Source: Achromobacter spanius
GTDB lineage: Bacteria; Pseudomonadota; Gammaproteobacteria; Burkholderiales; Burkholderiaceae_B
Direction of reading: 5' to 3'
Length of the DNA: 64,000 bases
Assembly: GCF_002812705.1 (NCBI RefSeq)
Contig: NZ_CP025030.1
Span: 1,984,001 to 2,048,000 of the forward strand
The notes under the pieces are model-generated. The model had not been told where the DNA came from. It searched no databases and was given only the letters and a program-made list of their open reading frames with translations. Of this stretch, positions 1-64,000 are shown in pieces (positions within the stretch are counted from its first letter, which is position 1; the number at the start of each line of letters is the position of its first letter). The position numbers and the translations under genes are program-made.

Positions 1-216
1 GGTGGTGGCGACGCGTTGCAACACGCCTTCGGCGTAGCGCATGTCGCTGTCGGCGCGCAGCGGGATGTCGCCCATCTGAATGGCGGCGGGTGCTGCGGGT
101 AGGGCGGGGGGTGTGGCGGCGGGCGGGTCGGCCAGCGCAAGACGTGCCTGGGTCAGGCTCAGCAAGCCAAGCAGCAATCCGAACAGGCAGGTAAAAAGTC
201 GTGCTCGGACGCGCAT
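1..216 (-). CDS. N-terminal fragment of an exported protein, possibly a mechanosensitive-channel family protein
   Basis: An open frame runs from an ATG at 214-216 leftwards off the window edge, giving 72 residues without a stop. The N-terminus has a clear signal peptide: MRVRAR, a hydrophobic LFTCLFGLLLGLLSL core, then an Ala-rich stretch ending near ALA-DPP. After a Pro/Ala linker comes IQMGDIPLRADSDMRYAEGV, which resembles the start of the periplasmic part of MscS-like proteins in Bordetella/Achromobacter. That family match is from memory of the style of the sequence and is weak. The gene starts 43 bp after the end of the upstream SDR gene, so it could be the tail of the riboswitch operon or separately transcribed. 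Confidence 0.5.
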   Translation of the reverse strand, partial: MRVRARLFTCLFGLLLGLLSLTQARLALADPPAATPPALPAAPAAIQMGDIPLRADSDMRYAEGVLQRVATT

Positions 217-259
217 GAGGCGGCTCCGTGGGGTACTGCGAACCGGGGGCTAAGCCACT

Positions 260-1039
260 CTAGCGCATCACCAGTCCGCCGTCCACGAACAGCACCTGCC
301 CGGTCATGAAGCCGCTCCAGTCTGACGCCAGGAACAGCACCGGGCCGGCTACGTCCTCGGGCCGGGCGATGCGGCGAAGCGGCGTCGCGGCAATCAAGGC
401 ATCGCGGAACGACTCCTGGGTGCCGCCGCTGGCTTCGGTGGGGTAGACCAGGCCGGGCGCCACGCAATTGACCCGGATGCCGTAGGGGCCCAGTTCCGCC
501 GCCAGGTTGCGGCTGAACGCCACCAGCGCGGCCTTGGCGGTGGTGTAGTCGTGGTACGGCACGACGGGGTGCTCGACCAGGTTGCTGGCGATGTTGACGA
601 TGCAGCCCTGGGCGCGCTGCTTGAAATGCGGCAGCGCGGCGTGGCAGACGTTGAAGGCGGCGCCCACCGAGCCATCGAACTGCGACTGGTAGTGCTGCCA
701 CGACAGGGCGTCGAACGCGGTCCGCTGGCGGGGGTCGAAAGCGTATGGCCGAAAGGCGTTGTTGACCACCACGTCCAGCCGGCCGGCGTCCTGCACGATG
801 CCGTCCACCATGGCGCGCACCGCGTCCGGCGAGCCCACGTCGGCCTGCACGGCCCAGGCGTCGCCGCCCGCCGCCTGGCATTGCGCCACCACGGCGTCGG
901 CCGCATCGGCATTGCTTAGATAGTTGACGACCACCGTTGCGCCTTCGCGCGCGAAACCGCGCGCGATCTCGGCACCGATGCCTCGGCTGGCGCCCGTTAC
1001 CAGCACGATCTTGCCTGCGAATTTCTTTGGGGTGTCCAT
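260..1039 (-). CDS. Short-chain dehydrogenase/reductase (SDR), last gene of the TPP-riboswitch operon
   Basis: A 259-residue classical SDR. It has the Rossmann glycine motif TGASRGIG (residues 15-22), a catalytic Ser152 and the Tyr165-x3-Lys169 pair (YTTAK). The usual NNAG motif is NNAF (93-96). It ends with the typical GQVLFVDGG segment. Such enzymes interconvert aldehydes or ketones and alcohols with NAD(P)H. It begins one base after the stop of the substrate-binding-protein gene, so it is part of the same transcript. In this setting I infer that it reduces the aldehyde made by the LuxC-like enzyme to an alcohol, but the sequence alone would equally fit a 3-oxoacyl-ACP-reductase-like role. 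Confidence 0.88.
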   Translation of the reverse strand: MDTPKKFAGKIVLVTGASRGIGAEIARGFAREGATVVVNYLSNADAADAVVAQCQAAGGDAWAVQADVGSPDAVRAMVDGIVQDAGRLDVVVNNAFRPYAFDPRQRTAFDALSWQHYQSQFDGSVGAAFNVCHAALPHFKQRAQGCIVNIASNLVEHPVVPYHDYTTAKAALVAFSRNLAAELGPYGIRVNCVAPGLVYPTEASGGTQESFRDALIAATPLRRIARPEDVAGPVLFLASDWSGFMTGQVLFVDGGLVMR

Positions 1040-1040
1040 G

Positions 1041-2072
1041 TCAGTCTCCCGGCAGCAGGCCGGTGTCGACCACGGCTGCGATGTCGATGGGCTTGTCGAT
1101 CAGGCCCAGCGCCCGGTAGGCGTCGGCGGCCTTTTGCAGCGAGTCCAGATCGAACGTGCCCAGCGGCCGGCCAACGGCGGTCGAGGCCGCGTTGCGCAGC
1201 CGGATCACCTCCAGGCTGATGGCGCGGTCGGTGCCGTCAATGGCGCGCTTGCCGGCCAGGCTGGCGGCTTCTTCCGGCTGGGCGATCATCCACGCGGCGC
1301 TGTCGCGATACGCCTTCAAAAACGCCCGCAGCAGCGGCTGCTTTTGTTGGTACACCGCTTCGCGCACCACGAAGAGGTCGCTGGACACGTTGAGCGTGTC
1401 GCGCACTTCCATGACGTTGACCTCGCCCAGGCCGCGCCGCCGCCCCACGAGCAAGCCGGTGTCGGTGGCGGCCGTGGCGTCCACCTGGCCTTGCAGTAGC
1501 GGCGCGAAGTTCAGCACGCCGGTCACCACGATTTCCACATCGGCTTCGGTCAGGCCCGCCTGATGCAGCATCACCAACAGGTTCTGACGGGTGCCGCTGG
1601 CCAGGCTGTAGACGCCGATGCGCTTGCCTTTCAGGTCGGCGGGGCGCGTGATGTTGGCCGACTTCAGCGACACCACGTTGAACACGTTCTGCGGATAGAT
1701 GTCGTAGATGGCGCGCAGCTTCTCGCCCTTGTCCAAGGCCATGAAGAACGAACCGGGGTCGGTGAAGGCCACGTCGGCCTGGCCGCTGAGTATGTTGCGG
1801 ATGGCGTCGCCGCCGCCCGCGCCGGGCAGGTAAACCAGTTCCACGCCCTGCGCCTTGAAGAAGCCCTTGTCGGGTTCGGCCAGCAGGTTGGTGATTTCGC
1901 TGATGGGTTTGCTCCAGCCGGCCAGGGTGACCTTGCCGGATGCGGCGTTCTGGGCGCCCTGGGCGCGAGCGGCTAGCGGCGCCAGTGACACGGCGGCAAG
2001 GCTTGCGGCGGCCGTCAACAGGGCGCGGCGGGTCGGATGGGGAGGCATGGAAGGGGTCTCGAAGATGGTCAT
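1041..2072 (-). CDS. ABC transporter substrate-binding protein, NMT1/THI5-like (ThiY-like)
   Basis: 343 residues. An N-terminal signal with a twin-arginine-like TRRALLT (14-20) and a cleavage site near ARA-QG (37/38) marks it as periplasmic. The mature part has the NMT1/THI5 and sulfonate-binding-protein pattern (GWSKPISEITN, GGGDAIRNILSGQADVAF, LKGKRIGVYSLASGTR). These receptors bind thiamine pyrimidine precursors, taurine, sulfonates or nitrate. The TPP riboswitch at the head of the operon favours a thiamine-related ligand. The ATG at 2072 is preferred over an internal ATG (2048) because it forms a 4-bp ATGA overlap with the permease stop. The CCCFC motif of true HMP synthases is absent, as expected for a receptor. 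Confidence 0.85.
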   Translation of the reverse strand: MTIFETPSMPPHPTRRALLTAAASLAAVSLAPLAARAQGAQNAASGKVTLAGWSKPISEITNLLAEPDKGFFKAQGVELVYLPGAGGGDAIRNILSGQADVAFTDPGSFFMALDKGEKLRAIYDIYPQNVFNVVSLKSANITRPADLKGKRIGVYSLASGTRQNLLVMLHQAGLTEADVEIVVTGVLNFAPLLQGQVDATAATDTGLLVGRRRGLGEVNVMEVRDTLNVSSDLFVVREAVYQQKQPLLRAFLKAYRDSAAWMIAQPEEAASLAGKRAIDGTDRAISLEVIRLRNAASTAVGRPLGTFDLDSLQKAADAYRALGLIDKPIDIAAVVDTGLLPGD

Positions 2073-2920
2073 GATTGATCGGCATAGGGGCGCAGCAGGC
2101 GCCGTTCCAGCAGCAGCGTGGCCTGATAGCCCAGCAGCCCGATGACGGCGATGGCGGTCAGCGCGGCGAACATCAGGGGCGTGTCCATCATGCCTTGCGC
2201 GGCGATGATGACCGCGCCCAGCCCCCGGCTGGCGCCAATGAATTCGCCCACCACGGCGCCCACCAGCGCCAGCACCAGCGCCACGCGCAGCCCGGCCAGA
2301 ATGCCGGGCAGGCCGGCGGGCAGCTTCAGTCGCAACAAGGTCTGCGTGCGTGACGCGCCCAGCATGCGGAACAGTTGCAGCCGGTTCGGGTCGACCTGCC
2401 GCAGGGCGGTCAGGGTGTTCTCCATCAAGGGGAAAAAGCAGATCAGCGCCGTCATGACCACGGTGGGCGCCATGCCGAAGCCGAACCACAGCACGAACAG
2501 CGGCGCGAGCGCCAGCTTGGGGACCACCTGGCTGACGATGACATAGGGCTTGAGCACGCGGTCCAGCAAGGCGGATTCCGCCAGCGCCACGCCGATGCCC
2601 AGCCCCGCCGCGCCGCCGATCGCCAGGCCCAGCAGCATCTCGGCAAGCGTTGCGCCGATGTGGGGCCAGAGGTAGCCGGTGGCAAGACTGATCCACAACA
2701 TCTTCGCCACGGCCGAGGGGGCGGGCAGCACCAGTGCCGATATCCCCACCTGCCGCACGGTGATTTCCCAGACGGCCAGCAGCAAGACCAGCAGCGCCAG
2801 GGCAAGCAGGCGGGGCTTGATCGTGGCGTGGGGGGCGGCCTGGGGGATGGCGGGGTCGGCGGCTTCAGCGGCGGCCTTATTGGCGGCTTGGGTCGCCGCT
2901 TTGATGGCGGTCGGCTTCAT
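2069..2920 (-). CDS. ABC transporter permease, SsuC/TauC/ThiX type
   Basis: 283 residues. An unusually long Ala/Lys-rich cytoplasmic N-terminus (about 36 residues) precedes roughly six hydrophobic segments, beginning with LLALALLVLLLAVWEI. The conserved EAA-type cytoplasmic loop is visible as MLGASRTQTLLRLKLPAGLP, the contact point with the ATPase. This is a BPD-type importer inner-membrane subunit. The start ATG at 2920 overlaps the ATPase stop by ATGA, and its own stop overlaps the start of the binding-protein gene the same way, so all three subunits are translationally coupled. The riboswitch suggests transport of a thiamine precursor or breakdown product; the substrate is not shown by the sequence. 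Confidence 0.88.
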   Translation of the reverse strand: MKPTAIKAATQAANKAAAEAADPAIPQAAPHATIKPRLLALALLVLLLAVWEITVRQVGISALVLPAPSAVAKMLWISLATGYLWPHIGATLAEMLLGLAIGGAAGLGIGVALAESALLDRVLKPYVIVSQVVPKLALAPLFVLWFGFGMAPTVVMTALICFFPLMENTLTALRQVDPNRLQLFRMLGASRTQTLLRLKLPAGLPGILAGLRVALVLALVGAVVGEFIGASRGLGAVIIAAQGMMDTPLMFAALTAIAVIGLLGYQATLLLERRLLRPYADQS

Positions 2921-3681
2921 GGGCGCGCCCCGTTCATGAACGCAAATACTTGGGCGCAGGCGGCATTGAATGCCGCGCCATGGCGCATGGCTTGCGTGCG
3001 CGGCGCGGGCAGGTCCACGGGCAGGTCGGCCAGCATGCGGCCCTGATGCATGACAGTCACACGGTCGCCCAGGTACACCGCTTCGCTGATGTCGTGGGTG
3101 ACGAACAGCACGGTGGTGTTGCGCAGCCGGCACATGCGCAGCAGGTCGTCTTGCAGCTCGCCGCGCGTGATGGCGTCCAGCGCGGCGAAGGGTTCGTCCA
3201 GCAACAGCAAGGCCGGTTCAAGAATCAGCGCCCGTGCCAACGCCACGCGGCTTTGTTGGCCGCCGGATAGTTGGCGGGGATAGTGTTGGGCGTGGTCGGA
3301 AAGCCCCAGCATGGCGAGCAGACCGTGCGCGCGTTCCAGGTCTTCCGGCAGCGGGCGGCGTTGCAGCGACACGGGCAGCAGCACGTTATCGATCACGCGT
3401 TGCCATTCCAGCAGCGTGGGCGCTTGAAACACATAACCCAGTTGCGGGCCGGGCGCGGCGGGCGTGCCGTCTTGCAGCACGACGCGGCCGGATTGCGGGT
3501 TGAGCAGGCCGGCGGCAAGTTTCAGCAGCGTCGTCTTGCCGCAGCCGCTGCGGCCAACCAGGCAATGAAAGCCGCCGGCTTGCAGGCGCCAGTCGATGCC
3601 GTTCACGATGGGCGCGCGGCCGGGGTAGGTGTAGACCGCCCCTTCGATGTGAAGAAAGGGCCGGGACGGGTCGGCAATCAT
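2917..3681 (-). CDS. ABC transporter ATPase, SsuB/TauB/ThiZ type
   Basis: 254 residues with all nucleotide-binding motifs intact: Walker A GRSGCGKTT (about 43-51), Q-loop near YVFQAPTLLEW, signature LSGGQQSRVALARAL, Walker B LLLLDEPFAALD and H-loop FVTHD. The sequence style is that of nitrate/sulfonate/taurine importers, the branch that also contains ThiZ. It energises the permease encoded next to it. It overlaps the upstream LuxC-like gene by ATGA (3678-3681) and the downstream permease gene by ATGA, which ties the importer to the LuxC/LuxE enzymes at the translational level. Confidence 0.92.
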   Translation of the reverse strand: MIADPSRPFLHIEGAVYTYPGRAPIVNGIDWRLQAGGFHCLVGRSGCGKTTLLKLAAGLLNPQSGRVVLQDGTPAAPGPQLGYVFQAPTLLEWQRVIDNVLLPVSLQRRPLPEDLERAHGLLAMLGLSDHAQHYPRQLSGGQQSRVALARALILEPALLLLDEPFAALDAITRGELQDDLLRMCRLRNTTVLFVTHDISEAVYLGDRVTVMHQGRMLADLPVDLPAPRTQAMRHGAAFNAACAQVFAFMNGARP

Positions 3682-5138
3682 GGTTCGTACGACGCGTAAG
3701 GGTCGGCGGCAGTTTCGGCGGACTGTTCGATTTCCGTCATGCGAACCAGATCCAGCAGGTTGAAGCGGCCGTCGTGATGCCAGCCAGCTTCGGGCACGCT
3801 CATCGCGCCGATGGCGCTGATGCGGGTGACGCCCGCCGCGCCCAGTTGGTCGGCCAGACGGTAGAGTTCTTCGGGCGTGGCCGCCACGCCCGCCGTTTGC
3901 AGATAGCGGCTGTGCGCGGCCACGAACGGCGCCACGTCATCCAGCGTGTCGATGCCGGCCACCACGATGCTGCGTTGCAAGGCCGTGGGCGCAAGCGGCG
4001 CGGCGGCATCGGTGTACGAGACGCTCCATGCCGCGTCGGGGTCGCCGATCAGCGCATCGGCGCCGCCATCCGGCAACTGCCATTCGATGCTCTGCCGCCA
4101 CTTCGCAATCGCGGCGGACTCCGCCAGGTCCAGCGCGCGGCGCGGAAAGCGCTGTTGCAGATTCGAGAGCTCGCCTGCCAGATACCCGGCGAAGTCGCGC
4201 GGTGAAACCTGGCCGCCGCGCTGCACGTAGAAAACCTGCGGCGAATAACAACCCTGCTGGTCGTAACGCGCCACATCCCAGGCCGCGCGGCGCGCCAGGG
4301 CGGGCGCCTTCAGCGCATCCAACGCGGCGGCGCTGACCACGCCAAAGCCCAGCTTGTGCCCATGCGCAAGAAAGCGCGCCGTGACCGGCAGGCGGCGCTG
4401 GATGGCATGCAGTGCGTCATTGCCGCCGTAAGCCACCACCGTGTCCGCCTGCGCGTACAGCGCGGATGCATCTTCATCACCCGCGCCGCGCCACCAGACC
4501 ACGGCCAGGCAGTCGGCCAGCGGCGGGTGCACCTCGACCAGCAGGCGCGCGAACCAGCCGGCAAACAGCGGCTCGGCGCTGGGCAGCTTGCCGATATTGC
4601 CCGCCTTCACGAGCAACCCGCAAACCAGGCTCCATAACGCCAGCGCGGGCACGTTGCCCGCCCAGCTATGCACCAGCAATTGCGGGCCGTAGGCACGTAC
4701 CGCGCCGCCCTTGGGCGCAGCCTGAAAGCCGTCCAGCACCTTGGGGTTGGCGAAGTCCTCGGCCACAAAGCGGTGCAGTTGCGGCGCGCGGAACGTCTTG
4801 AATAAGCCGGTGAGACCCAGCCGCACCATCTGCGCGTCGTAGCCGCTGACAATCGGCAGCAGCGCGTCGGCTTGCCGGCGGTACGGGTCGCTGGGGTCCA
4901 GCAGTCGGGCGATGGCGCGGTCGATGACGTTGATGATTTCCGACACCGTCATCGTCTTCAAATGCTGCGCGCTGGCCTGTTGGACGCGCTGGGCCAGCGC
5001 CTGCATCTGCAAGGCGGTCACCACCGGCACGGCGACGTCCACGCGCTGGCCGTCCTGCTCGAAGGGCAGCGTCTGCCATTGGACGTCGGCCGAAGCCAGC
5101 CCCGGCAGATAGCCCGCTTCGATCCGTTGCACGTTCAT
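3678..5138 (-). CDS. LuxC-family acyl-CoA (fatty-acid) reductase
   Basis: 486 residues, the normal length for LuxC. LuxC proteins take an activated acyl group onto a cysteine and reduce it with NADPH to an aldehyde. The active-site motif DQQGCYSPQ is present (residues 293-301, nucleophile Cys297), as are the HSWAGNVPALALWSL region (157-171) and the TVVAYGG segment (233-239). No luxAB luciferase genes are present. The start at 5138 overlaps the LuxE-like stop by ATGA. Pairing with LuxE implies reduction of a free carboxylic acid. The position under a TPP riboswitch suggests the acid is related to thiamine rather than to a fatty acid; that is inference. Confidence 0.88.
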   Translation of the reverse strand: MNVQRIEAGYLPGLASADVQWQTLPFEQDGQRVDVAVPVVTALQMQALAQRVQQASAQHLKTMTVSEIINVIDRAIARLLDPSDPYRRQADALLPIVSGYDAQMVRLGLTGLFKTFRAPQLHRFVAEDFANPKVLDGFQAAPKGGAVRAYGPQLLVHSWAGNVPALALWSLVCGLLVKAGNIGKLPSAEPLFAGWFARLLVEVHPPLADCLAVVWWRGAGDEDASALYAQADTVVAYGGNDALHAIQRRLPVTARFLAHGHKLGFGVVSAAALDALKAPALARRAAWDVARYDQQGCYSPQVFYVQRGGQVSPRDFAGYLAGELSNLQQRFPRRALDLAESAAIAKWRQSIEWQLPDGGADALIGDPDAAWSVSYTDAAAPLAPTALQRSIVVAGIDTLDDVAPFVAAHSRYLQTAGVAATPEELYRLADQLGAAGVTRISAIGAMSVPEAGWHHDGRFNLLDLVRMTEIEQSAETAADPYASYEP

Positions 5139-6217
5139 GGCCGCGTGGACTGAATGAATTCTTCGACCGCCAGCGAGCAACCTTTGGCCTGTGCGCCCTC
5201 GGCGCGGCCCAGCAACAGGAAGCCGCCATCGGCGGGTTCGCCCACGTCTTCGGTGAGGATGGTGCTGACGGAATTGAAGTTGCCCAGGTCGCAATGCGCC
5301 AGGATGCCGCGTTCGCCAGCCGGCACCGTGCGCCCCGTGGCCGGGTCCACCAGGCGCGACCGAATCCAGTGCGGCCCCGATTTCACGGAAGGGACCGTGG
5401 CGTTGCCGTCGTCATAGAACTGGGTGCTGAGTTCGGTCATGCCGTACATGTTGATGCACAGCGCACGCGGCACGCCCAGCAGGTCCGATAGTTCGGAATA
5501 GAACGTGTCCAGCGGCAATTCGCGCGACTGACCCTTGTAGCCGCCGGTGTCCAGGATGCGGCTGCCCGGCGGCAGGCGGAATGTTCGGCCTGCCTTGCGC
5601 AGCGCATCGATCACATGCACGAAGCTGAAGCTGGCGCCCAGCAGGGCGTAGGGCGCGCCATCGCGCTCGGCGGCTTCCAGGCGGCGCCACAAGCCATCAA
5701 GATCAATGCCCTGCGGCGACATGAAATAGCGGCTGTCGTCGGTGCCAAACGCGGTCTTGGCCAGCGCCAGATAATGCGCCAGCGACGAATTCGGCATGGC
5801 GACTTCGTCCGGGAACAAGATGCCCATCGGCAAGCGCGGCGTGCCCCGCATGACGCGGGCGGCGAAGTTGCGCGTCATGGACAAGTCGTAGACGTCCAGG
5901 TGCGGATGAAAGTGGCGCCCGCGCATATCGGCGCGCGTCGTGCCGCTGGTCATGAAAACGCGTTCGTCGGGGCGGGCGGGTTCACAGCGCAGTTCCATCG
6001 CCTTGAAGGCGTCGATGGGCACGGCGGGAATATCGCTCCAGGTCTTCACATTGCGCACCGTGGCGCCTCGGCGCTGGCAGAAGCTGCGGTAGGCGGCGTT
6101 GGTGCCATACTGATACGCAAACAGCCGCAGCGCGAGCTGATCGAACTGCGCGTCGGTGCAGCCGTTCTGGGCAATGAATTCGAGGAGTTCCGCGACGGGC
6201 GGGGCGGCGTTGTTCAT
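5135..6217 (-). CDS. LuxE-family acyl-protein synthetase
   Basis: 360 residues, LuxE-like and part of the adenylate-forming superfamily. The AMP-binding core MTSGTTR is at 89-95, NMYGMTELS is further along, and the C-terminal GRAEGAQAKGCSL has a cysteine (Cys347) placed where LuxE proteins carry the acyl-accepting Cys. Known LuxE enzymes activate a carboxylic acid with ATP and hand the acyl group to LuxC. This is the first gene after the TPP riboswitch; 77 nt lie between the aptamer and the ATG. No strong Shine-Dalgarno is visible before the ATG, which fits translation controlled by the leader. The substrate is unknown. Confidence 0.87.
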   Translation of the reverse strand: MNNAAPPVAELLEFIAQNGCTDAQFDQLALRLFAYQYGTNAAYRSFCQRRGATVRNVKTWSDIPAVPIDAFKAMELRCEPARPDERVFMTSGTTRADMRGRHFHPHLDVYDLSMTRNFAARVMRGTPRLPMGILFPDEVAMPNSSLAHYLALAKTAFGTDDSRYFMSPQGIDLDGLWRRLEAAERDGAPYALLGASFSFVHVIDALRKAGRTFRLPPGSRILDTGGYKGQSRELPLDTFYSELSDLLGVPRALCINMYGMTELSTQFYDDGNATVPSVKSGPHWIRSRLVDPATGRTVPAGERGILAHCDLGNFNSVSTILTEDVGEPADGGFLLLGRAEGAQAKGCSLAVEEFIQSTRP

Positions 6218-6294
6218 GGGCGTTCGTTGATTCCAATACAGGGAAGCTCCGAAGCCCGCCCGCGCAAGCGGCGCAAAAGGCGCGGCAGGGCGAA

Positions 6295-6369
6295 TGCTCT
6301 TCTTACGCCGGCATGAACCGGGTCAAGTTCGCGGGTTTGATTCTCAGCACTGGCGTGCACCCCGGAGCA
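6295..6369 (-). promoter_or_regulatory. TPP riboswitch (THI element)
   Basis: Read on the minus strand the leader contains the THI-box pieces in order: P1 arm TGCTC (6369-6365), GGGGTGC (6363-6357), CTGAGA (6347-6342), ACCCG (6336-6332), GAACTTGA (6330-6323), then GGTTCATGCCGGCGTAAGA (6319-6301), closed by GAGCA (6299-6295) pairing with the first arm. CTGAGA and GCCGGCGTA are the diagnostic TPP-binding sequences. It controls the LuxE gene starting 77 nt downstream and presumably the whole coupled operon. High cell TPP should lower expression. The expression platform (6218-6294) is GC-rich without a clear U-run, suggesting control of translation. Confidence 0.94.
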
Positions 6370-6454
6370 GAGGCAATGTTAACCCGCTCTAGGGTTCGTC
6401 GCTTAGGTCGAATCCCTTCTGGCCGTCCAGTCGGAAGGCCGCGGGGTCATACCG

Positions 6455-7228
6455 TCATGAGTCGTCGCCCCGCAGTGATTCAACCCATCGCGTGGCGTCG
6501 GGTACGTCCGACCAGGCGGCGGTGCCTTTGCGTACCATCTGCTGGAATTCGTCTTCGTCGTAGGCAGGGTGGTGCACCTCGAACGAACGCAGATTCAAAT
6601 TGCGCAGTTCGCCCGTGCGCAAATTCTCTTCAGCCGTCACGTGCAGCAAGGCCGGACGATAGAGACGGTTTTCGCTCTCTTGTGCGAGCAACTGTTGAGT
6701 AGCGGAAACCGTTAGCGACTTGCCGTTTTCAAGCACAAGATGAACATTTGCCTTGGTCTTGCCGCCCCAGTCCACGATTTTTCCGTGCAGGTATTTTTCA
6801 ACCTTTACCCAGATATCGATCGATTGTTTGAAGTCTGATTGGGCATTGATGATCGTGAGAGGGCGCCGGGCGGTGTCCTCAAGCGCGTAAACGCGATGAG
6901 GGTTGTTACGGGCCTGAGCTTGCCAACGCTCAATGACGGCAGCTCGCCTGGGGTCGATGGCGTTGAGAGAATCTGGCGCGGCCAGACGTTCCATATCCGC
7001 CCAGAGCATCGAAGCCGCCAACAACCCCTCGGCGACGAAAACCAGAGACCCTTCTTCTATCGACACCAGCACTTCGGCAGGGTTGACCTCTCGGGTTGAT
7101 CCTTGCAGGAAGTCGCTGACCTCTTTCTGAAATTCGCCAAGCAAACTGAGCGGAATAGCCTTCGGCCCCACATCAACGCCATTGATGCGGTCGCGGAGAG
7201 CGAAGCGAAGATTGTCGGCGGGTTTCAT
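6455..7228 (-). CDS. Hypothetical protein, unrecognised
   Basis: 257 residues, ATG at 7228. No signal peptide and no membrane segment. The sequence mixes a probable alpha/beta N-terminal half (LLGEFQKEVSDFLQGSTREV, VSIEEGSLVFVAEGLL) with a beta-rich C-terminal half (VHLVLENGKSLTVSATQQLL, LYRPALLHVTAEENLRTGEL), giving a soluble cytoplasmic protein. I do not recognise the family. The base composition is visibly less GC-rich than its neighbours and the gene lies beside the tRNA-Phe pair, which hints at horizontal acquisition. It is not in the riboswitch operon: the riboswitch and a promoter-sized gap lie between. Confidence 0.7.
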   Translation of the reverse strand: MKPADNLRFALRDRINGVDVGPKAIPLSLLGEFQKEVSDFLQGSTREVNPAEVLVSIEEGSLVFVAEGLLAASMLWADMERLAAPDSLNAIDPRRAAVIERWQAQARNNPHRVYALEDTARRPLTIINAQSDFKQSIDIWVKVEKYLHGKIVDWGGKTKANVHLVLENGKSLTVSATQQLLAQESENRLYRPALLHVTAEENLRTGELRNLNLRSFEVHHPAYDEDEFQQMVRKGTAAWSDVPDATRWVESLRGDDS

Positions 7229-7335
7229 AGCGACGATTGTAGACCTCGTCCCGGGCTATTTCGCGGGTCTGTAATATTTTGCAAGCTAGGCACCGCGCGT
7301 GCGCCAGCGTAGCGCTGTCCGCCCTGGAGGGGCGG

Positions 7336-7368
7336 GCGCGAATCTTGTCACGGTGACAAGATTCGCGC
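7336..7368. repeat. 16-bp perfect inverted repeat with 1-bp spacer
   Basis: The arms are 7336-7351 (beginning GCGCGAATCTTG) and 7353-7368 and match perfectly around a single G at 7352. It is followed at 7385-7415 by three roughly 11-bp direct repeats of GACAAGATT or GATAAGATT, the same core as in the palindrome arm. The site lies between the tRNA-Phe genes and the hypothetical gene 6455-7228, upstream of the latter. It is either an operator for that gene or a recombination-type site; no T-run follows, so a terminator is less likely. Confidence 0.75.
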
Positions 7369-7384
7369 TCAAAACCTATCACCT

Positions 7385-7415
7385 GACAAGATTTCGATAA
7401 GATTACGACAAGATT
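7385..7415. repeat. Three phased 11-bp direct repeats (GACAAGATT core)
   Basis: Cores at 7385-7393, 7396-7404 (GATAAGATT) and 7407-7415 are spaced exactly 11 bp apart, about one helical turn, so a protein could bind them on one face. They share their core with the palindrome at 7336-7368. They lie 157 bp or more upstream of the hypothetical gene starting at 7228. Confidence 0.6.
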
Positions 7416-7467
7416 AGGATTCGATGATAAGAAAGACATCGCTAGAAAGAAGGGCAGCGCCAAACGC

Positions 7468-7492
7468 AAAAAGCCCCGCCAATGGCGGGGCT
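7468..7492 (-). terminator. Rho-independent terminator after the tRNA-Phe genes
   Basis: On the minus strand AGCCCCGCC and GGCGGGGCT form a tight hairpin followed by TTTTTG. It lies 16 bp downstream of the 3' end of the second tRNA-Phe in the direction of transcription. Confidence 0.85.
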
Positions 7493-7507
7493 CAATGCTT
7501 GAATCTT

Positions 7508-7583
7508 TGGTGGCCTGGGGCGGAATCGAACCACCGACACAAGGATTTTCAATCCTCTGCTCTACCGACTGAGCTACCAGGCC
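7508..7583 (-). tRNA. tRNA-Phe (GAA)
   Basis: A 76-nt cloverleaf with encoded CCA (7508-7510). The acceptor stem begins GGCCTGG, the D-arm has AGCTCAGTCGGTAGAGC, and the anticodon stem GGATT/AATCC surrounds the GAA anticodon (7548-7550 on the plus strand reads TTC). The T-arm has GGTTCGATTCC. It is identical over its full length to the copy at 7670-7745. Confidence 0.95.
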
Positions 7584-7599
7584 AACACGTACACGGTGC

Positions 7600-7631
7600 A
7601 AAAAGCCCAGCGCGGCGGCTGGGCTTTTTTT
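7600..7631. terminator. Bidirectional terminator between the two tRNA-Phe genes
   Basis: AAAAGCCCAGC and GCTGGGCTTTTTT form a hairpin flanked by an A-run and a T-run, so it can act on either strand. On the minus strand it follows the upstream tRNA-Phe (7670-7745), suggesting the two copies can be separate transcripts. Confidence 0.75.
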
Positions 7632-7669
7632 GGGACTTGATATTGCTACCGCAATCCCAATAATTCTTT

Positions 7670-7745
7670 TGGTGGCCTGGGGCGGAATCGAACCACCGAC
7701 ACAAGGATTTTCAATCCTCTGCTCTACCGACTGAGCTACCAGGCC
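7670..7745 (-). tRNA. tRNA-Phe (GAA), second copy
   Basis: Identical 76-nt sequence to 7508-7583, offset by exactly 162 bp, with encoded CCA at 7670-7672 and the anticodon complement at 7710-7712. Tandem identical copies point to gene duplication for dosage. Confidence 0.95.
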
Positions 7746-7918
7746 AACGAAGTCCGCAACTATACACAATTTTTTTGGCTCACGCCAGCAAGGCGGGGCC
7801 AGATCGCCAACTATTTTTCCGCCCGGGTTTCCGCCCTGACTGTTGGGTGAATGGCACGGATAGGTGCGACGCAGCGTCGCGGCGGGGGCGGAACTGCGCT
7901 GGGGATAACCCGCAGGGG

Positions 7919-7924
7919 TATAAT
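7919..7924 (+). promoter_or_regulatory. Likely -10 box of the hemA promoter
   Basis: A perfect TATAAT lies 39 bp upstream of the hemA ATG (7963). No convincing -35 hexamer is seen at 17 bp, so this is a candidate only. Confidence 0.45.
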
Positions 7925-7962
7925 CTTCCAGTTATTTCGTGGCAGTCTTTTACGCATCCCAC

Positions 7963-9237
7963 ATGTCGGTAGCTGTCCTTGCCTTCGGTCTGAACCACAC
8001 GTCCGCGCCGGTTTCGGTTCGCGAGCGCGTGTCCATGCCCGTCGATCTGGTCAAGCCCGCGCTGGAAGGCCTGCGTTCGGCATTCGGCGGTTCCGTCCGC
8101 GAAGCCGCCATCCTGTCCACCTGTAACCGCACCGAGATCTATTGCGCGGCCGACGGCCACGTCGCCGATCAACTGCCCGCCTGGCTGGCTGAACACAACC
8201 GCCTGGACGCCGGCACGCTGCGCCCGCACCTGTACCGCCATCACCAAGACGACGCCGTGCGTCACGCTTTCCGCGTGGCCAGCGGGCTGGATTCCATGGT
8301 GCTGGGTGAAACCCAGATCGTCGGTCAGATGAAAGACGCCGTGCGCGCCGCCGGCGAAGCCGGGTCGCTGGGCACCTTGCTGCACCAGATGTTCCAGCGC
8401 ACGTTCTCGGTGGCCAAGGAAGTGCGGTCGCAAACCGCCATCGGCGCGCAGTCGGTGTCCATGGCCGCCGCCGCCGTCCGCCTGGCCGAACGCGTGTTCG
8501 GCAACCTGGACCAGGCCCGCACGCTGTTCATCGGCGCGGGCGAAATGATTGAACTGTGCGCCACCCACTTTGCCGCGCAACGCCCGCGCAGCATGGTCGT
8601 GGCCAACCGCACGGCCGAGCGCGCAGAAATCCTGGCCAACCGTTTTTCGGCCAGCACCATGAAGCTGTCCGACCTGACGGACCGCCTGTCGGAATTCGAC
8701 GTCATCGTGTCCTGTACGGCAAGCTCCCTGCCCATCCTCGGCTTGGGGATGGTGGAACGGGCCACGCGCCTGCGCCGCCACCGCCCCATGGTCATGATCG
8801 ACCTGGCTGTGCCGCGCGACATCGAACCCGAAGTCGGCCGCCTGGACGACGTCTACCTGTATTCGGTGGATGACCTGGGCCGCCTGGTGCAGACCGGCAC
8901 CGACGCGCGCCGCGCCGCCGTGGTGCAGGCCGAAGCCATTATCGAAACCCGCGTCCAGGGCTTCATGCACTGGATGCAGTCCCGCGAAGTGGTGCCCGTC
9001 ATCCGCGACCTGCACCAGGCCGCCGAAGACGTCCGCGCCGCTGAACTCGAACGCGCGCGCCGCCTGCTGGCGCGTGGCGAATCGCCCGAAGCCGTGCTGG
9101 AACAACTGGCGCACGGGCTGACGCAAAAATACCTGCACGGCCCGCTGGCGGCGTTGAACCGCAGCGAAGGCGACGACCGCAAGCAACTGCTTGCCTGGAT
9201 GCCGCGCCTGTTCCCCGGCCGCGACTCCCGCCGTTAG
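7963..9237 (+). CDS. hemA: Glutamyl-tRNA reductase
   Basis: 424 residues. It reduces glutamyl-tRNA(Glu) to glutamate-1-semialdehyde with NADPH, the first committed step of C5 haem synthesis. The catalytic motif STCNRTE (52-58, nucleophile Cys54), the [15 protein letters not shown] segment, the NADPH-binding FIGAGEM and the C-terminal dimerisation helices are all visible. The ATG at 7963 is chosen over an in-frame codon 24 bp earlier because [16 protein letters not shown] matches the family start. prfA and prmC follow on the same strand, the usual betaproteobacterial arrangement. Confidence 0.97.
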
Positions 9238-9321
9238 CGAATCTGCCCCACGTCCCGCCTCCTGGCGGGCGTTCGTCTTTGTGGGCGCCCGCTATTCCTG
9301 TTTTCTCTTTGGTCATTCCCC

Positions 9322-10404
9322 ATGAAATCTTCCATGCGCAGCCGGCTGGAGCATCTGTGTAACCGCCTGATCGAGGTGGACGCATTGCTCGCCCAACCGG
9401 AAACCGCGTCCGATATGGACCGTTTCCGCAAGCTCTCGCGCGAACGCGCCGAGCTGGAACCCGTGGTCGAGGCCTTCACCGCTTTCGCCCGCACCGAGGA
9501 AGACCTGGCGACCGCGCAGGAAATGCTGTCTGACCCCGAAATGAAGGCCATGGCCGAAGACGAGATCAAATCGGGCCGAGGCAAGCTGGAAAGCCTGGAA
9601 AGCGCGCTGCAATTGCTGCTGCTGCCGCGCGACCCCAATGACGGACGCAGCGTGTTTCTGGAAATTCGCGCGGGCACGGGTGGCGATGAAAGCGCGCTGT
9701 TCTCGGGCGACCTGCTGCGCATGTACACGCGCTATGCGGAAACGCGCGGTTGGCGCGTCGAGCTGATGTCGGAAAGCGCCTCGGAACTGGGCGGCTACAA
9801 GGAAGTGATCGCCCGCATTGACGGCGACGGCGCCTACGGCCGCTTGAAGTTCGAGTCCGGCGCGCACCGCGTGCAGCGCGTGCCCGCCACCGAAGCGCAG
9901 GGTCGCATCCACACGTCGGCCTGCACCGTGGCCGTTATGGCCGAAGCCGACGAGATGTCGGAAATCGTCATCAACGCCAATGACCTGCGCATCGACACGT
10001 TCCGTGCCAGCGGCGCGGGCGGCCAGCACATCAACAAGACCGATTCCGCCGTGCGCATCACGCACTTGCCGACGGGGCTGGTGGTGGAATGCCAGGACGA
10101 CCGCTCGCAGCACCGCAACAAGGACAAGGCCATGCAGGTGCTGGCCGCGCGCTTGAAAGACAAGGAAACGCGCGAACGCCAAAGCAAGGAAGCGGCCGAG
10201 CGCAAGAGCCTGATCGGCACGGGCGACCGCTCCGAGCGCATCCGCACCTATAACTTCCCGCAGGGCCGCGTGACGGATCACCGCATCAACCTGACGCTGT
10301 ACAAGCTGCAGCAGATCATGGAAGGCGACCTGGAAGAGCTGACCGGCGCGCTGATCGCCGAGCATCAGGCCGAGCAGTTGGCGGCGCTGGGCGACGACAT
10401 CTAA
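9322..10404 (+). CDS. prfA: Peptide chain release factor 1
   Basis: 360 residues, the standard RF1 length. The stop-codon-reading tripeptide PAT (188-190) marks it as RF1 (UAA/UAG), and the peptidyl-transfer motif GGQ is at 233-235 in [11 protein letters not shown]. It lies 84 bp after hemA and 9 bp before prmC, whose product methylates the glutamine of this GGQ motif, so the pair is functionally linked. Confidence 0.97.
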
Positions 10405-10413
10405 GGCGGCGCC

Positions 10414-11247
10414 ATGACGACGCCCCAGCTTAAAAGCCTGCTGCTGGACACCCGCCTGCCGCGCCTGGAAGTGCGCATGCTGCTTGAGCACGTGTTGCAA
10501 AAGCCGCGCGCCTGGCTGCTGGCGCATGACACCGATCCGCTTGCGCCTGATGTGGCGGCGGCGTTCGAGGTCTTGCTGGCGCGCCGCCTGGCCGGCGAAC
10601 CCATGGCGTATCTGCTGGGCCATCGCGAGTTCATGGGCCACCGGTTTCGCGTCACGCCTGATGTGCTGATTCCGCGCCCCGACACCGAAGTGCTGGTGGA
10701 AACCGCGCTGGAATGCGTGGCGGGCATTGCGGGGCCGGCCGTGCTGGACCTGGGTACGGGCAGCGGCGCCATCGCGATATCGATCGCCCTGGCGCGCCGC
10801 GACGCGCGCGTGATGGCGTCCGACGTCAGTGCCGCCGCGTTGAAGGTGGCGGCGGCCAACGCCTGGGATCTGACCGCTTCGGTGCGTTTCGTGGAAGGCA
10901 GCTGGTTTGACGCTGTGCCGGCCGGCGAAGGCTTTGACCTGATCGTGTCCAATCCGCCCTACGTAGCCAATAACGACCCGCACCTGGACCAGGGCGACTT
11001 GCGCTTCGAACCGCGCGGCGCGCTGACCGATGGCGCGGGCGGGCTGGAAGACCTGGGCCGCATCGTGGCCGGCGCCGGCCCGCACCTGAAGCCGGGCGCG
11101 CAGCTATGGATGGAGCATGGCTGGGACCAGGCGCAGGCGGTACGCGGCTTGCTGGCGGATGCGGGCTTTGAATCGGTGCACAGCCGGCACGACCTGGCGG
11201 GCATTGAAAGAATATCCGGCGGGCGCTGGCCGGCCGGGGGGCGTTGA
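10414..11247 (+). CDS. prmC: Release factor glutamine N5-methyltransferase
   Basis: 277 residues. SAM-dependent enzyme that methylates the GGQ glutamine of RF1 and RF2. The SAM-binding DLGTGSGAIAI (112-122) and catalytic NPPY (180-183) are intact, and the N-terminal helical RF-binding domain is present (RMLLEHVLQKPRAWLLAH). It starts 9 bp after prfA. Confidence 0.96.
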   Translation: MTTPQLKSLLLDTRLPRLEVRMLLEHVLQKPRAWLLAHDTDPLAPDVAAAFEVLLARRLAGEPMAYLLGHREFMGHRFRVTPDVLIPRPDTEVLVETALECVAGIAGPAVLDLGTGSGAIAISIALARRDARVMASDVSAAALKVAAANAWDLTASVRFVEGSWFDAVPAGEGFDLIVSNPPYVANNDPHLDQGDLRFEPRGALTDGAGGLEDLGRIVAGAGPHLKPGAQLWMEHGWDQAQAVRGLLADAGFESVHSRHDLAGIERISGGRWPAGGR

Positions 11248-11370
11248 CCGCCCCGGCTGTTACAGTTTTCCACTACGGCAAACCCGCGAAAAGCCCGCCC
11301 GAGTAGCCCGGCGCGGGGCGGGTATCCGCCCAGCTTTACGGGTATTTACGGCCGTTTTTTCCGCTGTACC

Positions 11371-11376
11371 TATAAT
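11371..11376 (+). promoter_or_regulatory. Likely -10 box upstream of grxD
   Basis: TATAAT lies 35 bp before the chosen grxD ATG (11412). Its position argues that the in-frame TTG codon at 11376 is not the translation start. Confidence 0.4.
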
Positions 11377-11411
11377 TGGCGTATTCCGTTATGCCTGTCC
11401 AAGAGACCACC

Positions 11412-11738
11412 ATGAGCGACGTTCAAGAATTCATCCGCGAAACCGTGACCCAGCACCCCGTCGTGCTGTTCATGAAGGGCACCGCCCAATTCCCGCAATG
11501 CGGCTTTTCCGGCAAGGCCATCCAGATCCTGAAGGGCTGTGGCGTGAAGAAGCTGGTTACCGTCAACGTGCTGGAAGACGACGAAGTCCGTCAGGGCATC
11601 AAGGAATTTTCCAGCTGGCCCACCATCCCGCAGCTTTACGTCGCGGGCGAATTCATCGGCGGCTCGGACATCATGAACGAGATGAATGAATCCGGCGAAC
11701 TGAAGACGCTGCTGGAGCAATCCGGCGCCACGGCTTAA
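11412..11738 (+). CDS. grxD: Monothiol glutaredoxin, Grx4/GrxD type
   Basis: 108 residues. Monothiol glutaredoxins of this class bind a [2Fe-2S] cluster with glutathione and move Fe-S clusters to target proteins. The active-site CGFS (30-33), the WPTIPQLY cis-proline loop and the GEFIGGSDI glutathione-binding segment are all present. The ATG at 11412 is preceded by AAGAGACCACC and gives the canonical MSDVQEFI start. ubiX follows 7 bp later. Confidence 0.96.
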
Positions 11739-11745
11739 GTCGCCC

Positions 11746-12309
11746 ATGCGGCGACTTGTCATCGGCATCACGGGCGCCACCGGCGCGCTCTACGCGGTGC
11801 GCATGCTGCAAGCCTTGCGCGGCGTGGACGATGTCGAGACTCACCTGGTTGTGTCGGCCTCGGGCGTGTTGAACATCAAGCACGAGCTTGATGTCAGCCG
11901 CCACGATATCTATGCGCTGGCCGACCACGTGCACTCGGTGCGCGATGTGGGCGCCACGCTGGCCAGCGGCGCGTTCCAGACGGCGGGCATGGTGATCGTG
12001 CCGTGTTCGATGCGCACCTTGGCGGCCGTGGCGCATGGCCTGTCAGATAACCTCATCACACGCGCCGCCGACGTCACCTTGAAGGAACGCCGGCGCCTGG
12101 TGCTGATGGTGCGTGAAACGCCCTTCAATCTGGCGCACTTGCGCAACATGACCGCCGTGACCGAAATGGGCGGCATCGTGTTTCCGCCGCTGCCGGCGTT
12201 TTATCACCGCCCGGCAACCATTGAAGAAATGGTGGACCACACCGTGGCGCGCGTGCTGGAACTGTTCGACATCGTCGTGCCCGGCCCGCACTGGGAAGGC
12301 ATGAAGTAG
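11746..12309 (+). CDS. ubiX: Flavin prenyltransferase UbiX
   Basis: 187 residues. It joins dimethylallyl phosphate to FMN, making the prenylated flavin cofactor for UbiD-type decarboxylases in ubiquinone synthesis. The start IGITGATGALYAVRML, the IVPCSMRTLAAVAHG segment, the REKP-like MVRETPFNLAHLRNM and the C-terminal FPPLPAFYHRP are family hallmarks. It follows grxD by 7 bp and is probably co-transcribed. The partner ubiD is not in this window. Confidence 0.95.
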   Translation: MRRLVIGITGATGALYAVRMLQALRGVDDVETHLVVSASGVLNIKHELDVSRHDIYALADHVHSVRDVGATLASGAFQTAGMVIVPCSMRTLAAVAHGLSDNLITRAADVTLKERRRLVLMVRETPFNLAHLRNMTAVTEMGGIVFPPLPAFYHRPATIEEMVDHTVARVLELFDIVVPGPHWEGMK

Positions 12310-12331
12310 CCGACGAGCCTCGGTAACGTGA

Positions 12332-12383
12332 ACATGTGGCGTGCACATGTAGCGTGCACATCCAGCGTGACCATGTAGCGTGA
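12332..12383. repeat. Four tandem 13-bp repeats downstream of ubiX
   Basis: Units 12332-12344, 12345-12357, 12358-12370 and 12371-12383 follow the pattern (A/C)CATGTAGCGTG(C/A) with one to three changes each. A degenerate fifth unit may precede them at 12319-12331. They sit between the convergent ends of ubiX and the gene at 12435, just before the terminator. Confidence 0.8.
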
Positions 12384-12389
12384 AAAATG

Positions 12390-12415
12390 AAACAGCCCCG
12401 CATGCGGGGCTGTTT
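12390..12415. terminator. Bidirectional terminator between ubiX and the convergent gene
   Basis: A perfect 26-bp palindrome (AAACAGCCCCGCA and its complement) gives a strong GC stem with A/T flanks on each side. It sits between two convergent genes. Confidence 0.75.
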
Positions 12416-12434
12416 GCATCGCGGCCGCGCGGGG

Positions 12435-13508
12435 TTACTCGACCAGCCCCAGGCCATTCAACGCGGCCAGATTCTCCGGCCATTGGCGCGCACGGGCGTT
12501 TTGCAGTTCGATGCGCGCCCAGGCCATCCAGCCCGCCCACTCAATCCGCTTGTCCCACGCCGTGCCCCAGGCTTGCAAGGCCGCCAGCCCCGCCGCCGCG
12601 TGCGCTTGCGCCGCATCGAAATCACCCGAGGTCAATGCCAATTGCGCCAGCAGCAAGCGCGGCTCGCCCACCCAGGGGTTGTGTTCGACGGCGGCTTCCA
12701 GCAGGTGGCGCGCGCTGTCCATTTCCGTCAGCGGATGCATGCGCGTGATGACTTGCCAGTACAGCGCGCTGGCGGCCGCCTCGTCGCGCGCGCTGAGCGT
12801 GGCGCGGCAGGCGTCGAACGCCGGGGGAATGGGGATGCCCGTATCGGCGGGCATGCGCGACAAGGGCGCCAACAGGTGCGACAGCATCGACAGAATGTTC
12901 GACGGCGGCTTCAGCGGACCGGGCCACAGCGAAGACGCCCAGTTCGTTTTCAAATCGCGGCGCTGCTGCTGCGGATAGCCCGCGAAGATCTCGTCTTGCC
13001 AGCTATGCCATTGTTCGCCGATGTCGGCGGCGGACACGACGATGAACGCGGCAACCTGGCGTGGCGTCAACGTAAAGACCTGCCCGTTAGCGCCTTCAAG
13101 CGTCATGCCTTCGCTGCCCGCGCCCTGGCCCGCCAGCACCGCTTGCACGAACTTCGTGCGCGGCATCTCGCAGAACAGGCTGACCCACGCTTCGGCTTCT
13201 TCGCCCAGCACCTCGCGCAGGGTCGAGCGTTCACGCTCGCGGTCAAACAGCGTCAGGTCCACGTATTCGTTGCCGTAGACGCTGTGGAACAGACCCAGCA
13301 TGCGCACTTCGCGCGGCTGGTTCCACAGCGCCAGCGTGCGATACACGCCCAGCAGATGGTGCTTGAAGGTGCCGGCCTTGTGCCAGTCTTCCCCGGCGCT
13401 GCGGGCGAACAGCAAGTCCAGCAACGCGGGCAGGTCGGCATCGATGGCGGCGTAGTGGTCAGCGAGCAGGGCGCGCGCGTGCGGGTGGAGTTCGTTGTTG
13501 GTGGACAT
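12435..13508 (-). CDS. Conserved hypothetical protein (DUF6817-like N-terminus, helical C-terminus)
   Basis: 357 residues from the ATG at 13508. The N-terminal half carries HTFKHHLLGVYRTL-type residues (KAGTFKHHLLGVYRTLALWN) and GLFHSVYGNEYV, a histidine-rich arrangement that I associate with the DUF6817 family. The C-terminal third is helical and TPR-like (HLLEAAVEHNPWVGEPRLLL, ALTSGDFDAAQAHAAAGLAA). No signal peptide or membrane segment. The function is unknown; a metal-dependent HD-like hydrolase fold is possible but I cannot assign metal ligands with certainty. Confidence 0.75.
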   Translation of the reverse strand: MSTNNELHPHARALLADHYAAIDADLPALLDLLFARSAGEDWHKAGTFKHHLLGVYRTLALWNQPREVRMLGLFHSVYGNEYVDLTLFDRERERSTLREVLGEEAEAWVSLFCEMPRTKFVQAVLAGQGAGSEGMTLEGANGQVFTLTPRQVAAFIVVSAADIGEQWHSWQDEIFAGYPQQQRRDLKTNWASSLWPGPLKPPSNILSMLSHLLAPLSRMPADTGIPIPPAFDACRATLSARDEAAASALYWQVITRMHPLTEMDSARHLLEAAVEHNPWVGEPRLLLAQLALTSGDFDAAQAHAAAGLAALQAWGTAWDKRIEWAGWMAWARIELQNARARQWPENLAALNGLGLVE

Positions 13509-13603
13509 GGCGCAAGGCGTGTAATTGAAGGCAGCCGCTATTGTGTCCGCATGAGGCGGGCTTGTCATGGGGCGGCGCTTTATACGATTTGGCTCATATC
13601 AAT

Positions 13604-13615
13604 ATGAATATTCAT
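13604..13615. promoter_or_regulatory. 12-bp AT palindrome upstream of the MetQ-like gene
   Basis: ATGAATATTCAT is a perfect 12-bp palindrome 65 bp before the MetQ-like start, in the divergent intergenic region. It is a candidate operator; the regulator is unknown. Confidence 0.35.
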
Positions 13616-13680
13616 CGCTTCCAGTTTGGTAGCGCGCTGCATAGAATCGCGGGTCATTCTTTTTACATGCAGAGCTTCCC

Positions 13681-14475
13681 ATGCGCCTTCGCCATACCCT
13701 CGCTATTTTTGCCGCCGTGCTCGGATTCACGGGTACCCAAGCCATGGCGCAGGACGCCGAACTGAAGGTGGGCGTCACCGTCGGCCCGCACGCGCAAATC
13801 GGTGAAGTGGCGCAGCAGGTGGCGGCCAAGCAGGGCCTGAAAGTGAAGCTGATTGAATTCAGCGATTTCATCCAGCCCAACGCCGCGTTGGACGCCAAGG
13901 AGCTGGACCTGAACATCTACCAGCACAAGCCCTTCCTGGATTCGCAGAACAAGGCGCGGGGCTACAAGCTCGTGCCGGTGGCGACCGCCGTGGTGCAACA
14001 GATGGGCATTTATTCCAAGCGCCTGAAGTCGCTTGACGAGCTGCCGCAAGGCGGCAAGGTTGCCATTCCCAACGACCCGACCAACGGCGCCCGCGCGCTG
14101 CTGGTGTTGCAGGCGGCCAAGCTGATCACCCTCAAGGACGGCGTCACGGTGACCGCGTCGCTGTTCGATGTGGTCGAGAACCCCAAGAAGCTGAAGTTCA
14201 TCGAAATCGAAGCGGCGCAGTTGCCGCATTCGCTGGCGGACGTGGACGCGGCGGCGGTCAATTCCGCTTATGCCATCCCGGCCGGCCTGTCGCCCGCCAA
14301 GGACGCGCTGGTGCTGGAAAGCAAGGATGCGCCGTTCGCCGCCGTGGTGATCGCCACGCGCGAAGACAACAAGAATGACCCGCGCGTCGCGCGCTTCATC
14401 AAGGCGTACCAGTCGGACGAGGTGAAGGCGTTTGTGGCCAAGCAGTTTCCGGGCGCGTATTCCACGTCCTGGTAA
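13681..14475 (+). CDS. MetQ/NlpA-family ABC substrate-binding protein
   Basis: 264 residues. The signal peptide ends at AMA-QDA (about residue 23). The body has the MetQ pattern: LKVGVTVGPHAQIGE, LIEFSDFIQPNAALD, LNIYQHKPFLD, VAIPNDPTNGARALL and VNSAYAIPAGLSP. The family binds D/L-methionine and related compounds for the MetNIQ importer. There is no lipobox cysteine at the cleavage site, so it looks like a soluble periplasmic protein rather than a lipoprotein. No metN or metI lies next to it. Methionine binding is likely but unproven. Confidence 0.9.
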   Translation: MRLRHTLAIFAAVLGFTGTQAMAQDAELKVGVTVGPHAQIGEVAQQVAAKQGLKVKLIEFSDFIQPNAALDAKELDLNIYQHKPFLDSQNKARGYKLVPVATAVVQQMGIYSKRLKSLDELPQGGKVAIPNDPTNGARALLVLQAAKLITLKDGVTVTASLFDVVENPKKLKFIEIEAAQLPHSLADVDAAAVNSAYAIPAGLSPAKDALVLESKDAPFAAVVIATREDNKNDPRVARFIKAYQSDEVKAFVAKQFPGAYSTSW

Positions 14476-14551
14476 CACGCCATACCAGGGCCGCCCGCCT
14501 GCCTTCGAAAAGCGGCGCCTGCAACGGGCGCCGCGCCTGACGCACTGCGCG

Positions 14552-15415
14552 TCAGGCGTACTTGCCTGTCAGCCCGCCATCCACCACCAGTTCCGTGCCG
14601 GTGATGTAGGACGCATCGTCCGACGCCAGGAAGGCCACCGCTTTCGCCACTTCCCAGGGCGTGCCCATCCGGCCCATCGGCACCTGCTTGTCGCGCGCGG
14701 CCAGCGCCGCCTGGAGGTCGTTGGGGTCGAACATGCGCGCCACGTTTTGCGCTACGCGCGGCGTGTCGATCAGGCCGGGGATGACGGTATTCACGCGGAT
14801 GCCGTCGGCCGCGTATTGCTGCGCCGCCATGCGCGCAAAATGAATCACCGCGGCTTTGCTGACGCTATAGGCCAGGTGCGGATAGCCGGTGTAGCGAATG
14901 CCCGCAATGGACGACACCGTGACGATGGCCCCGCCGCCTTGCTGGCGCATCAGCGGCGCCAGCAGGCGCGTGGCAATCAGCAGGCTGGTCACGTTCACTT
15001 GCTGGATGCGGTTCCAGTCTTCCAGCGAAATGTCTTCCGGCCCGCCCACCTTGCCGATGCCCGCATTGGCTTGCAGGATGTCGATACGCCCGTAGCGGCG
15101 CAGCGCGGCGTCCACCGCGGCCTGCATGGCGTCCGGGTCGGCCACGTCTGCCTGCACGGCCAAGGCGCTGCCGCCCGCCAGTTCGACCTGGTGCGCGGCG
15201 TCCTCGGCGGCCGCAAGGTCCACGTCCAGCGCCACCACTGACGCGCCTTCGCGCGCCAACGTCACACAGCTTGCGCGGCCGATGCTCCAGCCGGCGGCCG
15301 ACGCCCCGGCGCCGGCCACCAAGGCGATCTTGCCTGCCAGGCGTGCGTTGCCAGTGGCAGCGGTGGCATTGGTAGCAGTGGCCTCGGTGGTCGTGGCAGC
15401 GTCCGTGGCTGTCAT
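14552..15415 (-). CDS. SDR family oxidoreductase
   Basis: 287 residues. An Ala/Thr-rich tail of about 26 residues precedes the SDR core. The cofactor motif is extended, VAGAGASAAGWSIGRA instead of the compact TGxxxGIG. NAG is in LQANAGIG, and the catalytic Ser and the YSVSK pair are in VSSIAG and LAYSVSKAA. It starts inside the stop of the upstream lyase gene (ATGA at 15412-15415). The tail may be an over-extended start, but the overlap supports it. It is the last gene of the acyl-CoA operon and probably oxidises or reduces a hydroxyacyl or alcohol intermediate. Confidence 0.87.
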   Translation of the reverse strand: MTATDAATTTEATATNATAATGNARLAGKIALVAGAGASAAGWSIGRASCVTLAREGASVVALDVDLAAAEDAAHQVELAGGSALAVQADVADPDAMQAAVDAALRRYGRIDILQANAGIGKVGGPEDISLEDWNRIQQVNVTSLLIATRLLAPLMRQQGGGAIVTVSSIAGIRYTGYPHLAYSVSKAAVIHFARMAAQQYAADGIRVNTVIPGLIDTPRVAQNVARMFDPNDLQAALAARDKQVPMGRMGTPWEVAKAVAFLASDDASYITGTELVVDGGLTGKYA

Positions 15416-16206
15416 GCCGAGCCCTCGCCGTCCTGCTGATGCGTCTTGCCCTTGCCCACATAGGGAATGGCGTGGTCGATGGTTTCCCAGATGTAGCGGC
15501 CCGACGGGCTTTGCTGTTCTTCCGCCACGTGCGACACCAGGCCCGCCGCGCGCGAAATGACGGCGAAGCCGCGCATCAGGTCGGTGGGCACGCCGATCTC
15601 GCTCAGCAGCGCCGCCACCGCGCCCGTTGCGTTGATGGTGATGTGCTTGCCATAGGTCTCGTTCACCGCGCTAGCCAGCAGGCGCAGCGCGCGCAGCGAT
15701 GCGCCGTCCAGATCCGGCTCGGCTTCGGCCAGCGCCAGCAGCTTGATCGAACGCGGGTCGTCGGGCTTGTGCAGATGGTGGCCAAAGCCGGGCAGGGCGC
15801 GGCGCTGTTCGCGGAACTCGCGCGCAATGGCCAGCGCTTCGGTGCGTCCATCGGCCGCCTGCTTGATGCGGTCCAGCAGGCGCGAGCAGTTTTCCATGGT
15901 GCCCACGAACTGGCTGCCCACGGCCATCAGCCCGGAGGCGACCGCGCCTTGCAGGTTCTCGGGCGCGCTCATGTAGATCAGGCGCGTGGCAATGGCGCTG
16001 GGCGTCATGCCGTGTTCCATCAAGGTCACCAGCACGGCGTCGACGATGCGCATGTCCACGGGGCGCGCGTCACGCCCCAGGATCTGCATGATCATGACTT
16101 CGGTAAACGTCTTCTTGCCGATCAGGTCTTCAACCAGATCGACGTCCCGGTACGACATGCCGGTCAGGTGGTGGGCGCAAAGACGGGTTTCGGGGGTGGT
16201 GCTCAT
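15412..16206 (-). CDS. Citrate-synthase-family lyase (citryl-CoA-lyase type)
   Basis: 264 residues, much shorter than citrate synthase (about 430), matching the short citrate-synthase-like proteins annotated as citryl-CoA lyase. The GFGHHLHKPDDPR segment keeps the acetyl-CoA-side histidine, and the C-terminal RGFAVISRAAGLVSHVAEEQ segment follows. The segment where citrate synthases have the first catalytic His reads VGSQFVG, so that residue looks replaced by Gln. Such proteins cleave or condense acyl-CoA with a 2-oxoacid. It is coupled by ATGA overlaps to the ligase upstream and the SDR downstream. Confidence 0.8.
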   Translation of the reverse strand: MSTTPETRLCAHHLTGMSYRDVDLVEDLIGKKTFTEVMIMQILGRDARPVDMRIVDAVLVTLMEHGMTPSAIATRLIYMSAPENLQGAVASGLMAVGSQFVGTMENCSRLLDRIKQAADGRTEALAIAREFREQRRALPGFGHHLHKPDDPRSIKLLALAEAEPDLDGASLRALRLLASAVNETYGKHITINATGAVAALLSEIGVPTDLMRGFAVISRAAGLVSHVAEEQQSPSGRYIWETIDHAIPYVGKGKTHQQDGEGSA

Positions 16207-17708
16207 GGCGTTTCCTTTTGCGCGGCGTCGCGCACGGCGTTCTTCAACACCTTGCCGACGCTGGAGCGTGGCAGGCTGTCGTGGAAATGGAATTGTTTGG
16301 GCGTGGCGACCGGACCCAGCAGCGCGCGCACATGGGCTTTGAGCGCGTCGGCGTCGGCTTGCGCGCCAGGTTGTAGCTGGACGGCAGCGTGCACGGCCTC
16401 GCCCCATTTGTCGTCGGGCAAGCCGAACACCGAGCATTCGTACACCGAGGGGTGTGCCGACAGCGCGTTCTCGACGTCCACGGGATACACGTTGAAGCCG
16501 CCGGTGATGATGACGTCGCGCAGGCGGTCTTTCAGGAACAGGTAGCCACGCGCATCGATCAGGCCGGTGTCGCCCGTGTGCAGCCAGCCGTTGACCACGG
16601 TTTCCGCCGTCTTCTCGGGCAGGCGCCAGTAGCCGGTCATGGTCAGGTCCCCTTGCACCACCACTTCGCCGATCTCGCCCCGGGGCAGCAGCGCGCCATC
16701 GGCGCCCATGATGGCCACGTCCGACAGCCAGGTCACCCGGCCAACCGAGGCGCGGTTCTCGGGCGTTTCCAGGTCCGCGGGGCGCAGCACGGTGACGATC
16801 TGCGGCGCTTCGGTCTGGCCGTAGGTGGTGCCCAGCACGGGGCCGAAGAAGTCGCGCGCGCGGTCGATTTTTTCGGGCGGCATGGGGGCGCCGCCGTAGA
16901 TCAGGTTGCGCAGCCGGGGGAAGTCGGCGCGCGACACGCCTGGCTGCGCCATGATCATGTAGATCAGCGTGGGCGGCATGAAGCTCAGCGTGCCGCCCCG
17001 TTCGCGAAACGCCGCCGTGATGCTGGCCGGCGTCACGCTGTCCAGCAACAGGTGCGCGCCGCCACGCGCCAGGATGGGCAGCAGATAGGTGCCCGTGCCG
17101 TGCGTGATGGGGGCGGACACCACGTAGCGATCTTCGCTGGTCAGTTCCCAGCTGGCGATCTGGTTGATGATGCCCGCGTTCCACGCGCGGTACGGCTGCA
17201 TCACGCCCTTGGGCAACCCGGTCGTGCCGCCCGTGAACTTGATGGCCTGGCTGGCATCGCGTGACAAGTCGTGGCGCACGGGTTCGCGCCCGGCATAACG
17301 CTTGAGCAGCGCGCTCGCCGCCAGTTCTTCCGCGCTGTCTTCCAGATGGATGCGGGCGCCATCCGATGCGCCCGCCAGCGGCGCCCCGACGCCGTCGACG
17401 ATGACGATCGACGGCGCCGTGGCGTCCAGGATGCGCCCGATCTCACGCTCGGTGCTGCGGTAGTTGAGCGGTACCCAGACCTTGCCGCTGGCCATCACGG
17501 CCAGCAAGGCAAGGATGTGCCGCGCGGAATTGCCCGCGCAGATGGCCACGCGGGTTTGCGGGGCAGGGTCCAGGTCTTGCAAGGCGGCCGCCAGCGCCCG
17601 CGTGTCGGCCGCGAGTTCGGCGTAGGTCACGACGCCATCGGGGCCGTCCAGGGCTACGCGCTGCGGGTACTGCTCGGCGGCGCGGAAGAAAAAATCGATC
17701 GGGTACAC
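16203..17708 (-). CDS. AMP-dependent acyl-CoA synthetase
   Basis: 501 residues of the adenylate-forming family. The P-loop-like KFTGGTTGLPKG, the TYGQTEAP acyl-binding motif, HTGDTGLIDARGYLFLKDR and the hinge with IITGGFNVYPVDVENAL are all visible, with the catalytic lysine near RSSVGKVLKN at the C-terminus. It makes an acyl-CoA from a carboxylic acid. In this operon the acid is presumably the ligand of the adjacent Bug receptor, and the product feeds the citrate-synthase-like lyase. It starts 15 bp after the receptor gene. Confidence 0.93.
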   Translation of the reverse strand: MYPIDFFFRAAEQYPQRVALDGPDGVVTYAELAADTRALAAALQDLDPAPQTRVAICAGNSARHILALLAVMASGKVWVPLNYRSTEREIGRILDATAPSIVIVDGVGAPLAGASDGARIHLEDSAEELAASALLKRYAGREPVRHDLSRDASQAIKFTGGTTGLPKGVMQPYRAWNAGIINQIASWELTSEDRYVVSAPITHGTGTYLLPILARGGAHLLLDSVTPASITAAFRERGGTLSFMPPTLIYMIMAQPGVSRADFPRLRNLIYGGAPMPPEKIDRARDFFGPVLGTTYGQTEAPQIVTVLRPADLETPENRASVGRVTWLSDVAIMGADGALLPRGEIGEVVVQGDLTMTGYWRLPEKTAETVVNGWLHTGDTGLIDARGYLFLKDRLRDVIITGGFNVYPVDVENALSAHPSVYECSVFGLPDDKWGEAVHAAVQLQPGAQADADALKAHVRALLGPVATPKQFHFHDSLPRSSVGKVLKNAVRDAAQKETP

Positions 17709-17723
17709 CTGTGCTCCTTGAAC

Positions 17724-18713
17724 CTAGTTGGCCTTGATGTTGGCGCGCTTGACCACGGCGCCCCATTTGTCGATTTCGCTGTCGATCTTCTTGCTGAAGG
17801 TCTGCGGGGTATTCGGCGGCTGCGGCGCGTAGAAGCCAGCCTGCTTGTAGGACGCCTGCACTGCCGGGCTGGCCAGCGCCTTGTTCAAGGCCTCGTTCAA
17901 GCGCTTGACGACGGCGTCGGGCGTACCGGCGGGCGCCACCAGGCCGAACCAGGATTCCACGTCGAAGCCGGGCAGGCCGGATTCGGCCAGCGTGGGCACA
18001 TCGGGGGTGGCATCCAACCGCTTGGGCGACGTGACGCCCAGCGCGCGCAGCTTGCCGGCCTGCACATGCGGCAGCGATGACGGCAGGTTGTCGAACATGG
18101 AATCCACTTGTCCGCCCAGCAGATCGGCCACGGCCGGGCCGCTGCCGCGATACGGCACGTGCAGGATGTCGGTGCCGGTTTCCATCTTGAAGAGCTCGCA
18201 CGACAGGTGGATGGACGAGCCGCTGCCGGACGATGCGCAGGTCAGCTTGCCGGGGTGGGCCTTGGCGTAGGCGATGTATTCCTGCACCGTCTTGATGGGC
18301 ACCTTGGGGTTGACCACCAGAATGTTGGGAATGGTGGCGACCAGGCCGACCGGCTTGAAGTCTTTGATGAAGTCGTAGTTGAGCTGGCTGTACAGCGAGC
18401 GGTTGATGGTGTTGGCGATGGAGCCCATGTACAGCGTGTAGCCGTCGGCCGTGGCGCGCGACACGATTTCCGCGCCGATATTGCTGTTGGCGCCCGTCTT
18501 GTTTTCGACGACGACGCTTTGCCCAAGCTCTTCCGTCAGCGACTTGGCCATCAAGCGCGCGACGATGTCGGTGGCCCCGCCGGCGGCGTAACCCACCACG
18601 ATGGTGACGGGCCTGTCGGGATAGGGCGCGGCCGCAAGCGAAGCGCCATTGATGGCAAGCGTGCCGCTCAGGGCGGCCGCGATGGCGGCCAGCCTCCTGG
18701 TGATTGTCTTCAT
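17724..18713 (-). CDS. Tripartite tricarboxylate (Bug) substrate-binding receptor
   Basis: 329 residues. The signal peptide MKTITRRLAAIAAAL ends near ASLAAAPYPDR. Hallmarks of the Bug family are seen: YPDRPVTIVVGYAAGGATDI, the VVVENKTGANSNIGAE loop, HVPYRGSGPAVADLLGGQVD and the PDVPTLAESGLPGFD segment. These periplasmic receptors bind small carboxylates; the membrane partners TctA/TctB are not nearby, as is common for the expanded Bug set in Alcaligenaceae. First gene of the operon, divergent from the IclR regulator. Confidence 0.95.
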   Translation of the reverse strand: MKTITRRLAAIAAALSGTLAINGASLAAAPYPDRPVTIVVGYAAGGATDIVARLMAKSLTEELGQSVVVENKTGANSNIGAEIVSRATADGYTLYMGSIANTINRSLYSQLNYDFIKDFKPVGLVATIPNILVVNPKVPIKTVQEYIAYAKAHPGKLTCASSGSGSSIHLSCELFKMETGTDILHVPYRGSGPAVADLLGGQVDSMFDNLPSSLPHVQAGKLRALGVTSPKRLDATPDVPTLAESGLPGFDVESWFGLVAPAGTPDAVVKRLNEALNKALASPAVQASYKQAGFYAPQPPNTPQTFSKKIDSEIDKWGAVVKRANIKAN

Positions 18714-18738
18714 TGTTGTCTCCGTCCTGTTTGTCTAG

Positions 18739-18816
18739 TATTTGGACAGATCTTTGTCTGCCCGTTTTCATATTGGGCTCAGTCGAGGGCGTCATCAACG
18801 CAGCGTGTCCAAAATA
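18739..18816. promoter_or_regulatory. Putative IclR-type operators in the divergent region
   Basis: TATTTGGACA (18739-18748) and its near complement TGTCCAAAATA (18806-18816) lie at opposite ends of the divergent intergenic region, and GACAGATCTTTGTC (18745-18758) is a local inverted repeat. They flank the promoters of the Bug receptor and iclR-type genes, as expected for autoregulation and operon control. Confidence 0.45.
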
Positions 18817-19580
18817 TGAACAAACGTGAATCGGAAGAGACTGGCCCGCGCATCCTGCGCCGTGGGCTGCGGGTGTTGGGGGTGTTGCGGCAGGCGGGGG
18901 CCGGGGGCATGCACGTGGCCGATATCGCGCGCGCGGCGGGAATGCAGCGGTCCACCGTCTACCGCTATCTGGATGTGCTGATGGAAGAGGGCTACGCCCT
19001 GCGCGAGCCAAATGCGCCGCGCTGGCGCTTGGCGGAGCTGGGGGTGATGCTGGCGGACGACCCCCACGCGCAGGCGGTGCGGCGGCTGCGGCCGATACTG
19101 CGCCAGATCAGCGATGTAACGGGCGACTCGGCCTTCCTGATCTGCCGCGCGGCCAATGATTCGCTGTGCCTGCACCGCGAGGTGGGCAACTACGCCGTGC
19201 AGGTGCTGGCGGTTACGGTGGGCCACCGTCAGCCCTTGGGCGTGGGGGCGGCGGGGCTGGCGCTATTGGCCGCCTTGCCGCCGGGCGAAGCCGATGATGT
19301 GGTGACGCAAAACGCGCAAGCCTTGAGCGCCTATGGCGGCATGACCGCCGCGCACATGCGGCGCCTGGTGGAGAACACGCGGGGGCGAGGCTGGTCGGTG
19401 GTGGGCAACGCCGCCGTGCCCGGGGTGCTGGGCGTCGGCGTGGCGCTGTGCGATGCAAGCGGCTATCCGCGTCTGGCGGTCAGCGTGTCCAGCGTGATCG
19501 ACCGCATGCAGGCCACGCGCCAGCGCAGCATTGCCGAGCTCATCCGCACGCACCTGGCGCAGGACGAAGCCGGGCTGTAG
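18816..19580 (+). CDS. IclR-family transcriptional regulator
   Basis: 254 residues from the ATG at 18816. The N-terminal winged helix-turn-helix spans about 12-75 (GLRVLGVLRQAGAGGMHVAD, RAAGMQRSTVYRYLDVLMEE), followed by the IclR effector domain (CLHREVGNYAVQVLAVTVGH, PLGVGAAGLALLAAL). It is divergently transcribed from the Bug receptor/acyl-CoA synthetase operon and is the obvious candidate to control it in response to the pathway substrate. Confidence 0.93.
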   Translation: MNKRESEETGPRILRRGLRVLGVLRQAGAGGMHVADIARAAGMQRSTVYRYLDVLMEEGYALREPNAPRWRLAELGVMLADDPHAQAVRRLRPILRQISDVTGDSAFLICRAANDSLCLHREVGNYAVQVLAVTVGHRQPLGVGAAGLALLAALPPGEADDVVTQNAQALSAYGGMTAAHMRRLVENTRGRGWSVVGNAAVPGVLGVGVALCDASGYPRLAVSVSSVIDRMQATRQRSIAELIRTHLAQDEAGL

Positions 19581-19597
19581 CGCGGCGCGCGGGCGTA

Positions 19598-20146
19598 TCA
19601 GGCGGCCGCTGCTGACGGGGGCGCGCGATACGTTTTCTGATAGTGCACCGTGAACGTCTTGAAGGCGTCCAGCGCCTTGTGCGGGTCGTGGCCGGGCTTG
19701 ACCAGGAAGCTGTTGAAGCCCACGCGCGCCTGGTAGTGGATGGTGTCGATCATGACGTCACCCACCGCGCGCAGTTCGCCTGCCCATTGGTACTGCGTGC
19801 GCAGCAACTGCGCCAGCGAATAACCGCGGCCGTCCGTGTAGTTGGGAAAGTCCACGGCGATGAAGGCGATGCCGGCCGGGTTCAGGGTGCCGTCGGCGTC
19901 AAGCAGGTCATGCAGGTCGGCGTCGGGTTCGAGCAGCACGGCCACGGGATGTTCGTGGCGGCGCAAGGTGGCGCGCGAGGTCTTCCAGATGGATAGCGGC
20001 ACGACCCAGCCGGGTTCGTCCGTGGGCACCTGGCCTTCAGCGGCCACTTCGGGTTCGGGCACGAACGGGCGCGACGTATCGGCTTGCAGGCGGCCGTCAA
20101 GAATCAGGTGCGGGCCGGGGGCGTCGTGGGCGTAGAGGTCAGACAT
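19598..20146 (-). CDS. DUF934 family protein, sulfite-reductase partner
   Basis: 182 residues from the ATG at 20144-20146, which overlaps the cysI end by 8 bp. DUF934 proteins are found next to CysI-type sulfite reductases in betaproteobacteria. Here IAFIAVDFPNYTDGRGYSLAQLLR and LRAVGDVMIDTIHYQARVGF are the conserved core. No signal peptide. It presumably helps assimilatory sulfate reduction, perhaps with electron transfer or assembly, but the exact role is not shown by the sequence. Confidence 0.88.
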   Translation of the reverse strand: MSDLYAHDAPGPHLILDGRLQADTSRPFVPEPEVAAEGQVPTDEPGWVVPLSIWKTSRATLRRHEHPVAVLLEPDADLHDLLDADGTLNPAGIAFIAVDFPNYTDGRGYSLAQLLRTQYQWAGELRAVGDVMIDTIHYQARVGFNSFLVKPGHDPHKALDAFKTFTVHYQKTYRAPPSAAAA

Positions 20147-21881
20147 GGGCGGGCTCGGCGCTTTGTGCGGGTTTGGCGAAGGCGGGATCGGCGTAGACGT
20201 CCTGCTTGAAGGGGTCGATGCCAACGCGGTCCACCACGTCGATGAAGCGCTCGGTTTCGCTGTCGCGCAGGCCCAGGTAGGTGCGGATCAGGCGGTCCAC
20301 CACGCCGGGCACCTGGTCGCGCGCGAACGAGGGGCCGATGATGCGGCCCACGGCGGCGCCGCCGCCACGGGTGGATTCCAGGTCGGGCAGGGGCTTGGCG
20401 GCGCCGTTTTGGCGGCCACCCAGCGTGACCTGATACCACTCTTCGCCGGCCTTATCGACCCCCAGGATGCCGATGTGCCCCACGTGGTGGTGGCCACAGG
20501 AGTTGATGCAGCCCGAGATGTTCAGGTCCAGTTCGCCGATTTCGAACAGGTAGTCCAGGTCGTCGAATTGGCGTTGGATGGCTTCGGCCACGGGGATGGA
20601 TACCGCGTTGGCCAGCGCGCAGAAATCGCCGCCCGGACAGGCGATGATGTTGGTCAACAAGCCGACGTTGGGTGTGGCCAGGTTCAGCGCTTCCAGCTTC
20701 TGCCAAAGCTCGTGCAGACGGGCGCGGCGCACGTCGGCCAGAATCAGGTTCTGTTCGTGCGAGACGCGCAGTTCACCGTATCCGTAGGCGTCGGCCAGGT
20801 CGGCCACGGCGTCCATCTGGTCTGCGGTGATGTCGCCGGGCGGCACGCCGGTGGGCTTGAGCGAAACGGTGACGGCGGCGTATCCCGCGACCTTGTGCGC
20901 GTGCACGTTGGTGCGCAGCCAGCGTGCAAAGCGCTTGTCGCCGGCGGCCAGGGCGTCGGTGTTGTCGGTGTCTTGCGCGGCGGCGGCATCGTACTGCGGC
21001 CATACGAAGCGGGCCTTGATGCCGTCAACGAATTCCTGGGTGATGGTGTCGGGGCCGCCCTTGATGAGCTGCCACTGTTCATCGACCTGCTGGGCATAGA
21101 CTTCGGGCGTCAGGTCCTTGACCAGGATCTTGATGCGCGCCTTGTACTTGTTGTCGCGGCGGCCATGCAGGTTGTAGACGCGCAGCGCGGCTTGCAGATA
21201 GGTCAGCAGATGCTGCCATTCCACGAAGGGGTTGATCAGCTTGCCGACGATGGGCGTGCGGCCCATGCCGCCGCCGACCCACACGCGAAAGCCTAGCGTG
21301 CCATCGCGTTCAACGGCTTGCAGGCCGATATCGTGCACGCCCACGGCCGCGCGGTCTTGCACGGCGCCGCTGACGGCGATTTTGAATTTGCGCGGCAGGA
21401 AAGCGAATTCGGGGTGCAGCGTGGACCACTGGCGAATGATCTCGCACCAGACGAGCGGGTCAACGAGTTCATCGGGCGCGACGCCGGCGAAGTGGTCGGT
21501 GGTGGTGTTGCGGATGCAGTTGCCGCTGGTCTGGATGGCGTGCATCTGGACGGTGGCGAGTTCCGCCAGGATGTCCGGCACGTCTTCCAACTTGGGCCAG
21601 TTGAACTGGATGTTCTGGCGGGTGCTGAAGTGGCCGTAGCCGCGATCCCACTTGCGCGCGATGTGCGCCAGCGTGCGCAGTTGGCGCGACGCCAGCATGC
21701 CGTACGGAATAGCCACGCGCAGCATGGGCGCGTGGCGCTGGATGTACAGGCCGTTCTGCAAGCGCAGAACGCGGAATTCATCTTCGGTAAGCTGGCCGTC
21801 GAGGAAGCGGCGCGTCTGATCGGCAAACTGCGCCACTCGCTGCTCGACAAGCTGCTGGTCGACGGGGTCATACACGTACAT
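20139..21881 (-). CDS. cysI: Nitrite/sulfite reductase, CysI-type haemoprotein
   Basis: 580 residues. Reduces sulfite to sulfide (six electrons) with a sirohaem and a 4Fe-4S cluster. The cluster ligands are C415-x5-C421 (CPGGDFC) and C458-x3-C462 (SGCINSCGHH). The N-terminal RHAPMLRVAIPYGML and GHFSTRQNIQFNW segments are the ferredoxin-type sirohaem-binding parts. It starts the operon with the DUF934 gene. The AT-rich stretch just upstream (21950-22010) is where a CysB-type promoter would be expected, although no site is certain. Confidence 0.93.
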   Translation of the reverse strand: MYVYDPVDQQLVEQRVAQFADQTRRFLDGQLTEDEFRVLRLQNGLYIQRHAPMLRVAIPYGMLASRQLRTLAHIARKWDRGYGHFSTRQNIQFNWPKLEDVPDILAELATVQMHAIQTSGNCIRNTTTDHFAGVAPDELVDPLVWCEIIRQWSTLHPEFAFLPRKFKIAVSGAVQDRAAVGVHDIGLQAVERDGTLGFRVWVGGGMGRTPIVGKLINPFVEWQHLLTYLQAALRVYNLHGRRDNKYKARIKILVKDLTPEVYAQQVDEQWQLIKGGPDTITQEFVDGIKARFVWPQYDAAAAQDTDNTDALAAGDKRFARWLRTNVHAHKVAGYAAVTVSLKPTGVPPGDITADQMDAVADLADAYGYGELRVSHEQNLILADVRRARLHELWQKLEALNLATPNVGLLTNIIACPGGDFCALANAVSIPVAEAIQRQFDDLDYLFEIGELDLNISGCINSCGHHHVGHIGILGVDKAGEEWYQVTLGGRQNGAAKPLPDLESTRGGGAAVGRIIGPSFARDQVPGVVDRLIRTYLGLRDSETERFIDVVDRVGIDPFKQDVYADPAFAKPAQSAEPAHV

Positions 21882-21995
21882 GTCTACTGCCCTTGTGGTC
21901 TTCTCGGTCTGAGCCCTTCCGCGCCCGGCGCGGGGCGGCGGAAAAGGGGATTCATAACCGTAACAGGCAGCAGATATCAGCGTCTAAGTCATTCT

Positions 21996-22027
21996 CGTAA
22001 TAAGAAAATAAGGCGGCGGTCCGCCTT
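21996..22027 (-). terminator. Putative terminator of the LysR transcript
   Basis: On the minus strand AAGGCGG and CCGCCTT (22010-22027) form a hairpin followed by a T-rich TTATTTTCTTATT. It would stop transcription from the LysR gene (22506-23432) before cysI. Confidence 0.55.
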
Positions 22028-22071
22028 GGGGCGGCGGGATTTGATCACCGCCGCGATGGCGATCGGCCCCA

Positions 22072-22506
22072 CCCCAACCACAGGTCCCCAAAAGGCACGT
22101 AGGATGGGTGAAGCGCGGCAGGACCCAGGCAAGAACCCCAACACCGACCGCGCGCAACCCATCAAACGTCGGTGACCACCCGGCAATTTTTGCCACGGCG
22201 CAATCACCGTCCGATGGGTTGCGCGCGTTTGGCATTCGCATTCTTCTGCCGTCCATCCTCGCGCTTCACCCATCCTACGATGCGGTGATCGGCTCGCCCC
22301 AACCACAGGTCCCCAAAAGGCACGTAGGATGGGTGAAGCGCGGCAGGACCGAGGCAAGAACCCCAACACCGACCGCGCGCAACCCATCAAACGCCGGTGA
22401 CCACCCGGCAATTTTTGCCACGGCGCAATCACCGTCCGATGGGTTGCGCGCGTTTGGCATTCGCATTCTTCTGCCGTCCATCCTCGCGCTTCACCCATCC
22501 TACGAT
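22072..22506. repeat. 225-bp tandem duplication carrying paired hairpin repeats
   Basis: The block starting CCCCAACCACAGG at 22072 is repeated at 22297 with only a few changes, a period of 225 bp; the second copy ends at the LysR stop codon. Each copy contains a GTAGGATGGGTGAAGCGCG ... GCGCAACCCATC hairpin unit followed by its mirror-image GATGGGTTGCGCGCG ... GCGCTTCACCCATCCTAC. The same unit occurs elsewhere in this window (28761-29143, 46999-48436, 58734-58864). No open frame here looks coding. Confidence 0.85.
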
Positions 22507-23432
22507 CAGCGTTCGGCCTCTCCGGCCGCCGCGCCGATCCCCCGCACGATGTGGTCCAGCAGTTCTCTTGCGGCGGGGGAAATGTGGCGGCCGGCGCGGC
22601 TCAGGACGTGCAGGCTGCCCTGGTTCAAAATCGGGTTGGCCAGGGGCAGGCTGGCCAGGCGCTGGGCGCGCATGTCGGCGGTGACGGCGATGGGGGGTGT
22701 TAGCGCGTACCCGATGCCCGCCGCCGCGAACTGCCACAGCGCCTTGAAGGACGACGTCGTCAGCACGTTACGCAGCCGCACCTGTTCGCTGATTTCGGCG
22801 GCCTGTATGTGTTGCCGGACCCCAAAGCCTTCCTGCATCGACGCGCCGGGATAATCGGCCAGGTCTGTCAACAGCAGCGGCCGGCCCAGCCGGGTCAGCG
22901 GATGGTCTTGCTGCACGATGGCGCGGATGGGTTCGGGGCGCGAATAGTGCGTGCGCAGGCGCGCGTCGTTGGGCGGCTGGAAGACCAGCCCGATGTAAGC
23001 ACGGTCGTCCACGATGCGCTGCACGATTTCCGACGTGCGCGCCACGTCGATGTCCAACGTCACCTCGGGGTGGCTGCGCCAATAGCCGGGCAGCACGCGG
23101 TCGAACATCAGTTCGACGAAACCCTCGCCCAGCACCAGGTCGATATGGCCGCGTTCGGCGTTGCGCAGGCTGTCGATCTCGGAAAAGAAGCTTTCCTGAA
23201 TGTTCTGCTGGCGCTTCACGTAGCGCGCCAGGATGTGGCCGGCGTCGGTGGGCACGACCCCCCGCCCGCGGCGTTCGAACAGCGCCATGCCGCAGTCGCG
23301 CTCCAGCGCGGCGATGGCGCGGCTGACGGCGGAGGGGTCCATGTCCAGCACTTCGGCGGCGCCGCGCACGGAGCCCCGGCTCATGACCTGCATGAAATAG
23401 TGGGTGCGGCGGGCGTCTAGTTTTTCATCCAT
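22506..23432 (-). CDS. LysR-family transcriptional regulator
   Basis: 308 residues. The N-terminal HTH (FMQVMSRGSVRGAAEVLDMD, SAVSRAIAALERDCGMALFE) is followed by the LysR effector-binding domain. The stop codon (22506-22508) sits at the boundary of the 225-bp repeat. It is divergent from the DUF3100 membrane-protein gene at 23891, and a clean palindrome lies between them (23552-23572), so it probably controls that gene. The effector is unknown. Confidence 0.93.
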   Translation of the reverse strand: MDEKLDARRTHYFMQVMSRGSVRGAAEVLDMDPSAVSRAIAALERDCGMALFERRGRGVVPTDAGHILARYVKRQQNIQESFFSEIDSLRNAERGHIDLVLGEGFVELMFDRVLPGYWRSHPEVTLDIDVARTSEIVQRIVDDRAYIGLVFQPPNDARLRTHYSRPEPIRAIVQQDHPLTRLGRPLLLTDLADYPGASMQEGFGVRQHIQAAEISEQVRLRNVLTTSSFKALWQFAAAGIGYALTPPIAVTADMRAQRLASLPLANPILNQGSLHVLSRAGRHISPAARELLDHIVRGIGAAAGEAER

Positions 23433-23551
23433 GGCGGGCTCTTGAAGGCAGGCGGCGGGCGGGGTGGTGCGGCGGCAGATCCACAGTGGCGGATCAGGGT
23501 TTACCCGAACCTTTTGGGATGTCGTGCAAAATTTTCCCAGGAAAAGGCCGT

Positions 23552-23572
23552 GCGTTGCATTTTACGCAACGC
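23552..23572. promoter_or_regulatory. LysR-type operator
   Basis: GCGTTGC (23552-23558) and GCAACGC (23566-23572) form a perfect 7-bp inverted repeat around a 7-bp A/T-rich spacer. It lies 120 bp upstream of the LysR start and in the divergent region to the DUF3100 gene, the standard place for a LysR site. Confidence 0.55.
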
Positions 23573-23654
23573 TTATACCCGCGCGATGTCATGGTTGCCG
23601 ATCGGACCCCCAGGCGAAAATCGCGCCTGCTGTTCGCGCACGCAGTTGGGTGTC

Positions 23655-23870
23655 CGGATCGCTGGTTCGCCGGTCGCCGGTCGCGGGTCGTAGGTCGCGG
23701 GTCGTAGGTCTCAGGTCGCCGGATAGCCAGACGCCGGACCGCCGAATGGCCTGATCGGCTGATCGCCGGATTGCCAGCCGCCGGCCAGCGGCCACCAAAC
23801 CTGCGGATTGCCGACCGGCGGACCGCCGACCGCCGGACCGCCGGATCGCCGAACCAACGAAAACATACTC
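23655..23870. repeat. Low-complexity CCGGA/GCCGAC-rich repeat stretch
   Basis: Degenerate repeats of GGTCGCCGG, CGCCGGA and GACCGCCG fill this 216-bp stretch, including two exact 14-bp units (23680-23693 and 23694-23707). No plausible gene is seen; the DUF3100 gene begins 21 bp beyond it. Confidence 0.6.
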
Positions 23871-23890
23871 ACGTTCATCAGGGGAAATTG

Positions 23891-25228
23891 ATGTCTTATG
23901 CCAGCGCCAGTCTGGCCGCGCCTTCCATGTCGCTATCCGCCCGCGTTCGAATGCTTGCCGCCATTTTGTTGGTGGTGGTCATTTCCGAAGCGATCGGCAG
24001 CGTCACGTTTTCGGTGGGCCCGGGCAAGATCGTTCTGCAACCGATGCTTTGGGCCATTTTCATTGGCGCCATCGTGGCGGCTTTTGGTCAGCGACTGCCC
24101 ATGGGCAGCGCCATCGACAAGGCCATGCAGACCCGCATCAGCGGCTATCTGCAATACGCCTTGCTGCCGTTCCTGGCCAAGCTGGGCCTGATGGTGGGCG
24201 GTGCGCTGCCGCAAGTGCGCGAAGCCGGCTGGGCGCTGGTGTTCCAGGAATTCGGCCACTTCTTCGGCACCATGGCCATCGGCCTGCCGTTGGCACTATT
24301 GCTGGGCATCAAGCGTGAAGCCATCGGCGCCACCTTCTCGGTGGGCCGCGAGCCCAGCCTGGCCATCATCGGCGAGCGCTACGGCATGAACTCACCGGAA
24401 GGCCGTGGCGTGATGGCCGAGTACATCACGGGCACGGTGATCGGCGCGCTGTTCGTGGCCCTGATGGCCGGCTTCATCACCAGCCTGAACATTTTTGATC
24501 CGCGATCGCTGGCCATGGGCGCCGGCGTGGGCTCGGGCAGCATGATGGCCGCCGGCGTGGGTGCGATCGCTTCCCAGCAGACGCCCGAAATGGCGCATCA
24601 GGTGGCCGCGCTGGCCGCTGCCGCCAACTTGCTGACGACGGTGGTGGGCGTGTACTTCACGCTGTTCATTTCGCTGCCGACCACCATCTTCCTGTACGGC
24701 AAGCTGGAACCCGTGCTGGGCCGCTTCTCGCGCGGCAAGTCCGATGACGCCGTGGTCGACAGCAGCGTGTCGGAAGACGTGCCGGCGCATAACTCCAAAT
24801 TGGGCTTTGGCGACCGCCTGACCGCCTATGTCATCTGCGGCCTGTTCGCGCTGGTGGGTAACCGCCTGGGCTACAACGTGCCGTTCATGGACGCGCTGCC
24901 GGGCATGGGCATCATCATCCTGCTGGTCGTGCTGACCGACCTGATCCTGCGTGTGGTGCCCAAGCTGCCGGCCGTGTTCGTGCTGTCGCTGATCGCCATG
25001 ACCGCGGGCTGCCCGGGCGTGCTGCCGTATTCGGACCAGATCATCGCGCTGGTCGGCAAGGTGAACTTCCTGCCGTTCACGACCGTCATCCTGGCCATGG
25101 CCGGGCTGTCGATCCTGAAGGACCTGCCCGCCTTCCGCAAGCTGGGCTGGAAGATCGTGGTGGTGTCCCTGGCCGCCAACGCAGGCACCTTCCTGGGCGC
25201 CACGATGATCGCGGAATTCTTCCACTGA
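23891..25228 (+). CDS. DUF3100 family polytopic membrane protein, probable transporter
   Basis: 445 residues, ATG at 23891 preceded by GGGGAAATTG. About ten to eleven hydrophobic segments are visible (for example MLAAILLVVVISEAIGSVTF, LLPFLAKLGLMVGGALPQV, MGIIILLVVLTDLI, AVFVLSLIAMTAGCPGVLPY), with a soluble loop around 285-310. DUF3100 proteins are uncharacterised inner-membrane proteins often beside LysR genes and hydrolases. The pairing with a divergent LysR gene suggests a substrate-induced importer or exporter; the substrate is unknown. Confidence 0.85.
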   Translation: MSYASASLAAPSMSLSARVRMLAAILLVVVISEAIGSVTFSVGPGKIVLQPMLWAIFIGAIVAAFGQRLPMGSAIDKAMQTRISGYLQYALLPFLAKLGLMVGGALPQVREAGWALVFQEFGHFFGTMAIGLPLALLLGIKREAIGATFSVGREPSLAIIGERYGMNSPEGRGVMAEYITGTVIGALFVALMAGFITSLNIFDPRSLAMGAGVGSGSMMAAGVGAIASQQTPEMAHQVAALAAAANLLTTVVGVYFTLFISLPTTIFLYGKLEPVLGRFSRGKSDDAVVDSSVSEDVPAHNSKLGFGDRLTAYVICGLFALVGNRLGYNVPFMDALPGMGIIILLVVLTDLILRVVPKLPAVFVLSLIAMTAGCPGVLPYSDQIIALVGKVNFLPFTTVILAMAGLSILKDLPAFRKLGWKIVVVSLAANAGTFLGATMIAEFFH

Positions 25229-25249
25229 TCGAACCGCGCTGAATGTGGA

Positions 25250-25284
25250 AAGGCCGCCTGACGGATGTTCAGGCGGCCTTTTTT
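25250..25284 (+). terminator. Rho-independent terminator after the DUF3100 gene
   Basis: AAGGCCGCCTGA and TCAGGCGGCCTT form a 12-bp stem followed by a T-run, 22 bp after the stop codon. Confidence 0.9.
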
Positions 25285-25319
25285 ACATGGTGGGTCGTGG
25301 GCTGACGGCCGTGCTGCGC

Positions 25320-25931
25320 TCAGGAAATGGCGGCTGAAAACCCGGGACGGTAGCGCGCGTTGTCGGTAGCATTTTCGGTGGCGCCGATGTTGGCCACCGC
25401 CGGCACTGCCACCGATGCGGCCTTCATGGCCACGGCGGTTTGCAGTTCCTGCACCTGCGGGTTGGCCATGGCCACGCGATACGCCTGCAAGGGCATCAGG
25501 CCTTCAATGGTGCCCAGGTCGTTCGCGTTGCCGGCGCGCTGGGCCACCGGGTCGGGTTGGGCGGCGTAAGCGTCAAGGGCGCGGCGCAGGCGCGTGTCCG
25601 CGTATTGATCGCGAAAGACATCCAGGTTGGGCAGCGCGTCGGCCGCCGCAAGGGTGGCCGCGTCGGCGCGGGCGTGGACGGTTTGTGACGGAGATTCGGT
25701 GGCGCTGGGCGCTTTGGCGGAATCAGCCGTTTCAGCCGCTTCACGTACGCGGGCAACGCGCTGGGCTTCCCACGCCGCTTGCGCCTGCGCGCTGCGCTGG
25801 GCCTCGCGCGCGGCTACGGTCTGGGCCAGACGCTCGGCTTCCCAACTGGGGCGGGTGTCGTCTACCCGCGCGATGTGCGCCGCGTAGGGCGCCGCAACGC
25901 GGGCAATGGGCGAGATCGCAGTGATGTTCAT
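25320..25931 (-). CDS. Hypothetical protein, Ala-rich, unrecognised
   Basis: 203 residues from the ATG at 25931, preceded by AGGGAGCAAGG. No signal peptide. The central part is a long helix with repeating WEAxR motifs (PSWEAERLAQTVAAREAQRS, AAWEAQRVARVREAAE), probably coiled coil. The C-terminal part (DVFRDQYADTRLRRALDAYA, GTIEGLMPLQAYRVAMANPQ) is helical too. I do not recognise the family; length and composition resemble secreted or flagellar/T3SS-associated helical proteins, but nothing near supports that. Confidence 0.65.
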   Translation of the reverse strand: MNITAISPIARVAAPYAAHIARVDDTRPSWEAERLAQTVAAREAQRSAQAQAAWEAQRVARVREAAETADSAKAPSATESPSQTVHARADAATLAAADALPNLDVFRDQYADTRLRRALDAYAAQPDPVAQRAGNANDLGTIEGLMPLQAYRVAMANPQVQELQTAVAMKAASVAVPAVANIGATENATDNARYRPGFSAAIS

Positions 25932-26090
25932 CCTTGCTCCCTGTGCGAGTCGACAAGAACCAGAGGTTTGGTTCTGCCGGGGGCTGACAAGTTCAATATT
26001 TGGCGTCAGAACTTCCTGCGTCAAAATTTACCGCGCTGCGGGCGCGGCGTCGTGTCAGCCCGTCGCACTAGGCGTCAAGGCGTAACCGTG

Positions 26091-26699
26091 TCAGGCCGGG
26101 GGCAGGGTTGCCTGCATGGACGGGCGTGCGTTGAAGGTCTTGAACCACGCGGCAACGCCGGGGTGGGTGCTGCGCCAGTCGTAGCTGGCGTAGCGGAAGT
26201 CCAGGTAGCCCAGGGCGCAGCCGATGGTGATGGTGCCGATATCCACACGGCCTTCCAGGCTGGCCACGTTCTTTTCCAGTTGCGCCAGCGCATCGTGCGC
26301 CTTGCTCATCTGGCCGTCGACCCAGTCGGACCAGCGCAAGGCTTCGGGGCGCAGGGCGGTTTCATAGCGGGCCAGCAGCGCCGCGTCCATGACGCCATCG
26401 CCCAGGGCCTGATCAGCCAGCGCCTGCCAGCGCGCGCGGCCGTTCGCGGGGAACAGCGCACCGCCGCCCAGGTCGTTCAGGTATTCGCAGATGACGCGGC
26501 TGTCGTACAGCACCTGGCCGTCGTCCGTGATCAAGGTGGGCACCTTGCCCAGCGGGTTGCTGGGAATGATGCTCTTGTCGCGGGCGACGGGGCCGGCGGC
26601 GCTGGGCAGGTTTTCGATGCGTTCTGTCAGCGCCAGTTCGTGGGCAATGACCATGCATTTGCGCACGAAGGGTGAAGCCGGCGAGAAAAACAATTTCAT
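26091..26699 (-). CDS. Glutathione S-transferase family protein
   Basis: 202 residues from the ATG at 26697-26699, preceded by AAGGACC. The N-terminal thioredoxin-like domain has SPASPFVRKCMVIAHEL, NPLGKVPTLITDDGQVLYDS (cis-Pro and the SNAIL-type glutathione loop), and the helical C-terminal domain follows with GYLDFRYASYDWR. The start SPASPFVRK suggests a serine-type catalytic residue. GSTs conjugate glutathione to electrophiles, often in detoxification. It is a single gene with no obvious partners. Confidence 0.92.
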   Translation of the reverse strand: MKLFFSPASPFVRKCMVIAHELALTERIENLPSAAGPVARDKSIIPSNPLGKVPTLITDDGQVLYDSRVICEYLNDLGGGALFPANGRARWQALADQALGDGVMDAALLARYETALRPEALRWSDWVDGQMSKAHDALAQLEKNVASLEGRVDIGTITIGCALGYLDFRYASYDWRSTHPGVAAWFKTFNARPSMQATLPPA

Positions 26700-26771
26700 A
26701 GCGGTCCTTGTCGGTTGCGTAACGTCTTTGAAGAAAGCGAAAAGCAGCCGCAAGCGTACCGGATATGCGCC

Positions 26772-27422
26772 TTATTCGGTGATGCCGGTTTCCAGGCAGG
26801 GGTTGAATTCACCCGTTGCCGGATCGCGCAGGAACAGCACGCCGGTGGCCACGCCGAAGTAGGTGCCGTGCAATTCCAGTTCGCCCTTTTCCACGCGGCG
26901 GCGGATGGACGGGAACGTCATCAGGTTGTTCAGGCTGTGTTCGACAACGGCCAGTTCCAGGCGCTTGAGCTTGGTCTGGCGGTCGCCGGAGCCGGGGCCC
27001 AGACGCTCGGCCATCGGTTCGATCTGCGACATCCACTTGCCGATGAAGTCGCCCTTGGACAGGGGCTTGGCGTCGTCGAAGAACGAGCGGATGCCGCCGC
27101 AAGAGGCGTGGCCCAGCACGACGATGTGCTTCACGTTCAGGCCGTTGACCGCGAACTCGATGGCGGCGCTGGTGCCGTGGTAGGACGATTCGGAATCCGG
27201 CTCACAGGGCGGAACCAGGTTGGCGACGTTGCGCACCACGAACATCTCGCCCGGGCCGGCGTCAAAGATCACTTCAGGCGACACGCGGGAATCGCAGCAG
27301 CCAATAAGCAGGATTTCCGGGCTTTGGCCCAGTTCGGCAAGTTTTTGATAGCGGCTGCTTTCCGAGTGGAAACGGCCGTCCAGGAACGATTGATAGCCTT
27401 CGGTGAGTCTTTTGGGGAACAT
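26772..27422 (-). CDS. Beta-class carbonic anhydrase
   Basis: 216 residues. Zinc ligands are visible as the CCDSR motif (C42-x-D44-x-R46) and H105/C108 in LGHASCGG. It interconverts CO2 and bicarbonate. The usual beta-CA fold continues to the C-terminal RRRVEKGELELHGTYFGVAT segment. It is separated from its neighbours and has a palindrome just upstream (27433-27445). It may support bicarbonate supply for the biotin-dependent and PEP carboxylases. Confidence 0.95.
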   Translation of the reverse strand: MFPKRLTEGYQSFLDGRFHSESSRYQKLAELGQSPEILLIGCCDSRVSPEVIFDAGPGEMFVVRNVANLVPPCEPDSESSYHGTSAAIEFAVNGLNVKHIVVLGHASCGGIRSFFDDAKPLSKGDFIGKWMSQIEPMAERLGPGSGDRQTKLKRLELAVVEHSLNNLMTFPSIRRRVEKGELELHGTYFGVATGVLFLRDPATGEFNPCLETGITE

Positions 27423-27432
27423 GGTGTCACTT

Positions 27433-27445
27433 CCTAGTATCTAGG
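27433..27445. promoter_or_regulatory. Short palindrome before the carbonic anhydrase gene
   Basis: CCTAG-TAT-CTAGG lies 10 bp upstream of the ATG. It could be a translation-level hairpin or an operator; no regulator is suggested. Confidence 0.3.
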
Positions 27446-27477
27446 CCAGGCTTGCTGGCACGCCGACAGACGCAATA

Positions 27478-27500
27478 AGGGGCTTCGTTTGGAAGCCCCT
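27478..27500 (-). terminator. Weak terminator of the FxLYD gene
   Basis: AGGGGCTTC and GAAGCCCCT form a 9-bp stem with TTATTG after it on the minus strand, downstream of the gene at 27593-27931 and before the carbonic anhydrase gene. Confidence 0.5.
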
Positions 27501-27592
27501 GTTATCGAGTCGGCAAGCGGAATTTTCCCATATTTGCCCCTACAACCGCCTGTCTAAACCCTGCTTTGATAAGGGTTTTTTGCCTCGTTGGC

Positions 27593-27931
27593 CTACTGCG
27601 CCCGGACGTCCAGCACGGTGACTTTCGTGAATTGCAGCGGCGTAACCGCCTTCACCAGCCGGATCTGCCCCGCGGGAATCGGCCCGATCACGTCATCATT
27701 GACCCGGCCCACTTCGCGGCCTTGCGCGTCGTACAGCACATAAGTCAGCACCGCGCTGGAGATGGGGCGACCCGACAGGTTGGCCAGCGACCCGGTGATG
27801 GTGGACATGTTGATGTTGGTGTCGCGTACCGATTGCACATTGCCCAGCGTGACGCCGTAAGTCAGGTTTTGCGCGCTGGCGGCGCCGGACATCCCGGCCA
27901 GCAAAGCAAGGGAAGCAAGGGCGAGTTTCAT
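27593..27931 (-). CDS. Exported FxLYD-domain protein
   Basis: 112 residues from the ATG at 27929-27931. Signal peptide MKLALASLALLAGMSGAASA, cleaved before QNLTYGV. The mature part is a single immunoglobulin-like beta domain: VTLGNVQSVRDTNINMSTIT, LANLSGRPISSAVLTYVLYD, PAGQIRLVKAVTP. FxLYD proteins are small envelope-associated domains of unknown function. It is alone, with the divergent psiF-like gene 353 bp away. Confidence 0.8.
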   Translation of the reverse strand: MKLALASLALLAGMSGAASAQNLTYGVTLGNVQSVRDTNINMSTITGSLANLSGRPISSAVLTYVLYDAQGREVGRVNDDVIGPIPAGQIRLVKAVTPLQFTKVTVLDVRAQ

Positions 27932-28284
27932 GGCGGTCTCCAGGTGTGCCGGCGTAGGGGCGCTTAGCTGTCCGCGCCGCCGTTTGCGCCATCCGCTTAT
28001 TGGGGCGGACAGGGCTATCTCACACCTTTCCGCCACCGTGCACAACGGGTCAAAAGGATGAATCGGTAACAGGTTGCGTGGGTTGTTCCCATATTCGTCG
28101 CTTAATGACAAGGATGCGTCGGAATGTCTCTAGATTGAGATTTTTCGGCTTGTCTTTTCCTAACTTTCCGATGCTTGCGGCGCGTGGCGGTTTGTTCGAT
28201 GATGGCCGGGTCGGCAACCGGCCGGCAGCCCGGTCTGATGCGTGTATTCACGCAGGCGGGCGCTAAACGCAAGGGAGAAAACTC
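27932..28284. other. Intergenic region without recognisable gene
   Basis: 353 bp between divergent genes. It must hold both promoters (an AT-richer patch is at 28115-28165) but I see no clear operator, RNA or coding sequence. Confidence 0.5.
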
Positions 28285-28611
28285 ATGCTTTCCCGTACCA
28301 CTCGGATGGCCTCGGCCATGGTGTTGTCCGCATGTTTTTTTGGGGCCTACGCCCAAACCCCCGCCACCCCCGCCAAGACCCCCACGCCGCAGCAGCAGCG
28401 CATGACGGAATGCAATAAGTCAGCCACGGGCAAGACGGGCGACGACCGCAAGGCCTACATGAGCAGTTGCCTGAAAGGCGAGACGCCATCGTCCGAGAAG
28501 GCGCTGACGCCGCAGCAGCAGAAAATGAAAGACTGCAACGCCAAGGCGGGCGATCAAAAATTGACAGGCGACGCCCGCAAGACGTTCATGAGTACCTGCC
28601 TGAAGGGATGA
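28285..28611 (+). CDS. psiF: PsiF-repeat protein
   Basis: 108 residues. Signal peptide MLSRTTRMASAMVLSACFFG, then two PsiF repeats (PTPQQQRMTECNKSATGKTG ... YMSSCLKGE, and LTPQQQKMKDCNAKAGD ... FMSTCLKG), each with the two conserved cysteines. The founding E. coli gene is phosphate-starvation inducible, but the function is unknown. It is a small periplasmic protein. Confidence 0.9.
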   Translation: MLSRTTRMASAMVLSACFFGAYAQTPATPAKTPTPQQQRMTECNKSATGKTGDDRKAYMSSCLKGETPSSEKALTPQQQKMKDCNAKAGDQKLTGDARKTFMSTCLKG

Positions 28612-28640
28612 TCGGGGTGGGGAAAAGCCGTCCATAGGCG

Positions 28641-28760
28641 CGTCATGGCATTCGCCGCGCCACGCGGTCGGTCATGGGCACGTCATGGCGTTCGTTGCGT
28701 CATGACGTCGGTCATGGGCACGCGATGGTATTCGTCGCGCCACGCCGTCGGTCATGGGCA
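28641..28760. repeat. Three tandem 40-bp repeats
   Basis: Units 28641-28680, 28681-28720 and 28721-28760 all end GTCGGTCATGGGCA and are about 80% identical. They immediately precede the dispersed hairpin repeats. No ORF with coding character runs through them. Confidence 0.85.
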
Positions 28761-29143
28761 CGTAGGATGGGTGCAGCGCGGGAAGGTGTTCGCAAGGAAC
28801 ACAATGGAAATCGCGCGAAACCCATCAAACGGCGGTGGATAAATGGCCAATTCAGCCACAACGCTGCCGCTGCTTGATGGGTTTCGCGCGATACGCACCG
28901 GGGTTCTTGCCATCGATCTGGCGCGCTCCACCCATCCTACAATTTACGACCCGTAGGATGGGTGCAGCGCGCGCCGGCATCCGCCAATACCGCAACGCCC
29001 ACCGCGCGAAACCCATCATGCAGCGGTGACATCACGACCCATCCAGCCAACCCCGCCACCATCCATCAACCCGTAGGATGGGTGCAGCGCGCGCTGGCAT
29101 CCGCAAGGAACACAATGGAAACCGCGCGAAACCCATCAAACAG
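28761..29143. repeat. Cluster of dispersed hairpin repeats
   Basis: Four copies: 28761-28832, 28875-28941 (inverted), 28951-29020 and 29071-29140, each with GTAGGATGGGTGCAGCGCG at one end and CGCGAAACCCATC at the other, able to fold as long hairpins. The last copy runs into the end of the cyclase gene, whose stop codon lies in it. Confidence 0.8.
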
Positions 29144-30176
29144 TCGCGATCGGGGTCACCGGTGAGCCGATCGCGTGCGGCAAACGCAGCGGTGGGGCGG
29201 TCAACATGAAATGATGCCGGCCATTCGCCTCTAGAAACTCCGCCAGGTCTTTCAAATACCAAAGCTCCGCCAGCGGCAATCCCAGCTTGAACAGACAATG
29301 GTGATGCAGCGGCAGCATGGCGCGTGGGCCGGTCTTTTCCCTTGCGGGGTAAGCCTCGACCGCGTAGTTGTCCGCACAGATCGCGGCGATGCCGCTGTCC
29401 GTGATCCATTGCAGCAAGGCCGTATCCGTACCATCCAGCGCCGCGCCGTAGGTATGCAGCACTTCCGGATCCGGCGTGCCGTTCATCGCCACGACGGCTT
29501 CGGCGTAGCCGGTGCGCAGCACCAGCATGTCGCCGCGTTCCACCGTGATGCCATCCGTGTTCAACACATGCATCAACTCGGCATGGCCGATCAGCGTGCG
29601 GCCCGGGCCGTAGTGGCGGAACAGGTCCACCAGCACGCCGCGCCCCTGCATGCCTTTCTGCGCCAGATTCTCCACCCCCAACTTCAACGCCGCGGACGGG
29701 CCGCCGCTGTTGCAGCCGCAGCCGGTGTGGTCGCCATCGGCCGGGCCGACCACGTCCACACCCGCCTGGAAACCGTTGTAGTAGCGCAGCTCGGGCTTGC
29801 CATCTCCATCGGCATCAAACAGTGCGCCCACGTGCGCCAGCGCATCCCACTGCGTGGAATACTGCATCGACAGCAGCACCTGGTCATCGCTCAATACATC
29901 CACCGCGTCCGGGTTGACGTTACGCAACGGAAAGTTCAGGTACGGCGTATCCGCAAGCTTGGTCGGGCTCAGTTGCGGCGGATGGCGGCGCGGGTTCAGC
30001 ACGTTGCCGCCCGGCAAATCCAGGGGCAAGGACAAGCAGAACGTCTTGCCCGCGCGGATTTCCCGCGCGCCCTTCAGCACTTGCTCTTCGGTGATCAGGT
30101 TCAGGCGGCCGAGTTGGTCGTCGGGTCCGAAGTCGCCCCAGTTGGAGCCTTCGGGCCGATGTTTCCAGCGCTGCAT
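29136..30176 (-). CDS. Cyclase family protein (PF04199, kynurenine-formamidase-like)
   Basis: 346 residues. The family usually carries the metal motif HxGTHxD; here the equivalent segment is MQYSTQWDALAHVG. The GKTFCLSLPLDLPGG start, ERGDMLVLRTGYAEA and the LHHHCLFKLGLPLAELWYL segment are typical of this hydrolase family. It is the last gene of the pca operon, 4 bp after pcaD, so I infer it acts on a lactone or amide in aromatic catabolism. The stop codon lies within an intergenic hairpin repeat. Confidence 0.85.
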   Translation of the reverse strand: MQRWKHRPEGSNWGDFGPDDQLGRLNLITEEQVLKGAREIRAGKTFCLSLPLDLPGGNVLNPRRHPPQLSPTKLADTPYLNFPLRNVNPDAVDVLSDDQVLLSMQYSTQWDALAHVGALFDADGDGKPELRYYNGFQAGVDVVGPADGDHTGCGCNSGGPSAALKLGVENLAQKGMQGRGVLVDLFRHYGPGRTLIGHAELMHVLNTDGITVERGDMLVLRTGYAEAVVAMNGTPDPEVLHTYGAALDGTDTALLQWITDSGIAAICADNYAVEAYPAREKTGPRAMLPLHHHCLFKLGLPLAELWYLKDLAEFLEANGRHHFMLTAPPLRLPHAIGSPVTPIATV

Positions 30177-30180
30177 GCGG

Positions 30181-30960
30181 TTACTCCGTCAGGAAGTCGA
30201 CGACCGCGCGGGTGAAGGCTTCCGGTTGCTCCCAGTTTGAAATATGGGACGTATTCAATTCAACATAGCGCGCGCCGGGGATGGCGGCGGCCAGTTCCTG
30301 GCCCTGCGCGGGCGTGGCGGCCAGGTCGCGCGTGCTGCTGATGACCAGCGTGGGGGCGGTGATGGCGGACACTTGCTGGCGGTAGTCGGCGTCGCGCAGC
30401 GCGGCGCAGTTGGCCGAATAGCCGGCGTCCGGCGTGCGGCGCAGCATGTCGATCAGCACTTGCGTCAGGCCCGGTTCGGCGGCGCGGTAGTCGTCGGTCA
30501 ACCAGCGTTCCACGAGCGTGGGCGCCATCTTTTCCAACGTTTGATCGGCCACGGCGGCGATGCGCGTGCTCCAGCCTTCCACCGACCCGATGCGCGCCGC
30601 GGTGTTGCACAGCACCAGCTTGCCGACCAGTTCCGGGTGCGCCAGCGCCAGCGCGATGCCGGTGGGGCCGCCCATCGACAGGCCGCAGAAATGCGCGCGC
30701 TTGATGTTCAGATGCGCCAGCAGTTCGGCGACGTCGCCGGCCAATTGCGCAAAGGTGTATTCGCCATCGGGAATCGACGACTTGCCGTGGCCGCGTGTGT
30801 CGTAGCGCAGCACACGAAAATGCTTGGTCAGTTCGGGAATCTGGCGCGCCCACATGTCGGAGCAGGTGCCCAACGAATTGGAAAACACGAGCACCGGCGC
30901 GTCGGCGGGGCCATCAATGACGTAGAACAGCCGGGCTTGGCTGAGATCGGCGTAAGCCAT
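30181..30960 (-). CDS. pcaD: 3-oxoadipate enol-lactonase
   Basis: 259 residues, alpha/beta hydrolase. The nucleophile elbow GLSMGG is at 93-98 (Ser95), the acid is Asp212 and the base His239 (NTSHISNW). It opens 3-oxoadipate enol-lactone to 3-oxoadipate in the beta-ketoadipate pathway. Its neighbours pcaI, pcaJ and catC in one operon confirm the assignment. Confidence 0.95.
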   Translation of the reverse strand: MAYADLSQARLFYVIDGPADAPVLVFSNSLGTCSDMWARQIPELTKHFRVLRYDTRGHGKSSIPDGEYTFAQLAGDVAELLAHLNIKRAHFCGLSMGGPTGIALALAHPELVGKLVLCNTAARIGSVEGWSTRIAAVADQTLEKMAPTLVERWLTDDYRAAEPGLTQVLIDMLRRTPDAGYSANCAALRDADYRQQVSAITAPTLVISSTRDLAATPAQGQELAAAIPGARYVELNTSHISNWEQPEAFTRAVVDFLTE

Positions 30961-31012
30961 GTGGGAAGTCCTCGGATGAAACCGCGGCCGCGCAAGGGCG
31001 GCCGCTTGGGGA

Positions 31013-31309
31013 TTACAGGTGGCAGGTGCCGTCGACGTAGGCTTTGCGCCAGCGCGTGATGGTCACGCGGTCGAACAGATTGGCTTGCGAGAACGGATCG
31101 GCGTCGATGAACTGTTGCGCGGCTTCGCGCGTGTCCAGGTCCACGATGTACAAACCGCCGCCCGCGTCCTTGCCGTCGTCTTGCAGCTTGGCGCCGCAGG
31201 CCAGCAGCAACTGCTTGTTGGCGTCCAGGTATTCCAGATGCGCCGCGCGATGCTGCTGGCGTACTTCCTGGTGGTTGGGCTTGTCGAAGGTTTCGATGAT
31301 GTAGGGCAT
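31013..31309 (-). CDS. YciI family protein
   Basis: 98 residues of the YciI/dimeric alpha-beta barrel fold (MPYIIETFDKPNHQEVRQQH, GGGLYIVDLDTREAAQQFID, DPFSQANLFDRVTI). Related domains act as isomerases or accessory proteins in chlorocatechol and lactone metabolism. Located between catC and pcaD in the pca operon, so a helper role in muconolactone or lactone turnover is inferred. Catalytic residues are not certain. Confidence 0.85.
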   Translation of the reverse strand: MPYIIETFDKPNHQEVRQQHRAAHLEYLDANKQLLLACGAKLQDDGKDAGGGLYIVDLDTREAAQQFIDADPFSQANLFDRVTITRWRKAYVDGTCHL

Positions 31310-31321
31310 GGAATGCTCCGG

Positions 31322-31597
31322 TCAGATCGCCGAGGGGTGGCGCGCCAGCGCCGTGACGTTGATGTCCATGTACGGAAACAGCGGCAGCGACGACAGCAGC
31401 GTGTGCAGTTCGTCATTGCTTTCGACATCGAAAATGCTGACGTTGGCGTAGCGGCCCACCACGCGCCACAGCTCTTTCCACTTGCCGTCGCGTTGCAGTT
31501 GTTGGGCCAGCGCCTTTTCGTCCGCCTTCAGTTTGTTGGCTTGCTCGGCCGGCATGTCGACGGGCAGGTTGACTTGCATTTGAACCATGAACAGCAT
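31322..31597 (-). CDS. catC: Muconolactone delta-isomerase
   Basis: 91 residues, the normal length. Begins MLFMVQMQVNLPVDMP and ends FPYMDINVTALARHPSAI, both family-typical. It converts muconolactone to 3-oxoadipate enol-lactone, the substrate of PcaD encoded downstream. The genes for catechol 1,2-dioxygenase (catA) and muconate cycloisomerase (catB) are not in this window. Confidence 0.95.
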   Translation of the reverse strand: MLFMVQMQVNLPVDMPAEQANKLKADEKALAQQLQRDGKWKELWRVVGRYANVSIFDVESNDELHTLLSSLPLFPYMDINVTALARHPSAI

Positions 31598-31612
31598 GAT
31601 GAGGGCTCCTGA

Positions 31613-32257
31613 TTAGCGGGAAAATTTCAGCGGCAGGCCGGTCAGGGCCAGCAGATCGTCAGCGGTGACGTCGCCGAAGATATCGGTGACGGTCACGCCG
31701 TCGGCGCGGATGTCGAACACGGCAACGTCGGTGTACACGCGCGATACGCAGCGCACGCCCGTCAGCGGATACGTGCAGGCTTCGACCAGCTTGCTCTGGC
31801 CTTCGCGCGTTTGCAGTTCCATCATCACGAAGACGTCTTTGGCGCCGATGGCCAGGTCCATCGCGCCGCCCACGGCGGGGATGGCGTCGGGCGCGCCGGT
31901 GTGCCAGTTGGCCAGGTCGCCGTGTTGCGACACCTGGAAGGCGCCCAGCACGCAGATGTCCAGATGGCCGCCGCGCATCATCGCAAACGAGTCGGCGTGA
32001 TGGAAGAACGAGCAGCCCGGCAGTTCGGTCACGGGCTGCTTGCCGGCGTTGATCAGGTCGTAGTCTTCTTCGCCCTTGGCGGGCGCGGGACCCATGCCCA
32101 GCATGCCGTTTTCGGTATGCAGGATGACTTCGCGGTCAGCAGGCAGGTGGTTGGCCACCAGCGTGGGCAAGCCGATGCCCAGGTTGACGTAGGCGCCTTC
32201 GGGAATGTCCTGCGCGACGCGGGCGGCGATCTGGTCGCGGGTCAGTTTGGTGCTCAT
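31613..32257 (-). CDS. pcaJ: 3-oxoadipate CoA-transferase subunit B
   Basis: 214 residues. The beta subunit carries the catalytic glutamate in HTENGMLGMG (Glu49). It transfers CoA from succinyl-CoA to 3-oxoadipate together with PcaI. It overlaps pcaI by ATGA (32254-32257). The pattern NLGIGLPTLVANHLPAD is typical of SCOT/CatJ/PcaJ beta subunits. Confidence 0.93.
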   Translation of the reverse strand: MSTKLTRDQIAARVAQDIPEGAYVNLGIGLPTLVANHLPADREVILHTENGMLGMGPAPAKGEEDYDLINAGKQPVTELPGCSFFHHADSFAMMRGGHLDICVLGAFQVSQHGDLANWHTGAPDAIPAVGGAMDLAIGAKDVFVMMELQTREGQSKLVEACTYPLTGVRCVSRVYTDVAVFDIRADGVTVTDIFGDVTADDLLALTGLPLKFSR

Positions 32258-32943
32258 TTCTGCTCCTTGGCGGCCGGGGCGGCGTCGATCTGGACGACGC
32301 GCTGCACGAAGATGCCGGGGGTGACGACGGTTTCGGGATCCAGCGTGCCCAGTTCAACCACTTCGCGCACCTGCGCCACGGCCACGCGCGCGGCGCTGGC
32401 CATGATGGGGCCGAAGTTGCGGGCGGTCTTGCGGTAGACCAGGTTGCCCCAGCGGTCGCCGCGTTCGGCCTTGATCAGCGCGTAGTCGGCGTGCAGCGGA
32501 TATTCCAGCACGTAGTGGCGGCCATTGATTTCGCGCACTTCCTTGCCATCGGCCAGCGGGGTGCCGTAGCCGGTGGGCGAGAAGAACGCGCCGATGCCGG
32601 CGCCGGCGGCGCGGATGCGCTCGGCCAGGTTGCCTTGCGGCACCAGTTCCAGCTCCAGCTTGCCGCTGCGGTACAGCCCGTCGAAAATCTGCGAGTCCGC
32701 CTGGCGCGGGAACGAGCAAATGATCTTGCGGACGCGGTTCGCGCCCAGCAGGGCGGCAAGGCCCGTGGTGCCGTTGCCGGCGTTGTTGTTGATGATGACC
32801 AGGTCTTTCGCGCCCTGTTCGAGCAGGGCGTCGATCAATTCCATGGGCTGGCCGGCAGTGCCGAAGCCGCCGATCATGACGGTGGCGCCGTCGGGTACGT
32901 CCGCCAGGGCGGCCGCCGCGCTTGAAACAAGCTTAGAGATCAT
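32254..32943 (-). CDS. pcaI: 3-oxoadipate CoA-transferase subunit A
   Basis: 229 residues. Alpha subunit with the VMIGGFGTAGQPMELIDAL start and GNGTTGLAALLGANRVRKII CoA-binding region. First gene of the pca/cat operon, divergent from the PcaR-type regulator. A candidate operator starts 33 bp upstream. Confidence 0.93.
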   Translation of the reverse strand: MISKLVSSAAAALADVPDGATVMIGGFGTAGQPMELIDALLEQGAKDLVIINNNAGNGTTGLAALLGANRVRKIICSFPRQADSQIFDGLYRSGKLELELVPQGNLAERIRAAGAGIGAFFSPTGYGTPLADGKEVREINGRHYVLEYPLHADYALIKAERGDRWGNLVYRKTARNFGPIMASAARVAVAQVREVVELGTLDPETVVTPGIFVQRVVQIDAAPAAKEQK

Positions 32944-32975
32944 GATGTTCGCTCATAGGTGGCGTGTCATAATTT

Positions 32976-33009
32976 GTTCTTCATTAGAACTTTCGTTCTG
33001 CTGAAGAAC
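32976..33009. promoter_or_regulatory. Two tandem operator palindromes of the IclR/PcaR type
   Basis: Two copies of GTTCT-N5-AGAAC lie at 32976-32990 and 32995-33009, start-to-start 19 bp. They are in the divergent region between pcaI and pcaR and are most simply read as the PcaR-type (or PobR/PcaU-like) operator. Confidence 0.7.
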
Positions 33010-33137
33010 ATCGTTTCATGGGGACCGCACAGCGTCAAGGCAAGCCGACGCATGACGTTCCTCCATCGTTTGGCGTTGCCCGCAACGGCAACGAACGGCT
33101 CGCCAGCGGCGAGCTTTTTACTCTTGGGACCAACCGG

Positions 33138-33920
33138 ATGGCCGAGCTCGACCCCCAACAACCCAGTGACAGCTACGTGCAATCTTTCGCGCGCGGCCTG
33201 TCGGTGATCCGGGCGTTCGGCCCCGGCCGCTCGCAGATGACGCTGTCCGAAGTGGCCGCCGTTACCGGGCTGACCCGTGCCGGCGCGCGCCGCATCCTGC
33301 TGACCTTGGAACACCTGGGCTACGTCACCGTCACCGACCGCAAGTTCGAGCTGACGCCGCGCATCCTGGAACTGGGCTACGCCTACCTGTCCGGCACGCC
33401 GCTGTGGAACCTGGCGTTGCCGTACATGGAAGAAGTGGCCGAGCAGACGCGCGAATCGTGTTCGGTGTCGGTGCTGGAAGGTGCCGACATCGTCTACATC
33501 CTGCGCCTGTCCACGCACAAGGTGATGACCATCAACCTGGCCGTGGGCAGCCGCTTGCCGGCGTGGGTGACGTCGATGGGCCGCGTATTGCTGGCCGGCC
33601 TGCCGGAAGCCGAACTGGATCGGGTGCTGGCCATGAGCCAGATCCAGTCCTACACCCCGCAAACGGTTACCGACATCGCCGAACTCAAGCGCCTGCTGGC
33701 CGGCGTGCACGCCGATGGCTACGCCTGCGTGGCGCAGGAACTGGAACCCGGCTTGCAATCGGTGGCCGTGCCCATTGTTGACCGCAGTGGTCGTGTGATT
33801 GCCGCGATGAACGTCAGCGGCCAGTCCAACCGCTTTTCGCGCGAAGCCATGCTGGACGCCTTCCTGCCGCCCTTGCGCCGCGCCGCCGACCAGATCAACC
33901 ACGCGCTGCTGCGCCGCTAG
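33138..33920 (+). CDS. pcaR: IclR-family regulator of the beta-ketoadipate pathway (PcaR/PcaU type)
   Basis: 260 residues from the ATG at 33138, giving the family-typical MAELDPQQPSDSYVQSFARG start. An in-frame ATG at 33018 would add 40 residues of non-homologous-looking sequence and sit just 8 bp after the operator, so the later start is preferred. The HTH is MTLSEVAAVTGLTRAGARRI; the effector domain follows. Divergent from pcaIJ-catC-pcaD, which it probably activates with 3-oxoadipate or a related inducer. Confidence 0.88.
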   Translation: MAELDPQQPSDSYVQSFARGLSVIRAFGPGRSQMTLSEVAAVTGLTRAGARRILLTLEHLGYVTVTDRKFELTPRILELGYAYLSGTPLWNLALPYMEEVAEQTRESCSVSVLEGADIVYILRLSTHKVMTINLAVGSRLPAWVTSMGRVLLAGLPEAELDRVLAMSQIQSYTPQTVTDIAELKRLLAGVHADGYACVAQELEPGLQSVAVPIVDRSGRVIAAMNVSGQSNRFSREAMLDAFLPPLRRAADQINHALLRR

Positions 33921-33970
33921 TTGCGGCGGGCAGGCGCGAAGGTCAAGGTGGGCGGCCATGGCGCGCGCGC

Positions 33971-34699
33971 TCAGATGGGGGCGACGCCCAGCGTCGTGCC
34001 GCCACACACATACAGCATCTGGCCCGTCACGAAACCGTTATCCGGCGACAGGAAGAACATGGCGGCGCGCGCCACGTCTTCTGGCGTGCCCAGGCGCTTG
34101 ACGACGATGCTGTTGATGATGCGTTCGGTTTGCGGAGCGCCCGCCGGATTGCTCTTGGTGAAGAGGTCGGTGGCGATGGGGCCCGGGCCGATGGCGTTGA
34201 CGGTGATGCCGTCGCCGCCCAGCTCCATGGCCAGCGTGCGCGTCAGGCCCACCAGCCCGGCCTTGGTGGCCGAATAGACCACGCGATCCGGCTTGCCTAA
34301 AGCGGCGCGCGACGACATGTTCACGATGCGGCCAAAGCCCGCTTCGCGCATGGCCGGCAGCGCGGCCTGCACCAGGATCAGCGCGGTGCGCAGATGCAGG
34401 TTCACCACATAGTCCAGATCCGCCAGGGTGGCCGTGTCGGCCGTGCCCGGGCGGGTGGCGCCGGCGTTGTTCACCAGGCCCACGATGTTGTAGGCGCTGG
34501 TGACTTCGGCGGCGACTTCCTTCGTGCGCGCTTCATCGGTCAGATCAGCCTGATACGAGACCAGCCCGGCCGGCGGATTCTCGGGCAGGCGGTAGTCAAT
34601 GTTGACCACTTTATGGCCCGCATCCAGCAGCATGCGGATGATGGCGGCGCCAATGCCGGCGCTGCCGCCGGTGACGAGATACGCAGTCGGTTTGCTCAT
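33971..34699 (-). CDS. SDR family oxidoreductase, 3-hydroxybutyrate-dehydrogenase-like
   Basis: 242 residues. TGGSAGIG is at 10-17, NNAG in GLVNNAGATRPG, the catalytic Ser in MSSRAALG and YSATK after. It lies 36 bp after atoE on the same strand, and the neighbouring gene is a 3-hydroxyacyl-CoA dehydrogenase, so a role in short-chain hydroxy-acid metabolism is inferred. General SDR assignment is solid; the specific substrate is not. Confidence 0.88.
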   Translation of the reverse strand: MSKPTAYLVTGGSAGIGAAIIRMLLDAGHKVVNIDYRLPENPPAGLVSYQADLTDEARTKEVAAEVTSAYNIVGLVNNAGATRPGTADTATLADLDYVVNLHLRTALILVQAALPAMREAGFGRIVNMSSRAALGKPDRVVYSATKAGLVGLTRTLAMELGGDGITVNAIGPGPIATDLFTKSNPAGAPQTERIINSIVVKRLGTPEDVARAAMFFLSPDNGFVTGQMLYVCGGTTLGVAPI

Positions 34700-34735
34700 A
34701 TCGGTTTCCAGTCTGTTTGAGGTAAGCGCGGTGGA

Positions 34736-36076
34736 TCAGTGCGTGGCGTAGCCCCAGGCCAGCACGGCGGTGATGTGGATCACGCCCACCCACAGCATCA
34801 TGATGACGGTGTAGCCCATCACGTCGCGCAGCTTCAGCTTCGACAAAGCCAGCGCCGGCAGGATCCAGAAGGGTTGCACCAGGTCGTTCCAGGCATTGCC
34901 CAGCATGACGGCCATGGTCGTCTGGTTCAGGGCGCTGCCGATTTCCTTGGCCGCGTCGATCATGAACGGACCCTGGATCACCCAGTGGCCGCCGGCGGAA
35001 GGCGCGAAGAAGTTGATGAAGAACGAGCTGATCAGGCCCCAGAACGGCAGCGTGGCCGGCGTGGCGAAGTCAACGAACACTTGCGAGATCGACGTCACCA
35101 GGCCGGACGCGGCCATGATGGCCATGATGCCGGCGTAGAACGGGTATTGCAGGATGATGCCCGAGATCGTCTTGATGCCTTCGGTCAGCTTGGCCACGTA
35201 GGCGGCCGGCGTACCCAGCAGGATGATGCCCAGGAACAGGATGATGAAGTTGATCAGGTTCAGGTCCAGCGAGCCGCCGTCCATGAAGTGGAACGTGACG
35301 TAGGCAATGCCCAGCGCGCCGATCAGCAGGCTCAGGATGCGGCTGTTGTTCAGCTTCGAGGCGATGGTGCCTTTTTCCAGCATGTCTTCGCCGGCGTTGG
35401 AAGCGTTGGCGTCGCGGTCGATGCCCGGGTCCACTTCAACAATCTTCTCGCCCTTCTTCGGGTGCAGCCAGGCGTTCAGCAGCGGCAGCGTGATGATGAT
35501 GACCAGGCTGGTGATCAGCATGGGCACCGAGAAAATGGTTTCCGACAGCGGGATGGTGCCCATCTGCTTGGCGGTGGGGTGGCCGGGGGTGGCGACCAGC
35601 ACGGGGATACTGGCGGACAGGCCCAGGCCGTACATCGTGAAGCCGCTATAGGCCGCCGCGATGATCAGCGGGTAGTGCACGCCCTTGACCTTCAACGCCA
35701 GCTTCTTGGCGACGATGCCGCCAATGACCAGACCAAAGCCCCAGTTCAGGTAGCTGCCCACGCCGCCGACCAGGGTCGCGACGATGATGGCGGTGTGCGG
35801 CTTGTGCACGTGGCTGACGATGCGGTTCAGCAGGCGGTCGGTCAGCGGCGCGGTGGCCAGCACGTAGCCCATGGCCAGAATCACAGCCATCTGGGTCGTG
35901 AAGGCCAGCAGGCTCCAGAAGCCCTTGCCCCAGGCGCGGGTGACGTCGCCGATGCTCTGGCCTTCGATGCCCATGGCCAGCAGCACGGTCAGCAGGGTGA
36001 GTGCAATCGCGAAAACAAAAGGATCCGGCAGATACTTGCGCATCAGCTCGGTAAAGAATGAAGCCAGTTTATTCAT
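34736..36076 (-). CDS. atoE: Short-chain fatty acid transporter, AtoE family
   Basis: 446 residues with about twelve hydrophobic segments. Family marks: DPFVFAIALTLLTVLLAMGI at the start, the VGGVGSYLNWGFGLVIGGIV stretch, FFINFFAPSAGGHWVIQGPF and GNAWNDLVQPFWILPAL. It imports acetoacetate, butyrate or similar short-chain acids. It sits between the SDR and the 3-hydroxyacyl-CoA dehydrogenase in a probable operon. Confidence 0.93.
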   Translation of the reverse strand: MNKLASFFTELMRKYLPDPFVFAIALTLLTVLLAMGIEGQSIGDVTRAWGKGFWSLLAFTTQMAVILAMGYVLATAPLTDRLLNRIVSHVHKPHTAIIVATLVGGVGSYLNWGFGLVIGGIVAKKLALKVKGVHYPLIIAAAYSGFTMYGLGLSASIPVLVATPGHPTAKQMGTIPLSETIFSVPMLITSLVIIITLPLLNAWLHPKKGEKIVEVDPGIDRDANASNAGEDMLEKGTIASKLNNSRILSLLIGALGIAYVTFHFMDGGSLDLNLINFIILFLGIILLGTPAAYVAKLTEGIKTISGIILQYPFYAGIMAIMAASGLVTSISQVFVDFATPATLPFWGLISSFFINFFAPSAGGHWVIQGPFMIDAAKEIGSALNQTTMAVMLGNAWNDLVQPFWILPALALSKLKLRDVMGYTVIMMLWVGVIHITAVLAWGYATH

Positions 36077-36265
36077 GGTGCCTCCAACAACTCCGTAGGC
36101 GGTTCTCTAGTGTCTGGTTCGACCGGGCATCGGCGGGCGATGCGCGGGGGATACCGACGATTGGTTTTCTTTGTGTGGTGGGGCTCGTGGCCCGATGGCG
36201 CGGTGGGCGTGGCCCCCGCGCCTTATCTGTCTTGAATTCGATTGCGGCGTCGGAACAAAGCGCCG

Positions 36266-37201
36266 TCAGGTGTCGCCGGCCTTGCTGTTCAGCCAGGCCG
36301 CCAGTTCGCCCAGCGCGGCGCTTTTCTCGCGCAGCACGCGCTCTCGGCGCTCGGGGCTCCAGGTGTAGAAGCCCTGGCCGCTCTTGGCGCCGATCTGGCC
36401 GCTGTCGACCTTGCTTTTCAGCAGGTCGGACGGCTCGGTGCGGTTTTCCAGGTCTTTGTACAGGTAGCTGGCAATCGCGTAGTGCACGTCGATGCCGTTC
36501 ATGTCGCGCTGTTCCAGCGGGCCCGACAGGGCCAGGCGGATGCCCAGGCTCCACTTGACCACTTCGTCGATGTCTTCCGCGCTGGCCACGCCCTTTTCCA
36601 AGAGCGAAATGGCTTCGCGGGCCAGGGCGTGCTGGATGCGGTTGGCGATGAAGCCGGGGATGTCCTGGCGCACCAGCACCGGCCGCTTGCCGGCAAAGCG
36701 CAAGGTCGCCATGACTTGGGAGACGGTGGCTTCCGAGGTGTCGTCGTTGCGCACCACTTCCACCAGCGGAATGACGTCGGCCGGCGTGAAGAAGTGGGTG
36801 CCCACGAAGCGGTCGCGGCGCGCCACGGCGCTGGCGATCGCGTTGATGGACAGGCCTGACGTGTTGGTGGCGAACAGCGTGTACGGGGCGCACAGCGCGT
36901 CAAGCTTGGCGAAGATGCCGCGCTTGAGTTCCAGATTTTCGGGAACGGCCTCGATCACCAGTTCGCAGTTCGCGGCGGCTTCCAGCCCGGGTTCCATGCG
37001 GATGCGCTGGAGCGCTTCCTGAACCTGGGTGGGCGCATAGACGTTCAACTGGCGGTCGATGACGGCGCGGGCGCGGTCCAGCGCACCTTCCATCGGGTCG
37101 ATCAGGACGATGTTCAGTCCCTTCGATGCGAACAAGGCGGCAATGCCGCTGCCCATGGCGCCTGCGCCGATGACGGCCAGATTTTTAAGGGGAGTATCCA
37201 T
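36266..37201 (-). CDS. 3-hydroxyacyl-CoA dehydrogenase (3-hydroxybutyryl-CoA type)
   Basis: 311 residues from the ATG at 37199-37201. The NAD-binding GAGAMGSGIAALF, catalytic His in FVGTHFFTP, and the C-terminal helical domain with QDIPGFIANRIQHAL are present. It oxidises 3-hydroxyacyl-CoA. AtoE follows after a 189-bp gap without a clear terminator. An earlier in-frame start (37315) would break into the operator region and is rejected. Confidence 0.93.
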   Translation of the reverse strand: MDTPLKNLAVIGAGAMGSGIAALFASKGLNIVLIDPMEGALDRARAVIDRQLNVYAPTQVQEALQRIRMEPGLEAAANCELVIEAVPENLELKRGIFAKLDALCAPYTLFATNTSGLSINAIASAVARRDRFVGTHFFTPADVIPLVEVVRNDDTSEATVSQVMATLRFAGKRPVLVRQDIPGFIANRIQHALAREAISLLEKGVASAEDIDEVVKWSLGIRLALSGPLEQRDMNGIDVHYAIASYLYKDLENRTEPSDLLKSKVDSGQIGAKSGQGFYTWSPERRERVLREKSAALGELAAWLNSKAGDT

Positions 37202-37319
37202 GACGGCTCGCTTGATGCTTGCAGGCGAACGGGGCGGGCGGGCACGCGGGGGAATCAGGGGGGATCTCTGTCTCTTCCGAGGTGCCTTTCCGTGCCGTTC
37301 GGCCAGAAAAATCATTGTG

Positions 37320-37351
37320 TTCTAACTACGAACATTTGTGCGTAGTTAGAA
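37320..37351. promoter_or_regulatory. Operator-like inverted repeat upstream of the dehydrogenase
   Basis: TTCTAACTACG (37320-37330) and CGTAGTTAGAA (37341-37351) are perfect 11-bp arms around a 10-bp spacer. It lies 119 bp upstream of the dehydrogenase start and is a good candidate for a regulator of the dehydrogenase/AtoE/SDR genes. No regulator gene is next to it. Confidence 0.6.
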
Positions 37352-37433
37352 TTTCTGTCAGGAATAGTACTAAAAGTCGCCAGGGGTGGACAAACCGGCA
37401 TCCGCGGGTGTTCGGCAGGTGGACGCTGTCCGC

Positions 37434-40283
37434 CTAGCCGGAATTGCGCAGCCCCGCGGCGATGCCGTTGATCGTTAAGTGAATCGCGCGCTGCACCCGC
37501 TTGTCGACATCCGCCTCGGGATGCTTCTGCGCCGCGCGGTGGCGTCGGATCAGGTCGATCTGCAAATAATTCAAGGGATCGATATACGCAAAGCGTTCGC
37601 GCAAGGAATCTTGCAGGGCCGGGTTGTCGGCCAGCAGTTCGCGCTGGGTCAGCAGCTTCAGCATGGCCAGCGTGCGGCCGTGTTCGGCGCTGATCATGCC
37701 GAACACGCGCTCGCGCAGCGCGCGCTGCGGCACCAGTTGCGCGTAGCGCGCGGCGATGGCCAGGTCGGACTTGGCCAGCACCATTTCCATGTTGGACAAC
37801 AGCGTGCGAAACGCCGGCCACTCGCGCGCCATCTCGCGCAGTTGCGCCAGGCGGGCGCGGCGCGAGCGGGGGGCGTCGGGGGCGCCCGTTTCCAGATAGG
37901 CCTCGATGGCCGAACCCATGCCGTACCAGCCGGTCAGCATCAAGCGGCATTGCGCCCACGAAAAGCCCCAGGGAATGGCGCGCAGGTCTTCAATGCGTTG
38001 GCCCTTCTTGCGGGAAGCCGGGCGCGAACCGATGTTCAGCCCGGCGATTTCGCTGATGGGGGTGGCGGCGAAGAAGTATTCGGCAAAGCGCGGCGTGTCG
38101 TAGACCAGGCCACGGTAGGTGCGCTGTGCGGTTTCCGACATGAACGACATCGCCGGGCCGTGCTGCGCCATGTGCGCGTCTTCGGCGCTGGTGGCTTCGG
38201 CGCGCGGCGCCAGGCTGGATTCCAGCGTGGCCGCCACCAGCAGTTCCAGGTGCCAGCGGCCCACCTCGGCGTCCTTGTACTTGCTTTGGATGACTTCGCC
38301 TTGCTCGGTCAGGCGGATCTGGCCGGCCACCGTGCCCGGGGGCTGCGCCAGGATGGCGTCAAAGCTTGAACCGCCGCCGCGTCCCACCGAGCCGCCGCGT
38401 CCGTGGAACAGGCGCAGGCGCACGTTGCGCGCCGAAAACACATCCACCAGCGCGCGTTCGGCCTGGTACAGCGACCAGTTCGACGTGAGGAAACCGCCGT
38501 CCTTATTGCTGTCGGAATAGCCCAGCATGACTTCCTGCGCGCCGTTCTGCGCCTGCTTCACGCGCTGGCGCACCTCGGGCAGGTCCAGCCAGGCGGCCAT
38601 GATGTCGGCGCCGCGCTGCAAGTCGGGGATGGTTTCGAACAGAGGCACCACCATCAGGCCGTCTTCGGGCGCGATGTCCTGGCCGGCCGGCGCGATCAGG
38701 CCGGCTTCCTTTTGCAGCACCATCACTTCCAGCAGGTCGCTCAAGGTTTCGGTATGCGACACGATGGTCTGGCGCACTGCCTGCTTGCCATAGCGCGCGC
38801 GGCCGGCGGCGGCGGCGCGCAATACGGCCAGTTCGCGCGTGGTGTCTTCGCTGTAAGCGATCCAGGGCGAGGCCAGCGGGCGGGCCTGGGCCAGTTCGGC
38901 GCGCAAGAGCGCCACGCGCTGGTCTTCGTCAAGCGACAGGTAGTCCAGCGGCTTGCCGTCGTGCTGGACGCCGGCGCGTTCGAACAATTCGGCCAAGGCG
39001 TTTTCATGCACGTCTGAGCTTTGGCGCAGGTCGACGGTGGCCAGGTGAAAACCGAACACCTCAATGGCCTGTTGCAAGCCGGACAGCCGCAGCTTGGCCA
39101 GCGGCGAACCATGGTGCGCGGCCAGCGACGCGGCGATGATGGCCAGGTCGGTCGACAGTTCTTGCGGCGCTTGGTAGGCGGGCGCCGCCACGGTGCTGCG
39201 GCGCGCCAGGTTCTGCCCGGTCAGCGCCTGGGCGGTGGCGGCCAGGCGGGCGTACACACCGACCAGCGCGCGGCGGTAGGGCTCGTCGCGGCGGTGCGGG
39301 GAATCGTCGCCGCTGTTGTCGGCCAGCGCCAGCAATTCCGGGTCGGCCGAAATCAGCATGGTGGTGATCGACAGTTCCGCGCCCAGCGCGTGCACCTCTT
39401 GCAGATAGTGCTCGAACAGCACGGTGGCCTGGCGCAGCAGCGCGCGCTCCAGCGTGCTGGCATCCACATTGGGATTGCCGTCGCGGTCGCCGCCGATCCA
39501 GCTACCCATGCGCAGGAACGGTTCCAGCGGAGGGGGCGGGGCGGCAAACGGCTTGGCCGTCTCGCGGTTCAAGAGCTTGGACAAATCCGCGTACAGGCGC
39601 GGGATGACTTGCAGAAAGGTGCTGCGGTAGTACGACAGCGCGTTTTCGATCTCGTCGGCCACCGTCAGGCGCGTGTAGCGCAGCATGCGGGTCTGCCACA
39701 AGGTGGCCACGCGGCCAAGCAGCGCGGCATCCAGTTCGGCCAGCTCTTCCGGCGTCAGCGGGTTGCCGCGCTGGGTCAGCGCGGCGGCAATTTCGCGGTG
39801 CACGTCCAGCGTGCTCTTGCGCTGCACTTCGGTGGGGTGCGCGGTCAGCACCGGCACTACGCTGGCATCCGCCAGCAGCCGGCGGATGCGGGCCACGCCC
39901 ACGCCTTGCTTGCCCAGCGTCTGCACGGCATCGCGCAGGCTGCCGCGCGGGGCGGTGTCGCCGGCCAGCGCGCGGGCGCGCTGATTGCGGTTCTGGTCGC
40001 GGTCTTCGGCAATGTTGGCCAGGTGCAGGAAATAGCTGAAGGCGCGCGCCACCGAATTCGGGTCGTTGCCTTGCAAGCGCTTGACGCGCTGCTCCAGCAG
40101 CTTGCTGTCCGCCTCATTGCCTTCGCGGCGAAACTTCACTGCCGTGCGGCGCAGCGTTTCGATGGTGTCAAAGACACGTTTGCCTTCGCATTCCTCAATG
40201 ACGGCGCCTAAAAAACGGCCTAGCAGCCGGATATCGTGGCGCAGGGGTTCTGCGGAGTCGGACTGCGGGCGAATGGCTTTCAT
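37434..40283 (-). CDS. ppc: Phosphoenolpyruvate carboxylase
   Basis: 949 residues, full length. It makes oxaloacetate from PEP and bicarbonate. The catalytic [47 protein letters not shown] and C-terminal [11 protein letters not shown] are all present. The active-site His and Arg/Lys residues are in these segments. It is flanked by divergent queC at the upstream end. It replenishes the TCA cycle. Confidence 0.97.
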
Positions 40284-40454
40284 CGGGCGGTGGATCCGTC
40301 GGGCTGAAGAAGGGAAGGAAAAAGGAAAGGCGTGGGCGTTGCGGCAAAACCAGGAAAATCGAACCGATTGATTTTACGCAGCGTTCCTTACGGGGCGCGC
40401 GTTTGTCTCGGTTAAAGTCCGTGATGTCCCTTCGTCTTTCTAGAAGCCCCCTTT

Positions 40455-41174
40455 ATGCAAAATCATCAACGTCGCGCGCTCGTGCTGTTCTCGGGCGGCC
40501 AGGATTCCACCACTTGCCTGGCGTGGGCGCTGGACCGCTATGCCCATGTGGAAACGGTGGCATTCGACTACGGCCAACGCCATCACATCGAACTGTCGGC
40601 CCGGCTGAACGTGCTGCGTGAAATCCGCACCAATTTCCCCGACTGGGCGCCGCGCCTGGGTGAAGACCATCTGCTGGACCTGAAGGTGCTGGGTCAGGTG
40701 GGCGACACCGCGATGACTAGCGACCGCGCCATCGAAATGCAGGCCAACGGGCTGCCCAATACCTTCGTGCCCGGGCGCAACCTGCTGTTCCTGACGCTGG
40801 CGGCGGCGCTGGGGTATCGACGCCAACTGGATGTGCTGGTGGGCGGCATGTGTGAAACGGATTTTTCCGGCTACCCCGATTGCCGCGACGACACCATCAA
40901 GGCGCAACAGGTGGCGCTGGGGCTGGGGCTGGGCTCGCGCATCACCATCGAAACGCCGCTGATGTGGATCGACAAGTCCGAAACCTGGGCATTGGCGCAT
41001 CAATTGGGCGGCGACGCCTTGGTGGACATCGTCGTTGAAGACAGCCACACCTGCTATCTGGGCGAGCGCGGCGCACGGCACGACTGGGGGTATGGCTGCG
41101 GCGAGTGCCCGGCGTGCAAGCTCAGGAAAATTGGCTGGGAAAAGTGGATGGTGGCTTCCGCCGCCGAAGGCTGA
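40455..41174 (+). CDS. queC: 7-cyano-7-deazaguanine synthase
   Basis: 239 residues. ATP-dependent ligase of the queuosine pathway making preQ0. The PP-loop [24 protein letters not shown] and the zinc site (C in SHTCYLGE and the [14 protein letters not shown] cluster) are intact. 171 bp separates it from the divergent ppc gene; no preQ1 riboswitch is recognisable there. Confidence 0.95.
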
Positions 41175-41232
41175 TTTTTTTCGGCGGCGCCGGTGTCAAG
41201 AACGGCTGCACGTTTGGCAATGGCCGCGAATC

Positions 41233-42423
41233 CTACGCGGCCATTGCCGTCACCCTGCCGATAAACCGCTTTCGCAATACCCAAGCCGCCGAGGCAATCA
41301 CGGCCGCCAACACGACGGACATCGCCATGGCGGCGCGCGCGCCCTGCGTCTGGATCACAAACGCATACGCCACGGGCGCCGCGGCCGTCAGCAAGAAGCT
41401 GGGCACCAGCAGCGCGCCGACCAGCGAGCCGTAGCTGCGGAAATCAAACAAAGCCAGCGGCAGCGTGCCGCGCGTGATCGTCAACAGGCCGTTGCACGCG
41501 CCGTAGAAAAACGCATAGGCGGCGGTGGCATACAGGTTGCCGTTCGAGAACCAGCCCAGCACGAAGCAAAATGGCATCAGCGCGGTGACGGCCCAGTTCA
41601 GCGTCAACGGATGCAGCCGCGCGCCTACGGCCACATCCGCCATGCGCGCGGCGAATTGGCCGATGCCCCACAGCGCGGCCACGCCGGCCGCCGCCGCGCT
41701 GGCCAGGCCCACGCCGGTCAGCAAAGTGATCAGATGCGCGGCGGTGCCGGCCGCCAGGAAGTTGGTCACCATGGCGATCACGGCGTAAAGCGTGCCGGCC
41801 AGACGGCGTTCGGCCAGGCTGCGGGTCAGGCCGGGGGCGTTGCTGTCGGTGGCCGTGGCGGGCGCGGCGTAGCGTTGGCGGGGCAGCGCCAGGTAGAGCG
41901 GCAGGGTGGCCAGGGCCAGCGCGGCATAGACCAGCACCGCGCCGCGCCAACCCAGCCAGGCGGCCAGTGCGTGACCCGCCGGCCACATCGCCGTGGATGA
42001 CAAGCCCCCGAACAGCGTGATCTGCGACATCGCTCGCCGCGCCGTGGGACCGCCCGCCCGCGCCAACGCGGCAAAGGCGGCGTCGTACAGGCTTAGCCGC
42101 ATGCCGATGCCCAGCAGCAGCCAGGCCAGGTAGTACCAGACGACGGTGTGCGCGGCGGCCAGCAGCACGCAACCGGCAGCGGCCACCACGGCACCCATCG
42201 GCATCACCACATGCCCGCCCCAGCGGTCCACCGCGCTGCCCGCCAACGGCGACACCAGCGCCATCGTCACGATGGCAGCGGAAAGTCCGCCATAGATGAG
42301 GGGGGCATCCCAGCCCAGGTCGGCCGTCATGGCCGGGCCGAACGCGCCGATCAGATAGAACGTCACGCCCCAGTTCACCAACTGGGTCAGGCCCAGGCAG
42401 ACGACGGCGCGCGGCCCGATCAC
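41233..42423 (-). CDS. MFS transporter
   Basis: 396 residues from a GTG at 42423 that overlaps the GNAT stop by GTGA, which decides the start over a longer frame into the GNAT gene. Twelve hydrophobic segments with the MFS loop motif SAVDRWGGHVVMP between helices 2 and 3. Typical of small-molecule or drug exporters. The tight coupling to a phosphinothricin-type acetyltransferase suggests export or resistance for the same or a related compound; the substrate is unknown. Confidence 0.88.
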   Translation of the reverse strand: MIGPRAVVCLGLTQLVNWGVTFYLIGAFGPAMTADLGWDAPLIYGGLSAAIVTMALVSPLAGSAVDRWGGHVVMPMGAVVAAAGCVLLAAAHTVVWYYLAWLLLGIGMRLSLYDAAFAALARAGGPTARRAMSQITLFGGLSSTAMWPAGHALAAWLGWRGAVLVYAALALATLPLYLALPRQRYAAPATATDSNAPGLTRSLAERRLAGTLYAVIAMVTNFLAAGTAAHLITLLTGVGLASAAAAGVAALWGIGQFAARMADVAVGARLHPLTLNWAVTALMPFCFVLGWFSNGNLYATAAYAFFYGACNGLLTITRGTLPLALFDFRSYGSLVGALLVPSFLLTAAAPVAYAFVIQTQGARAAMAMSVVLAAVIASAAWVLRKRFIGRVTAMAA

Positions 42424-42965
42424 GGGCGTTGCGGCGGCGTGCTGTCGCCTTCGCCCAGGCTGCGTTGCATCAGCACGGTGTCGCGCCATTCCCCATGCTT
42501 ATGGCCCACCGAGCGCAGCGTGCCCACCGGATGAAAGCCCTGGCTGGCGTGCAGCGCCAGCGACGCGGCGTTGCGGCTGTCGCCCACCACCGCCAGCATC
42601 TGACGCCAACCCGCGGCGGTGCAGCGCGTGATCAGTTCGGCCAGCAGCTTGCCGCCGATGCCCAAGCCGGCTCGGCCGGCCTTGACGTAGACCGAGTCTT
42701 CGACGGTGTGCCGGTACGCGGGGCGCGGACGGTAGGGGGTGACGTAGGCGTAGCCGACGACCTCGCCGTTGATCTCGGCCACCAGATGCGGCATGTCTTT
42801 TTCCAGCACGCCCGCGCGGCGCTGCCGCATTTCGGCGATGGAAGGCGGCTCCAGCTCGAACGAGGCGGTGCCGTGTTCGACATGGTGGGCGTAGATGGTC
42901 TTGATGGCGGGCAGGTCTGCTTCCGCGCTGTCGCGGATCAGGACGGTGGGGGTGGTGGGGGGCAT
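42420..42965 (-). CDS. GNAT acetyltransferase, phosphinothricin/methionine-sulfoximine type
   Basis: 181 residues. The start LIRDSAEADLPAIKTIYAHH and the motifs FELEPPSIAEMRQRR, VGYAYVTPYRPRPAYRHTVE, SVYVKAGRAGLGIGGKLL (acetyl-CoA loop) match the Pat/Bar/YncA family. It N-acetylates phosphinothricin, methionine sulfoximine or similar amino acid analogues. It is followed by the coupled MFS gene and divergent from a LysR gene. Confidence 0.9.
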   Translation of the reverse strand: MPPTTPTVLIRDSAEADLPAIKTIYAHHVEHGTASFELEPPSIAEMRQRRAGVLEKDMPHLVAEINGEVVGYAYVTPYRPRPAYRHTVEDSVYVKAGRAGLGIGGKLLAELITRCTAAGWRQMLAVVGDSRNAASLALHASQGFHPVGTLRSVGHKHGEWRDTVLMQRSLGEGDSTPPQRP

Positions 42966-43020
42966 AACGGGGCCGGCAGGTAGAAGGGAAAAAATCCAGC
43001 CGCCAGTGTGGTCCGAAATA

Positions 43021-43052
43021 AATCATAAATAAAGCTTTGGAAGATTATGATT
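43021..43052. promoter_or_regulatory. LysR-type operator between the GNAT and LysR genes
   Basis: AATCATAA (43021-43028) and TTATGATT (43045-43052) form a perfect inverted repeat with a 16-bp spacer in the divergent intergenic region. Its position next to both starts fits autoregulation and control of the GNAT/MFS pair. Confidence 0.55.
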
Positions 43053-43080
43053 TGCATAAGCAAAACTTTTGGTGGACGCC

Positions 43081-43971
43081 ATGCGCGGCTTGAACCTGGA
43101 CCACCTGCGCCTCTTCGCGCAGGTCATTGAGCTGGGCAGCTTCTCTGCCGCCGCCGAGCGCGGCGGCGTGACCCAGCCGGCGGTCAGTCTGCAAGTGCGC
43201 CAGTTGGAAAGGCGTTTTGGCTTGAAGCTGGTCGAGCGGGTCGGCCGCCGTGCCGGGCCGACGGCGGCGGGCCTTGAACTGCTGACCCATATCCGCGTGA
43301 TCGACGCCGCGCTGGCGCAGGCCGAGCAAGCCATGACCGCGCATGCTTCGCAGGTGTCCGGCCGCATCCGGCTGGGTACGGGCGCCACCGCCTGCACCTA
43401 TCTGCTGCCCCCCGTGCTGGCCCAGTTGCGCCGCCGCTTTCCCGCGCTGGACATCGTGGCCAGCACCGGCAACACGGCGGACATGCTGCGGGGGCTGGAG
43501 AGCAACACGCTGGACATGGGGTTGGTGACCTTGCCCGCGCCGGGCCGGATGTTCCAGGTGACGCCGCTCATGGAAGACGAATTTGTGGCGATCTTCCCTG
43601 CTCGGGAATCGGCCTCCATTCCCATTCAGGTAACGCCGCAGGCATTGGCGCCGTGGCCCCTGGTGCTGTTTGAGCCCGGCGCCCGCACGCGCCGTTTGGT
43701 GGATGACTGGTTCGAGGCGGCGGGCGTGGCGGCCAAGCCCTTCATGGAGCTGGGCAGTACCGAGGCGATGAAGGAGATCGTGGCGGCGGGGCTGGGCTGC
43801 GCGGTGCTGCCCAAGCTGGCGGTGTCGGGCGCGGGGCACCGCGATGCGCTGGCGGTACATGCGCTGACGCCCCGCCTGTCGCGCGAGCTGGCCATCGTGA
43901 TGCGTCGCGACAAGCCGCTCAGCCGGGGCTTGCGCCACCTGCAAGAGGCGCTGATGGCGTTACGGGAGTAA
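43081..43971 (+). CDS. LysR-family transcriptional regulator
   Basis: 296 residues from the ATG at 43081, preceded by GGTGGA; a TTG 12 bp earlier is also in frame but less likely. The HTH is HLRLFAQVIELGSFSAAAER to SLQVRQLERRFG. The effector domain covers the rest, with LGTGATACTYLLPPVLAQLR. It is divergent from the GNAT/MFS pair, its probable target. Confidence 0.93.
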   Translation: MRGLNLDHLRLFAQVIELGSFSAAAERGGVTQPAVSLQVRQLERRFGLKLVERVGRRAGPTAAGLELLTHIRVIDAALAQAEQAMTAHASQVSGRIRLGTGATACTYLLPPVLAQLRRRFPALDIVASTGNTADMLRGLESNTLDMGLVTLPAPGRMFQVTPLMEDEFVAIFPARESASIPIQVTPQALAPWPLVLFEPGARTRRLVDDWFEAAGVAAKPFMELGSTEAMKEIVAAGLGCAVLPKLAVSGAGHRDALAVHALTPRLSRELAIVMRRDKPLSRGLRHLQEALMALRE

Positions 43972-44060
43972 GGGTCCGGGCGGCTCGCGGGCAGCCCCGC
44001 CCCGATCCAGCGTATTATTTAGCGTTTTGCCGCCCACGCTAACAGCACTCGAGACAAATC

Positions 44061-45929
44061 ATGCCGCATTACCGTTCCCGCACATCGACCCACGGCCGCA
44101 ACATGGCCGGCGCCCGCGCCCTGTGGCGCGCCACTGGCATGAAGGACGGTGATTTCGGCAAGCCGATTATCGCGGTGGTGAACTCCTTCACGCAGTTCGT
44201 GCCGGGCCACGTACACCTGCGCGACCTGGGCGCCTTGGTCGCCAAGGAAATCGAAGCCGCCGGCGGCGTCGCCAAGGAATTCAACACGATCGCCGTCGAT
44301 GACGGCATCGCCATGGGCCACGGCGGCATGCTGTATTCGCTGCCGTCGCGCGAACTCATCGCCGACTCGGTCGAATACATGGTCAACGCGCATTGCGCCG
44401 ACGCCATGGTCTGCATTTCGAACTGCGACAAGATCACCCCGGGCATGCTGATGGCCGCCATGCGCCTGAACATTCCGGTCGTGTTCGTGTCCGGCGGCCC
44501 GATGGAAGCCGGCAAGGTCAAGTCGCCCACTGATGGCAAAGTCATCGCCAAGATCGACCTGATCGACGCCATGATCAAGGCCGCCGACCCGAAGGTGTCG
44601 GACGCCGAAGTCGCCGAAGTGGAACGCAGCGCCTGCCCGACGTGCGGCTCCTGTTCCGGCATGTTCACCGCCAACTCGATGAACTGCCTGACCGAAGCCA
44701 TCGGCCTGGCGCTGCCGGGCAACGGCACCATCGTGGCCACGCACGCATGGCGCAAGGGCTTGTTCGAGCAAGCCGGCCGCCTGGTCGTGGACCTGTGCCG
44801 CCGCTACTACGTGGAAGAAGACGAATCGGTCCTGCCGCGCAACATCGCCACCAAGAGCGCGTTCCAGAACGCGATGGCGCTGGACGTGGCCATGGGCGGC
44901 TCCACCAATACCGTGCTGCACTTGCTGGCCGCGGCGCAGGAAGCCGGCGTGGACTTCACCATGGCCGACATCGACCGCATTTCGCGCAAGGTGCCCTGCC
45001 TGTGCAAGGCGGCGCCCGCCACCGACAAGTACCACATTGAAGACGTGCACCGCGCGGGCGGCATCCTGGGCATCCTGGGTGAACTGGCGCGCGCCGATCT
45101 CCTGGACCTGTCTTGCGGCAACGTGCACAGCGGCACGCTGGGCAACGCCATCCAGCAGTGGGACGTGGCCGGCGACGCAAGCGAAGAAGCGCAGAAGTTC
45201 TATCGCGCGGCCCCCGGCGGCATCCCGACCACGGTCGCCTTCAGCCAGGACGCCACGTTCCTGACGCTGGACACGGACCGCAAGACGGGCTGCATCCGCA
45301 GCAAGGAAAGCGCTTATTCCAAGGACGGCGGCCTGGCCGTGCTGTACGGCAACCTGGCCGAGAAGGGCTGCATCGTCAAGACGGCCGGCGTGGACGAATC
45401 GCAATGGGTCTTCACGGGCCGCGCCCGCGTCTTCGAAAGCCAGGACGACGCCGTTGAAGGCATCCTGGGCGACAAGATCGTGGCGGGCGACGTGGTCGTG
45501 ATCCGCTACGAAGGCCCCAAGGGCGGCCCGGGCATGCAGGAAATGCTGTATCCCACGTCGTACCTGAAGTCCAAGGGCCTGGGCAAGACCTGCGCGCTCT
45601 TCACCGATGGCCGCTTTTCGGGCGGCTCGTCGGGCCTGGTGATCGGCCACGCCTCGCCGGAAGCGGCCGAGGGCGGCACGATCGGCCTGGTGGAAGAGGG
45701 TGACGTCATCGAGATCGACATCCCGAACCGCAAGATGCACCTGGCCGTGTCCGACGAAGAACTGGCTCGCCGCCGCGCCGCGATGGATGCGCGCGTCGAT
45801 GGCTGGGAGCCCGTCGGGCGCGAACGTGTCGTGTCGCAAGCCTTGCAGGCTTATGCGGCGTTGGCCACGTCTGCCGATCGCGGCGCGGTGCGTGATCTGT
45901 CGCAGTTGAAGCAGAAAGCCAAGCGTTGA
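44061..45929 (+). CDS. ilvD: Dihydroxy-acid dehydratase
   Basis: 622 residues. Fe-S enzyme of branched-chain amino acid synthesis, third step. The [12 protein letters not shown] and [12 protein letters not shown] cysteine motifs, [10 protein letters not shown] and the C-terminal [20 protein letters not shown] are present. Followed by a strong terminator. Transcribed alone here. Confidence 0.97.
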
Positions 45930-45952
45930 TCGGGCTTGGTTGATGCAGGAAG

Positions 45953-45980
45953 CGGCGCCCTTTTGGGGCGCCGTTTTTTT
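45953..45980 (+). terminator. Rho-independent terminator after ilvD
   Basis: CGGCGCCC and GGGCGCCG form an 8-bp stem followed by eight T, 23 bp after the ilvD stop codon. Confidence 0.9.
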
Positions 45981-46017
45981 TGGGCTGGTGCGGCGTCAGC
46001 GTTGATGCGGGATGCCG

Positions 46018-46056
46018 CTGCGGGGTATTGCTACGGGGTACTGCTACGGGGTACTG
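46018..46056. repeat. Three tandem 13-bp repeats
   Basis: 46018-46030, 46031-46043 and 46044-46056 follow CTACGGGGTACTG, the last two identical. They are in the leader of the LysR gene at 46120. Confidence 0.8.
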
Positions 46057-46119
46057 CATTAAAGCTGTAAATTCCCTGTACAGCAGATAGGCTGTTTTTC
46101 AAGCGCAAGGACGCTTCAT

Positions 46120-47001
46120 ATGGCTTTGAATTCCGACGCATTGCGCGTGTTCCTGGGGGTGGTGGATGCCGGGTCGCTTAGCGCCGCCGCCGAACTCCTG
46201 GGCCAGACCGCATCAGGTGTCAGCCGCGCGCTGTCGCGGCTGGAAGAGGATCTTGGCGTGATGCTGCTGAACCGCACCACAAGGCGTATGGAGCTGACGG
46301 AAGAGGGCGCGCATTTCCTGCCCAAGGCGCGGCAGATCGTGGCGTCCTTGGAAGAAGCCGAAGAGTGCATGCGCATGGTGCATCAGCGGCCGGCGGGACG
46401 CTTGCGGGTGGACGCGTCGGTGCCGGTGATGCTGCATTGCGTGGTGCCGCACGTGGGGGAATTCCGGCGCGAGTATCCCGAGATTTCGCTGGAGCTGACC
46501 AGCAACGACCGCATCGTGGATTTGATAGAGCACCGTACAGATATCGCGATCCGCATGGGTCCGCTGACGGATTCCACGCTGCACGCGCGCGTTCTGCGGC
46601 CGTCGCCGCGTTGGATGATGGCCAGCCCTGACTACATCGCCCGGCATGGGGCGCCGGAAACGGTGGAGGACCTGGCCAAGCATGAGGTGCTGGGCTTCAC
46701 ACAGCCTGAAAGCCTGAACCTGTGGCCGCTGAAGCACGCGGGCGGGTCAAGTTATCAGGCGACGCCGACCTTGGCGACGTCAAGCGGCGAGACGCAGCGG
46801 CAGTTGGCGTTGCGCGGCGTGGGCATCGCGTGTTTGTCCGACTTTGTGGTGCGTGAGGATATTGCGGCGGGACGCTTGGTGAAGGTGATGGAAGGGGTGT
46901 ACAGCGATCAGCTGCAGCCGATGCACGCGGTGTACCACCGCAACACGCAGCTGTCGCGGCGGATTGCGTGTTTTTTGGATTTTTTTGCGGGGCGGGTGTG
47001 A
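46120..47001 (+). CDS. LysR-family transcriptional regulator
   Basis: 293 residues. The HTH runs from LRVFLGVVDAGSLSAAAELL to SRALSRLEEDLGVMLLNRTT; the effector domain follows. AAGGACG precedes the ATG. An 8-bp CTGTACAG palindrome (46076-46083) lies upstream. The TGA stop codon (46999-47001) overlaps the first base of a GATGGGTTGCGCGCG hairpin repeat. No divergent neighbour, so the target is unknown. Confidence 0.93.
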   Translation: MALNSDALRVFLGVVDAGSLSAAAELLGQTASGVSRALSRLEEDLGVMLLNRTTRRMELTEEGAHFLPKARQIVASLEEAEECMRMVHQRPAGRLRVDASVPVMLHCVVPHVGEFRREYPEISLELTSNDRIVDLIEHRTDIAIRMGPLTDSTLHARVLRPSPRWMMASPDYIARHGAPETVEDLAKHEVLGFTQPESLNLWPLKHAGGSSYQATPTLATSSGETQRQLALRGVGIACLSDFVVREDIAAGRLVKVMEGVYSDQLQPMHAVYHRNTQLSRRIACFLDFFAGRV

Positions 47002-47133
47002 TGGGTTGCGCGCGATAGATGTTCGCGTGCTTTTGACGGTGATGTCGCGCTTCACCCATCCTACGTGGACCGGTCATTTGTAGGATGGGTGAAGCGCGCG
47101 TGGCGCGTCACCAATGGGCTAATGGTGATCGCG
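46999..47133. repeat. Two hairpin-repeat copies, the second split by the IS481 element
   Basis: Copy one (47000-47065) reads GATGGGTTGCGCGCG ... TTCACCCATCCTACG. Copy two starts GTAGGATGGGTGAAGCGCG at 47080, is interrupted by the IS element at 47133, and resumes at 48419 with ATCGCGCGTAACCCATCA. Confidence 0.85.
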
Positions 47134-48418
47134 TGTATGGACCGGGGACATGGGTGACACATGTTCGGGGACATGGGTAACACATAGGTTTTTATCCTAT
47201 TGGCGTGCTCTGAGGTCGATCTGTTGAACAATTTTGTACAGGAAGACGACATCAAGCACGCCGTCTTGCGAGGAGGGTCTGACCGCGACAGGCAGACCCG
47301 CCATTCCCTCTCCGACGAAGACGACGCGTCCGTTCACAATGATCTGCCCTTTGGTCCTGACCTTGAGCACTCGATCGCCCGGCTCGTATTCGATCGGAGG
47401 CAACGAGGCAGGATAGCGACGAGGGCTAGGTCTATATCTCGACAGGGGCGGCATCTGCCCCAACGCCTGGTGGGGCCGGACGTGGTTGTACTGTTCACGC
47501 CACTGATCCATGGCTTGCTGGCAGTCCAGCAGACTGCTAAACCCCCGGGCCTGGATCAACTCGCGCTTGAGCGTTCGATGCAGGCGTTCTAGCTTGCCTT
47601 GGGTTTGCGGGTGGCGAGGGCGACTGTGGCTGATACGCACACCCAGCCGCATGAGCCAAACCTCCAGGCCTGTCAGCCCCAGGCCGCGCACCGATGCCCA
47701 GGATGGGCCGTTGTCCGCGGTGATCCGTTCGGGCAATCCGTAACGGCGAAATACGGCCTTCAGGTGCTGCTGCACGGTTTTGCTGCGCTCATCGCCACAA
47801 GCCTGGATGCACAGGGCGTAGCGTGAGTGATCGTCCAATAGCGTCAGCGGATGGCACCGTCCCTGACGCGCGTCGGTCAGGGCAAAGTGCCCCTTGAAGT
47901 CCATCTGCCACAACAGGTTTGGCGCCTCATGCTCAAAGCGCTGGTTCGCCAGCCCGGCGTTCGAGTCCTCGCCTTGGACCCGATAGCCATGTCGTCGCAA
48001 AATTGCCGAGATGGTACTGGGCGCGGGCGCCGTAGTCGGCCCAAGCAGCGCCCGCAACTTGCGAGGCCCCCAGTACGGGTAACGCTTGTGCAGGTCGATC
48101 ACCTGCGCTTCGATTTGCTCACACGTGCGCCCAGGACTATTGCCTGGCCTGCGAGACAGATCTTGCAACCCAGCCTGGCCGTTCTGCTCGTAGCGGCCCA
48201 ACCACTTGTATGCGGTCTTGGCGCTGATATCGAAACGCCGGCAAAGCTCCCGCACATTGCTGCCCGGTTGCAGGGCAAGCTGAACGAACTCCATTCGGCA
48301 GGACATAAGGCTTGACTCCTTCCACGGCATCGCTCGCTCCTAAAAACGACCATACCGTGATGCTAGAAGTGTTACCTATGTCCCCGAACACCCGTTACCC
48401 ATGTCCCCGGGCCATACA
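47134..48418. mobile_element. IS481-family insertion sequence
   Basis: 1285 bp. The ends are inverted repeats: TGTATGG then ACCGGGGACATGGGTGACA on the left (47134 on) and the near complement on the right (ending CCATACA, 48418), with good matching over about 45 bp. The two flanks are a 6-bp direct duplication ATCGCG (47128-47133 and 48419-48424), the target-site duplication. One transposase gene is inside. The element interrupts a hairpin repeat, so it inserted after that repeat was in place. It appears intact. Confidence 0.88.
47197..48330 (-). CDS. IS481-family DDE transposase
   Basis: 377 residues. An N-terminal helix-turn-helix (CRRFDISAKTAYKWLGRYEQ) precedes the integrase core: WQMDFKGHF (first Asp), ITADNGPSWAS (second Asp) and TQGKLERLHRTLKRE (Glu), the DDE triad. 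The WHNHYNHVRPHQ-like QYNHVRPHQALG segment is typical. It is uninterrupted, so the element may still be active. Confidence 0.93.
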   Translation of the reverse strand: MPWKESSLMSCRMEFVQLALQPGSNVRELCRRFDISAKTAYKWLGRYEQNGQAGLQDLSRRPGNSPGRTCEQIEAQVIDLHKRYPYWGPRKLRALLGPTTAPAPSTISAILRRHGYRVQGEDSNAGLANQRFEHEAPNLLWQMDFKGHFALTDARQGRCHPLTLLDDHSRYALCIQACGDERSKTVQQHLKAVFRRYGLPERITADNGPSWASVRGLGLTGLEVWLMRLGVRISHSRPRHPQTQGKLERLHRTLKRELIQARGFSSLLDCQQAMDQWREQYNHVRPHQALGQMPPLSRYRPSPRRYPASLPPIEYEPGDRVLKVRTKGQIIVNGRVVFVGEGMAGLPVAVRPSSQDGVLDVVFLYKIVQQIDLRARQ

Positions 48419-48443
48419 ATCGCGCGTAACCCATCATGCAGCG

Positions 48444-49913
48444 TTACCCATGCAACGCCCGCCCAAAGGCGCTTAACACCGATTCATGCAGCGTTTCCGA
48501 CAAGGTCGGATGCGCGAAGACGGTGTGCATCAGATCTTCCTCGGTCGCTTCCAATGAGGCTGCCACGCCGTACCCCGTGATCAACTCGGACGCTTCCGGG
48601 TGAATGATGTGCGCGCCCAGCAATTCTCCTGATTTTGCGTCGAACACGGTCTTCACCAGGCCTTGGTCTTCGCCCATGGCGATGGCCTTGCCGTTGCCCG
48701 CGAAGCTGAATTTGCCGACGCGGATCTCGCTGCCGTGCGCCTTTGCGTGATCGCGCGCGCGGGCTTCCGTCATGCCGATGCTGGCCACTTGTGGGTACGA
48801 ATAGGTGCAGGCGGGAATGCGCAAGGGGTCGATGGCGTGCACGATGTTGCCGGCGATGGCTTCCACGCACAGCACGCCTTCGTGGCTGGCCTTGTGGGCA
48901 AGCCAGGGTGCGCCGGCCACGTCGCCGATGGCGTAGACGCCGGGCTCGGCGGTGCGGCAAAAACCATCGGTGACGATGTGGGTTTTCTCGACCTTTACGC
49001 GTGTTTTCTCCAGCCCCAGGTTTTCGACATTGCCGACGATGCCGGCCGCGACGATGACGCGGTCTACCTCAAGGTCTGTCTTCTTGCCTTGCTGTTCCAG
49101 CGTGACCTTGACGCCCGTGTCGGTCAACGCAGACGCCGTGACGGCGCATTGCGTCATGACGCGGATGCCTTGCTTTTCAAACGCCTTGCGTGCCAACTGC
49201 GAGATCTCCGCGTCTTCTTGCGGCAGGATTTCGGGCGTCATGTCGATCAGCGTGACTTCAGACCCGATAGCACGGTAGAAGCTGGCGAACTCGGCGCCGA
49301 TGGCACCTGCACCCACCACCAGCAAGGACTTTGGGATGCGGTCCGGCATCAAGGCCTGGCGATAGGCCCAGATGCGTTCGCCAACCGGTAACGCGGGCAG
49401 TTCGCGGGCGCGTGCGCCGGTCGCCAGAATGATGTGCTTGGCCGTCAGCGTGGTGCCGTCGTTGATAGACCGTTTGCTCGCCAGCGTCGTGCTGTCGTCG
49501 ATCGATTGTTTGCCCGCCGGCGTGGCGCCGTTATCGAGCGACAGCTTGCCCGCGCCCGCCAACGTGGCCGTGGCGGCAAACACCGTCACGCCGTTCTTCT
49601 TCACCAAGTGCGCAACGCCCTGGCCTAGCCGGCCCGCCACCTTGCGTGACCGCGCCACCATGGCGGCCAGGTCGGCGCGCGCTTCGCTTGAGCCTGTCAC
49701 GCCGTAGTGCGAGGCTTCCTGGCAGGCGCGCAGCACCGTCGCGCTGTGCAGCAACGCCTTGGTGGGGATGCAGCCCCAGTTCAGGCAGATGCCGCCGAGC
49801 TCCGCGCGTTCCACCAGCGCCACCGACATGCCCAACTGCGCGGCGCGGATGGCGGCCACGTAGCCACCGGGGCCGCCGCCCACGACGATCAGGTCAAACT
49901 CGGTCTTCGTCAT
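48444..49913 (-). CDS. lpdA: Dihydrolipoamide dehydrogenase (E3), with tandem 12-residue repeats
   Basis: 489 residues from the ATG at 49911-49913. Reoxidises dihydrolipoyl groups on E2. FAD-binding IVVGGGPGGYVAAIRAAQLG, redox-active GGICLNWGCIPTK (Cys43/Cys48) and C-terminal VFAHPTLSETLHESVL are intact. Between GAGK (about 122) and TAKHIILATGARAREL sits an insertion of three 12-residue tandem repeats (residues 122-133, 134-145, 146-157), produced by 36-bp DNA repeats (49444-49551). Last gene of the dehydrogenase operon. Confidence 0.93.
   Translation of the reverse strand: MTKTEFDLIVVGGGPGGYVAAIRAAQLGMSVALVERAELGGICLNWGCIPTKALLHSATVLRACQEASHYGVTGSSEARADLAAMVARSRKVAGRLGQGVAHLVKKNGVTVFAATATLAGAGKLSLDNGATPAGKQSIDDSTTLASKRSINDGTTLTAKHIILATGARARELPALPVGERIWAYRQALMPDRIPKSLLVVGAGAIGAEFASFYRAIGSEVTLIDMTPEILPQEDAEISQLARKAFEKQGIRVMTQCAVTASALTDTGVKVTLEQQGKKTDLEVDRVIVAAGIVGNVENLGLEKTRVKVEKTHIVTDGFCRTAEPGVYAIGDVAGAPWLAHKASHEGVLCVEAIAGNIVHAIDPLRIPACTYSYPQVASIGMTEARARDHAKAHGSEIRVGKFSFAGNGKAIAMGEDQGLVKTVFDAKSGELLGAHIIHPEASELITGYGVAASLEATEEDLMHTVFAHPTLSETLHESVLSAFGRALHG
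49444..49551. repeat. Three in-frame 36-bp tandem repeats inside lpdA
   Basis: Units 49444-49479, 49480-49515 and 49516-49551 on the plus strand code on the minus strand for GKLSLDNGATPA, GKQSIDDSTTLA and SKRSINDGTTLT. They keep frame, so the protein is intact. Confidence 0.85.
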
Positions 49914-49921
49914 TGCGGCGG

Positions 49922-50049
49922 GCCTCACAGCAGAAAATCCGCGTCAGTCTTCGTCATCGTGGGCCTCACAGCAGCATCCGCATCGTTCTTCGTCATCGTG
50001 GGCCTCACAGAAGCATCCGCATCGGTCTTCGTCATCACAAGCCTCACAG
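49922..50049. repeat. Tandem repeats of 39-41 bp at the E2-lpdA junction
   Basis: The block GCCTCACAGCAG ... TCTTCGTCAT recurs with starts at 49922, 49963, 50002 and 50041. On the minus strand each unit reproduces the end of the E2 gene (CTGCTGTGA) and the start of lpdA (ATGACGAAGACC). Confidence 0.85.
49925..50035 (-). CDS. Possible 36-residue repeat-born small ORF
   Basis: On the minus strand the duplicated junction has an in-frame ORF starting at 50033-50035 with MTKTDADASVRP, then MTKNDADAAVRP and MTKTDADFLL before a TGA 11 bp ahead of the lpdA ATG. It is a by-product of 39-bp (13-codon) duplications of the lpdA start and E2 end. It may only keep ribosomes flowing from E2 to lpdA; nothing shows that the peptide matters. 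Confidence 0.35.
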   Translation of the reverse strand: MTKTDADASVRPTMTKNDADAAVRPTMTKTDADFLL

Positions 50050-51384
50050 CAGAATCCGTACGGGGTTTTCGATCAGCGTGCGAAAGGCCGCCAGCCAGCG
50101 TGCGCCGACGGCGCCGTCCACCGCGCGGTGGTCGGCGGACAGGGTCACCGTCATGACGGTGGCCGCCACCAGCTCACCGTTCTCGCCCACCACGGGGCGG
50201 CGTTCGGCCGCGCCCACGGCCAGGATGGCGGCCTGCGGCGGGTTGATGATGGCGGCGAACTGGGTGATGCCGTACATGCCCAGGTTGCTGACAGTCAGCG
50301 AGCCGCCCGTGAATTCCTCGGGCTTCAAGCGGTTGATCTTGGCGCGGCCGGCCAGCTCGACGATTTCGGCGGCGATGGCGGACAGCGGCTTCACGTCGGC
50401 ATCACGCACGATGGGCGTGACCAGGCCGCCGTCAGTGGCGACGGCGACCGAGATGTCGGCGCCCGCGTGGTATTCGATGGCGTCGTCATGCCAACTGACG
50501 TTCACTTCAGGCACTTCGCGCAGCGCCAGCGCGGCGGCGCGCACGATGAAGTCGTTGACCGACAGCTTCACCGCGCCGCCGTGATTGGCTTGCGACCGCA
50601 GCGCCAGCAGCGCGTCCATCTTGCAGTCCACCGACAGGTAGAAATGCGGCACGTTCTGCTTGCTTTCCGTCAGGCGGCGGGCGATGGCGCGGCGCATGCC
50701 GGTGTGCGGCACGCGGCGGGCGGCCGGGCGGTTTGATGAGGCGAGGGCGGTGGTAGTGGCCAAACCGGATGCATCGGGCGCACGGTCGCGCGCGGCTTCG
50801 ACGTCGCGGCGCACGATGCGGCCATGCGGGCCGGTGCCTGTCACGCCCAGCAAGTTCACATGCCACTGCGCGGCCAGCCGGCGTGCCAAGGGACTGGCGA
50901 ACAGGCGTCCGCCGGGGACGGGAGTGTTGGAGGCAGGGGCAATGCCAGACGCGGACAGGGCGGGCGCGGCCGGCGATCCAGAAGTGGGCGACATTGCGCC
51001 TGGCGATCCGACAGCAGCTGACGCTGCGGCAGCCGGCGCTGCGGCAGCCGGCGCCGCAACTCTGGGTGCCGTGCTGCCCGGCGATCCCGCCGCCGCCCCG
51101 CCATGTTCCTCCAACAAGCGATCGATCGCCGATTCATCATCGCCGTCGGCCAACAACACACCAATCACCGTATTGATCGGCACCGACGTCGCGCCGGCCG
51201 GGATCACGATGCGGCCCAGCACGCCCGCGTGTTCAGCGTTGATTTCGACAATGGCCTTTTCGGTTTCGATTTCCGCCAGCGCGTCGCCGACGGCAACCGG
51301 GTCGCCTTCTTTCTTGAGCCACTGATGCAGGTTGCCGTCCGACGTATCGGCGGCAATTGAAGGGAGCTTGATAAGGTGAGCCAC
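50044..51384 (-). CDS. Dihydrolipoamide acyltransferase (E2)
   Basis: 446 residues from a GTG at 51382-51384 with AGGACG 8 bp ahead. N-terminal lipoyl domain with the lipoylated Lys43 in EIETEKAIVEI, a Pro/Ala-rich linker (about 95-150), an E1/E3-binding domain (FASPLARRLAAQWHVNLLGV) and the C-terminal catalytic domain with the TLSADHRAVDGAVGA active-site histidine. It belongs to the E2 of a 2-oxoacid dehydrogenase, perhaps acetoin-type. The 10-bp gap to the VOC gene puts it in the operon. Confidence 0.93.
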   Translation of the reverse strand: MAHLIKLPSIAADTSDGNLHQWLKKEGDPVAVGDALAEIETEKAIVEINAEHAGVLGRIVIPAGATSVPINTVIGVLLADGDDESAIDRLLEEHGGAAAGSPGSTAPRVAAPAAAAPAAAASAAVGSPGAMSPTSGSPAAPALSASGIAPASNTPVPGGRLFASPLARRLAAQWHVNLLGVTGTGPHGRIVRRDVEAARDRAPDASGLATTTALASSNRPAARRVPHTGMRRAIARRLTESKQNVPHFYLSVDCKMDALLALRSQANHGGAVKLSVNDFIVRAAALALREVPEVNVSWHDDAIEYHAGADISVAVATDGGLVTPIVRDADVKPLSAIAAEIVELAGRAKINRLKPEEFTGGSLTVSNLGMYGITQFAAIINPPQAAILAVGAAERRPVVGENGELVAATVMTVTLSADHRAVDGAVGARWLAAFRTLIENPVRILL

Positions 51385-51394
51385 GATGTTCGTC

Positions 51395-51883
51395 CTAGGT
51401 TGCGGCGGCGGCCAGGTCGGGCCGGTAGGCGGCGGGATCGTCGTATTCGACCAGTTCCAGCACGTTGCCTTCGGGGTCGCGGAAGAACGCCAGCCAGGTG
51501 CCGGGGCGCACTTCCATCGGCGCGGGCGCGCTGTCGAACACCACGCCGCGCGCTTGCAGCCCGCGCACCACGCCGGCCAGGTCACGCACGATGAAGGTCA
51601 GATAGGTGGCGCCCTGGCGGTCCAGGATGGCCGCGCCGCGCACGGCGGCGTCAGGCGCCACGCTGGGTTGCAGCAGCTTGATGCGTTCGCCGTAAGGCGT
51701 CTGCAAGCGCGCCACGTCGTAGCCATGCGCGGTCAGGCCGGTGGCGCGCGCCTTGTCGGCAGGCACGCTCACGCGGTTCACCAGCGTCAGGCCGACGACG
51801 TCCGTGTAGAACGCCAGCAACGCGTCCAGGTCCTGGCAGCAGATGCCGACTTCCATCGGCACGGTCATGTGCAGTGCGCTCAT
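51395..51883 (-). CDS. VOC/glyoxalase-family protein inside the dehydrogenase operon
   Basis: 162 residues from the ATG at 51881-51883, overlapping the E1 stop by ATGA. One VOC domain: VGICCQDLDALLAFYTDVVG at the start, LTFIVRDLAGVVRGLQARGV in the middle, FFRDPEGNVLELVEYD with the metal-ligand glutamate at the end. VOC enzymes act as lyases, isomerases or dioxygenases. Location between E1 and E2 is unusual; a role in making or clearing the substrate is inferred. Confidence 0.87.
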   Translation of the reverse strand: MSALHMTVPMEVGICCQDLDALLAFYTDVVGLTLVNRVSVPADKARATGLTAHGYDVARLQTPYGERIKLLQPSVAPDAAVRGAAILDRQGATYLTFIVRDLAGVVRGLQARGVVFDSAPAPMEVRPGTWLAFFRDPEGNVLELVEYDDPAAYRPDLAAAAT

Positions 51884-54063
51884 GCCTGTTCTCCCAGATC
51901 GGCCAGCACGTCGGCCAGGCCCGCCAGCACTTCCTCGGTGTCGGCGAACGCCGCGCGTTCCAGCACCTTCGAGATGCTGGGCGAGGCTTCGCCGCCGGTG
52001 ACGCGCTTGATCGGCTGGTCCAGCCAATCAAAGTAGCGCCGCTGGATTTCGTCGGACAGCATCGCGCCGTAGGACGTGCCGCGCGCGCCCTGCTCCACGA
52101 TCAGCACGTTGTTGGTCTTCTGGATGCTGGCGCCGATGGTGTCCCAATCGAGGCTGGCGCGGTCCAGCGTGCGCAGGTCGATCACTTCGGCGTCCACGCC
52201 TGCTTCCTCGGCCGCCTTGAGCGCGCGGCTGACCATCGACAGGTACGTCAGGATGGTGACCTTGCCGCCTTCGCGGCGCACGCGGGCGCGGCCAAACGGA
52301 ATGGCGTAGTCCAGGTCGCCGTCGGCCACGTCGCCCGACGACGCATACAAGTCCACGTGTTCGATGACCAGCACCGGATCCTTGGAGGCCAGCGCGGTGT
52401 TCATCAGCCCCACGTAGTCATAAGGCGTGGAGGGCGCCACGATGCGCCAGCCCGGCGCGGTGGCGAAGATGCCGGCCGGGTCCATCGAATGCTGCGAGCC
52501 ATAGCCCGTGCCCATCGCGACCTTGGTGCGCAGCACGAAGGGCACGTCGATGTCGCCGCCGAACATGTGGCGGGCCTTGCCGATCTGGTTGAAGATCTGG
52601 TCGGCCGCCACCCACATGAAGTCGGGGTACATGAATTCAACGATGGGCTTATAGCGCCCGTCCATTGCCAGGCCGCCGCCCAAGCCGGCGAAGGCGTTCT
52701 CGGAAATCGGGGTGCCCAGCACGCGGTCGGGATACTTGTCCTTCAGGCCGCGCGTGGCGCCGTTGGTGCCGCCCTTCAAGCGGTGCACGTCTTCGCCCAG
52801 CACGATGACGCCGGGGTCGGTTTCCATGCGGCGGTCCAGCACGTCGGCCACGGCATCGACGAACTTGCGTTCGACCTTGGCGCCCGTGTAGTCGTCGGCG
52901 TCCTGGTAGCGCAGGCCGGCCAGTTCGGCCCCATCACTGCGCAGGCCCACGTCGCGGAAGTCCGGGCGTGGCCAGAGGTCGGCGCGCACGCGGCGCTTGC
53001 CGCCGTCAGCCGCTTCGGTCAGGCGGCTGCATACGTCTTTCATGACGTCCTTGCAGCGTTGGCGCAGCGCGTCCACTTCCGCTTGCGTGATCAGTTGGCG
53101 GCCGATCATTTCGGTGGCGATCTTGTCCAGCGGATCGCGGCGGCGCCATTGCGCTTCTTCGTCCTTGGTGCGGTAGCCAAAGGCGCTGCCGGGAAATGGG
53201 CCGTTCTGGTGGAAGAAGCGGTAGACGTCCACTTCCACGATGGTCGGGCCGTTGCCCGCGCGCATGTGCGCCACGGCCTCCGACATGGCCAGATGCACGG
53301 CCAGCGGGTCCATGCCGTCGACTTTCCACGATGGAATGTTGAAGGCCAGGCCACGCGCGGAAAGGCGCGGTTCGGCGGTGGACTCTTCCACCGTGGTGGA
53401 CACGGCGTAGCGGTTGTTCTCGATGAAGAAGCACAGCGGCGTCTTCCACGCGGCGGTCAGGTTCATCGTTTCCAGCACGGACCCGATGTTCACCGCGCCG
53501 TCGCCGAAGTAGGTGACGGCCACGCGGTCGGTGCCCGCGTGCTTGTGCGCCCAGCCCGCGCCCGCCGCCAGCGGCACGCCGCCGCCCACGATGGCGTTGG
53601 TGCCCAGCGCGCCCGCTTCCAGCCAGCGCAGGTGCATGCTGCCCCCACGGCCCCGGCAATAGCCTTGCGCCAGGCCCATGATCTCGGCCAGCGTCTTTTG
53701 CAGGACTTCATCAATGGCGGGCGTGAGCGGGTTGCGCGGGTCCAGGCCCAGCGGGGCCACGTGTTGCAACGCCTTGGCCAGAAACTGGTGGTGCCCGCGA
53801 TGCGAGCCGTTGATCTGGTCGCCCGCGCTCAGGGCCAGCACGGAACCGACCGCGCCGCCTTCCTGGCCCACGGACGAGTGCGCGGGGCCGTGCACCAGGC
53901 CTTCGGCGGCCAGGTCCAGCACGGCTTCTTCAAAAGCGCGTATCCAGTGCAACTGGGTGAGCATGGTGCCGAGCAGGGCGGGGTCCGCCTGCTGCCAGTC
54001 GCCGGTGTCAACCGTCAGTTGCCGCCAGGGCGCTTGGGACTCAAGCGGTTGGTAGGTGGCCAT
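51880..54063 (-). CDS. Fused 2-oxoacid dehydrogenase E1 (alpha and beta in one chain)
   Basis: 727 residues. The first part (about 30-350) is an E1-alpha: AHSSVGQEGGAVGS, SHRGHHQFLAKA, and the thiamine-diphosphate motif GDGAVN (187-192) ending in NN (216-217). The second (about 390-727) is an E1-beta with VIVLGEDVHRLKGG, FMYPDFMWVAADQIFNQIGK and VTILTYLSMVSRALKAAEEA. In most bacteria these are two genes for branched-chain or acetoin-type enzymes. It is the first E gene, with an SDR upstream. Confidence 0.9.
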   Translation of the reverse strand: MATYQPLESQAPWRQLTVDTGDWQQADPALLGTMLTQLHWIRAFEEAVLDLAAEGLVHGPAHSSVGQEGGAVGSVLALSAGDQINGSHRGHHQFLAKALQHVAPLGLDPRNPLTPAIDEVLQKTLAEIMGLAQGYCRGRGGSMHLRWLEAGALGTNAIVGGGVPLAAGAGWAHKHAGTDRVAVTYFGDGAVNIGSVLETMNLTAAWKTPLCFFIENNRYAVSTTVEESTAEPRLSARGLAFNIPSWKVDGMDPLAVHLAMSEAVAHMRAGNGPTIVEVDVYRFFHQNGPFPGSAFGYRTKDEEAQWRRRDPLDKIATEMIGRQLITQAEVDALRQRCKDVMKDVCSRLTEAADGGKRRVRADLWPRPDFRDVGLRSDGAELAGLRYQDADDYTGAKVERKFVDAVADVLDRRMETDPGVIVLGEDVHRLKGGTNGATRGLKDKYPDRVLGTPISENAFAGLGGGLAMDGRYKPIVEFMYPDFMWVAADQIFNQIGKARHMFGGDIDVPFVLRTKVAMGTGYGSQHSMDPAGIFATAPGWRIVAPSTPYDYVGLMNTALASKDPVLVIEHVDLYASSGDVADGDLDYAIPFGRARVRREGGKVTILTYLSMVSRALKAAEEAGVDAEVIDLRTLDRASLDWDTIGASIQKTNNVLIVEQGARGTSYGAMLSDEIQRRYFDWLDQPIKRVTGGEASPSISKVLERAAFADTEEVLAGLADVLADLGEQA

Positions 54064-54099
54064 GAGTGTGTCTCCAGAATGTTTTTAGCGTCAGTGCGA

Positions 54100-54888
54100 T
54101 TAAAGGTAGCTGTAGCGGCTCCAGCCGCCATCGGCCACCAGGGTGTGTCCGGTGATGTAGGCGGCCTGGCGCGATGCCAGGAAAACCGCCAGGTCGGCCA
54201 TTTCGGCCGGCTGCGCCATGCGCCGCAGGGGCGTGCGCTGTTTCAGGCGTTCGGGGTCAAGACGGCCGCGCGCCGCCAGGTCGCGCACCAGGTCGGTTTC
54301 AACGTAGCCGGGCGCCAGCGCATTCACGCGCACCCCCATCGGGCCCCATTCCACCGCCAGTGTTTCGGTCAAGAGCACGACGGCGCCCTTGGTGGCGCAG
54401 TAGGCGGCGCGGTCGGGCGCGGCCACCACGCCGTACATCGAGGCCAGGTTGATGATGCTGCCCGAGCCGGCCGGCACCATGCGGCGGCCCGCCGCCTGCG
54501 CGCAAAGAAATACGCCCGTCAGGTTGATGTCCACGGCGCGGCGCCATTCATCCACGGTGACTTCCAGCGTGGGCTTGTTGGCCGAGATGCCGGCGTTGTT
54601 GATCAATACGTCGATGCCGCCCCAGGCCTGTTCGACCTGGGCGAACGCGCGCTCGACCGCGTCGGCGTCGGTCACGGATGCCTGCACGGCCATGGCGTCG
54701 CCGCCCGCCGTTTTCAAGTCCGCCACGGCGGCGTCCAGCGCGGTGGCGTCCATGTCCAGCAAGGCCACGCGCGCGCCTTGGCGCACAAAGGCCTGCGCGG
54801 TGGAAAAGCCGATGCCCTTGGCGCCGCCGGTAATGACGACGCGCTGGCCACGCAGCTCGCTGTGGATGACTTCTGTGGTGTGGTCCAA
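54100..54888 (-). CDS. SDR family oxidoreductase
   Basis: 262 residues from a TTG at 54886-54888, which has AGG upstream and is the only sensible start because an ATG further upstream (55005) would run into the LivF gene. TGGAKGIG (cofactor), NNAG in LINNAGISANK, the YCATK catalytic pair and VADGG near the end. It sits between LivF and E1 on the same strand and may oxidise the imported compound to a 2-oxoacid or ketone. Start uncertain. Confidence 0.85.
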   Translation of the reverse strand: MDHTTEVIHSELRGQRVVITGGAKGIGFSTAQAFVRQGARVALLDMDATALDAAVADLKTAGGDAMAVQASVTDADAVERAFAQVEQAWGGIDVLINNAGISANKPTLEVTVDEWRRAVDINLTGVFLCAQAAGRRMVPAGSGSIINLASMYGVVAAPDRAAYCATKGAVVLLTETLAVEWGPMGVRVNALAPGYVETDLVRDLAARGRLDPERLKQRTPLRRMAQPAEMADLAVFLASRQAAYITGHTLVADGGWSRYSYL

Positions 54889-54925
54889 GATAGTTGCCTG
54901 TAAAGGATTTGCGTGCGGGCGGCGG

Positions 54926-55693
54926 TCAGACCGCCAGCCATTCCTGGACGACGTCCTGGCGCTCATGCAACTGCGCGGGCGGTCCTTCAAACACGATGCG
55001 GCCATGGCCCATGACGCTGACGCGCGTCGACACTTTCAGCGCAATCGTCAGCTTCTGTTCCACCAGCACGACCGACACGCCGCGCTTGTGGATATCGCGG
55101 ATCACGTCGGCGATGACTTCCACGATCTTCGGCGCCAGCCCTTCGGTGGGTTCGTCGATCAGCATGACCTTGGGGTTGCCCAGCAGCGAACGGCACATGG
55201 TCAGCATCTGCTGTTCGCCGCCCGACAGGTTGCCCGCGCGGGTGTTGCTGCGTTCCTTCAGGCGCGGGAAGTAGTCGAACATCTGCGCGGCGGTCCAGTG
55301 CGGCGCGTCGTCGCGCTTGGCTTGTTCGCCCATGCGCAGGTTTTCGTCCACGGTCAGGTTGGCGAAGACCTCGCGTTCTTCCGGCACAAAGCCCAGCCCG
55401 GCGCGCGCGATTTCAAAGGGGCGCTTGTTGGTGATGTCGCGCCCTTCAATGGCGATGCGTCCGCCGGTCACGTCCACCAAACCCATGATGCTCTTCAGGG
55501 TGGTGGAGCGGCCCGCGCCGTTGCGGCCCAGCAGGCTGACGACTTCGCCGCGCCCGATGGACAGGTCGATGCCATGCAGGATATGGCTCTTGCCGTAGTG
55601 CGCATGCACGCCTTGCAGGCTGAGCAGGGGCGATGAAGGGGTTGGGTGCGGGCTTTGGTGCGTGGCGGGGTGCGCAGTTGGGTAAATGGTCAT
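54926..55693 (-). CDS. livF: Liv-type ABC ATPase (LivF-like) with a Walker A Lys-to-Arg change
   Basis: 255 residues. Walker A is GRNGAGRST (56-64), where position 62 is Arg in place of the usual Lys. The signature LSGGEQQMLTMCRSL, Walker B VMLIDEPTEGLAP and a C-terminal VQEWLAV are otherwise normal. A Pro/His-rich 20-residue tail precedes it. It overlaps livG by ATGA (55690-55693). Whether this Arg lowers ATP hydrolysis is not known; the partner LivG has an intact Lys. Confidence 0.92.
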   Translation of the reverse strand: MTIYPTAHPATHQSPHPTPSSPLLSLQGVHAHYGKSHILHGIDLSIGRGEVVSLLGRNGAGRSTTLKSIMGLVDVTGGRIAIEGRDITNKRPFEIARAGLGFVPEEREVFANLTVDENLRMGEQAKRDDAPHWTAAQMFDYFPRLKERSNTRAGNLSGGEQQMLTMCRSLLGNPKVMLIDEPTEGLAPKIVEVIADVIRDIHKRGVSVVLVEQKLTIALKVSTRVSVMGHGRIVFEGPPAQLHERQDVVQEWLAV

Positions 55694-56442
55694 ACCGTTT
55701 CCTCTCCCAGGTAGGCTTCGCGCACGCGAGCGTCGCCACGGATGGCGGCGGGCGTGCCGGTGGCCAGGATCTCGCCGTACACCAGCACGCTGATGCGATC
55801 GGCCAAGGAAAACACCACTTGCATGTCGTGCTCGACGATCAGCAAGGTGCAGTCGCGCGTAACGTCCTTGATGAGTTCCACCGTGTAATCGACTTCGTGC
55901 TGCGACATGCCGGCCATGGGTTCATCCAGCAGGATGACCTTGGGGCGCGAGGCTAGCGTCATGCCGATTTCCAGCGAGCGCTGTTCGGAGTAGTTCAGGT
56001 CGCCCGCGGCGGTGTGTTGCTTGGGCGTCAGCCGCACCTTTTCCAGCAGACGGTCCACGTCTTCGTTCACCGCGCGGTTGCGCGCGATGGGGCGCCAGAA
56101 GTTGTAGACCAGCCCGTGCATGCGCTGCACGGCCAGGCGCAGGTTTTCACGCACGGACAGGCGCGGGAACACATTGGTGATCTGGAACGAACGCGCCAGC
56201 CCCAGCCGGTTGATGGCTTCGGGCGCCAGGCCGCCGATGGATCGCGAGCGCAGGCTGATGTTGCCCGAGGTGGGCGCGAACGAGCCTGACATCAGGTGGA
56301 ACAGCGTGGACTTGCCCGCGCCGTTGGGGCCGATGACCGCATGGCGTTCACCGGCTTCGATCGTCAGGTTTACGCCCCGGATGATCTCCGCTTGGCCAAA
56401 GGACTTGCGCACATCGGTCAGGGTCAGGATCTCGTGGCTCAT
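55690..56442 (-). CDS. livG: Liv-type ABC ATPase (LivG-like)
   Basis: 250 residues from the ATG at 56440-56442, overlapping livM by ATGA. Walker A GPNGAGKST, a degenerate signature LNYSEQRSLEIGMTLA, Walker B VILLDEPMAGMS, H-loop IVEHDM. Typical of LivG-type importer subunits of the branched-chain amino acid family. The substrate probably differs from amino acids, given the operon. Confidence 0.93.
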   Translation of the reverse strand: MSHEILTLTDVRKSFGQAEIIRGVNLTIEAGERHAVIGPNGAGKSTLFHLMSGSFAPTSGNISLRSRSIGGLAPEAINRLGLARSFQITNVFPRLSVRENLRLAVQRMHGLVYNFWRPIARNRAVNEDVDRLLEKVRLTPKQHTAAGDLNYSEQRSLEIGMTLASRPKVILLDEPMAGMSQHEVDYTVELIKDVTRDCTLLIVEHDMQVVFSLADRISVLVYGEILATGTPAAIRGDARVREAYLGEETV

Positions 56443-57707
56443 TTTGCGGGCTCCAGCACAGGGGCGGCGTTGCCGTCGTTGCGCCACAGGGCCAGCGCCC
56501 AGCGGCAGGCTGCAAGCCCCAAGGCAAACAGCGCTACAGGGACCAGCCAGGTCGACCAGGCCAGCGGCGCCCAATCCTGGCCGAACAGCGTAATGGCGGG
56601 CCAGCCGGCGTCGGGGTTCATGGCCAGCAGCGAACGGTAGTCGCGCGCGAACATGCGTTGCAGCAGTTCCACCGAGAACACGGTGGCGGCAGTCAACAGC
56701 AGGCCGCCCGCCACCGACACCAGCGCGCGCGGCAGCCAGTTGGCCAGGCCGCGTTCACGCAGCGACTTGGCGGCGCGCTGCACCAGGCCCACCAGGCCGT
56801 CGGGCACGAACAACATCACCAGCACAAACAGAACGCCTTGGTACAGCAGCCACGAGCGCGTGATGTCGGCCAGCGTCTGCGACAGGAACGTCAGCACGGC
56901 GGCGCCCAGTACGGGACCTAGAAACGCATTTACGCCGCCGATGTAAGCGAACAGCACGGCGTCGGTGGACAGCTTGACCTCAAACAGCACGTAGTTGCCG
57001 GCTTCGATATTCAAGGCCTGCAAGCCGCCCGCGATGCCGGCGAACATGGCCGACAAGGCAAACACCATGGTCTTGAGCGTGTGCGGGCGGTAGCCCAGGT
57101 AGCGCAGGCGGTTGGCGTTTTCGCGCAGGCCCAGCGTCAAGCGGCCCAGCGGCGTGCGGGTCAGGCCGTATAGCGCGGCAAGCGAAATCAGCACCCAGGC
57201 CAGCACCAGGAAGTACACCTCGATGTCGGAACCAAAGGTAAAGCCCCAGGCCGGCATGCGCATGGCGGATACGCCGGCTTCGCCGCCGAACACGCCTTTC
57301 AGGTGCGGCGCCAGCGCGTGCAGCAGTTCAGCCAGCGCCAGCGTGATCATCGAAAAGTACACGCCCGAACGCATGGTGGCGAACCAGCCGGCGACCAGCC
57401 CGAACAACAGCCCGGCCACGCCGCCCACCAGCGGCATCAAGGGCGTGGGCAACAGGCCCGCGCCGCCCAGGGCGTTCATGGCGTGGATGGTGGCGAAGGT
57501 GCCCACGCCGAAGTACGCGGCATGGCCGAAGGACAGCATGCCGCCCTGGCCGGCCAGCAGATTGAAGGCGCAGGCGAAAAGCGCGGCAATCAGCATCTGC
57601 ACGGCGGCCACCAACTGGCCCGGGGGCAGCAGCCAGGGCAAGGCGCACAGCGCGGCCACGCACAGGGCCAGCAGCAAGGCGCCGGAGGCAAGACGGGTGT
57701 GGCTCAT
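56439..57707 (-). CDS. livM: Liv-type ABC permease (LivM-like)
   Basis: 422 residues from the ATG at 57705-57707. About ten hydrophobic segments, with the LivM marks LLAGQGGMLSFGHAAYFGVG, GLRENANRLRYLGYRPHTLK and IAGGLQALNIEAGN. It is longer than the usual LivM (about 320-350) because of two extra hydrophobic segments at the C-terminus (about 330-415). It overlaps livH by ATGA. Confidence 0.92.
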   Translation of the reverse strand: MSHTRLASGALLLALCVAALCALPWLLPPGQLVAAVQMLIAALFACAFNLLAGQGGMLSFGHAAYFGVGTFATIHAMNALGGAGLLPTPLMPLVGGVAGLLFGLVAGWFATMRSGVYFSMITLALAELLHALAPHLKGVFGGEAGVSAMRMPAWGFTFGSDIEVYFLVLAWVLISLAALYGLTRTPLGRLTLGLRENANRLRYLGYRPHTLKTMVFALSAMFAGIAGGLQALNIEAGNYVLFEVKLSTDAVLFAYIGGVNAFLGPVLGAAVLTFLSQTLADITRSWLLYQGVLFVLVMLFVPDGLVGLVQRAAKSLRERGLANWLPRALVSVAGGLLLTAATVFSVELLQRMFARDYRSLLAMNPDAGWPAITLFGQDWAPLAWSTWLVPVALFALGLAACRWALALWRNDGNAAPVLEPAK

Positions 57708-58645
57708 GCTTGCTCTCCCTTCAGGCCCGACGGCTTGACCAGCAGCACCACCAGCATCAGCAGGAAGGGCAGGGTGGCCGCCAGGCTGGACACCTTCACG
57801 GTCATCAGGCCGCCCACGCTTTCGGCCCATTCGCCCGCGCCGAACAGGCCGAAGAGCGAGGCCAGGCTGGCGTCGATACCGACCGAGAACGAACTGATCA
57901 GGCCGATCAGCAACGAGGCGATCATGGCGCCTTCCAGCGAGCCGAGCCCGCCCACGACGACCACCACGAACACCAGCACGCCCAGTTCAAGCGCCATGTT
58001 GGGGTTGGTGGTGTAGAACGCGCCCGCCACCGCGCCGGCAAGGCCGGCCATGGCCGCGCCCACGCCGAACACGCTCATGAAGACGAGCGGCACGTTGTGG
58101 CCCAGCGCTTCGGCCATGCGCGGCCGGTAGATGGCCGAGCGCACGACGATGCCCACGCGGGTGCGCGACAGCAGCAGGTAGATGACGGCGAACATCGCCA
58201 GCGACACGCCGCCCATCAAGAGGCGGTAGAAGGGGTAGTCCGCATCGAACACGCGAAAGGCCGCGAAGTTCAGGAATTGGGGAACGCGGTAGTCAACGGG
58301 GAAGTCACCGTAGAACAGCTTGATGAGCTCGGCCACGATGAAGGCCAGCCCGAAGGTGACGAGTAGTTCCTGCGCATGGCCGAACTTGTGGACGCGGCGC
58401 AGGAAAAAGCGTTCCACGCCCATGCCCAGCACGCCCGCGATCAGGGTGGCCAGCACCAGCGCCGTCCAGAAGCCGGTGACGGGCGAAAGCGTATACGCGG
58501 CGTAGGCGCCGATCATGTAGAACGAGGCGTGCGCGAAGTTCAGCACGCCCATCATCCCGAAAATCAGCGTCAGGCCCGCCGACACCATGAATAGCAGCAG
58601 GCCGTAGATCACGCCGTTCAACAGCGAGACGGTAAAGTATTCCAT
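57704..58645 (-). CDS. livH: Liv-type ABC permease (LivH-like)
   Basis: 313 residues with about eight hydrophobic segments. Typical GVIYGLLLFMVSAGLTLIFG start, MGVLNFAHASFYMIGAYAA, GLAGAVAGAF and VVVGGLGSLEGAMIASLLIG. It is the first permease of the operon and lies downstream of the binding-protein gene (58871), separated by the paired hairpin repeats. Confidence 0.94.
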   Translation of the reverse strand: MEYFTVSLLNGVIYGLLLFMVSAGLTLIFGMMGVLNFAHASFYMIGAYAAYTLSPVTGFWTALVLATLIAGVLGMGVERFFLRRVHKFGHAQELLVTFGLAFIVAELIKLFYGDFPVDYRVPQFLNFAAFRVFDADYPFYRLLMGGVSLAMFAVIYLLLSRTRVGIVVRSAIYRPRMAEALGHNVPLVFMSVFGVGAAMAGLAGAVAGAFYTTNPNMALELGVLVFVVVVVGGLGSLEGAMIASLLIGLISSFSVGIDASLASLFGLFGAGEWAESVGGLMTVKVSSLAATLPFLLMLVVLLVKPSGLKGEQA

Positions 58646-58733
58646 GTCTGATCCATCATTCTTGCGTCAAGACGGCGGGGGCGTGTTGCGAGCCGGCCCG
58701 CGCCGGGGGAGCATGTTTTTTTGGTGGTGTGGT

Positions 58734-58864
58734 GATGGGTTGCGCGCGTTCGACATATGGGTTCGCGGCGTGATCGGTGCGCGCTTCACCCATCCTACGT
58801 AGGATGGGTGAAGCGCGCGAAGGCCACGCCGCGCACGCAACTATCGAACGCGCGCAACCCATCA
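58734..58864. repeat. Head-to-head pair of hairpin repeats with a 40-bp perfect palindrome
   Basis: GATGGGTTGCGCGCG (58734 on) to TTCACCCATCCTAC (58798) is followed directly by GTAGGATGGGTGAAGCGCGC (58799-58818) to CGCGCAACCCATC (ending 58864). The central 40 bp (58779-58818) is a perfect palindrome, and the whole unit can form a cruciform or long hairpin between livK and livH. Confidence 0.85.
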
Positions 58865-58870
58865 AGCAGC

Positions 58871-60106
58871 CTATTCCGGCCGCTTCATCTTGCACGTCGC
58901 CTGCACCGGCGCCGACACGTCCGCCGCCGCCAACACCTTCACCGGCTCAAAGCCCATGTCCGTGCCGTCGGCCTTGTACTTGGCGTTCTTGCTGACCTTG
59001 GACACCACCATCGGCAACTGCACCTGGTGGTCTTCTGCGCGCATCGTGTAGGTGCCCAGCGCCGACGTATAGGTGACCTTTTCCAGCGCGTTGGCCAGCG
59101 CCGGCACGGACAGCTTGCCGTCCTGCGGCGGAACCTGTTTCAGCGCTTCACCCAGGAAGCGCACGCCGATCACGGTCTGCGGTTCCGTATAGCTGGGGTA
59201 GTGGCCGGTCTTGGCCTTGTAGTCTTCGGCGAACTTGGCGCCTTCGTCGTCCGCTGCTTCGATGTTGTACGGGTGGGCGATGTAATGCCCCATCGCCACC
59301 TCGCCCGCGTTGGCCAGGTTGCCCACCTGGTCCAGGAACACGGTGGCGAAGCGCACCTTCAGTCCGCCGGCCTGGGTGGCCTTCATCAGCAACAGCAGGT
59401 CGTTGGACCAGTTGCCCGTGATGACGGTGTCGGGCGAGGCCGCGCGGATGCGCGCGACGTAGGGCGCGAAGTCCTGGATCTTGTTGACTTCGTGCAGCGT
59501 CTTGCCCACCACTTCATAGCCGTATTGCTTGGCGAAACGCTCGGTGGCGTCCTCCATGTCCTGGCCCCAGGAATAGTTCTGGTTGATGGCGTACACGCGC
59601 TTGCCCAGCGTGCCGTCGGCCGACATGACCGAGGCCAGCGACTTCACCCGCAGGTCGGCGTTGGTGGTGAAGCGGAAGTGGTAGAAGTGGCACTTCTGGC
59701 CGGTCAGTTCCAGCGCTTCGCCGCCGACGTTCAGGAAGACGACTTCCTTGCCGGGGTTGCGCAGGTTGTGCTTGCGCACGTCTTCGGTCAGTTGGCCCGA
59801 GATGGCCGACGACGAACCCTGGATCAGCACTTGCACGCCTTCGGCGGCGGCGGCGCGGAAGCGGTCGGAGGCGCCCACGGGGCCGCCCTGGTTGTCGAAC
59901 TCAACCAGTTCCAGCGGCTGGCCGTTCCAGCCGCCCGCCGCGTTGATGCGGTCCAGTTCATATTTGACCGCGGCGCGGAACATCAGGCCGGTCGAGGCCT
60001 GCGGGCCGGACAGCGTTTCGATCAGGCCGATCTTGACGGGTGCGGCGTGCGCCGATGCGGCGATGCCGGCCAGGCACAGCAGGCCGGTGGTGAAAGCCAA
60101 TTTCAT
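58871..60106 (-). CDS. Liv-type periplasmic substrate-binding protein (LivK-like)
   Basis: 411 residues. Signal peptide MKLAFTTGLLCLAGIAASAHA, then VKIGLIETLSGPQASTGLMF, the typical receptor start. The type I periplasmic binding fold runs on through VYAINQNYSWGQDMEDATER and NWSNDLLLLMKATQAGGLKV. It is first in the operon and feeds LivHMGF. The substrate is not an obvious amino acid; the linked SDR and 2-oxoacid dehydrogenase suggest a diol, acetoin-like or hydroxy-acid compound (inference). Confidence 0.92.
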   Translation of the reverse strand: MKLAFTTGLLCLAGIAASAHAAPVKIGLIETLSGPQASTGLMFRAAVKYELDRINAAGGWNGQPLELVEFDNQGGPVGASDRFRAAAAEGVQVLIQGSSSAISGQLTEDVRKHNLRNPGKEVVFLNVGGEALELTGQKCHFYHFRFTTNADLRVKSLASVMSADGTLGKRVYAINQNYSWGQDMEDATERFAKQYGYEVVGKTLHEVNKIQDFAPYVARIRAASPDTVITGNWSNDLLLLMKATQAGGLKVRFATVFLDQVGNLANAGEVAMGHYIAHPYNIEAADDEGAKFAEDYKAKTGHYPSYTEPQTVIGVRFLGEALKQVPPQDGKLSVPALANALEKVTYTSALGTYTMRAEDHQVQLPMVVSKVSKNAKYKADGTDMGFEPVKVLAAADVSAPVQATCKMKRPE

Positions 60107-60537
60107 GCGTGTCTCCTCCGTGGGACGGGAGTGGTGTTGTTTGCGTAGTTACGTGCGTACAGGATGCGTACGACCGCCATGCAAGCGCGCTTGGTGGCGG
60201 CTTTTGCAGGCCGGAGTCGGGCAAATCGGGATGGGGGGTATCGCAAGATGGGGGCGAATACCGTCGTGCTGCCGGTGGTATTCACCCTGTTGTCCCCGTC
60301 CTGTTTTGCGGCGCTTCGGCCTTGTTTTTCTCTGACTGGCTTGCCTGGAAACCTGAGTTGCTTTACGCTTTCCGGATAAGTTGTCAGTTAACTTTTATAA
60401 GTTGTCTGATAAATAATAGGGCAAGCGTTTTTCTCGTGTCAAGCGGCGCATTCAGGAGTTCAATCGCAGATGACACGGCGATCAGAGCGACCGCCGGCCC
60501 GCACTCAGAAGACAAAAGACAGACGACTGGAGACAGG
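60107..60537. other. Divergent intergenic region between the receptor gene and the SDR gene
   Basis: 431 bp. It carries the direct repeats at 60376-60408 and an AT-rich stretch (60362-60425), the likely promoter area. No RNA gene or ORF of coding character is seen in the remaining part. Confidence 0.6.
60376..60408. promoter_or_regulatory. Two 12-bp direct repeats, likely GntR operator
   Basis: ATAAGTTGTC(A/T)G is repeated at 60376-60387 and 60397-60408, start-to-start 21 bp, two helical turns. They lie 130-160 bp upstream of the SDR gene and in front of the Liv/E1 operon on the other side, so both could be controlled. Confidence 0.5.
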
Positions 60538-61275
60538 ATGATTTCATTTGAAGGACAGGTGGCCGCGATCACGGGCGCCGGCAATGGCATTGGCTTGGCA
60601 ACGGCGCGCCTGATGGCGGCCCACGGCGCCCGCCTGGTGCTGACGGACATCGACGGCGCGCGCCTGGACGACATCGCCGCCGAACTCGACCCGACCGGCC
60701 AACGCATCTATACGCATGCGCTGGATGTGTCGGTGTCGCATGATTGCGAACGGGTGTTCGAGGCGGCGGCCAAGCATTTCGGTGGGCTGGACCACCTGGT
60801 GCATTGCGCCGGCATCTACCCGGAACAACTGGTCAAGGACACCAGCGACGAGGCCTGGCGCACGCTGATGCGCGTGAACCTGGACGGCACCTTCTATGCG
60901 TGCCGCGCGGCCCAGCGCCATCTGCGCCACAACGGGTCTATCGTGCTGCTGACGTCCTTGGCCGCGCAGCGCGGCAGCTACGCGCATGCGGCGTATTCCG
61001 CGTCCAAGGGCGCGGTGCAAAGCTTCACGCGCAGCCTGGCGCTGGAACTGGCGCCGCAGATCCGGGTGAATGCGGTGGCGCCCGGCATCATCGCCACGTC
61101 CATGACGCATGACCTCATCGGCCAGAAAGGCGCGCATCTGCTGGAAAGCACGCCGCTGCGCCGCTTTGGCACGGCCGATGAAATCGCGGGGGCGATCGCC
61201 TTCCTGTGTTCACCGCTGGCGGGCTTCGTGACGGGTGAGGTCATGCAGGTCAACGGCGGCATCTATATCGCTTAA
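60538..61275 (+). CDS. SDR family oxidoreductase
   Basis: 245 residues from the ATG at 60538, preceded by GGAGACAGG. TGAGNGIG cofactor motif (13-20), HCAGIYPE, the catalytic Ser in LLTSLAAQRG and YSASK. A normal 3-oxoacyl-ACP-reductase-like dehydrogenase. The GntR gene begins 37 bp later, so they are co-transcribed and probably act in the pathway that includes the divergent Liv/E1 operon. Confidence 0.9.
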   Translation: MISFEGQVAAITGAGNGIGLATARLMAAHGARLVLTDIDGARLDDIAAELDPTGQRIYTHALDVSVSHDCERVFEAAAKHFGGLDHLVHCAGIYPEQLVKDTSDEAWRTLMRVNLDGTFYACRAAQRHLRHNGSIVLLTSLAAQRGSYAHAAYSASKGAVQSFTRSLALELAPQIRVNAVAPGIIATSMTHDLIGQKGAHLLESTPLRRFGTADEIAGAIAFLCSPLAGFVTGEVMQVNGGIYIA

Positions 61276-61312
61276 AGTGCAGGACGCAACCATCACGTTT
61301 CCCCGACCTTCC

Positions 61313-62059
61313 ATGCCGCCGAATCAAGATCAGGATCCGCCGCGCACCGCGCCCAAGAGCTCACTTTCCGCCGCGTTGGGCGATGCGCTGGCCGAGCAGA
61401 TACGCCAAGGGGCGCTGGCCCCCGGCGACCGCCTGCCCACCGAAAAGCAGTTGACCGAAACCTATTCGGTCAGCCGCGCGGTGGTGCGCGAGGCGCTGGC
61501 GCGCCTGAAGTCCGAAGGGCTGATCACGTCGCAGCAGGGCAGCGGCGTGTTCGTGGATCCCAACTTTCAACGCAACGCCTTTCGCATCGCCGCGCCCACG
61601 CCCGGCGACACGCAGGACCTGGAACACATCCTGGAATTGATGCTGTCCATTGAAGTGACCGCCGCGCGTTATGCCGCGCAGCGCCGCACGGATCAGGACT
61701 TGAAGAAGATGCGGCAGGCGCTGGTCGGCATGGAATACGCGCTGATCAACGACAAGCTGGGCGACGAAGAAGACTATCAATTCCATCAGGCCATCGTGCA
61801 GGCCACGCATAACCCGCACCTGGTGTCGTTGAACGATTATCTGGAAGCGAATGTGCGCCGCGTCATCCGCAGCGCGCGCCACAACACGGCGCGCCGGTAT
61901 GCCGAGCGCATGGCGGCGGTGCAAAGCGAGCATCAAGCCATCTTCGTCGCCATTGAAGGGGCAGACCCGGACGCCGCCGGCCGCGCGGCCGAACAGCATC
62001 TGCGTAACGCGGCCGACCGCTTGCGGCTGTTCCAGGCGGAACGCCCCGCGCCGGTGTAG
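61313..62059 (+). CDS. GntR-family transcriptional regulator (FadR/FCD subgroup)
   Basis: 248 residues from the ATG at 61313. The winged HTH is LAEQIRQGALAPGDRLPTEK to VVREALARLKSEGLITSQQG; the C-terminal all-helical FCD domain includes EDYQFHQAIVQATHNP with metal-ligand residues. It is the natural regulator of the SDR gene and of the divergent transport/E1 operon, binding to the direct repeats at 60376-60408. Confidence 0.92.
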   Translation: MPPNQDQDPPRTAPKSSLSAALGDALAEQIRQGALAPGDRLPTEKQLTETYSVSRAVVREALARLKSEGLITSQQGSGVFVDPNFQRNAFRIAAPTPGDTQDLEHILELMLSIEVTAARYAAQRRTDQDLKKMRQALVGMEYALINDKLGDEEDYQFHQAIVQATHNPHLVSLNDYLEANVRRVIRSARHNTARRYAERMAAVQSEHQAIFVAIEGADPDAAGRAAEQHLRNAADRLRLFQAERPAPV

Positions 62060-62133
62060 CGGGCGGGGCGTGGGTGTGGAGTGCTGTGCGTGGATGTGGT
62101 TCTGGCTGCGGGGCGGGGGACGGGTTTGTGCGC

Positions 62134-63471
62134 CTAGGCGAAAGTCTGTTCCATTTCCCGCCGGAACTGCACCGCCGTTGACGTCTCGTCGTACTCCACG
62201 TCGCGCCAGCGTATCGCCTGCGATTGCCGCACCGGATTCTTGAGCTTGACCCCGTGCGACAGCCCCAGGGGCAGATAGCCTTCTTCCACCGAGTCGGGCG
62301 CCGGCATCAAGCGGCCAAACACCGTGTAGCCGCCTTCGCCGTCCAGGATCTGGCCAGCTTGCAGATCGCGCTTGGCGGTGGCGACCACATCGCCGTGCCA
62401 ACCGGCCGGCGCGCCCGTGGGTTCGCGCCGCAAGCCCACGCTGGCCACGCTGATGCCCAGTTCCAGGCCGATCAGGTGATAGGGCTTGTACATGGCGGTG
62501 TAGTTGCCGCTGGGGTCGGTGACCAGGCCGTATTCCTGGAAGCAGCGGCGCACATAGTCGCTGTCGGCGGCCAGCGTCACGTAGACGCCCCAGCGCAGGT
62601 CGCGAAACACGGGGCGGCCGTCGCGCTCCAGCGATGAAATCACTTCCACCTGGCCGCGATGGTGCAGGATGCCGCCGTCTTCGCGCGGCCGCAGCACGCG
62701 GGCCAGGTCGTCCACGCCGCACGGCGGAAAGTGCAGGCCCGACGGCGAGGGCAAGAGCCCCGTGGCGTTCGATACCGCCGCCATTTCGATGGCGCTTTTG
62801 GTGCCGTCCAGAAAGCTGTTGAACATCTGCGCGTTGAAGTCGCCCGCGGCCACCATTTCAGCGGTGAAGCCGTAGTAGGGCCAGACGGTGTCGGGCGTGG
62901 ACGTGTGGAATTCCGGCAGGTACTTGGTGCCCTTGCCGGCCGCCATGACCTCGAAGCCGCTGGCGCGCGCCCAATCGACCATTTCGCAGATCAGGGCGGG
63001 TTGGTCGCCATAGGCCAGCGAATACACGATGCCCGCTTCGCGCGCGCGGCGCGCCAGCAGCGGCCCGGCCAGGGCGTCGGCTTCAACATTGACCATGATG
63101 ATGTGCTTGCCGTATTCGCAGCAGGCCAGCACGTGGGTGATGCCGGCGGCGGCTTGCCCGGTGGCGTCGATGACGATGTCGACCTCGGGGCTGGCGATGA
63201 TGGCAAGCGGGTCGTCGCTGAAGAAGACCTTGCCGTTCTTCAGCGCGTCATTGGTGCTGCTGGCATTGAGCGCGCTGGCCGGCCAACCCACCCGGGTCAA
63301 GGCGGCGCGGGCGCGGTCGGGCGCCAGATCGGCCACCGCCACCAGCCGCATGCCCGGCGTGCGGGGGGCCTGGCTCATGAACATGGCGCCGAACTTTCCG
63401 GCACCCAGCAATGCAACACGCAAGGGCTTGTGGTCGGCTTCTCGCTGCTTGAGCAGACGGTGCAGATTCAT
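62134..63471 (-). CDS. NAD(P)-binding oxidoreductase with a C-terminal SAF domain
   Basis: 445 residues. N-terminal Rossmann fold, LRVALLGAGKFGAMFMSQAP (17-36), then a homoserine-dehydrogenase/Gfo-like middle with VVIDATGQAAAGITH-type sequence and GHTLAC. The C-terminal part (about 350-420) is a SAF-type domain, VVATAKRDLQAGQILDGEGG. Such enzymes work in hydroxy-acid or sugar-acid catabolism. It lies apart from the GntR gene; its substrate is unknown. Confidence 0.8.
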   Translation of the reverse strand: MNLHRLLKQREADHKPLRVALLGAGKFGAMFMSQAPRTPGMRLVAVADLAPDRARAALTRVGWPASALNASSTNDALKNGKVFFSDDPLAIIASPEVDIVIDATGQAAAGITHVLACCEYGKHIIMVNVEADALAGPLLARRAREAGIVYSLAYGDQPALICEMVDWARASGFEVMAAGKGTKYLPEFHTSTPDTVWPYYGFTAEMVAAGDFNAQMFNSFLDGTKSAIEMAAVSNATGLLPSPSGLHFPPCGVDDLARVLRPREDGGILHHRGQVEVISSLERDGRPVFRDLRWGVYVTLAADSDYVRRCFQEYGLVTDPSGNYTAMYKPYHLIGLELGISVASVGLRREPTGAPAGWHGDVVATAKRDLQAGQILDGEGGYTVFGRLMPAPDSVEEGYLPLGLSHGVKLKNPVRQSQAIRWRDVEYDETSTAVQFRREMEQTFA

Positions 63472-63552
63472 AGTGCGGACTCCTCCGGGGTGGGGGTACA
63501 GCCAGCACAGAATAGTCCTAAATCATGACGACTGAACAGCGTCCGGCAGGCC

Positions 63553-64000
63553 TCATGCGTCCGCGGTATAGAGCTCGCCCGCCAGCACGTTGCGCCAGTT
63601 CGCCCAGGTGATGCGGGGGCGGTCGGTCACCTGCCGGTTGTAGGGCGCATCAAACAAAATGTGCTTCCAGCGCGGCTTCACGGCGCCTTCTATCTTGGGC
63701 TTGTCGTCGATCAGCAGGTTGCCCTGCACCAGCGTCTTGTCCTTGGTCAGGATCAGCCGGTTGGTGGCGTCGCGGCCCAGGTTCTTTTCCACCCACAGGT
63801 ACTTCTCCGCCACGCAGTTTTCAAACTGCGAAAGTGGCGACGAGCAGATGCGCACGTCCATGCCTAATGCCAACAGCTCGCGCACGGCGTCCAGCGCGCC
63901 CGGCACCGGGGGCAGCTCGCGGATGAAGCCTGGCGCCGTGTAGATGGCCTCGGCCATCTTGCGTAGTTCGGGGGCGTAGTCCTCGCGGATGTGGAAAGAC
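63553..64000 (-). CDS. 5'(3')-deoxyribonucleotidase-like HAD phosphatase, 5' end off the window
   Basis: The open frame continues upstream of the internal ATG (63957) to the right edge with SFHIREDYAPELRKMAEAIY, so the true start is outside the window; at least 148 residues are seen. It matches the C-terminal part of NT5C-type nucleotidases: FIRELPPVPGALDAVREL, CSSPLSQFENCVAEKYLWVE, LTKDKTLVQGNLLIDDKPKI with the HAD Asp-Asp. The N-terminal DxD nucleophile motif is missing because of the edge. Confidence 0.85.
   Translation of the reverse strand, partial: SFHIREDYAPELRKMAEAIYTAPGFIRELPPVPGALDAVRELLALGMDVRICSSPLSQFENCVAEKYLWVEKNLGRDATNRLILTKDKTLVQGNLLIDDKPKIEGAVKPRWKHILFDAPYNRQVTDRPRITWANWRNVLAGELYTADA

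What the first reader, a model, noticed from the sequence alone, without database searches (positions are those of the whole stretch)
260..6369. TPP-riboswitch operon joining LuxE, LuxC, a thiamine-type importer and an SDR
Seen directly: a clear TPP aptamer (6295-6369) precedes LuxE-like, LuxC-like, ABC ATPase, permease, NMT1-like receptor and SDR genes, joined by ATGA overlaps except the last, which has a 1-bp gap. Known: LuxE plus LuxC turn a carboxylic acid into an aldehyde, NMT1/THI5-like receptors bind thiamine pyrimidines, and SDRs reduce aldehydes to alcohols. Inference: this is an uptake and reductive salvage pathway for a carboxylated thiamine, HMP or thiazole breakdown product (for example a pyrimidine carboxylate or thiamine acetic acid), restoring the alcohol that thiamine synthesis needs. 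I know of no described pathway using LuxCE this way.
Basis: partly seen in the sequence, partly recalled or inferred. Interest (0 to 1): 0.93.

Follow-up and report, generated by a model that had tools for sequence, protein, structure and literature searches.

The report
Vitamin B1 salvage by acid reduction
A set of genes switched by a vitamin-B1-sensing RNA probably imports an oxidised, acid form of the vitamin's pyrimidine half and reduces it back to the alcohol needed to build vitamin B1, using relatives of enzymes best known from glowing bacteria.

Summary
A TPP riboswitch (6283-6374, minus strand, 58.2 bits, gathering 54.3) precedes six tightly packed genes: LuxE, LuxC, ABC ATPase, permease, NMT1-type receptor, SDR. 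The link is not local. TPP lies upstream in 79 of 80 related loci (the 80th is cut by a contig end) and the 73 uncut loci keep the gene order. LuxE orthologues on plasmids of Azospirillum, Pantoea, Pseudomonas, Priestia, Niallia and lactobacilli also sit behind TPP (15 of 15 examined, of 27 records; one below gathering), against 0 of 6 other LuxC loci. LuxE, LuxC and SDR are the core; the importer varies: ABC/NMT1, nucleobase permease, or none. In 17 of 80 loci thiD, the kinase of the thiamin pyrimidine HMP, joins. Of 33 Ramlibacter-genus carriers 27 lack ThiC, and 9 of 10 such checked keep ThiG; 43 of 44 carriers checked lack full-length ThiM. The receptor model fits FAMP- and thiamin-binding proteins best. 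Best reading: reductive salvage of HMP carboxylate to HMP. Thiazole and thiamine-acetate versions are disfavoured. No substrate was tested, and the operon does not correlate with ThiC loss in Ramlibacter (p 0.36). My ten paper searches found no description.

The parts
6283..6374 (-). TPP riboswitch aptamer (THI element), start of the operon leader
   Evidence: RF00059 58.2 bits, gathering 54.3; covariation
5135..6217 (-). LuxE-like adenylating / acyl-transfer enzyme, 360 aa; Cys347 aligns with the C-terminal Cys of Photobacterium LuxE
   Evidence: PF04443; only significant PDB sequence match 7xc6 LuxE; Cys347 in 79 of 79 aligned
3678..5138 (-). LuxC-like acyl-thioester reductase, 486 aa; Cys297 aligns with the QQ-x-C cysteine of LuxC
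   Evidence: PF05893 280.1 bits; 7xc6 LuxC; Cys297 in 77 of 77 aligned
2917..3681 (-). ABC transporter ATP-binding subunit (NitT/TauT type)
   Evidence: PF00005 105.7 bits; the 25 ncbifam matches shown are all under their cut-offs
2069..2920 (-). ABC transporter permease
   Evidence: PF00528 110.6 bits
1041..2072 (-). Periplasmic receptor, NMT1/THI5-like, 343 aa; predicted fold closest to FAMP-binding and thiamin-binding proteins
260..1039 (-). Short-chain dehydrogenase/reductase, 259 aa; proposed aldehyde-to-alcohol step
   Evidence: PF13561 208.7 bits; Tyr165 and Lys169 in 70 of 70, Ser or Thr at 152 in 70 of 70 aligned

Best explanation
When the cell runs short of TPP the riboswitch lets the operon be expressed. 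The NMT1-type receptor and its ABC importer bring in an oxidised form of the thiamin pyrimidine, most likely 4-amino-2-methylpyrimidine-5-carboxylate (HMP carboxylate). LuxE activates the carboxylate with ATP to an adenylate and hands it, through its C-terminal cysteine, to the active-site cysteine of LuxC. LuxC reduces the thioester with NAD(P)H to the aldehyde. The SDR reduces the aldehyde to HMP. ThiD, inside the operon in Ramlibacter-type loci and elsewhere in other genomes, phosphorylates HMP into thiamin synthesis. Shown here: the riboswitch, the gene set and its conservation across phyla, the intact catalytic residues, the predicted receptor fold, and the thiamin-pathway context of the carriers. 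Inferred: the substrate, each reaction, the direction, and the switching by TPP.
Confidence: 0.62

Rival explanations
1. Same pathway logic, but the imported acid is thiazole acetate, reduced to hydroxyethylthiazole (HET) and used by ThiM.
For: LuxE/LuxC/SDR chemistry fits equally. ThiM is present in 42 of 43 Achromobacter genomes. In Niallia the operon also carries the thiamin-precursor transporter ThiW.
Against: 43 of 44 carriers lack a full-length ThiM, among them all 43 outside Achromobacter that were searched; thiD, not thiM, joins the operon; ThiC-less carriers keep ThiG (9 of 10 checked), so they need pyrimidine, not thiazole; a nucleobase-type permease replaces the ABC importer in three plasmid loci.
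Confidence: 0.08
2. The acid is thiamine acetic acid (or another whole-vitamin acid), reduced to thiamine itself.
Against: No thiamin pyrophosphokinase domain in 45 of 45 genomes (ThiK was not searched). thiD in the operon and retention of ThiG with loss of ThiC point to a need for the pyrimidine half. A nucleobase permease is an unlikely carrier for it (inference).
Confidence: 0.1
3. The operon works on another acid, or makes another pyrimidine derivative, that feeds thiamin synthesis by a route not considered here.
For: The chemistry is inferred from family; HMP carboxylate was not reported for these organisms in anything I read.
Against: The aldehyde-then-alcohol order ends at HMP most simply, and ThiD uses HMP.
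Confidence: 0.15
4. An ordinary fatty-aldehyde or sulfonate-uptake operon that happens to lie behind a TPP element.
For: Databases name LuxE 'long-chain fatty acid--CoA ligase' and the SDR '3-oxoacyl-ACP reductase', and the window's SDR all but reaches that model's cut-off (291.9 of 292). SsuA_fam TIGR01728 is the receptor's best ncbifam match.
Against: LuxE (62.9 versus 550), LuxC (100 versus 750) and receptor (95.1 versus 163.5) miss the equivalog or subfamily cut-offs widely. TPP linkage in 79 of 80 loci and across phyla, with 0 of 6 in controls, speaks against coincidence.
Confidence: 0.05

Closest known systems
FAMP / aminopyrimidine salvage (ThiXYZ importer with ThiY receptor, deformylase YlmB, TenA, ThiD); partly recalled, vitamers and ThiXYZ listed in PMC10881298 passages
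   Same: TPP-controlled import of a damaged thiamin pyrimidine by an NMT1-type ABC system and its conversion to HMP for ThiD; receptor fold closest to FAMP-binding 3ix1
   Different: Conversion enzymes are LuxE, LuxC and an SDR, i.e. reduction of an acid, instead of deformylation and hydrolysis; no TenA- or deformylase-like gene was noticed among the 30 most widespread neighbour clusters (read by eye from partial sequences, no dedicated search)
Bioluminescence fatty-acid reductase LuxC-LuxE (7xc6, Photobacterium)
   Same: Same two protein families, aligned catalytic cysteines of both partners
   Different: Far under the long-chain equivalog cut-offs; operon has an SDR and a thiamin riboswitch and no luciferase gene
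EhpF (with EhpG) in griseoluteic acid synthesis (3hgu, 3l2k); chemistry recalled
   Same: Adenylating enzyme of about LuxE size, thought to activate an aromatic carboxylate for reduction to a hydroxymethyl group; matches the LuxE model (3l2k E 1.0e-6)
   Different: Phenazine antibiotic synthesis (PMC3175449 passages); no PDB match by sequence profile
Other TPP-controlled precursor uptake (CytX, SSS symporters, ThiW, TonB receptors)
   Same: TPP control of a precursor importer; such genes follow TPP in LuxE-less Ramlibacter-genus genomes
   Different: Import only, no acid-reducing enzymes

Membership tests
TPP riboswitch RF00059 | Covariance score at or above gathering | tested here: met
   58.2 versus 54.3 bits; among 14 related loci given to Rfam's model 7 reached gathering
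TPP riboswitch RF00059 | Conserved paired structure with covariation | tested here: met
   99.2% cells paired, 8 of 19 pairs with changes on both sides, 0 of 500 shuffles as high; the alignment was fitted to the structure
TPP riboswitch RF00059 | Binds TPP and changes expression | not testable with these tools
   Needs probing or a reporter
LuxE (PF04443) | Pfam gathering score | tested here: met
   61.2 versus 24.9 bits
LuxE (PF04443) | C-terminal acyl-accepting cysteine | tested here: met
   Cys347 in 79 of 79, aligned with KGCSL of 7xc6; the role of that Cys is recalled
Long-chain-fatty-acid--protein ligase LuxE (NF052244) | Equivalog cut-off | tested here: not met
   62.9 versus 550 bits
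LuxC (PF05893) | Pfam gathering score and active-site cysteine | tested here: met
   280.1 versus 21 bits; Cys297 in 77 of 77, aligned with QQACF of 7xc6; role recalled
Long-chain fatty-acyl-CoA reductase LuxC (NF052251) | Equivalog cut-off | tested here: not met
   100 versus 750 bits
Classical SDR | Gly-rich motif, Ser-Tyr-x3-Lys | tested here: met
   Tyr165 and Lys169 70 of 70, Ser or Thr at 152 70 of 70
3-oxoacyl-ACP reductase PRK08642 (NF006393) | Equivalog cut-off | tested here: inconclusive
   291.9 versus 292 bits
ThiY / FAMP receptor | Periplasmic binding fold closest to pyrimidine or thiamin receptors | tested here: met
ThiY / FAMP receptor | Ligand-binding residues of 3ix1 | not tested
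   No residue-level superposition was obtained; identity 18%
ThiXYZ-YlmB-TenA FAMP salvage operon | Deformylase or TenA in the operon | tested here: not met
   The window operon's six genes are of other families; neighbouring genes only read by eye
SsuA aliphatic sulfonate receptor (TIGR01728) | Subfamily cut-off | tested here: not met
   95.1 versus 163.5 bits
Thiazole salvage | ThiM present in carriers | tested here: not met
   No full-length ThiM in 43 of 44 carriers; but over cut-off in 42 of 43 Achromobacter, the window's genome among them

The most novel reading that the evidence does not exclude
A hitherto undescribed branch of vitamin B1 metabolism, spread by horizontal transfer across Proteobacteria and Bacillota: bacteria recycle a carboxylated pyrimidine (HMP carboxylate) by adenylation, thioester reduction and alcohol formation. 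It would imply that this acid is an unrecognised environmental B1 vitamer, and that some ThiC-less bacteria live on it.
Probability: 0.5. Interest if true: 0.9.

Novelty: new variant of a known kind. Interest (0 to 1): 0.8.

Why it matters
Vitamin B1 and its breakdown products limit microbes in aquatic habitats, and the pyrimidine vitamers listed as salvageable are HMP, AmMP and FAMP (PMC10881298, passages read). A pathway that recovers an acid form would add a vitamer to look for and could explain how some bacteria without ThiC obtain pyrimidine. It would also give LuxC/LuxE-type carboxylic acid reduction, best known from bioluminescence, a second role in cofactor metabolism. The prediction is narrow enough to test with three purified proteins and one E. 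coli deletion strain.

Tried and rejected
Thiazole acetate and thiamine acetic acid as substrates: weighed and ranked low (see rivals). Fatty acid or sulfonate operon: ranked very low on model scores and TPP linkage. A different-ligand riboswitch: considered because the P4 stem reads CUU/AAG where the Rfam consensus reads CCU/AGG; that helix stays paired in 100% of cells, so the structure looks intact; ligand not tested. Correlation of the operon with ThiC loss in Ramlibacter: tested, not significant (p 0.36). After seeing that, I compared LuxE with the lower-scoring TPP elements (R1 matches under 55 bits, leaving out one in G128 that abuts a thiC fragment): 4 of 33 LuxE-bearing versus 17 of 27 LuxE-less genomes, p 8e-5. 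Set aside as not LuxE-bearing in these counts: G108 (45-bit match, other family) and G125 (49-aa frame at 39.6 bits, probably a contig-end piece); G113 and G119 have a high-scoring TPP near a contig end and may be missed carriers. LuxC tree: the TPP-linked LuxC proteins form one group in only 62% of bootstrap trees (support 65/43, long branches). Leader of the window: no terminator or sigma-70-like promoter found, and the leader is not more stable than shuffles (z 0.41), so the window's expression platform is unresolved. First TPP alignment (A2) had one sequence on the wrong strand and was replaced by A3. Residue-level comparison of the receptor pocket with 3ix1 was not obtained. Paper searches for the acids gave nothing on topic.
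Full report
OBSERVATION. The window lies in a 6.43 Mb single-contig genome. Its nearest LuxE loci are Achromobacter. A TPP riboswitch at 6283-6374 on the minus strand scores 58.2 bits, gathering score 54.3. It is followed by LuxE, LuxC, an ABC ATPase, a permease, an NMT1-type receptor and an SDR, with four ATGA overlaps and a one-base gap. The genome has two more TPP matches: one (78.1 bits) before an SSS-type symporter (TIGR00813 95 bits, under its cut-off) and one (41.5 bits, under the cut-off) before thiC.

CONSERVATION IN BURKHOLDERIALES AND KIN. An alignment of LuxE proteins (A1) brought 80 loci from named genomes. A covariance model built from 11 TPP elements, 8 of them LuxE-linked, finds TPP upstream of LuxE in 79 of 80; the exception, L071, ends 256 bases before LuxE. 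Rfam's own model at its gathering threshold found it in 7 of the 14 such loci given to it, so the count of 79 depends on the in-family model, which was trained on 7 of these loci; the lowest of the 79 scores 65.4 bits (E 3e-17). The 73 loci not cut short keep the six genes in the same order; the other 7 end at contig ends. In the window's genus LuxC is in 14 of 43 genomes. In 13 of these a TPP match lies about 1.2 kb upstream of LuxC, 12 of them over the cut-off; in the 14th, a 57%-complete genome, TPP and LuxC are on separate contigs. The operon is therefore patchy and accessory.

CONSERVATION ACROSS PHYLA. An independent search of plasmids with LuxE gave 27 records. With LuxC the same 27 stand out at 310 bits or more and at least 36.8% identity; the other rows seen have 102 bits or less (45 of 53 records listed). 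I fetched 15 of the 27. In 14 a TPP element over gathering lies before LuxE or before the first gene of its operon, in Niallia two in tandem. The fifteenth, Priestia, has one at 49.0 bits, under the cut-off, E 2.5e-8 in 1.1 kb. The 15 span Azospirillum (5), Pantoea (5), Pseudomonas, Niallia, Priestia and two lactobacilli. As control, 6 loci of other LuxC families, with 4 kb on each side, had none at gathering. Priestia and Azospirillum lipoferum keep all six genes in the same order. Pantoea has only LuxE-LuxC-SDR. The two lactobacilli and Niallia have a nucleobase:cation symporter in place of the ABC importer (PF00860; TIGR03173 and TIGR00801 under cut-off, NF037981 over it), and Niallia adds ThiW (TIGR02359 175 bits, cut-off 84). 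So LuxE, LuxC and SDR are the core, and the importers exchanged around them are of kinds that carry thiamin precursors or nucleobases.

WHICH HALF OF THIAMIN. In 17 of 80 loci, 14 of them titled Ramlibacter, thiD sits between the riboswitch and LuxE (TIGR00097 314.5 and 308.7 bits for the two tested, cut-off 205). Its product phosphorylates HMP. This thiD is the strongest ThiD match of each of 17 genomes, the next at 121.7 bits or less, so it is probably their main ThiD, and LuxCE may have come in behind a resident gene. ThiC is missing from 6 of 45 carriers, all Ramlibacter. In the genus search around R. montanisoli (60 genomes, some incomplete drafts) ThiC is missing from 46 and LuxE is present in 33; 27 of those 33 lack ThiC. 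Of 10 ThiC-less carriers checked for ThiG, 9 have it (G049 as contig-end pieces, G056 none). In R. paludis a convergent TPP element precedes thiO (243.5 bits, cut-off 250.8) and thiG beside the operon. Such genomes can make thiazole but, without ThiC, not HMP by the known route, so a TPP-controlled supply of pyrimidine is what they need. However, LuxE is not significantly commoner in ThiC-less than in ThiC-bearing genomes (27 of 46 versus 6 of 14, p 0.36), and 19 ThiC-less genomes lack LuxE by this search. I read 14 regions around TPP elements of the lower-scoring class: 12 from LuxE-less genomes (11 of these also ThiC-less) and 2 from LuxE-bearing ones. They show TonB receptors in 8, CytX-like permeases in 3, thiM-thiE in 1, an SSS-like symporter in 1, and 1 unresolved (only L137, L145 and L148 were checked with models, where CytX is under its cut-off). 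LuxE and these elements tend to exclude each other (4 of 33 versus 17 of 27, p 8e-5), an exploratory split. In Achromobacter, TPP-controlled thiM is in 18 of 29 LuxC-less and 1 of 14 LuxC-bearing genomes (p 8e-4; positions compared by hand; test), though ThiM itself is over cut-off in 42 of 43.

THIAZOLE AND WHOLE THIAMINE. I gave the search 44 of the 80 loci's genomes, chosen by title as isolates. 43 have no full-length ThiM; the exception is an Achromobacter. Partial matches occur in 12 others, one of them (G047, 27.8 bits) just over the cut-off and lying where a PF08543 match also lies. TPK is absent in 45 of 45. ThiK was not searched, so thiamine use is not excluded.

MECHANISM OF CONTROL. 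Priestia and L. plantarum have a terminator-like hairpin after the aptamer, which fits transcriptional shut-off by TPP. None was found in the window, so control there may be translational; not shown.

HISTORY. In the LuxC tree Castellaniella (Alcaligenaceae) and Thauera (Zoogloeaceae) nest with Comamonas (100/100), and there are plasmid copies; this points to transfer between families. Monophyly of the TPP-linked LuxC proteins is only weakly supported (65/43).

LITERATURE. Ten searches of an open-access PMC library (listings seen) gave no paper that appeared to describe LuxC/LuxE behind a TPP element. In PMC3766115 (regulon survey; passages read) no word beginning 'lux' occurs in the main text, and it reports no TPP-controlled transporters in Burkholderia and Ralstonia; its supplements and RegPrecise were not seen. 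In PMC10881298 (passages read) the measured compounds are B1, TMP, HMP, FAMP, AmMP, HET and cHET. PMC3175449 was seen in passages. Rodionov et al. 2002 was not read (seen only as a cited reference). Subscription papers are outside the library, so prior description cannot be ruled out. That 2-methyl-4-amino-5-pyrimidinecarboxylic acid is a thiamin catabolite in animals is recalled, not from a call; so is the proposed chemistry of EhpF/EhpG.

VERDICT. The operon is real, widely conserved and firmly tied to thiamin by its riboswitch. That it salvages an acid by reduction is likely. That the acid is HMP carboxylate is the best-supported specific reading (0.62) and awaits chemistry.

Noticed in passing
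window 7511-7583 and 7673-7745 (-): Two tRNA genes with equal scores (70.2 bits), apparently tRNA-Phe by the GAA in the anticodon loop, 89 bases apart.
   Followed up: no
L001:612-1394(-) and L001:1501-3104(+): In the window's own genome the strongest TPP element precedes an SSS-type symporter; divergent to it lies an SDR (PRK08642, 436 bits, the model that the operon's SDR all but reaches) followed by what looks like a flavin monooxygenase.
   Followed up: partly
L159:3697-3805 and 3884-3993 (+), Niallia plasmid: Two TPP aptamers in tandem before ThiW, a nucleobase-type permease, LuxE, LuxC and SDR.
   Followed up: partly
Ramlibacter genus, 60 genomes: 46 of 60 have no ThiC match (some are incomplete drafts), an unexpectedly common loss.
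   Followed up: partly
L137, L138, L139, L141-L144, L149: TPP elements directly before what look like TonB-dependent receptors; L137's, the one tested, scores as a siderophore-type receptor (TIGR01783 300 bits), but its control suggests a thiamin-related ligand.
   Followed up: partly
L158:6001-9270, Pseudomonas silvicola plasmid: LuxE, LuxC and SDR each appear as two tblastn pieces with broken frames, so this copy looks decayed or badly sequenced, yet its TPP element scores 63.8 bits.
   Followed up: no
L097, L098, L099: A further, longer TPP element controls thiM in 18 of 29 LuxC-less Achromobacter genomes and in one LuxC-bearing one (thiM of L097 checked).
   Followed up: yes
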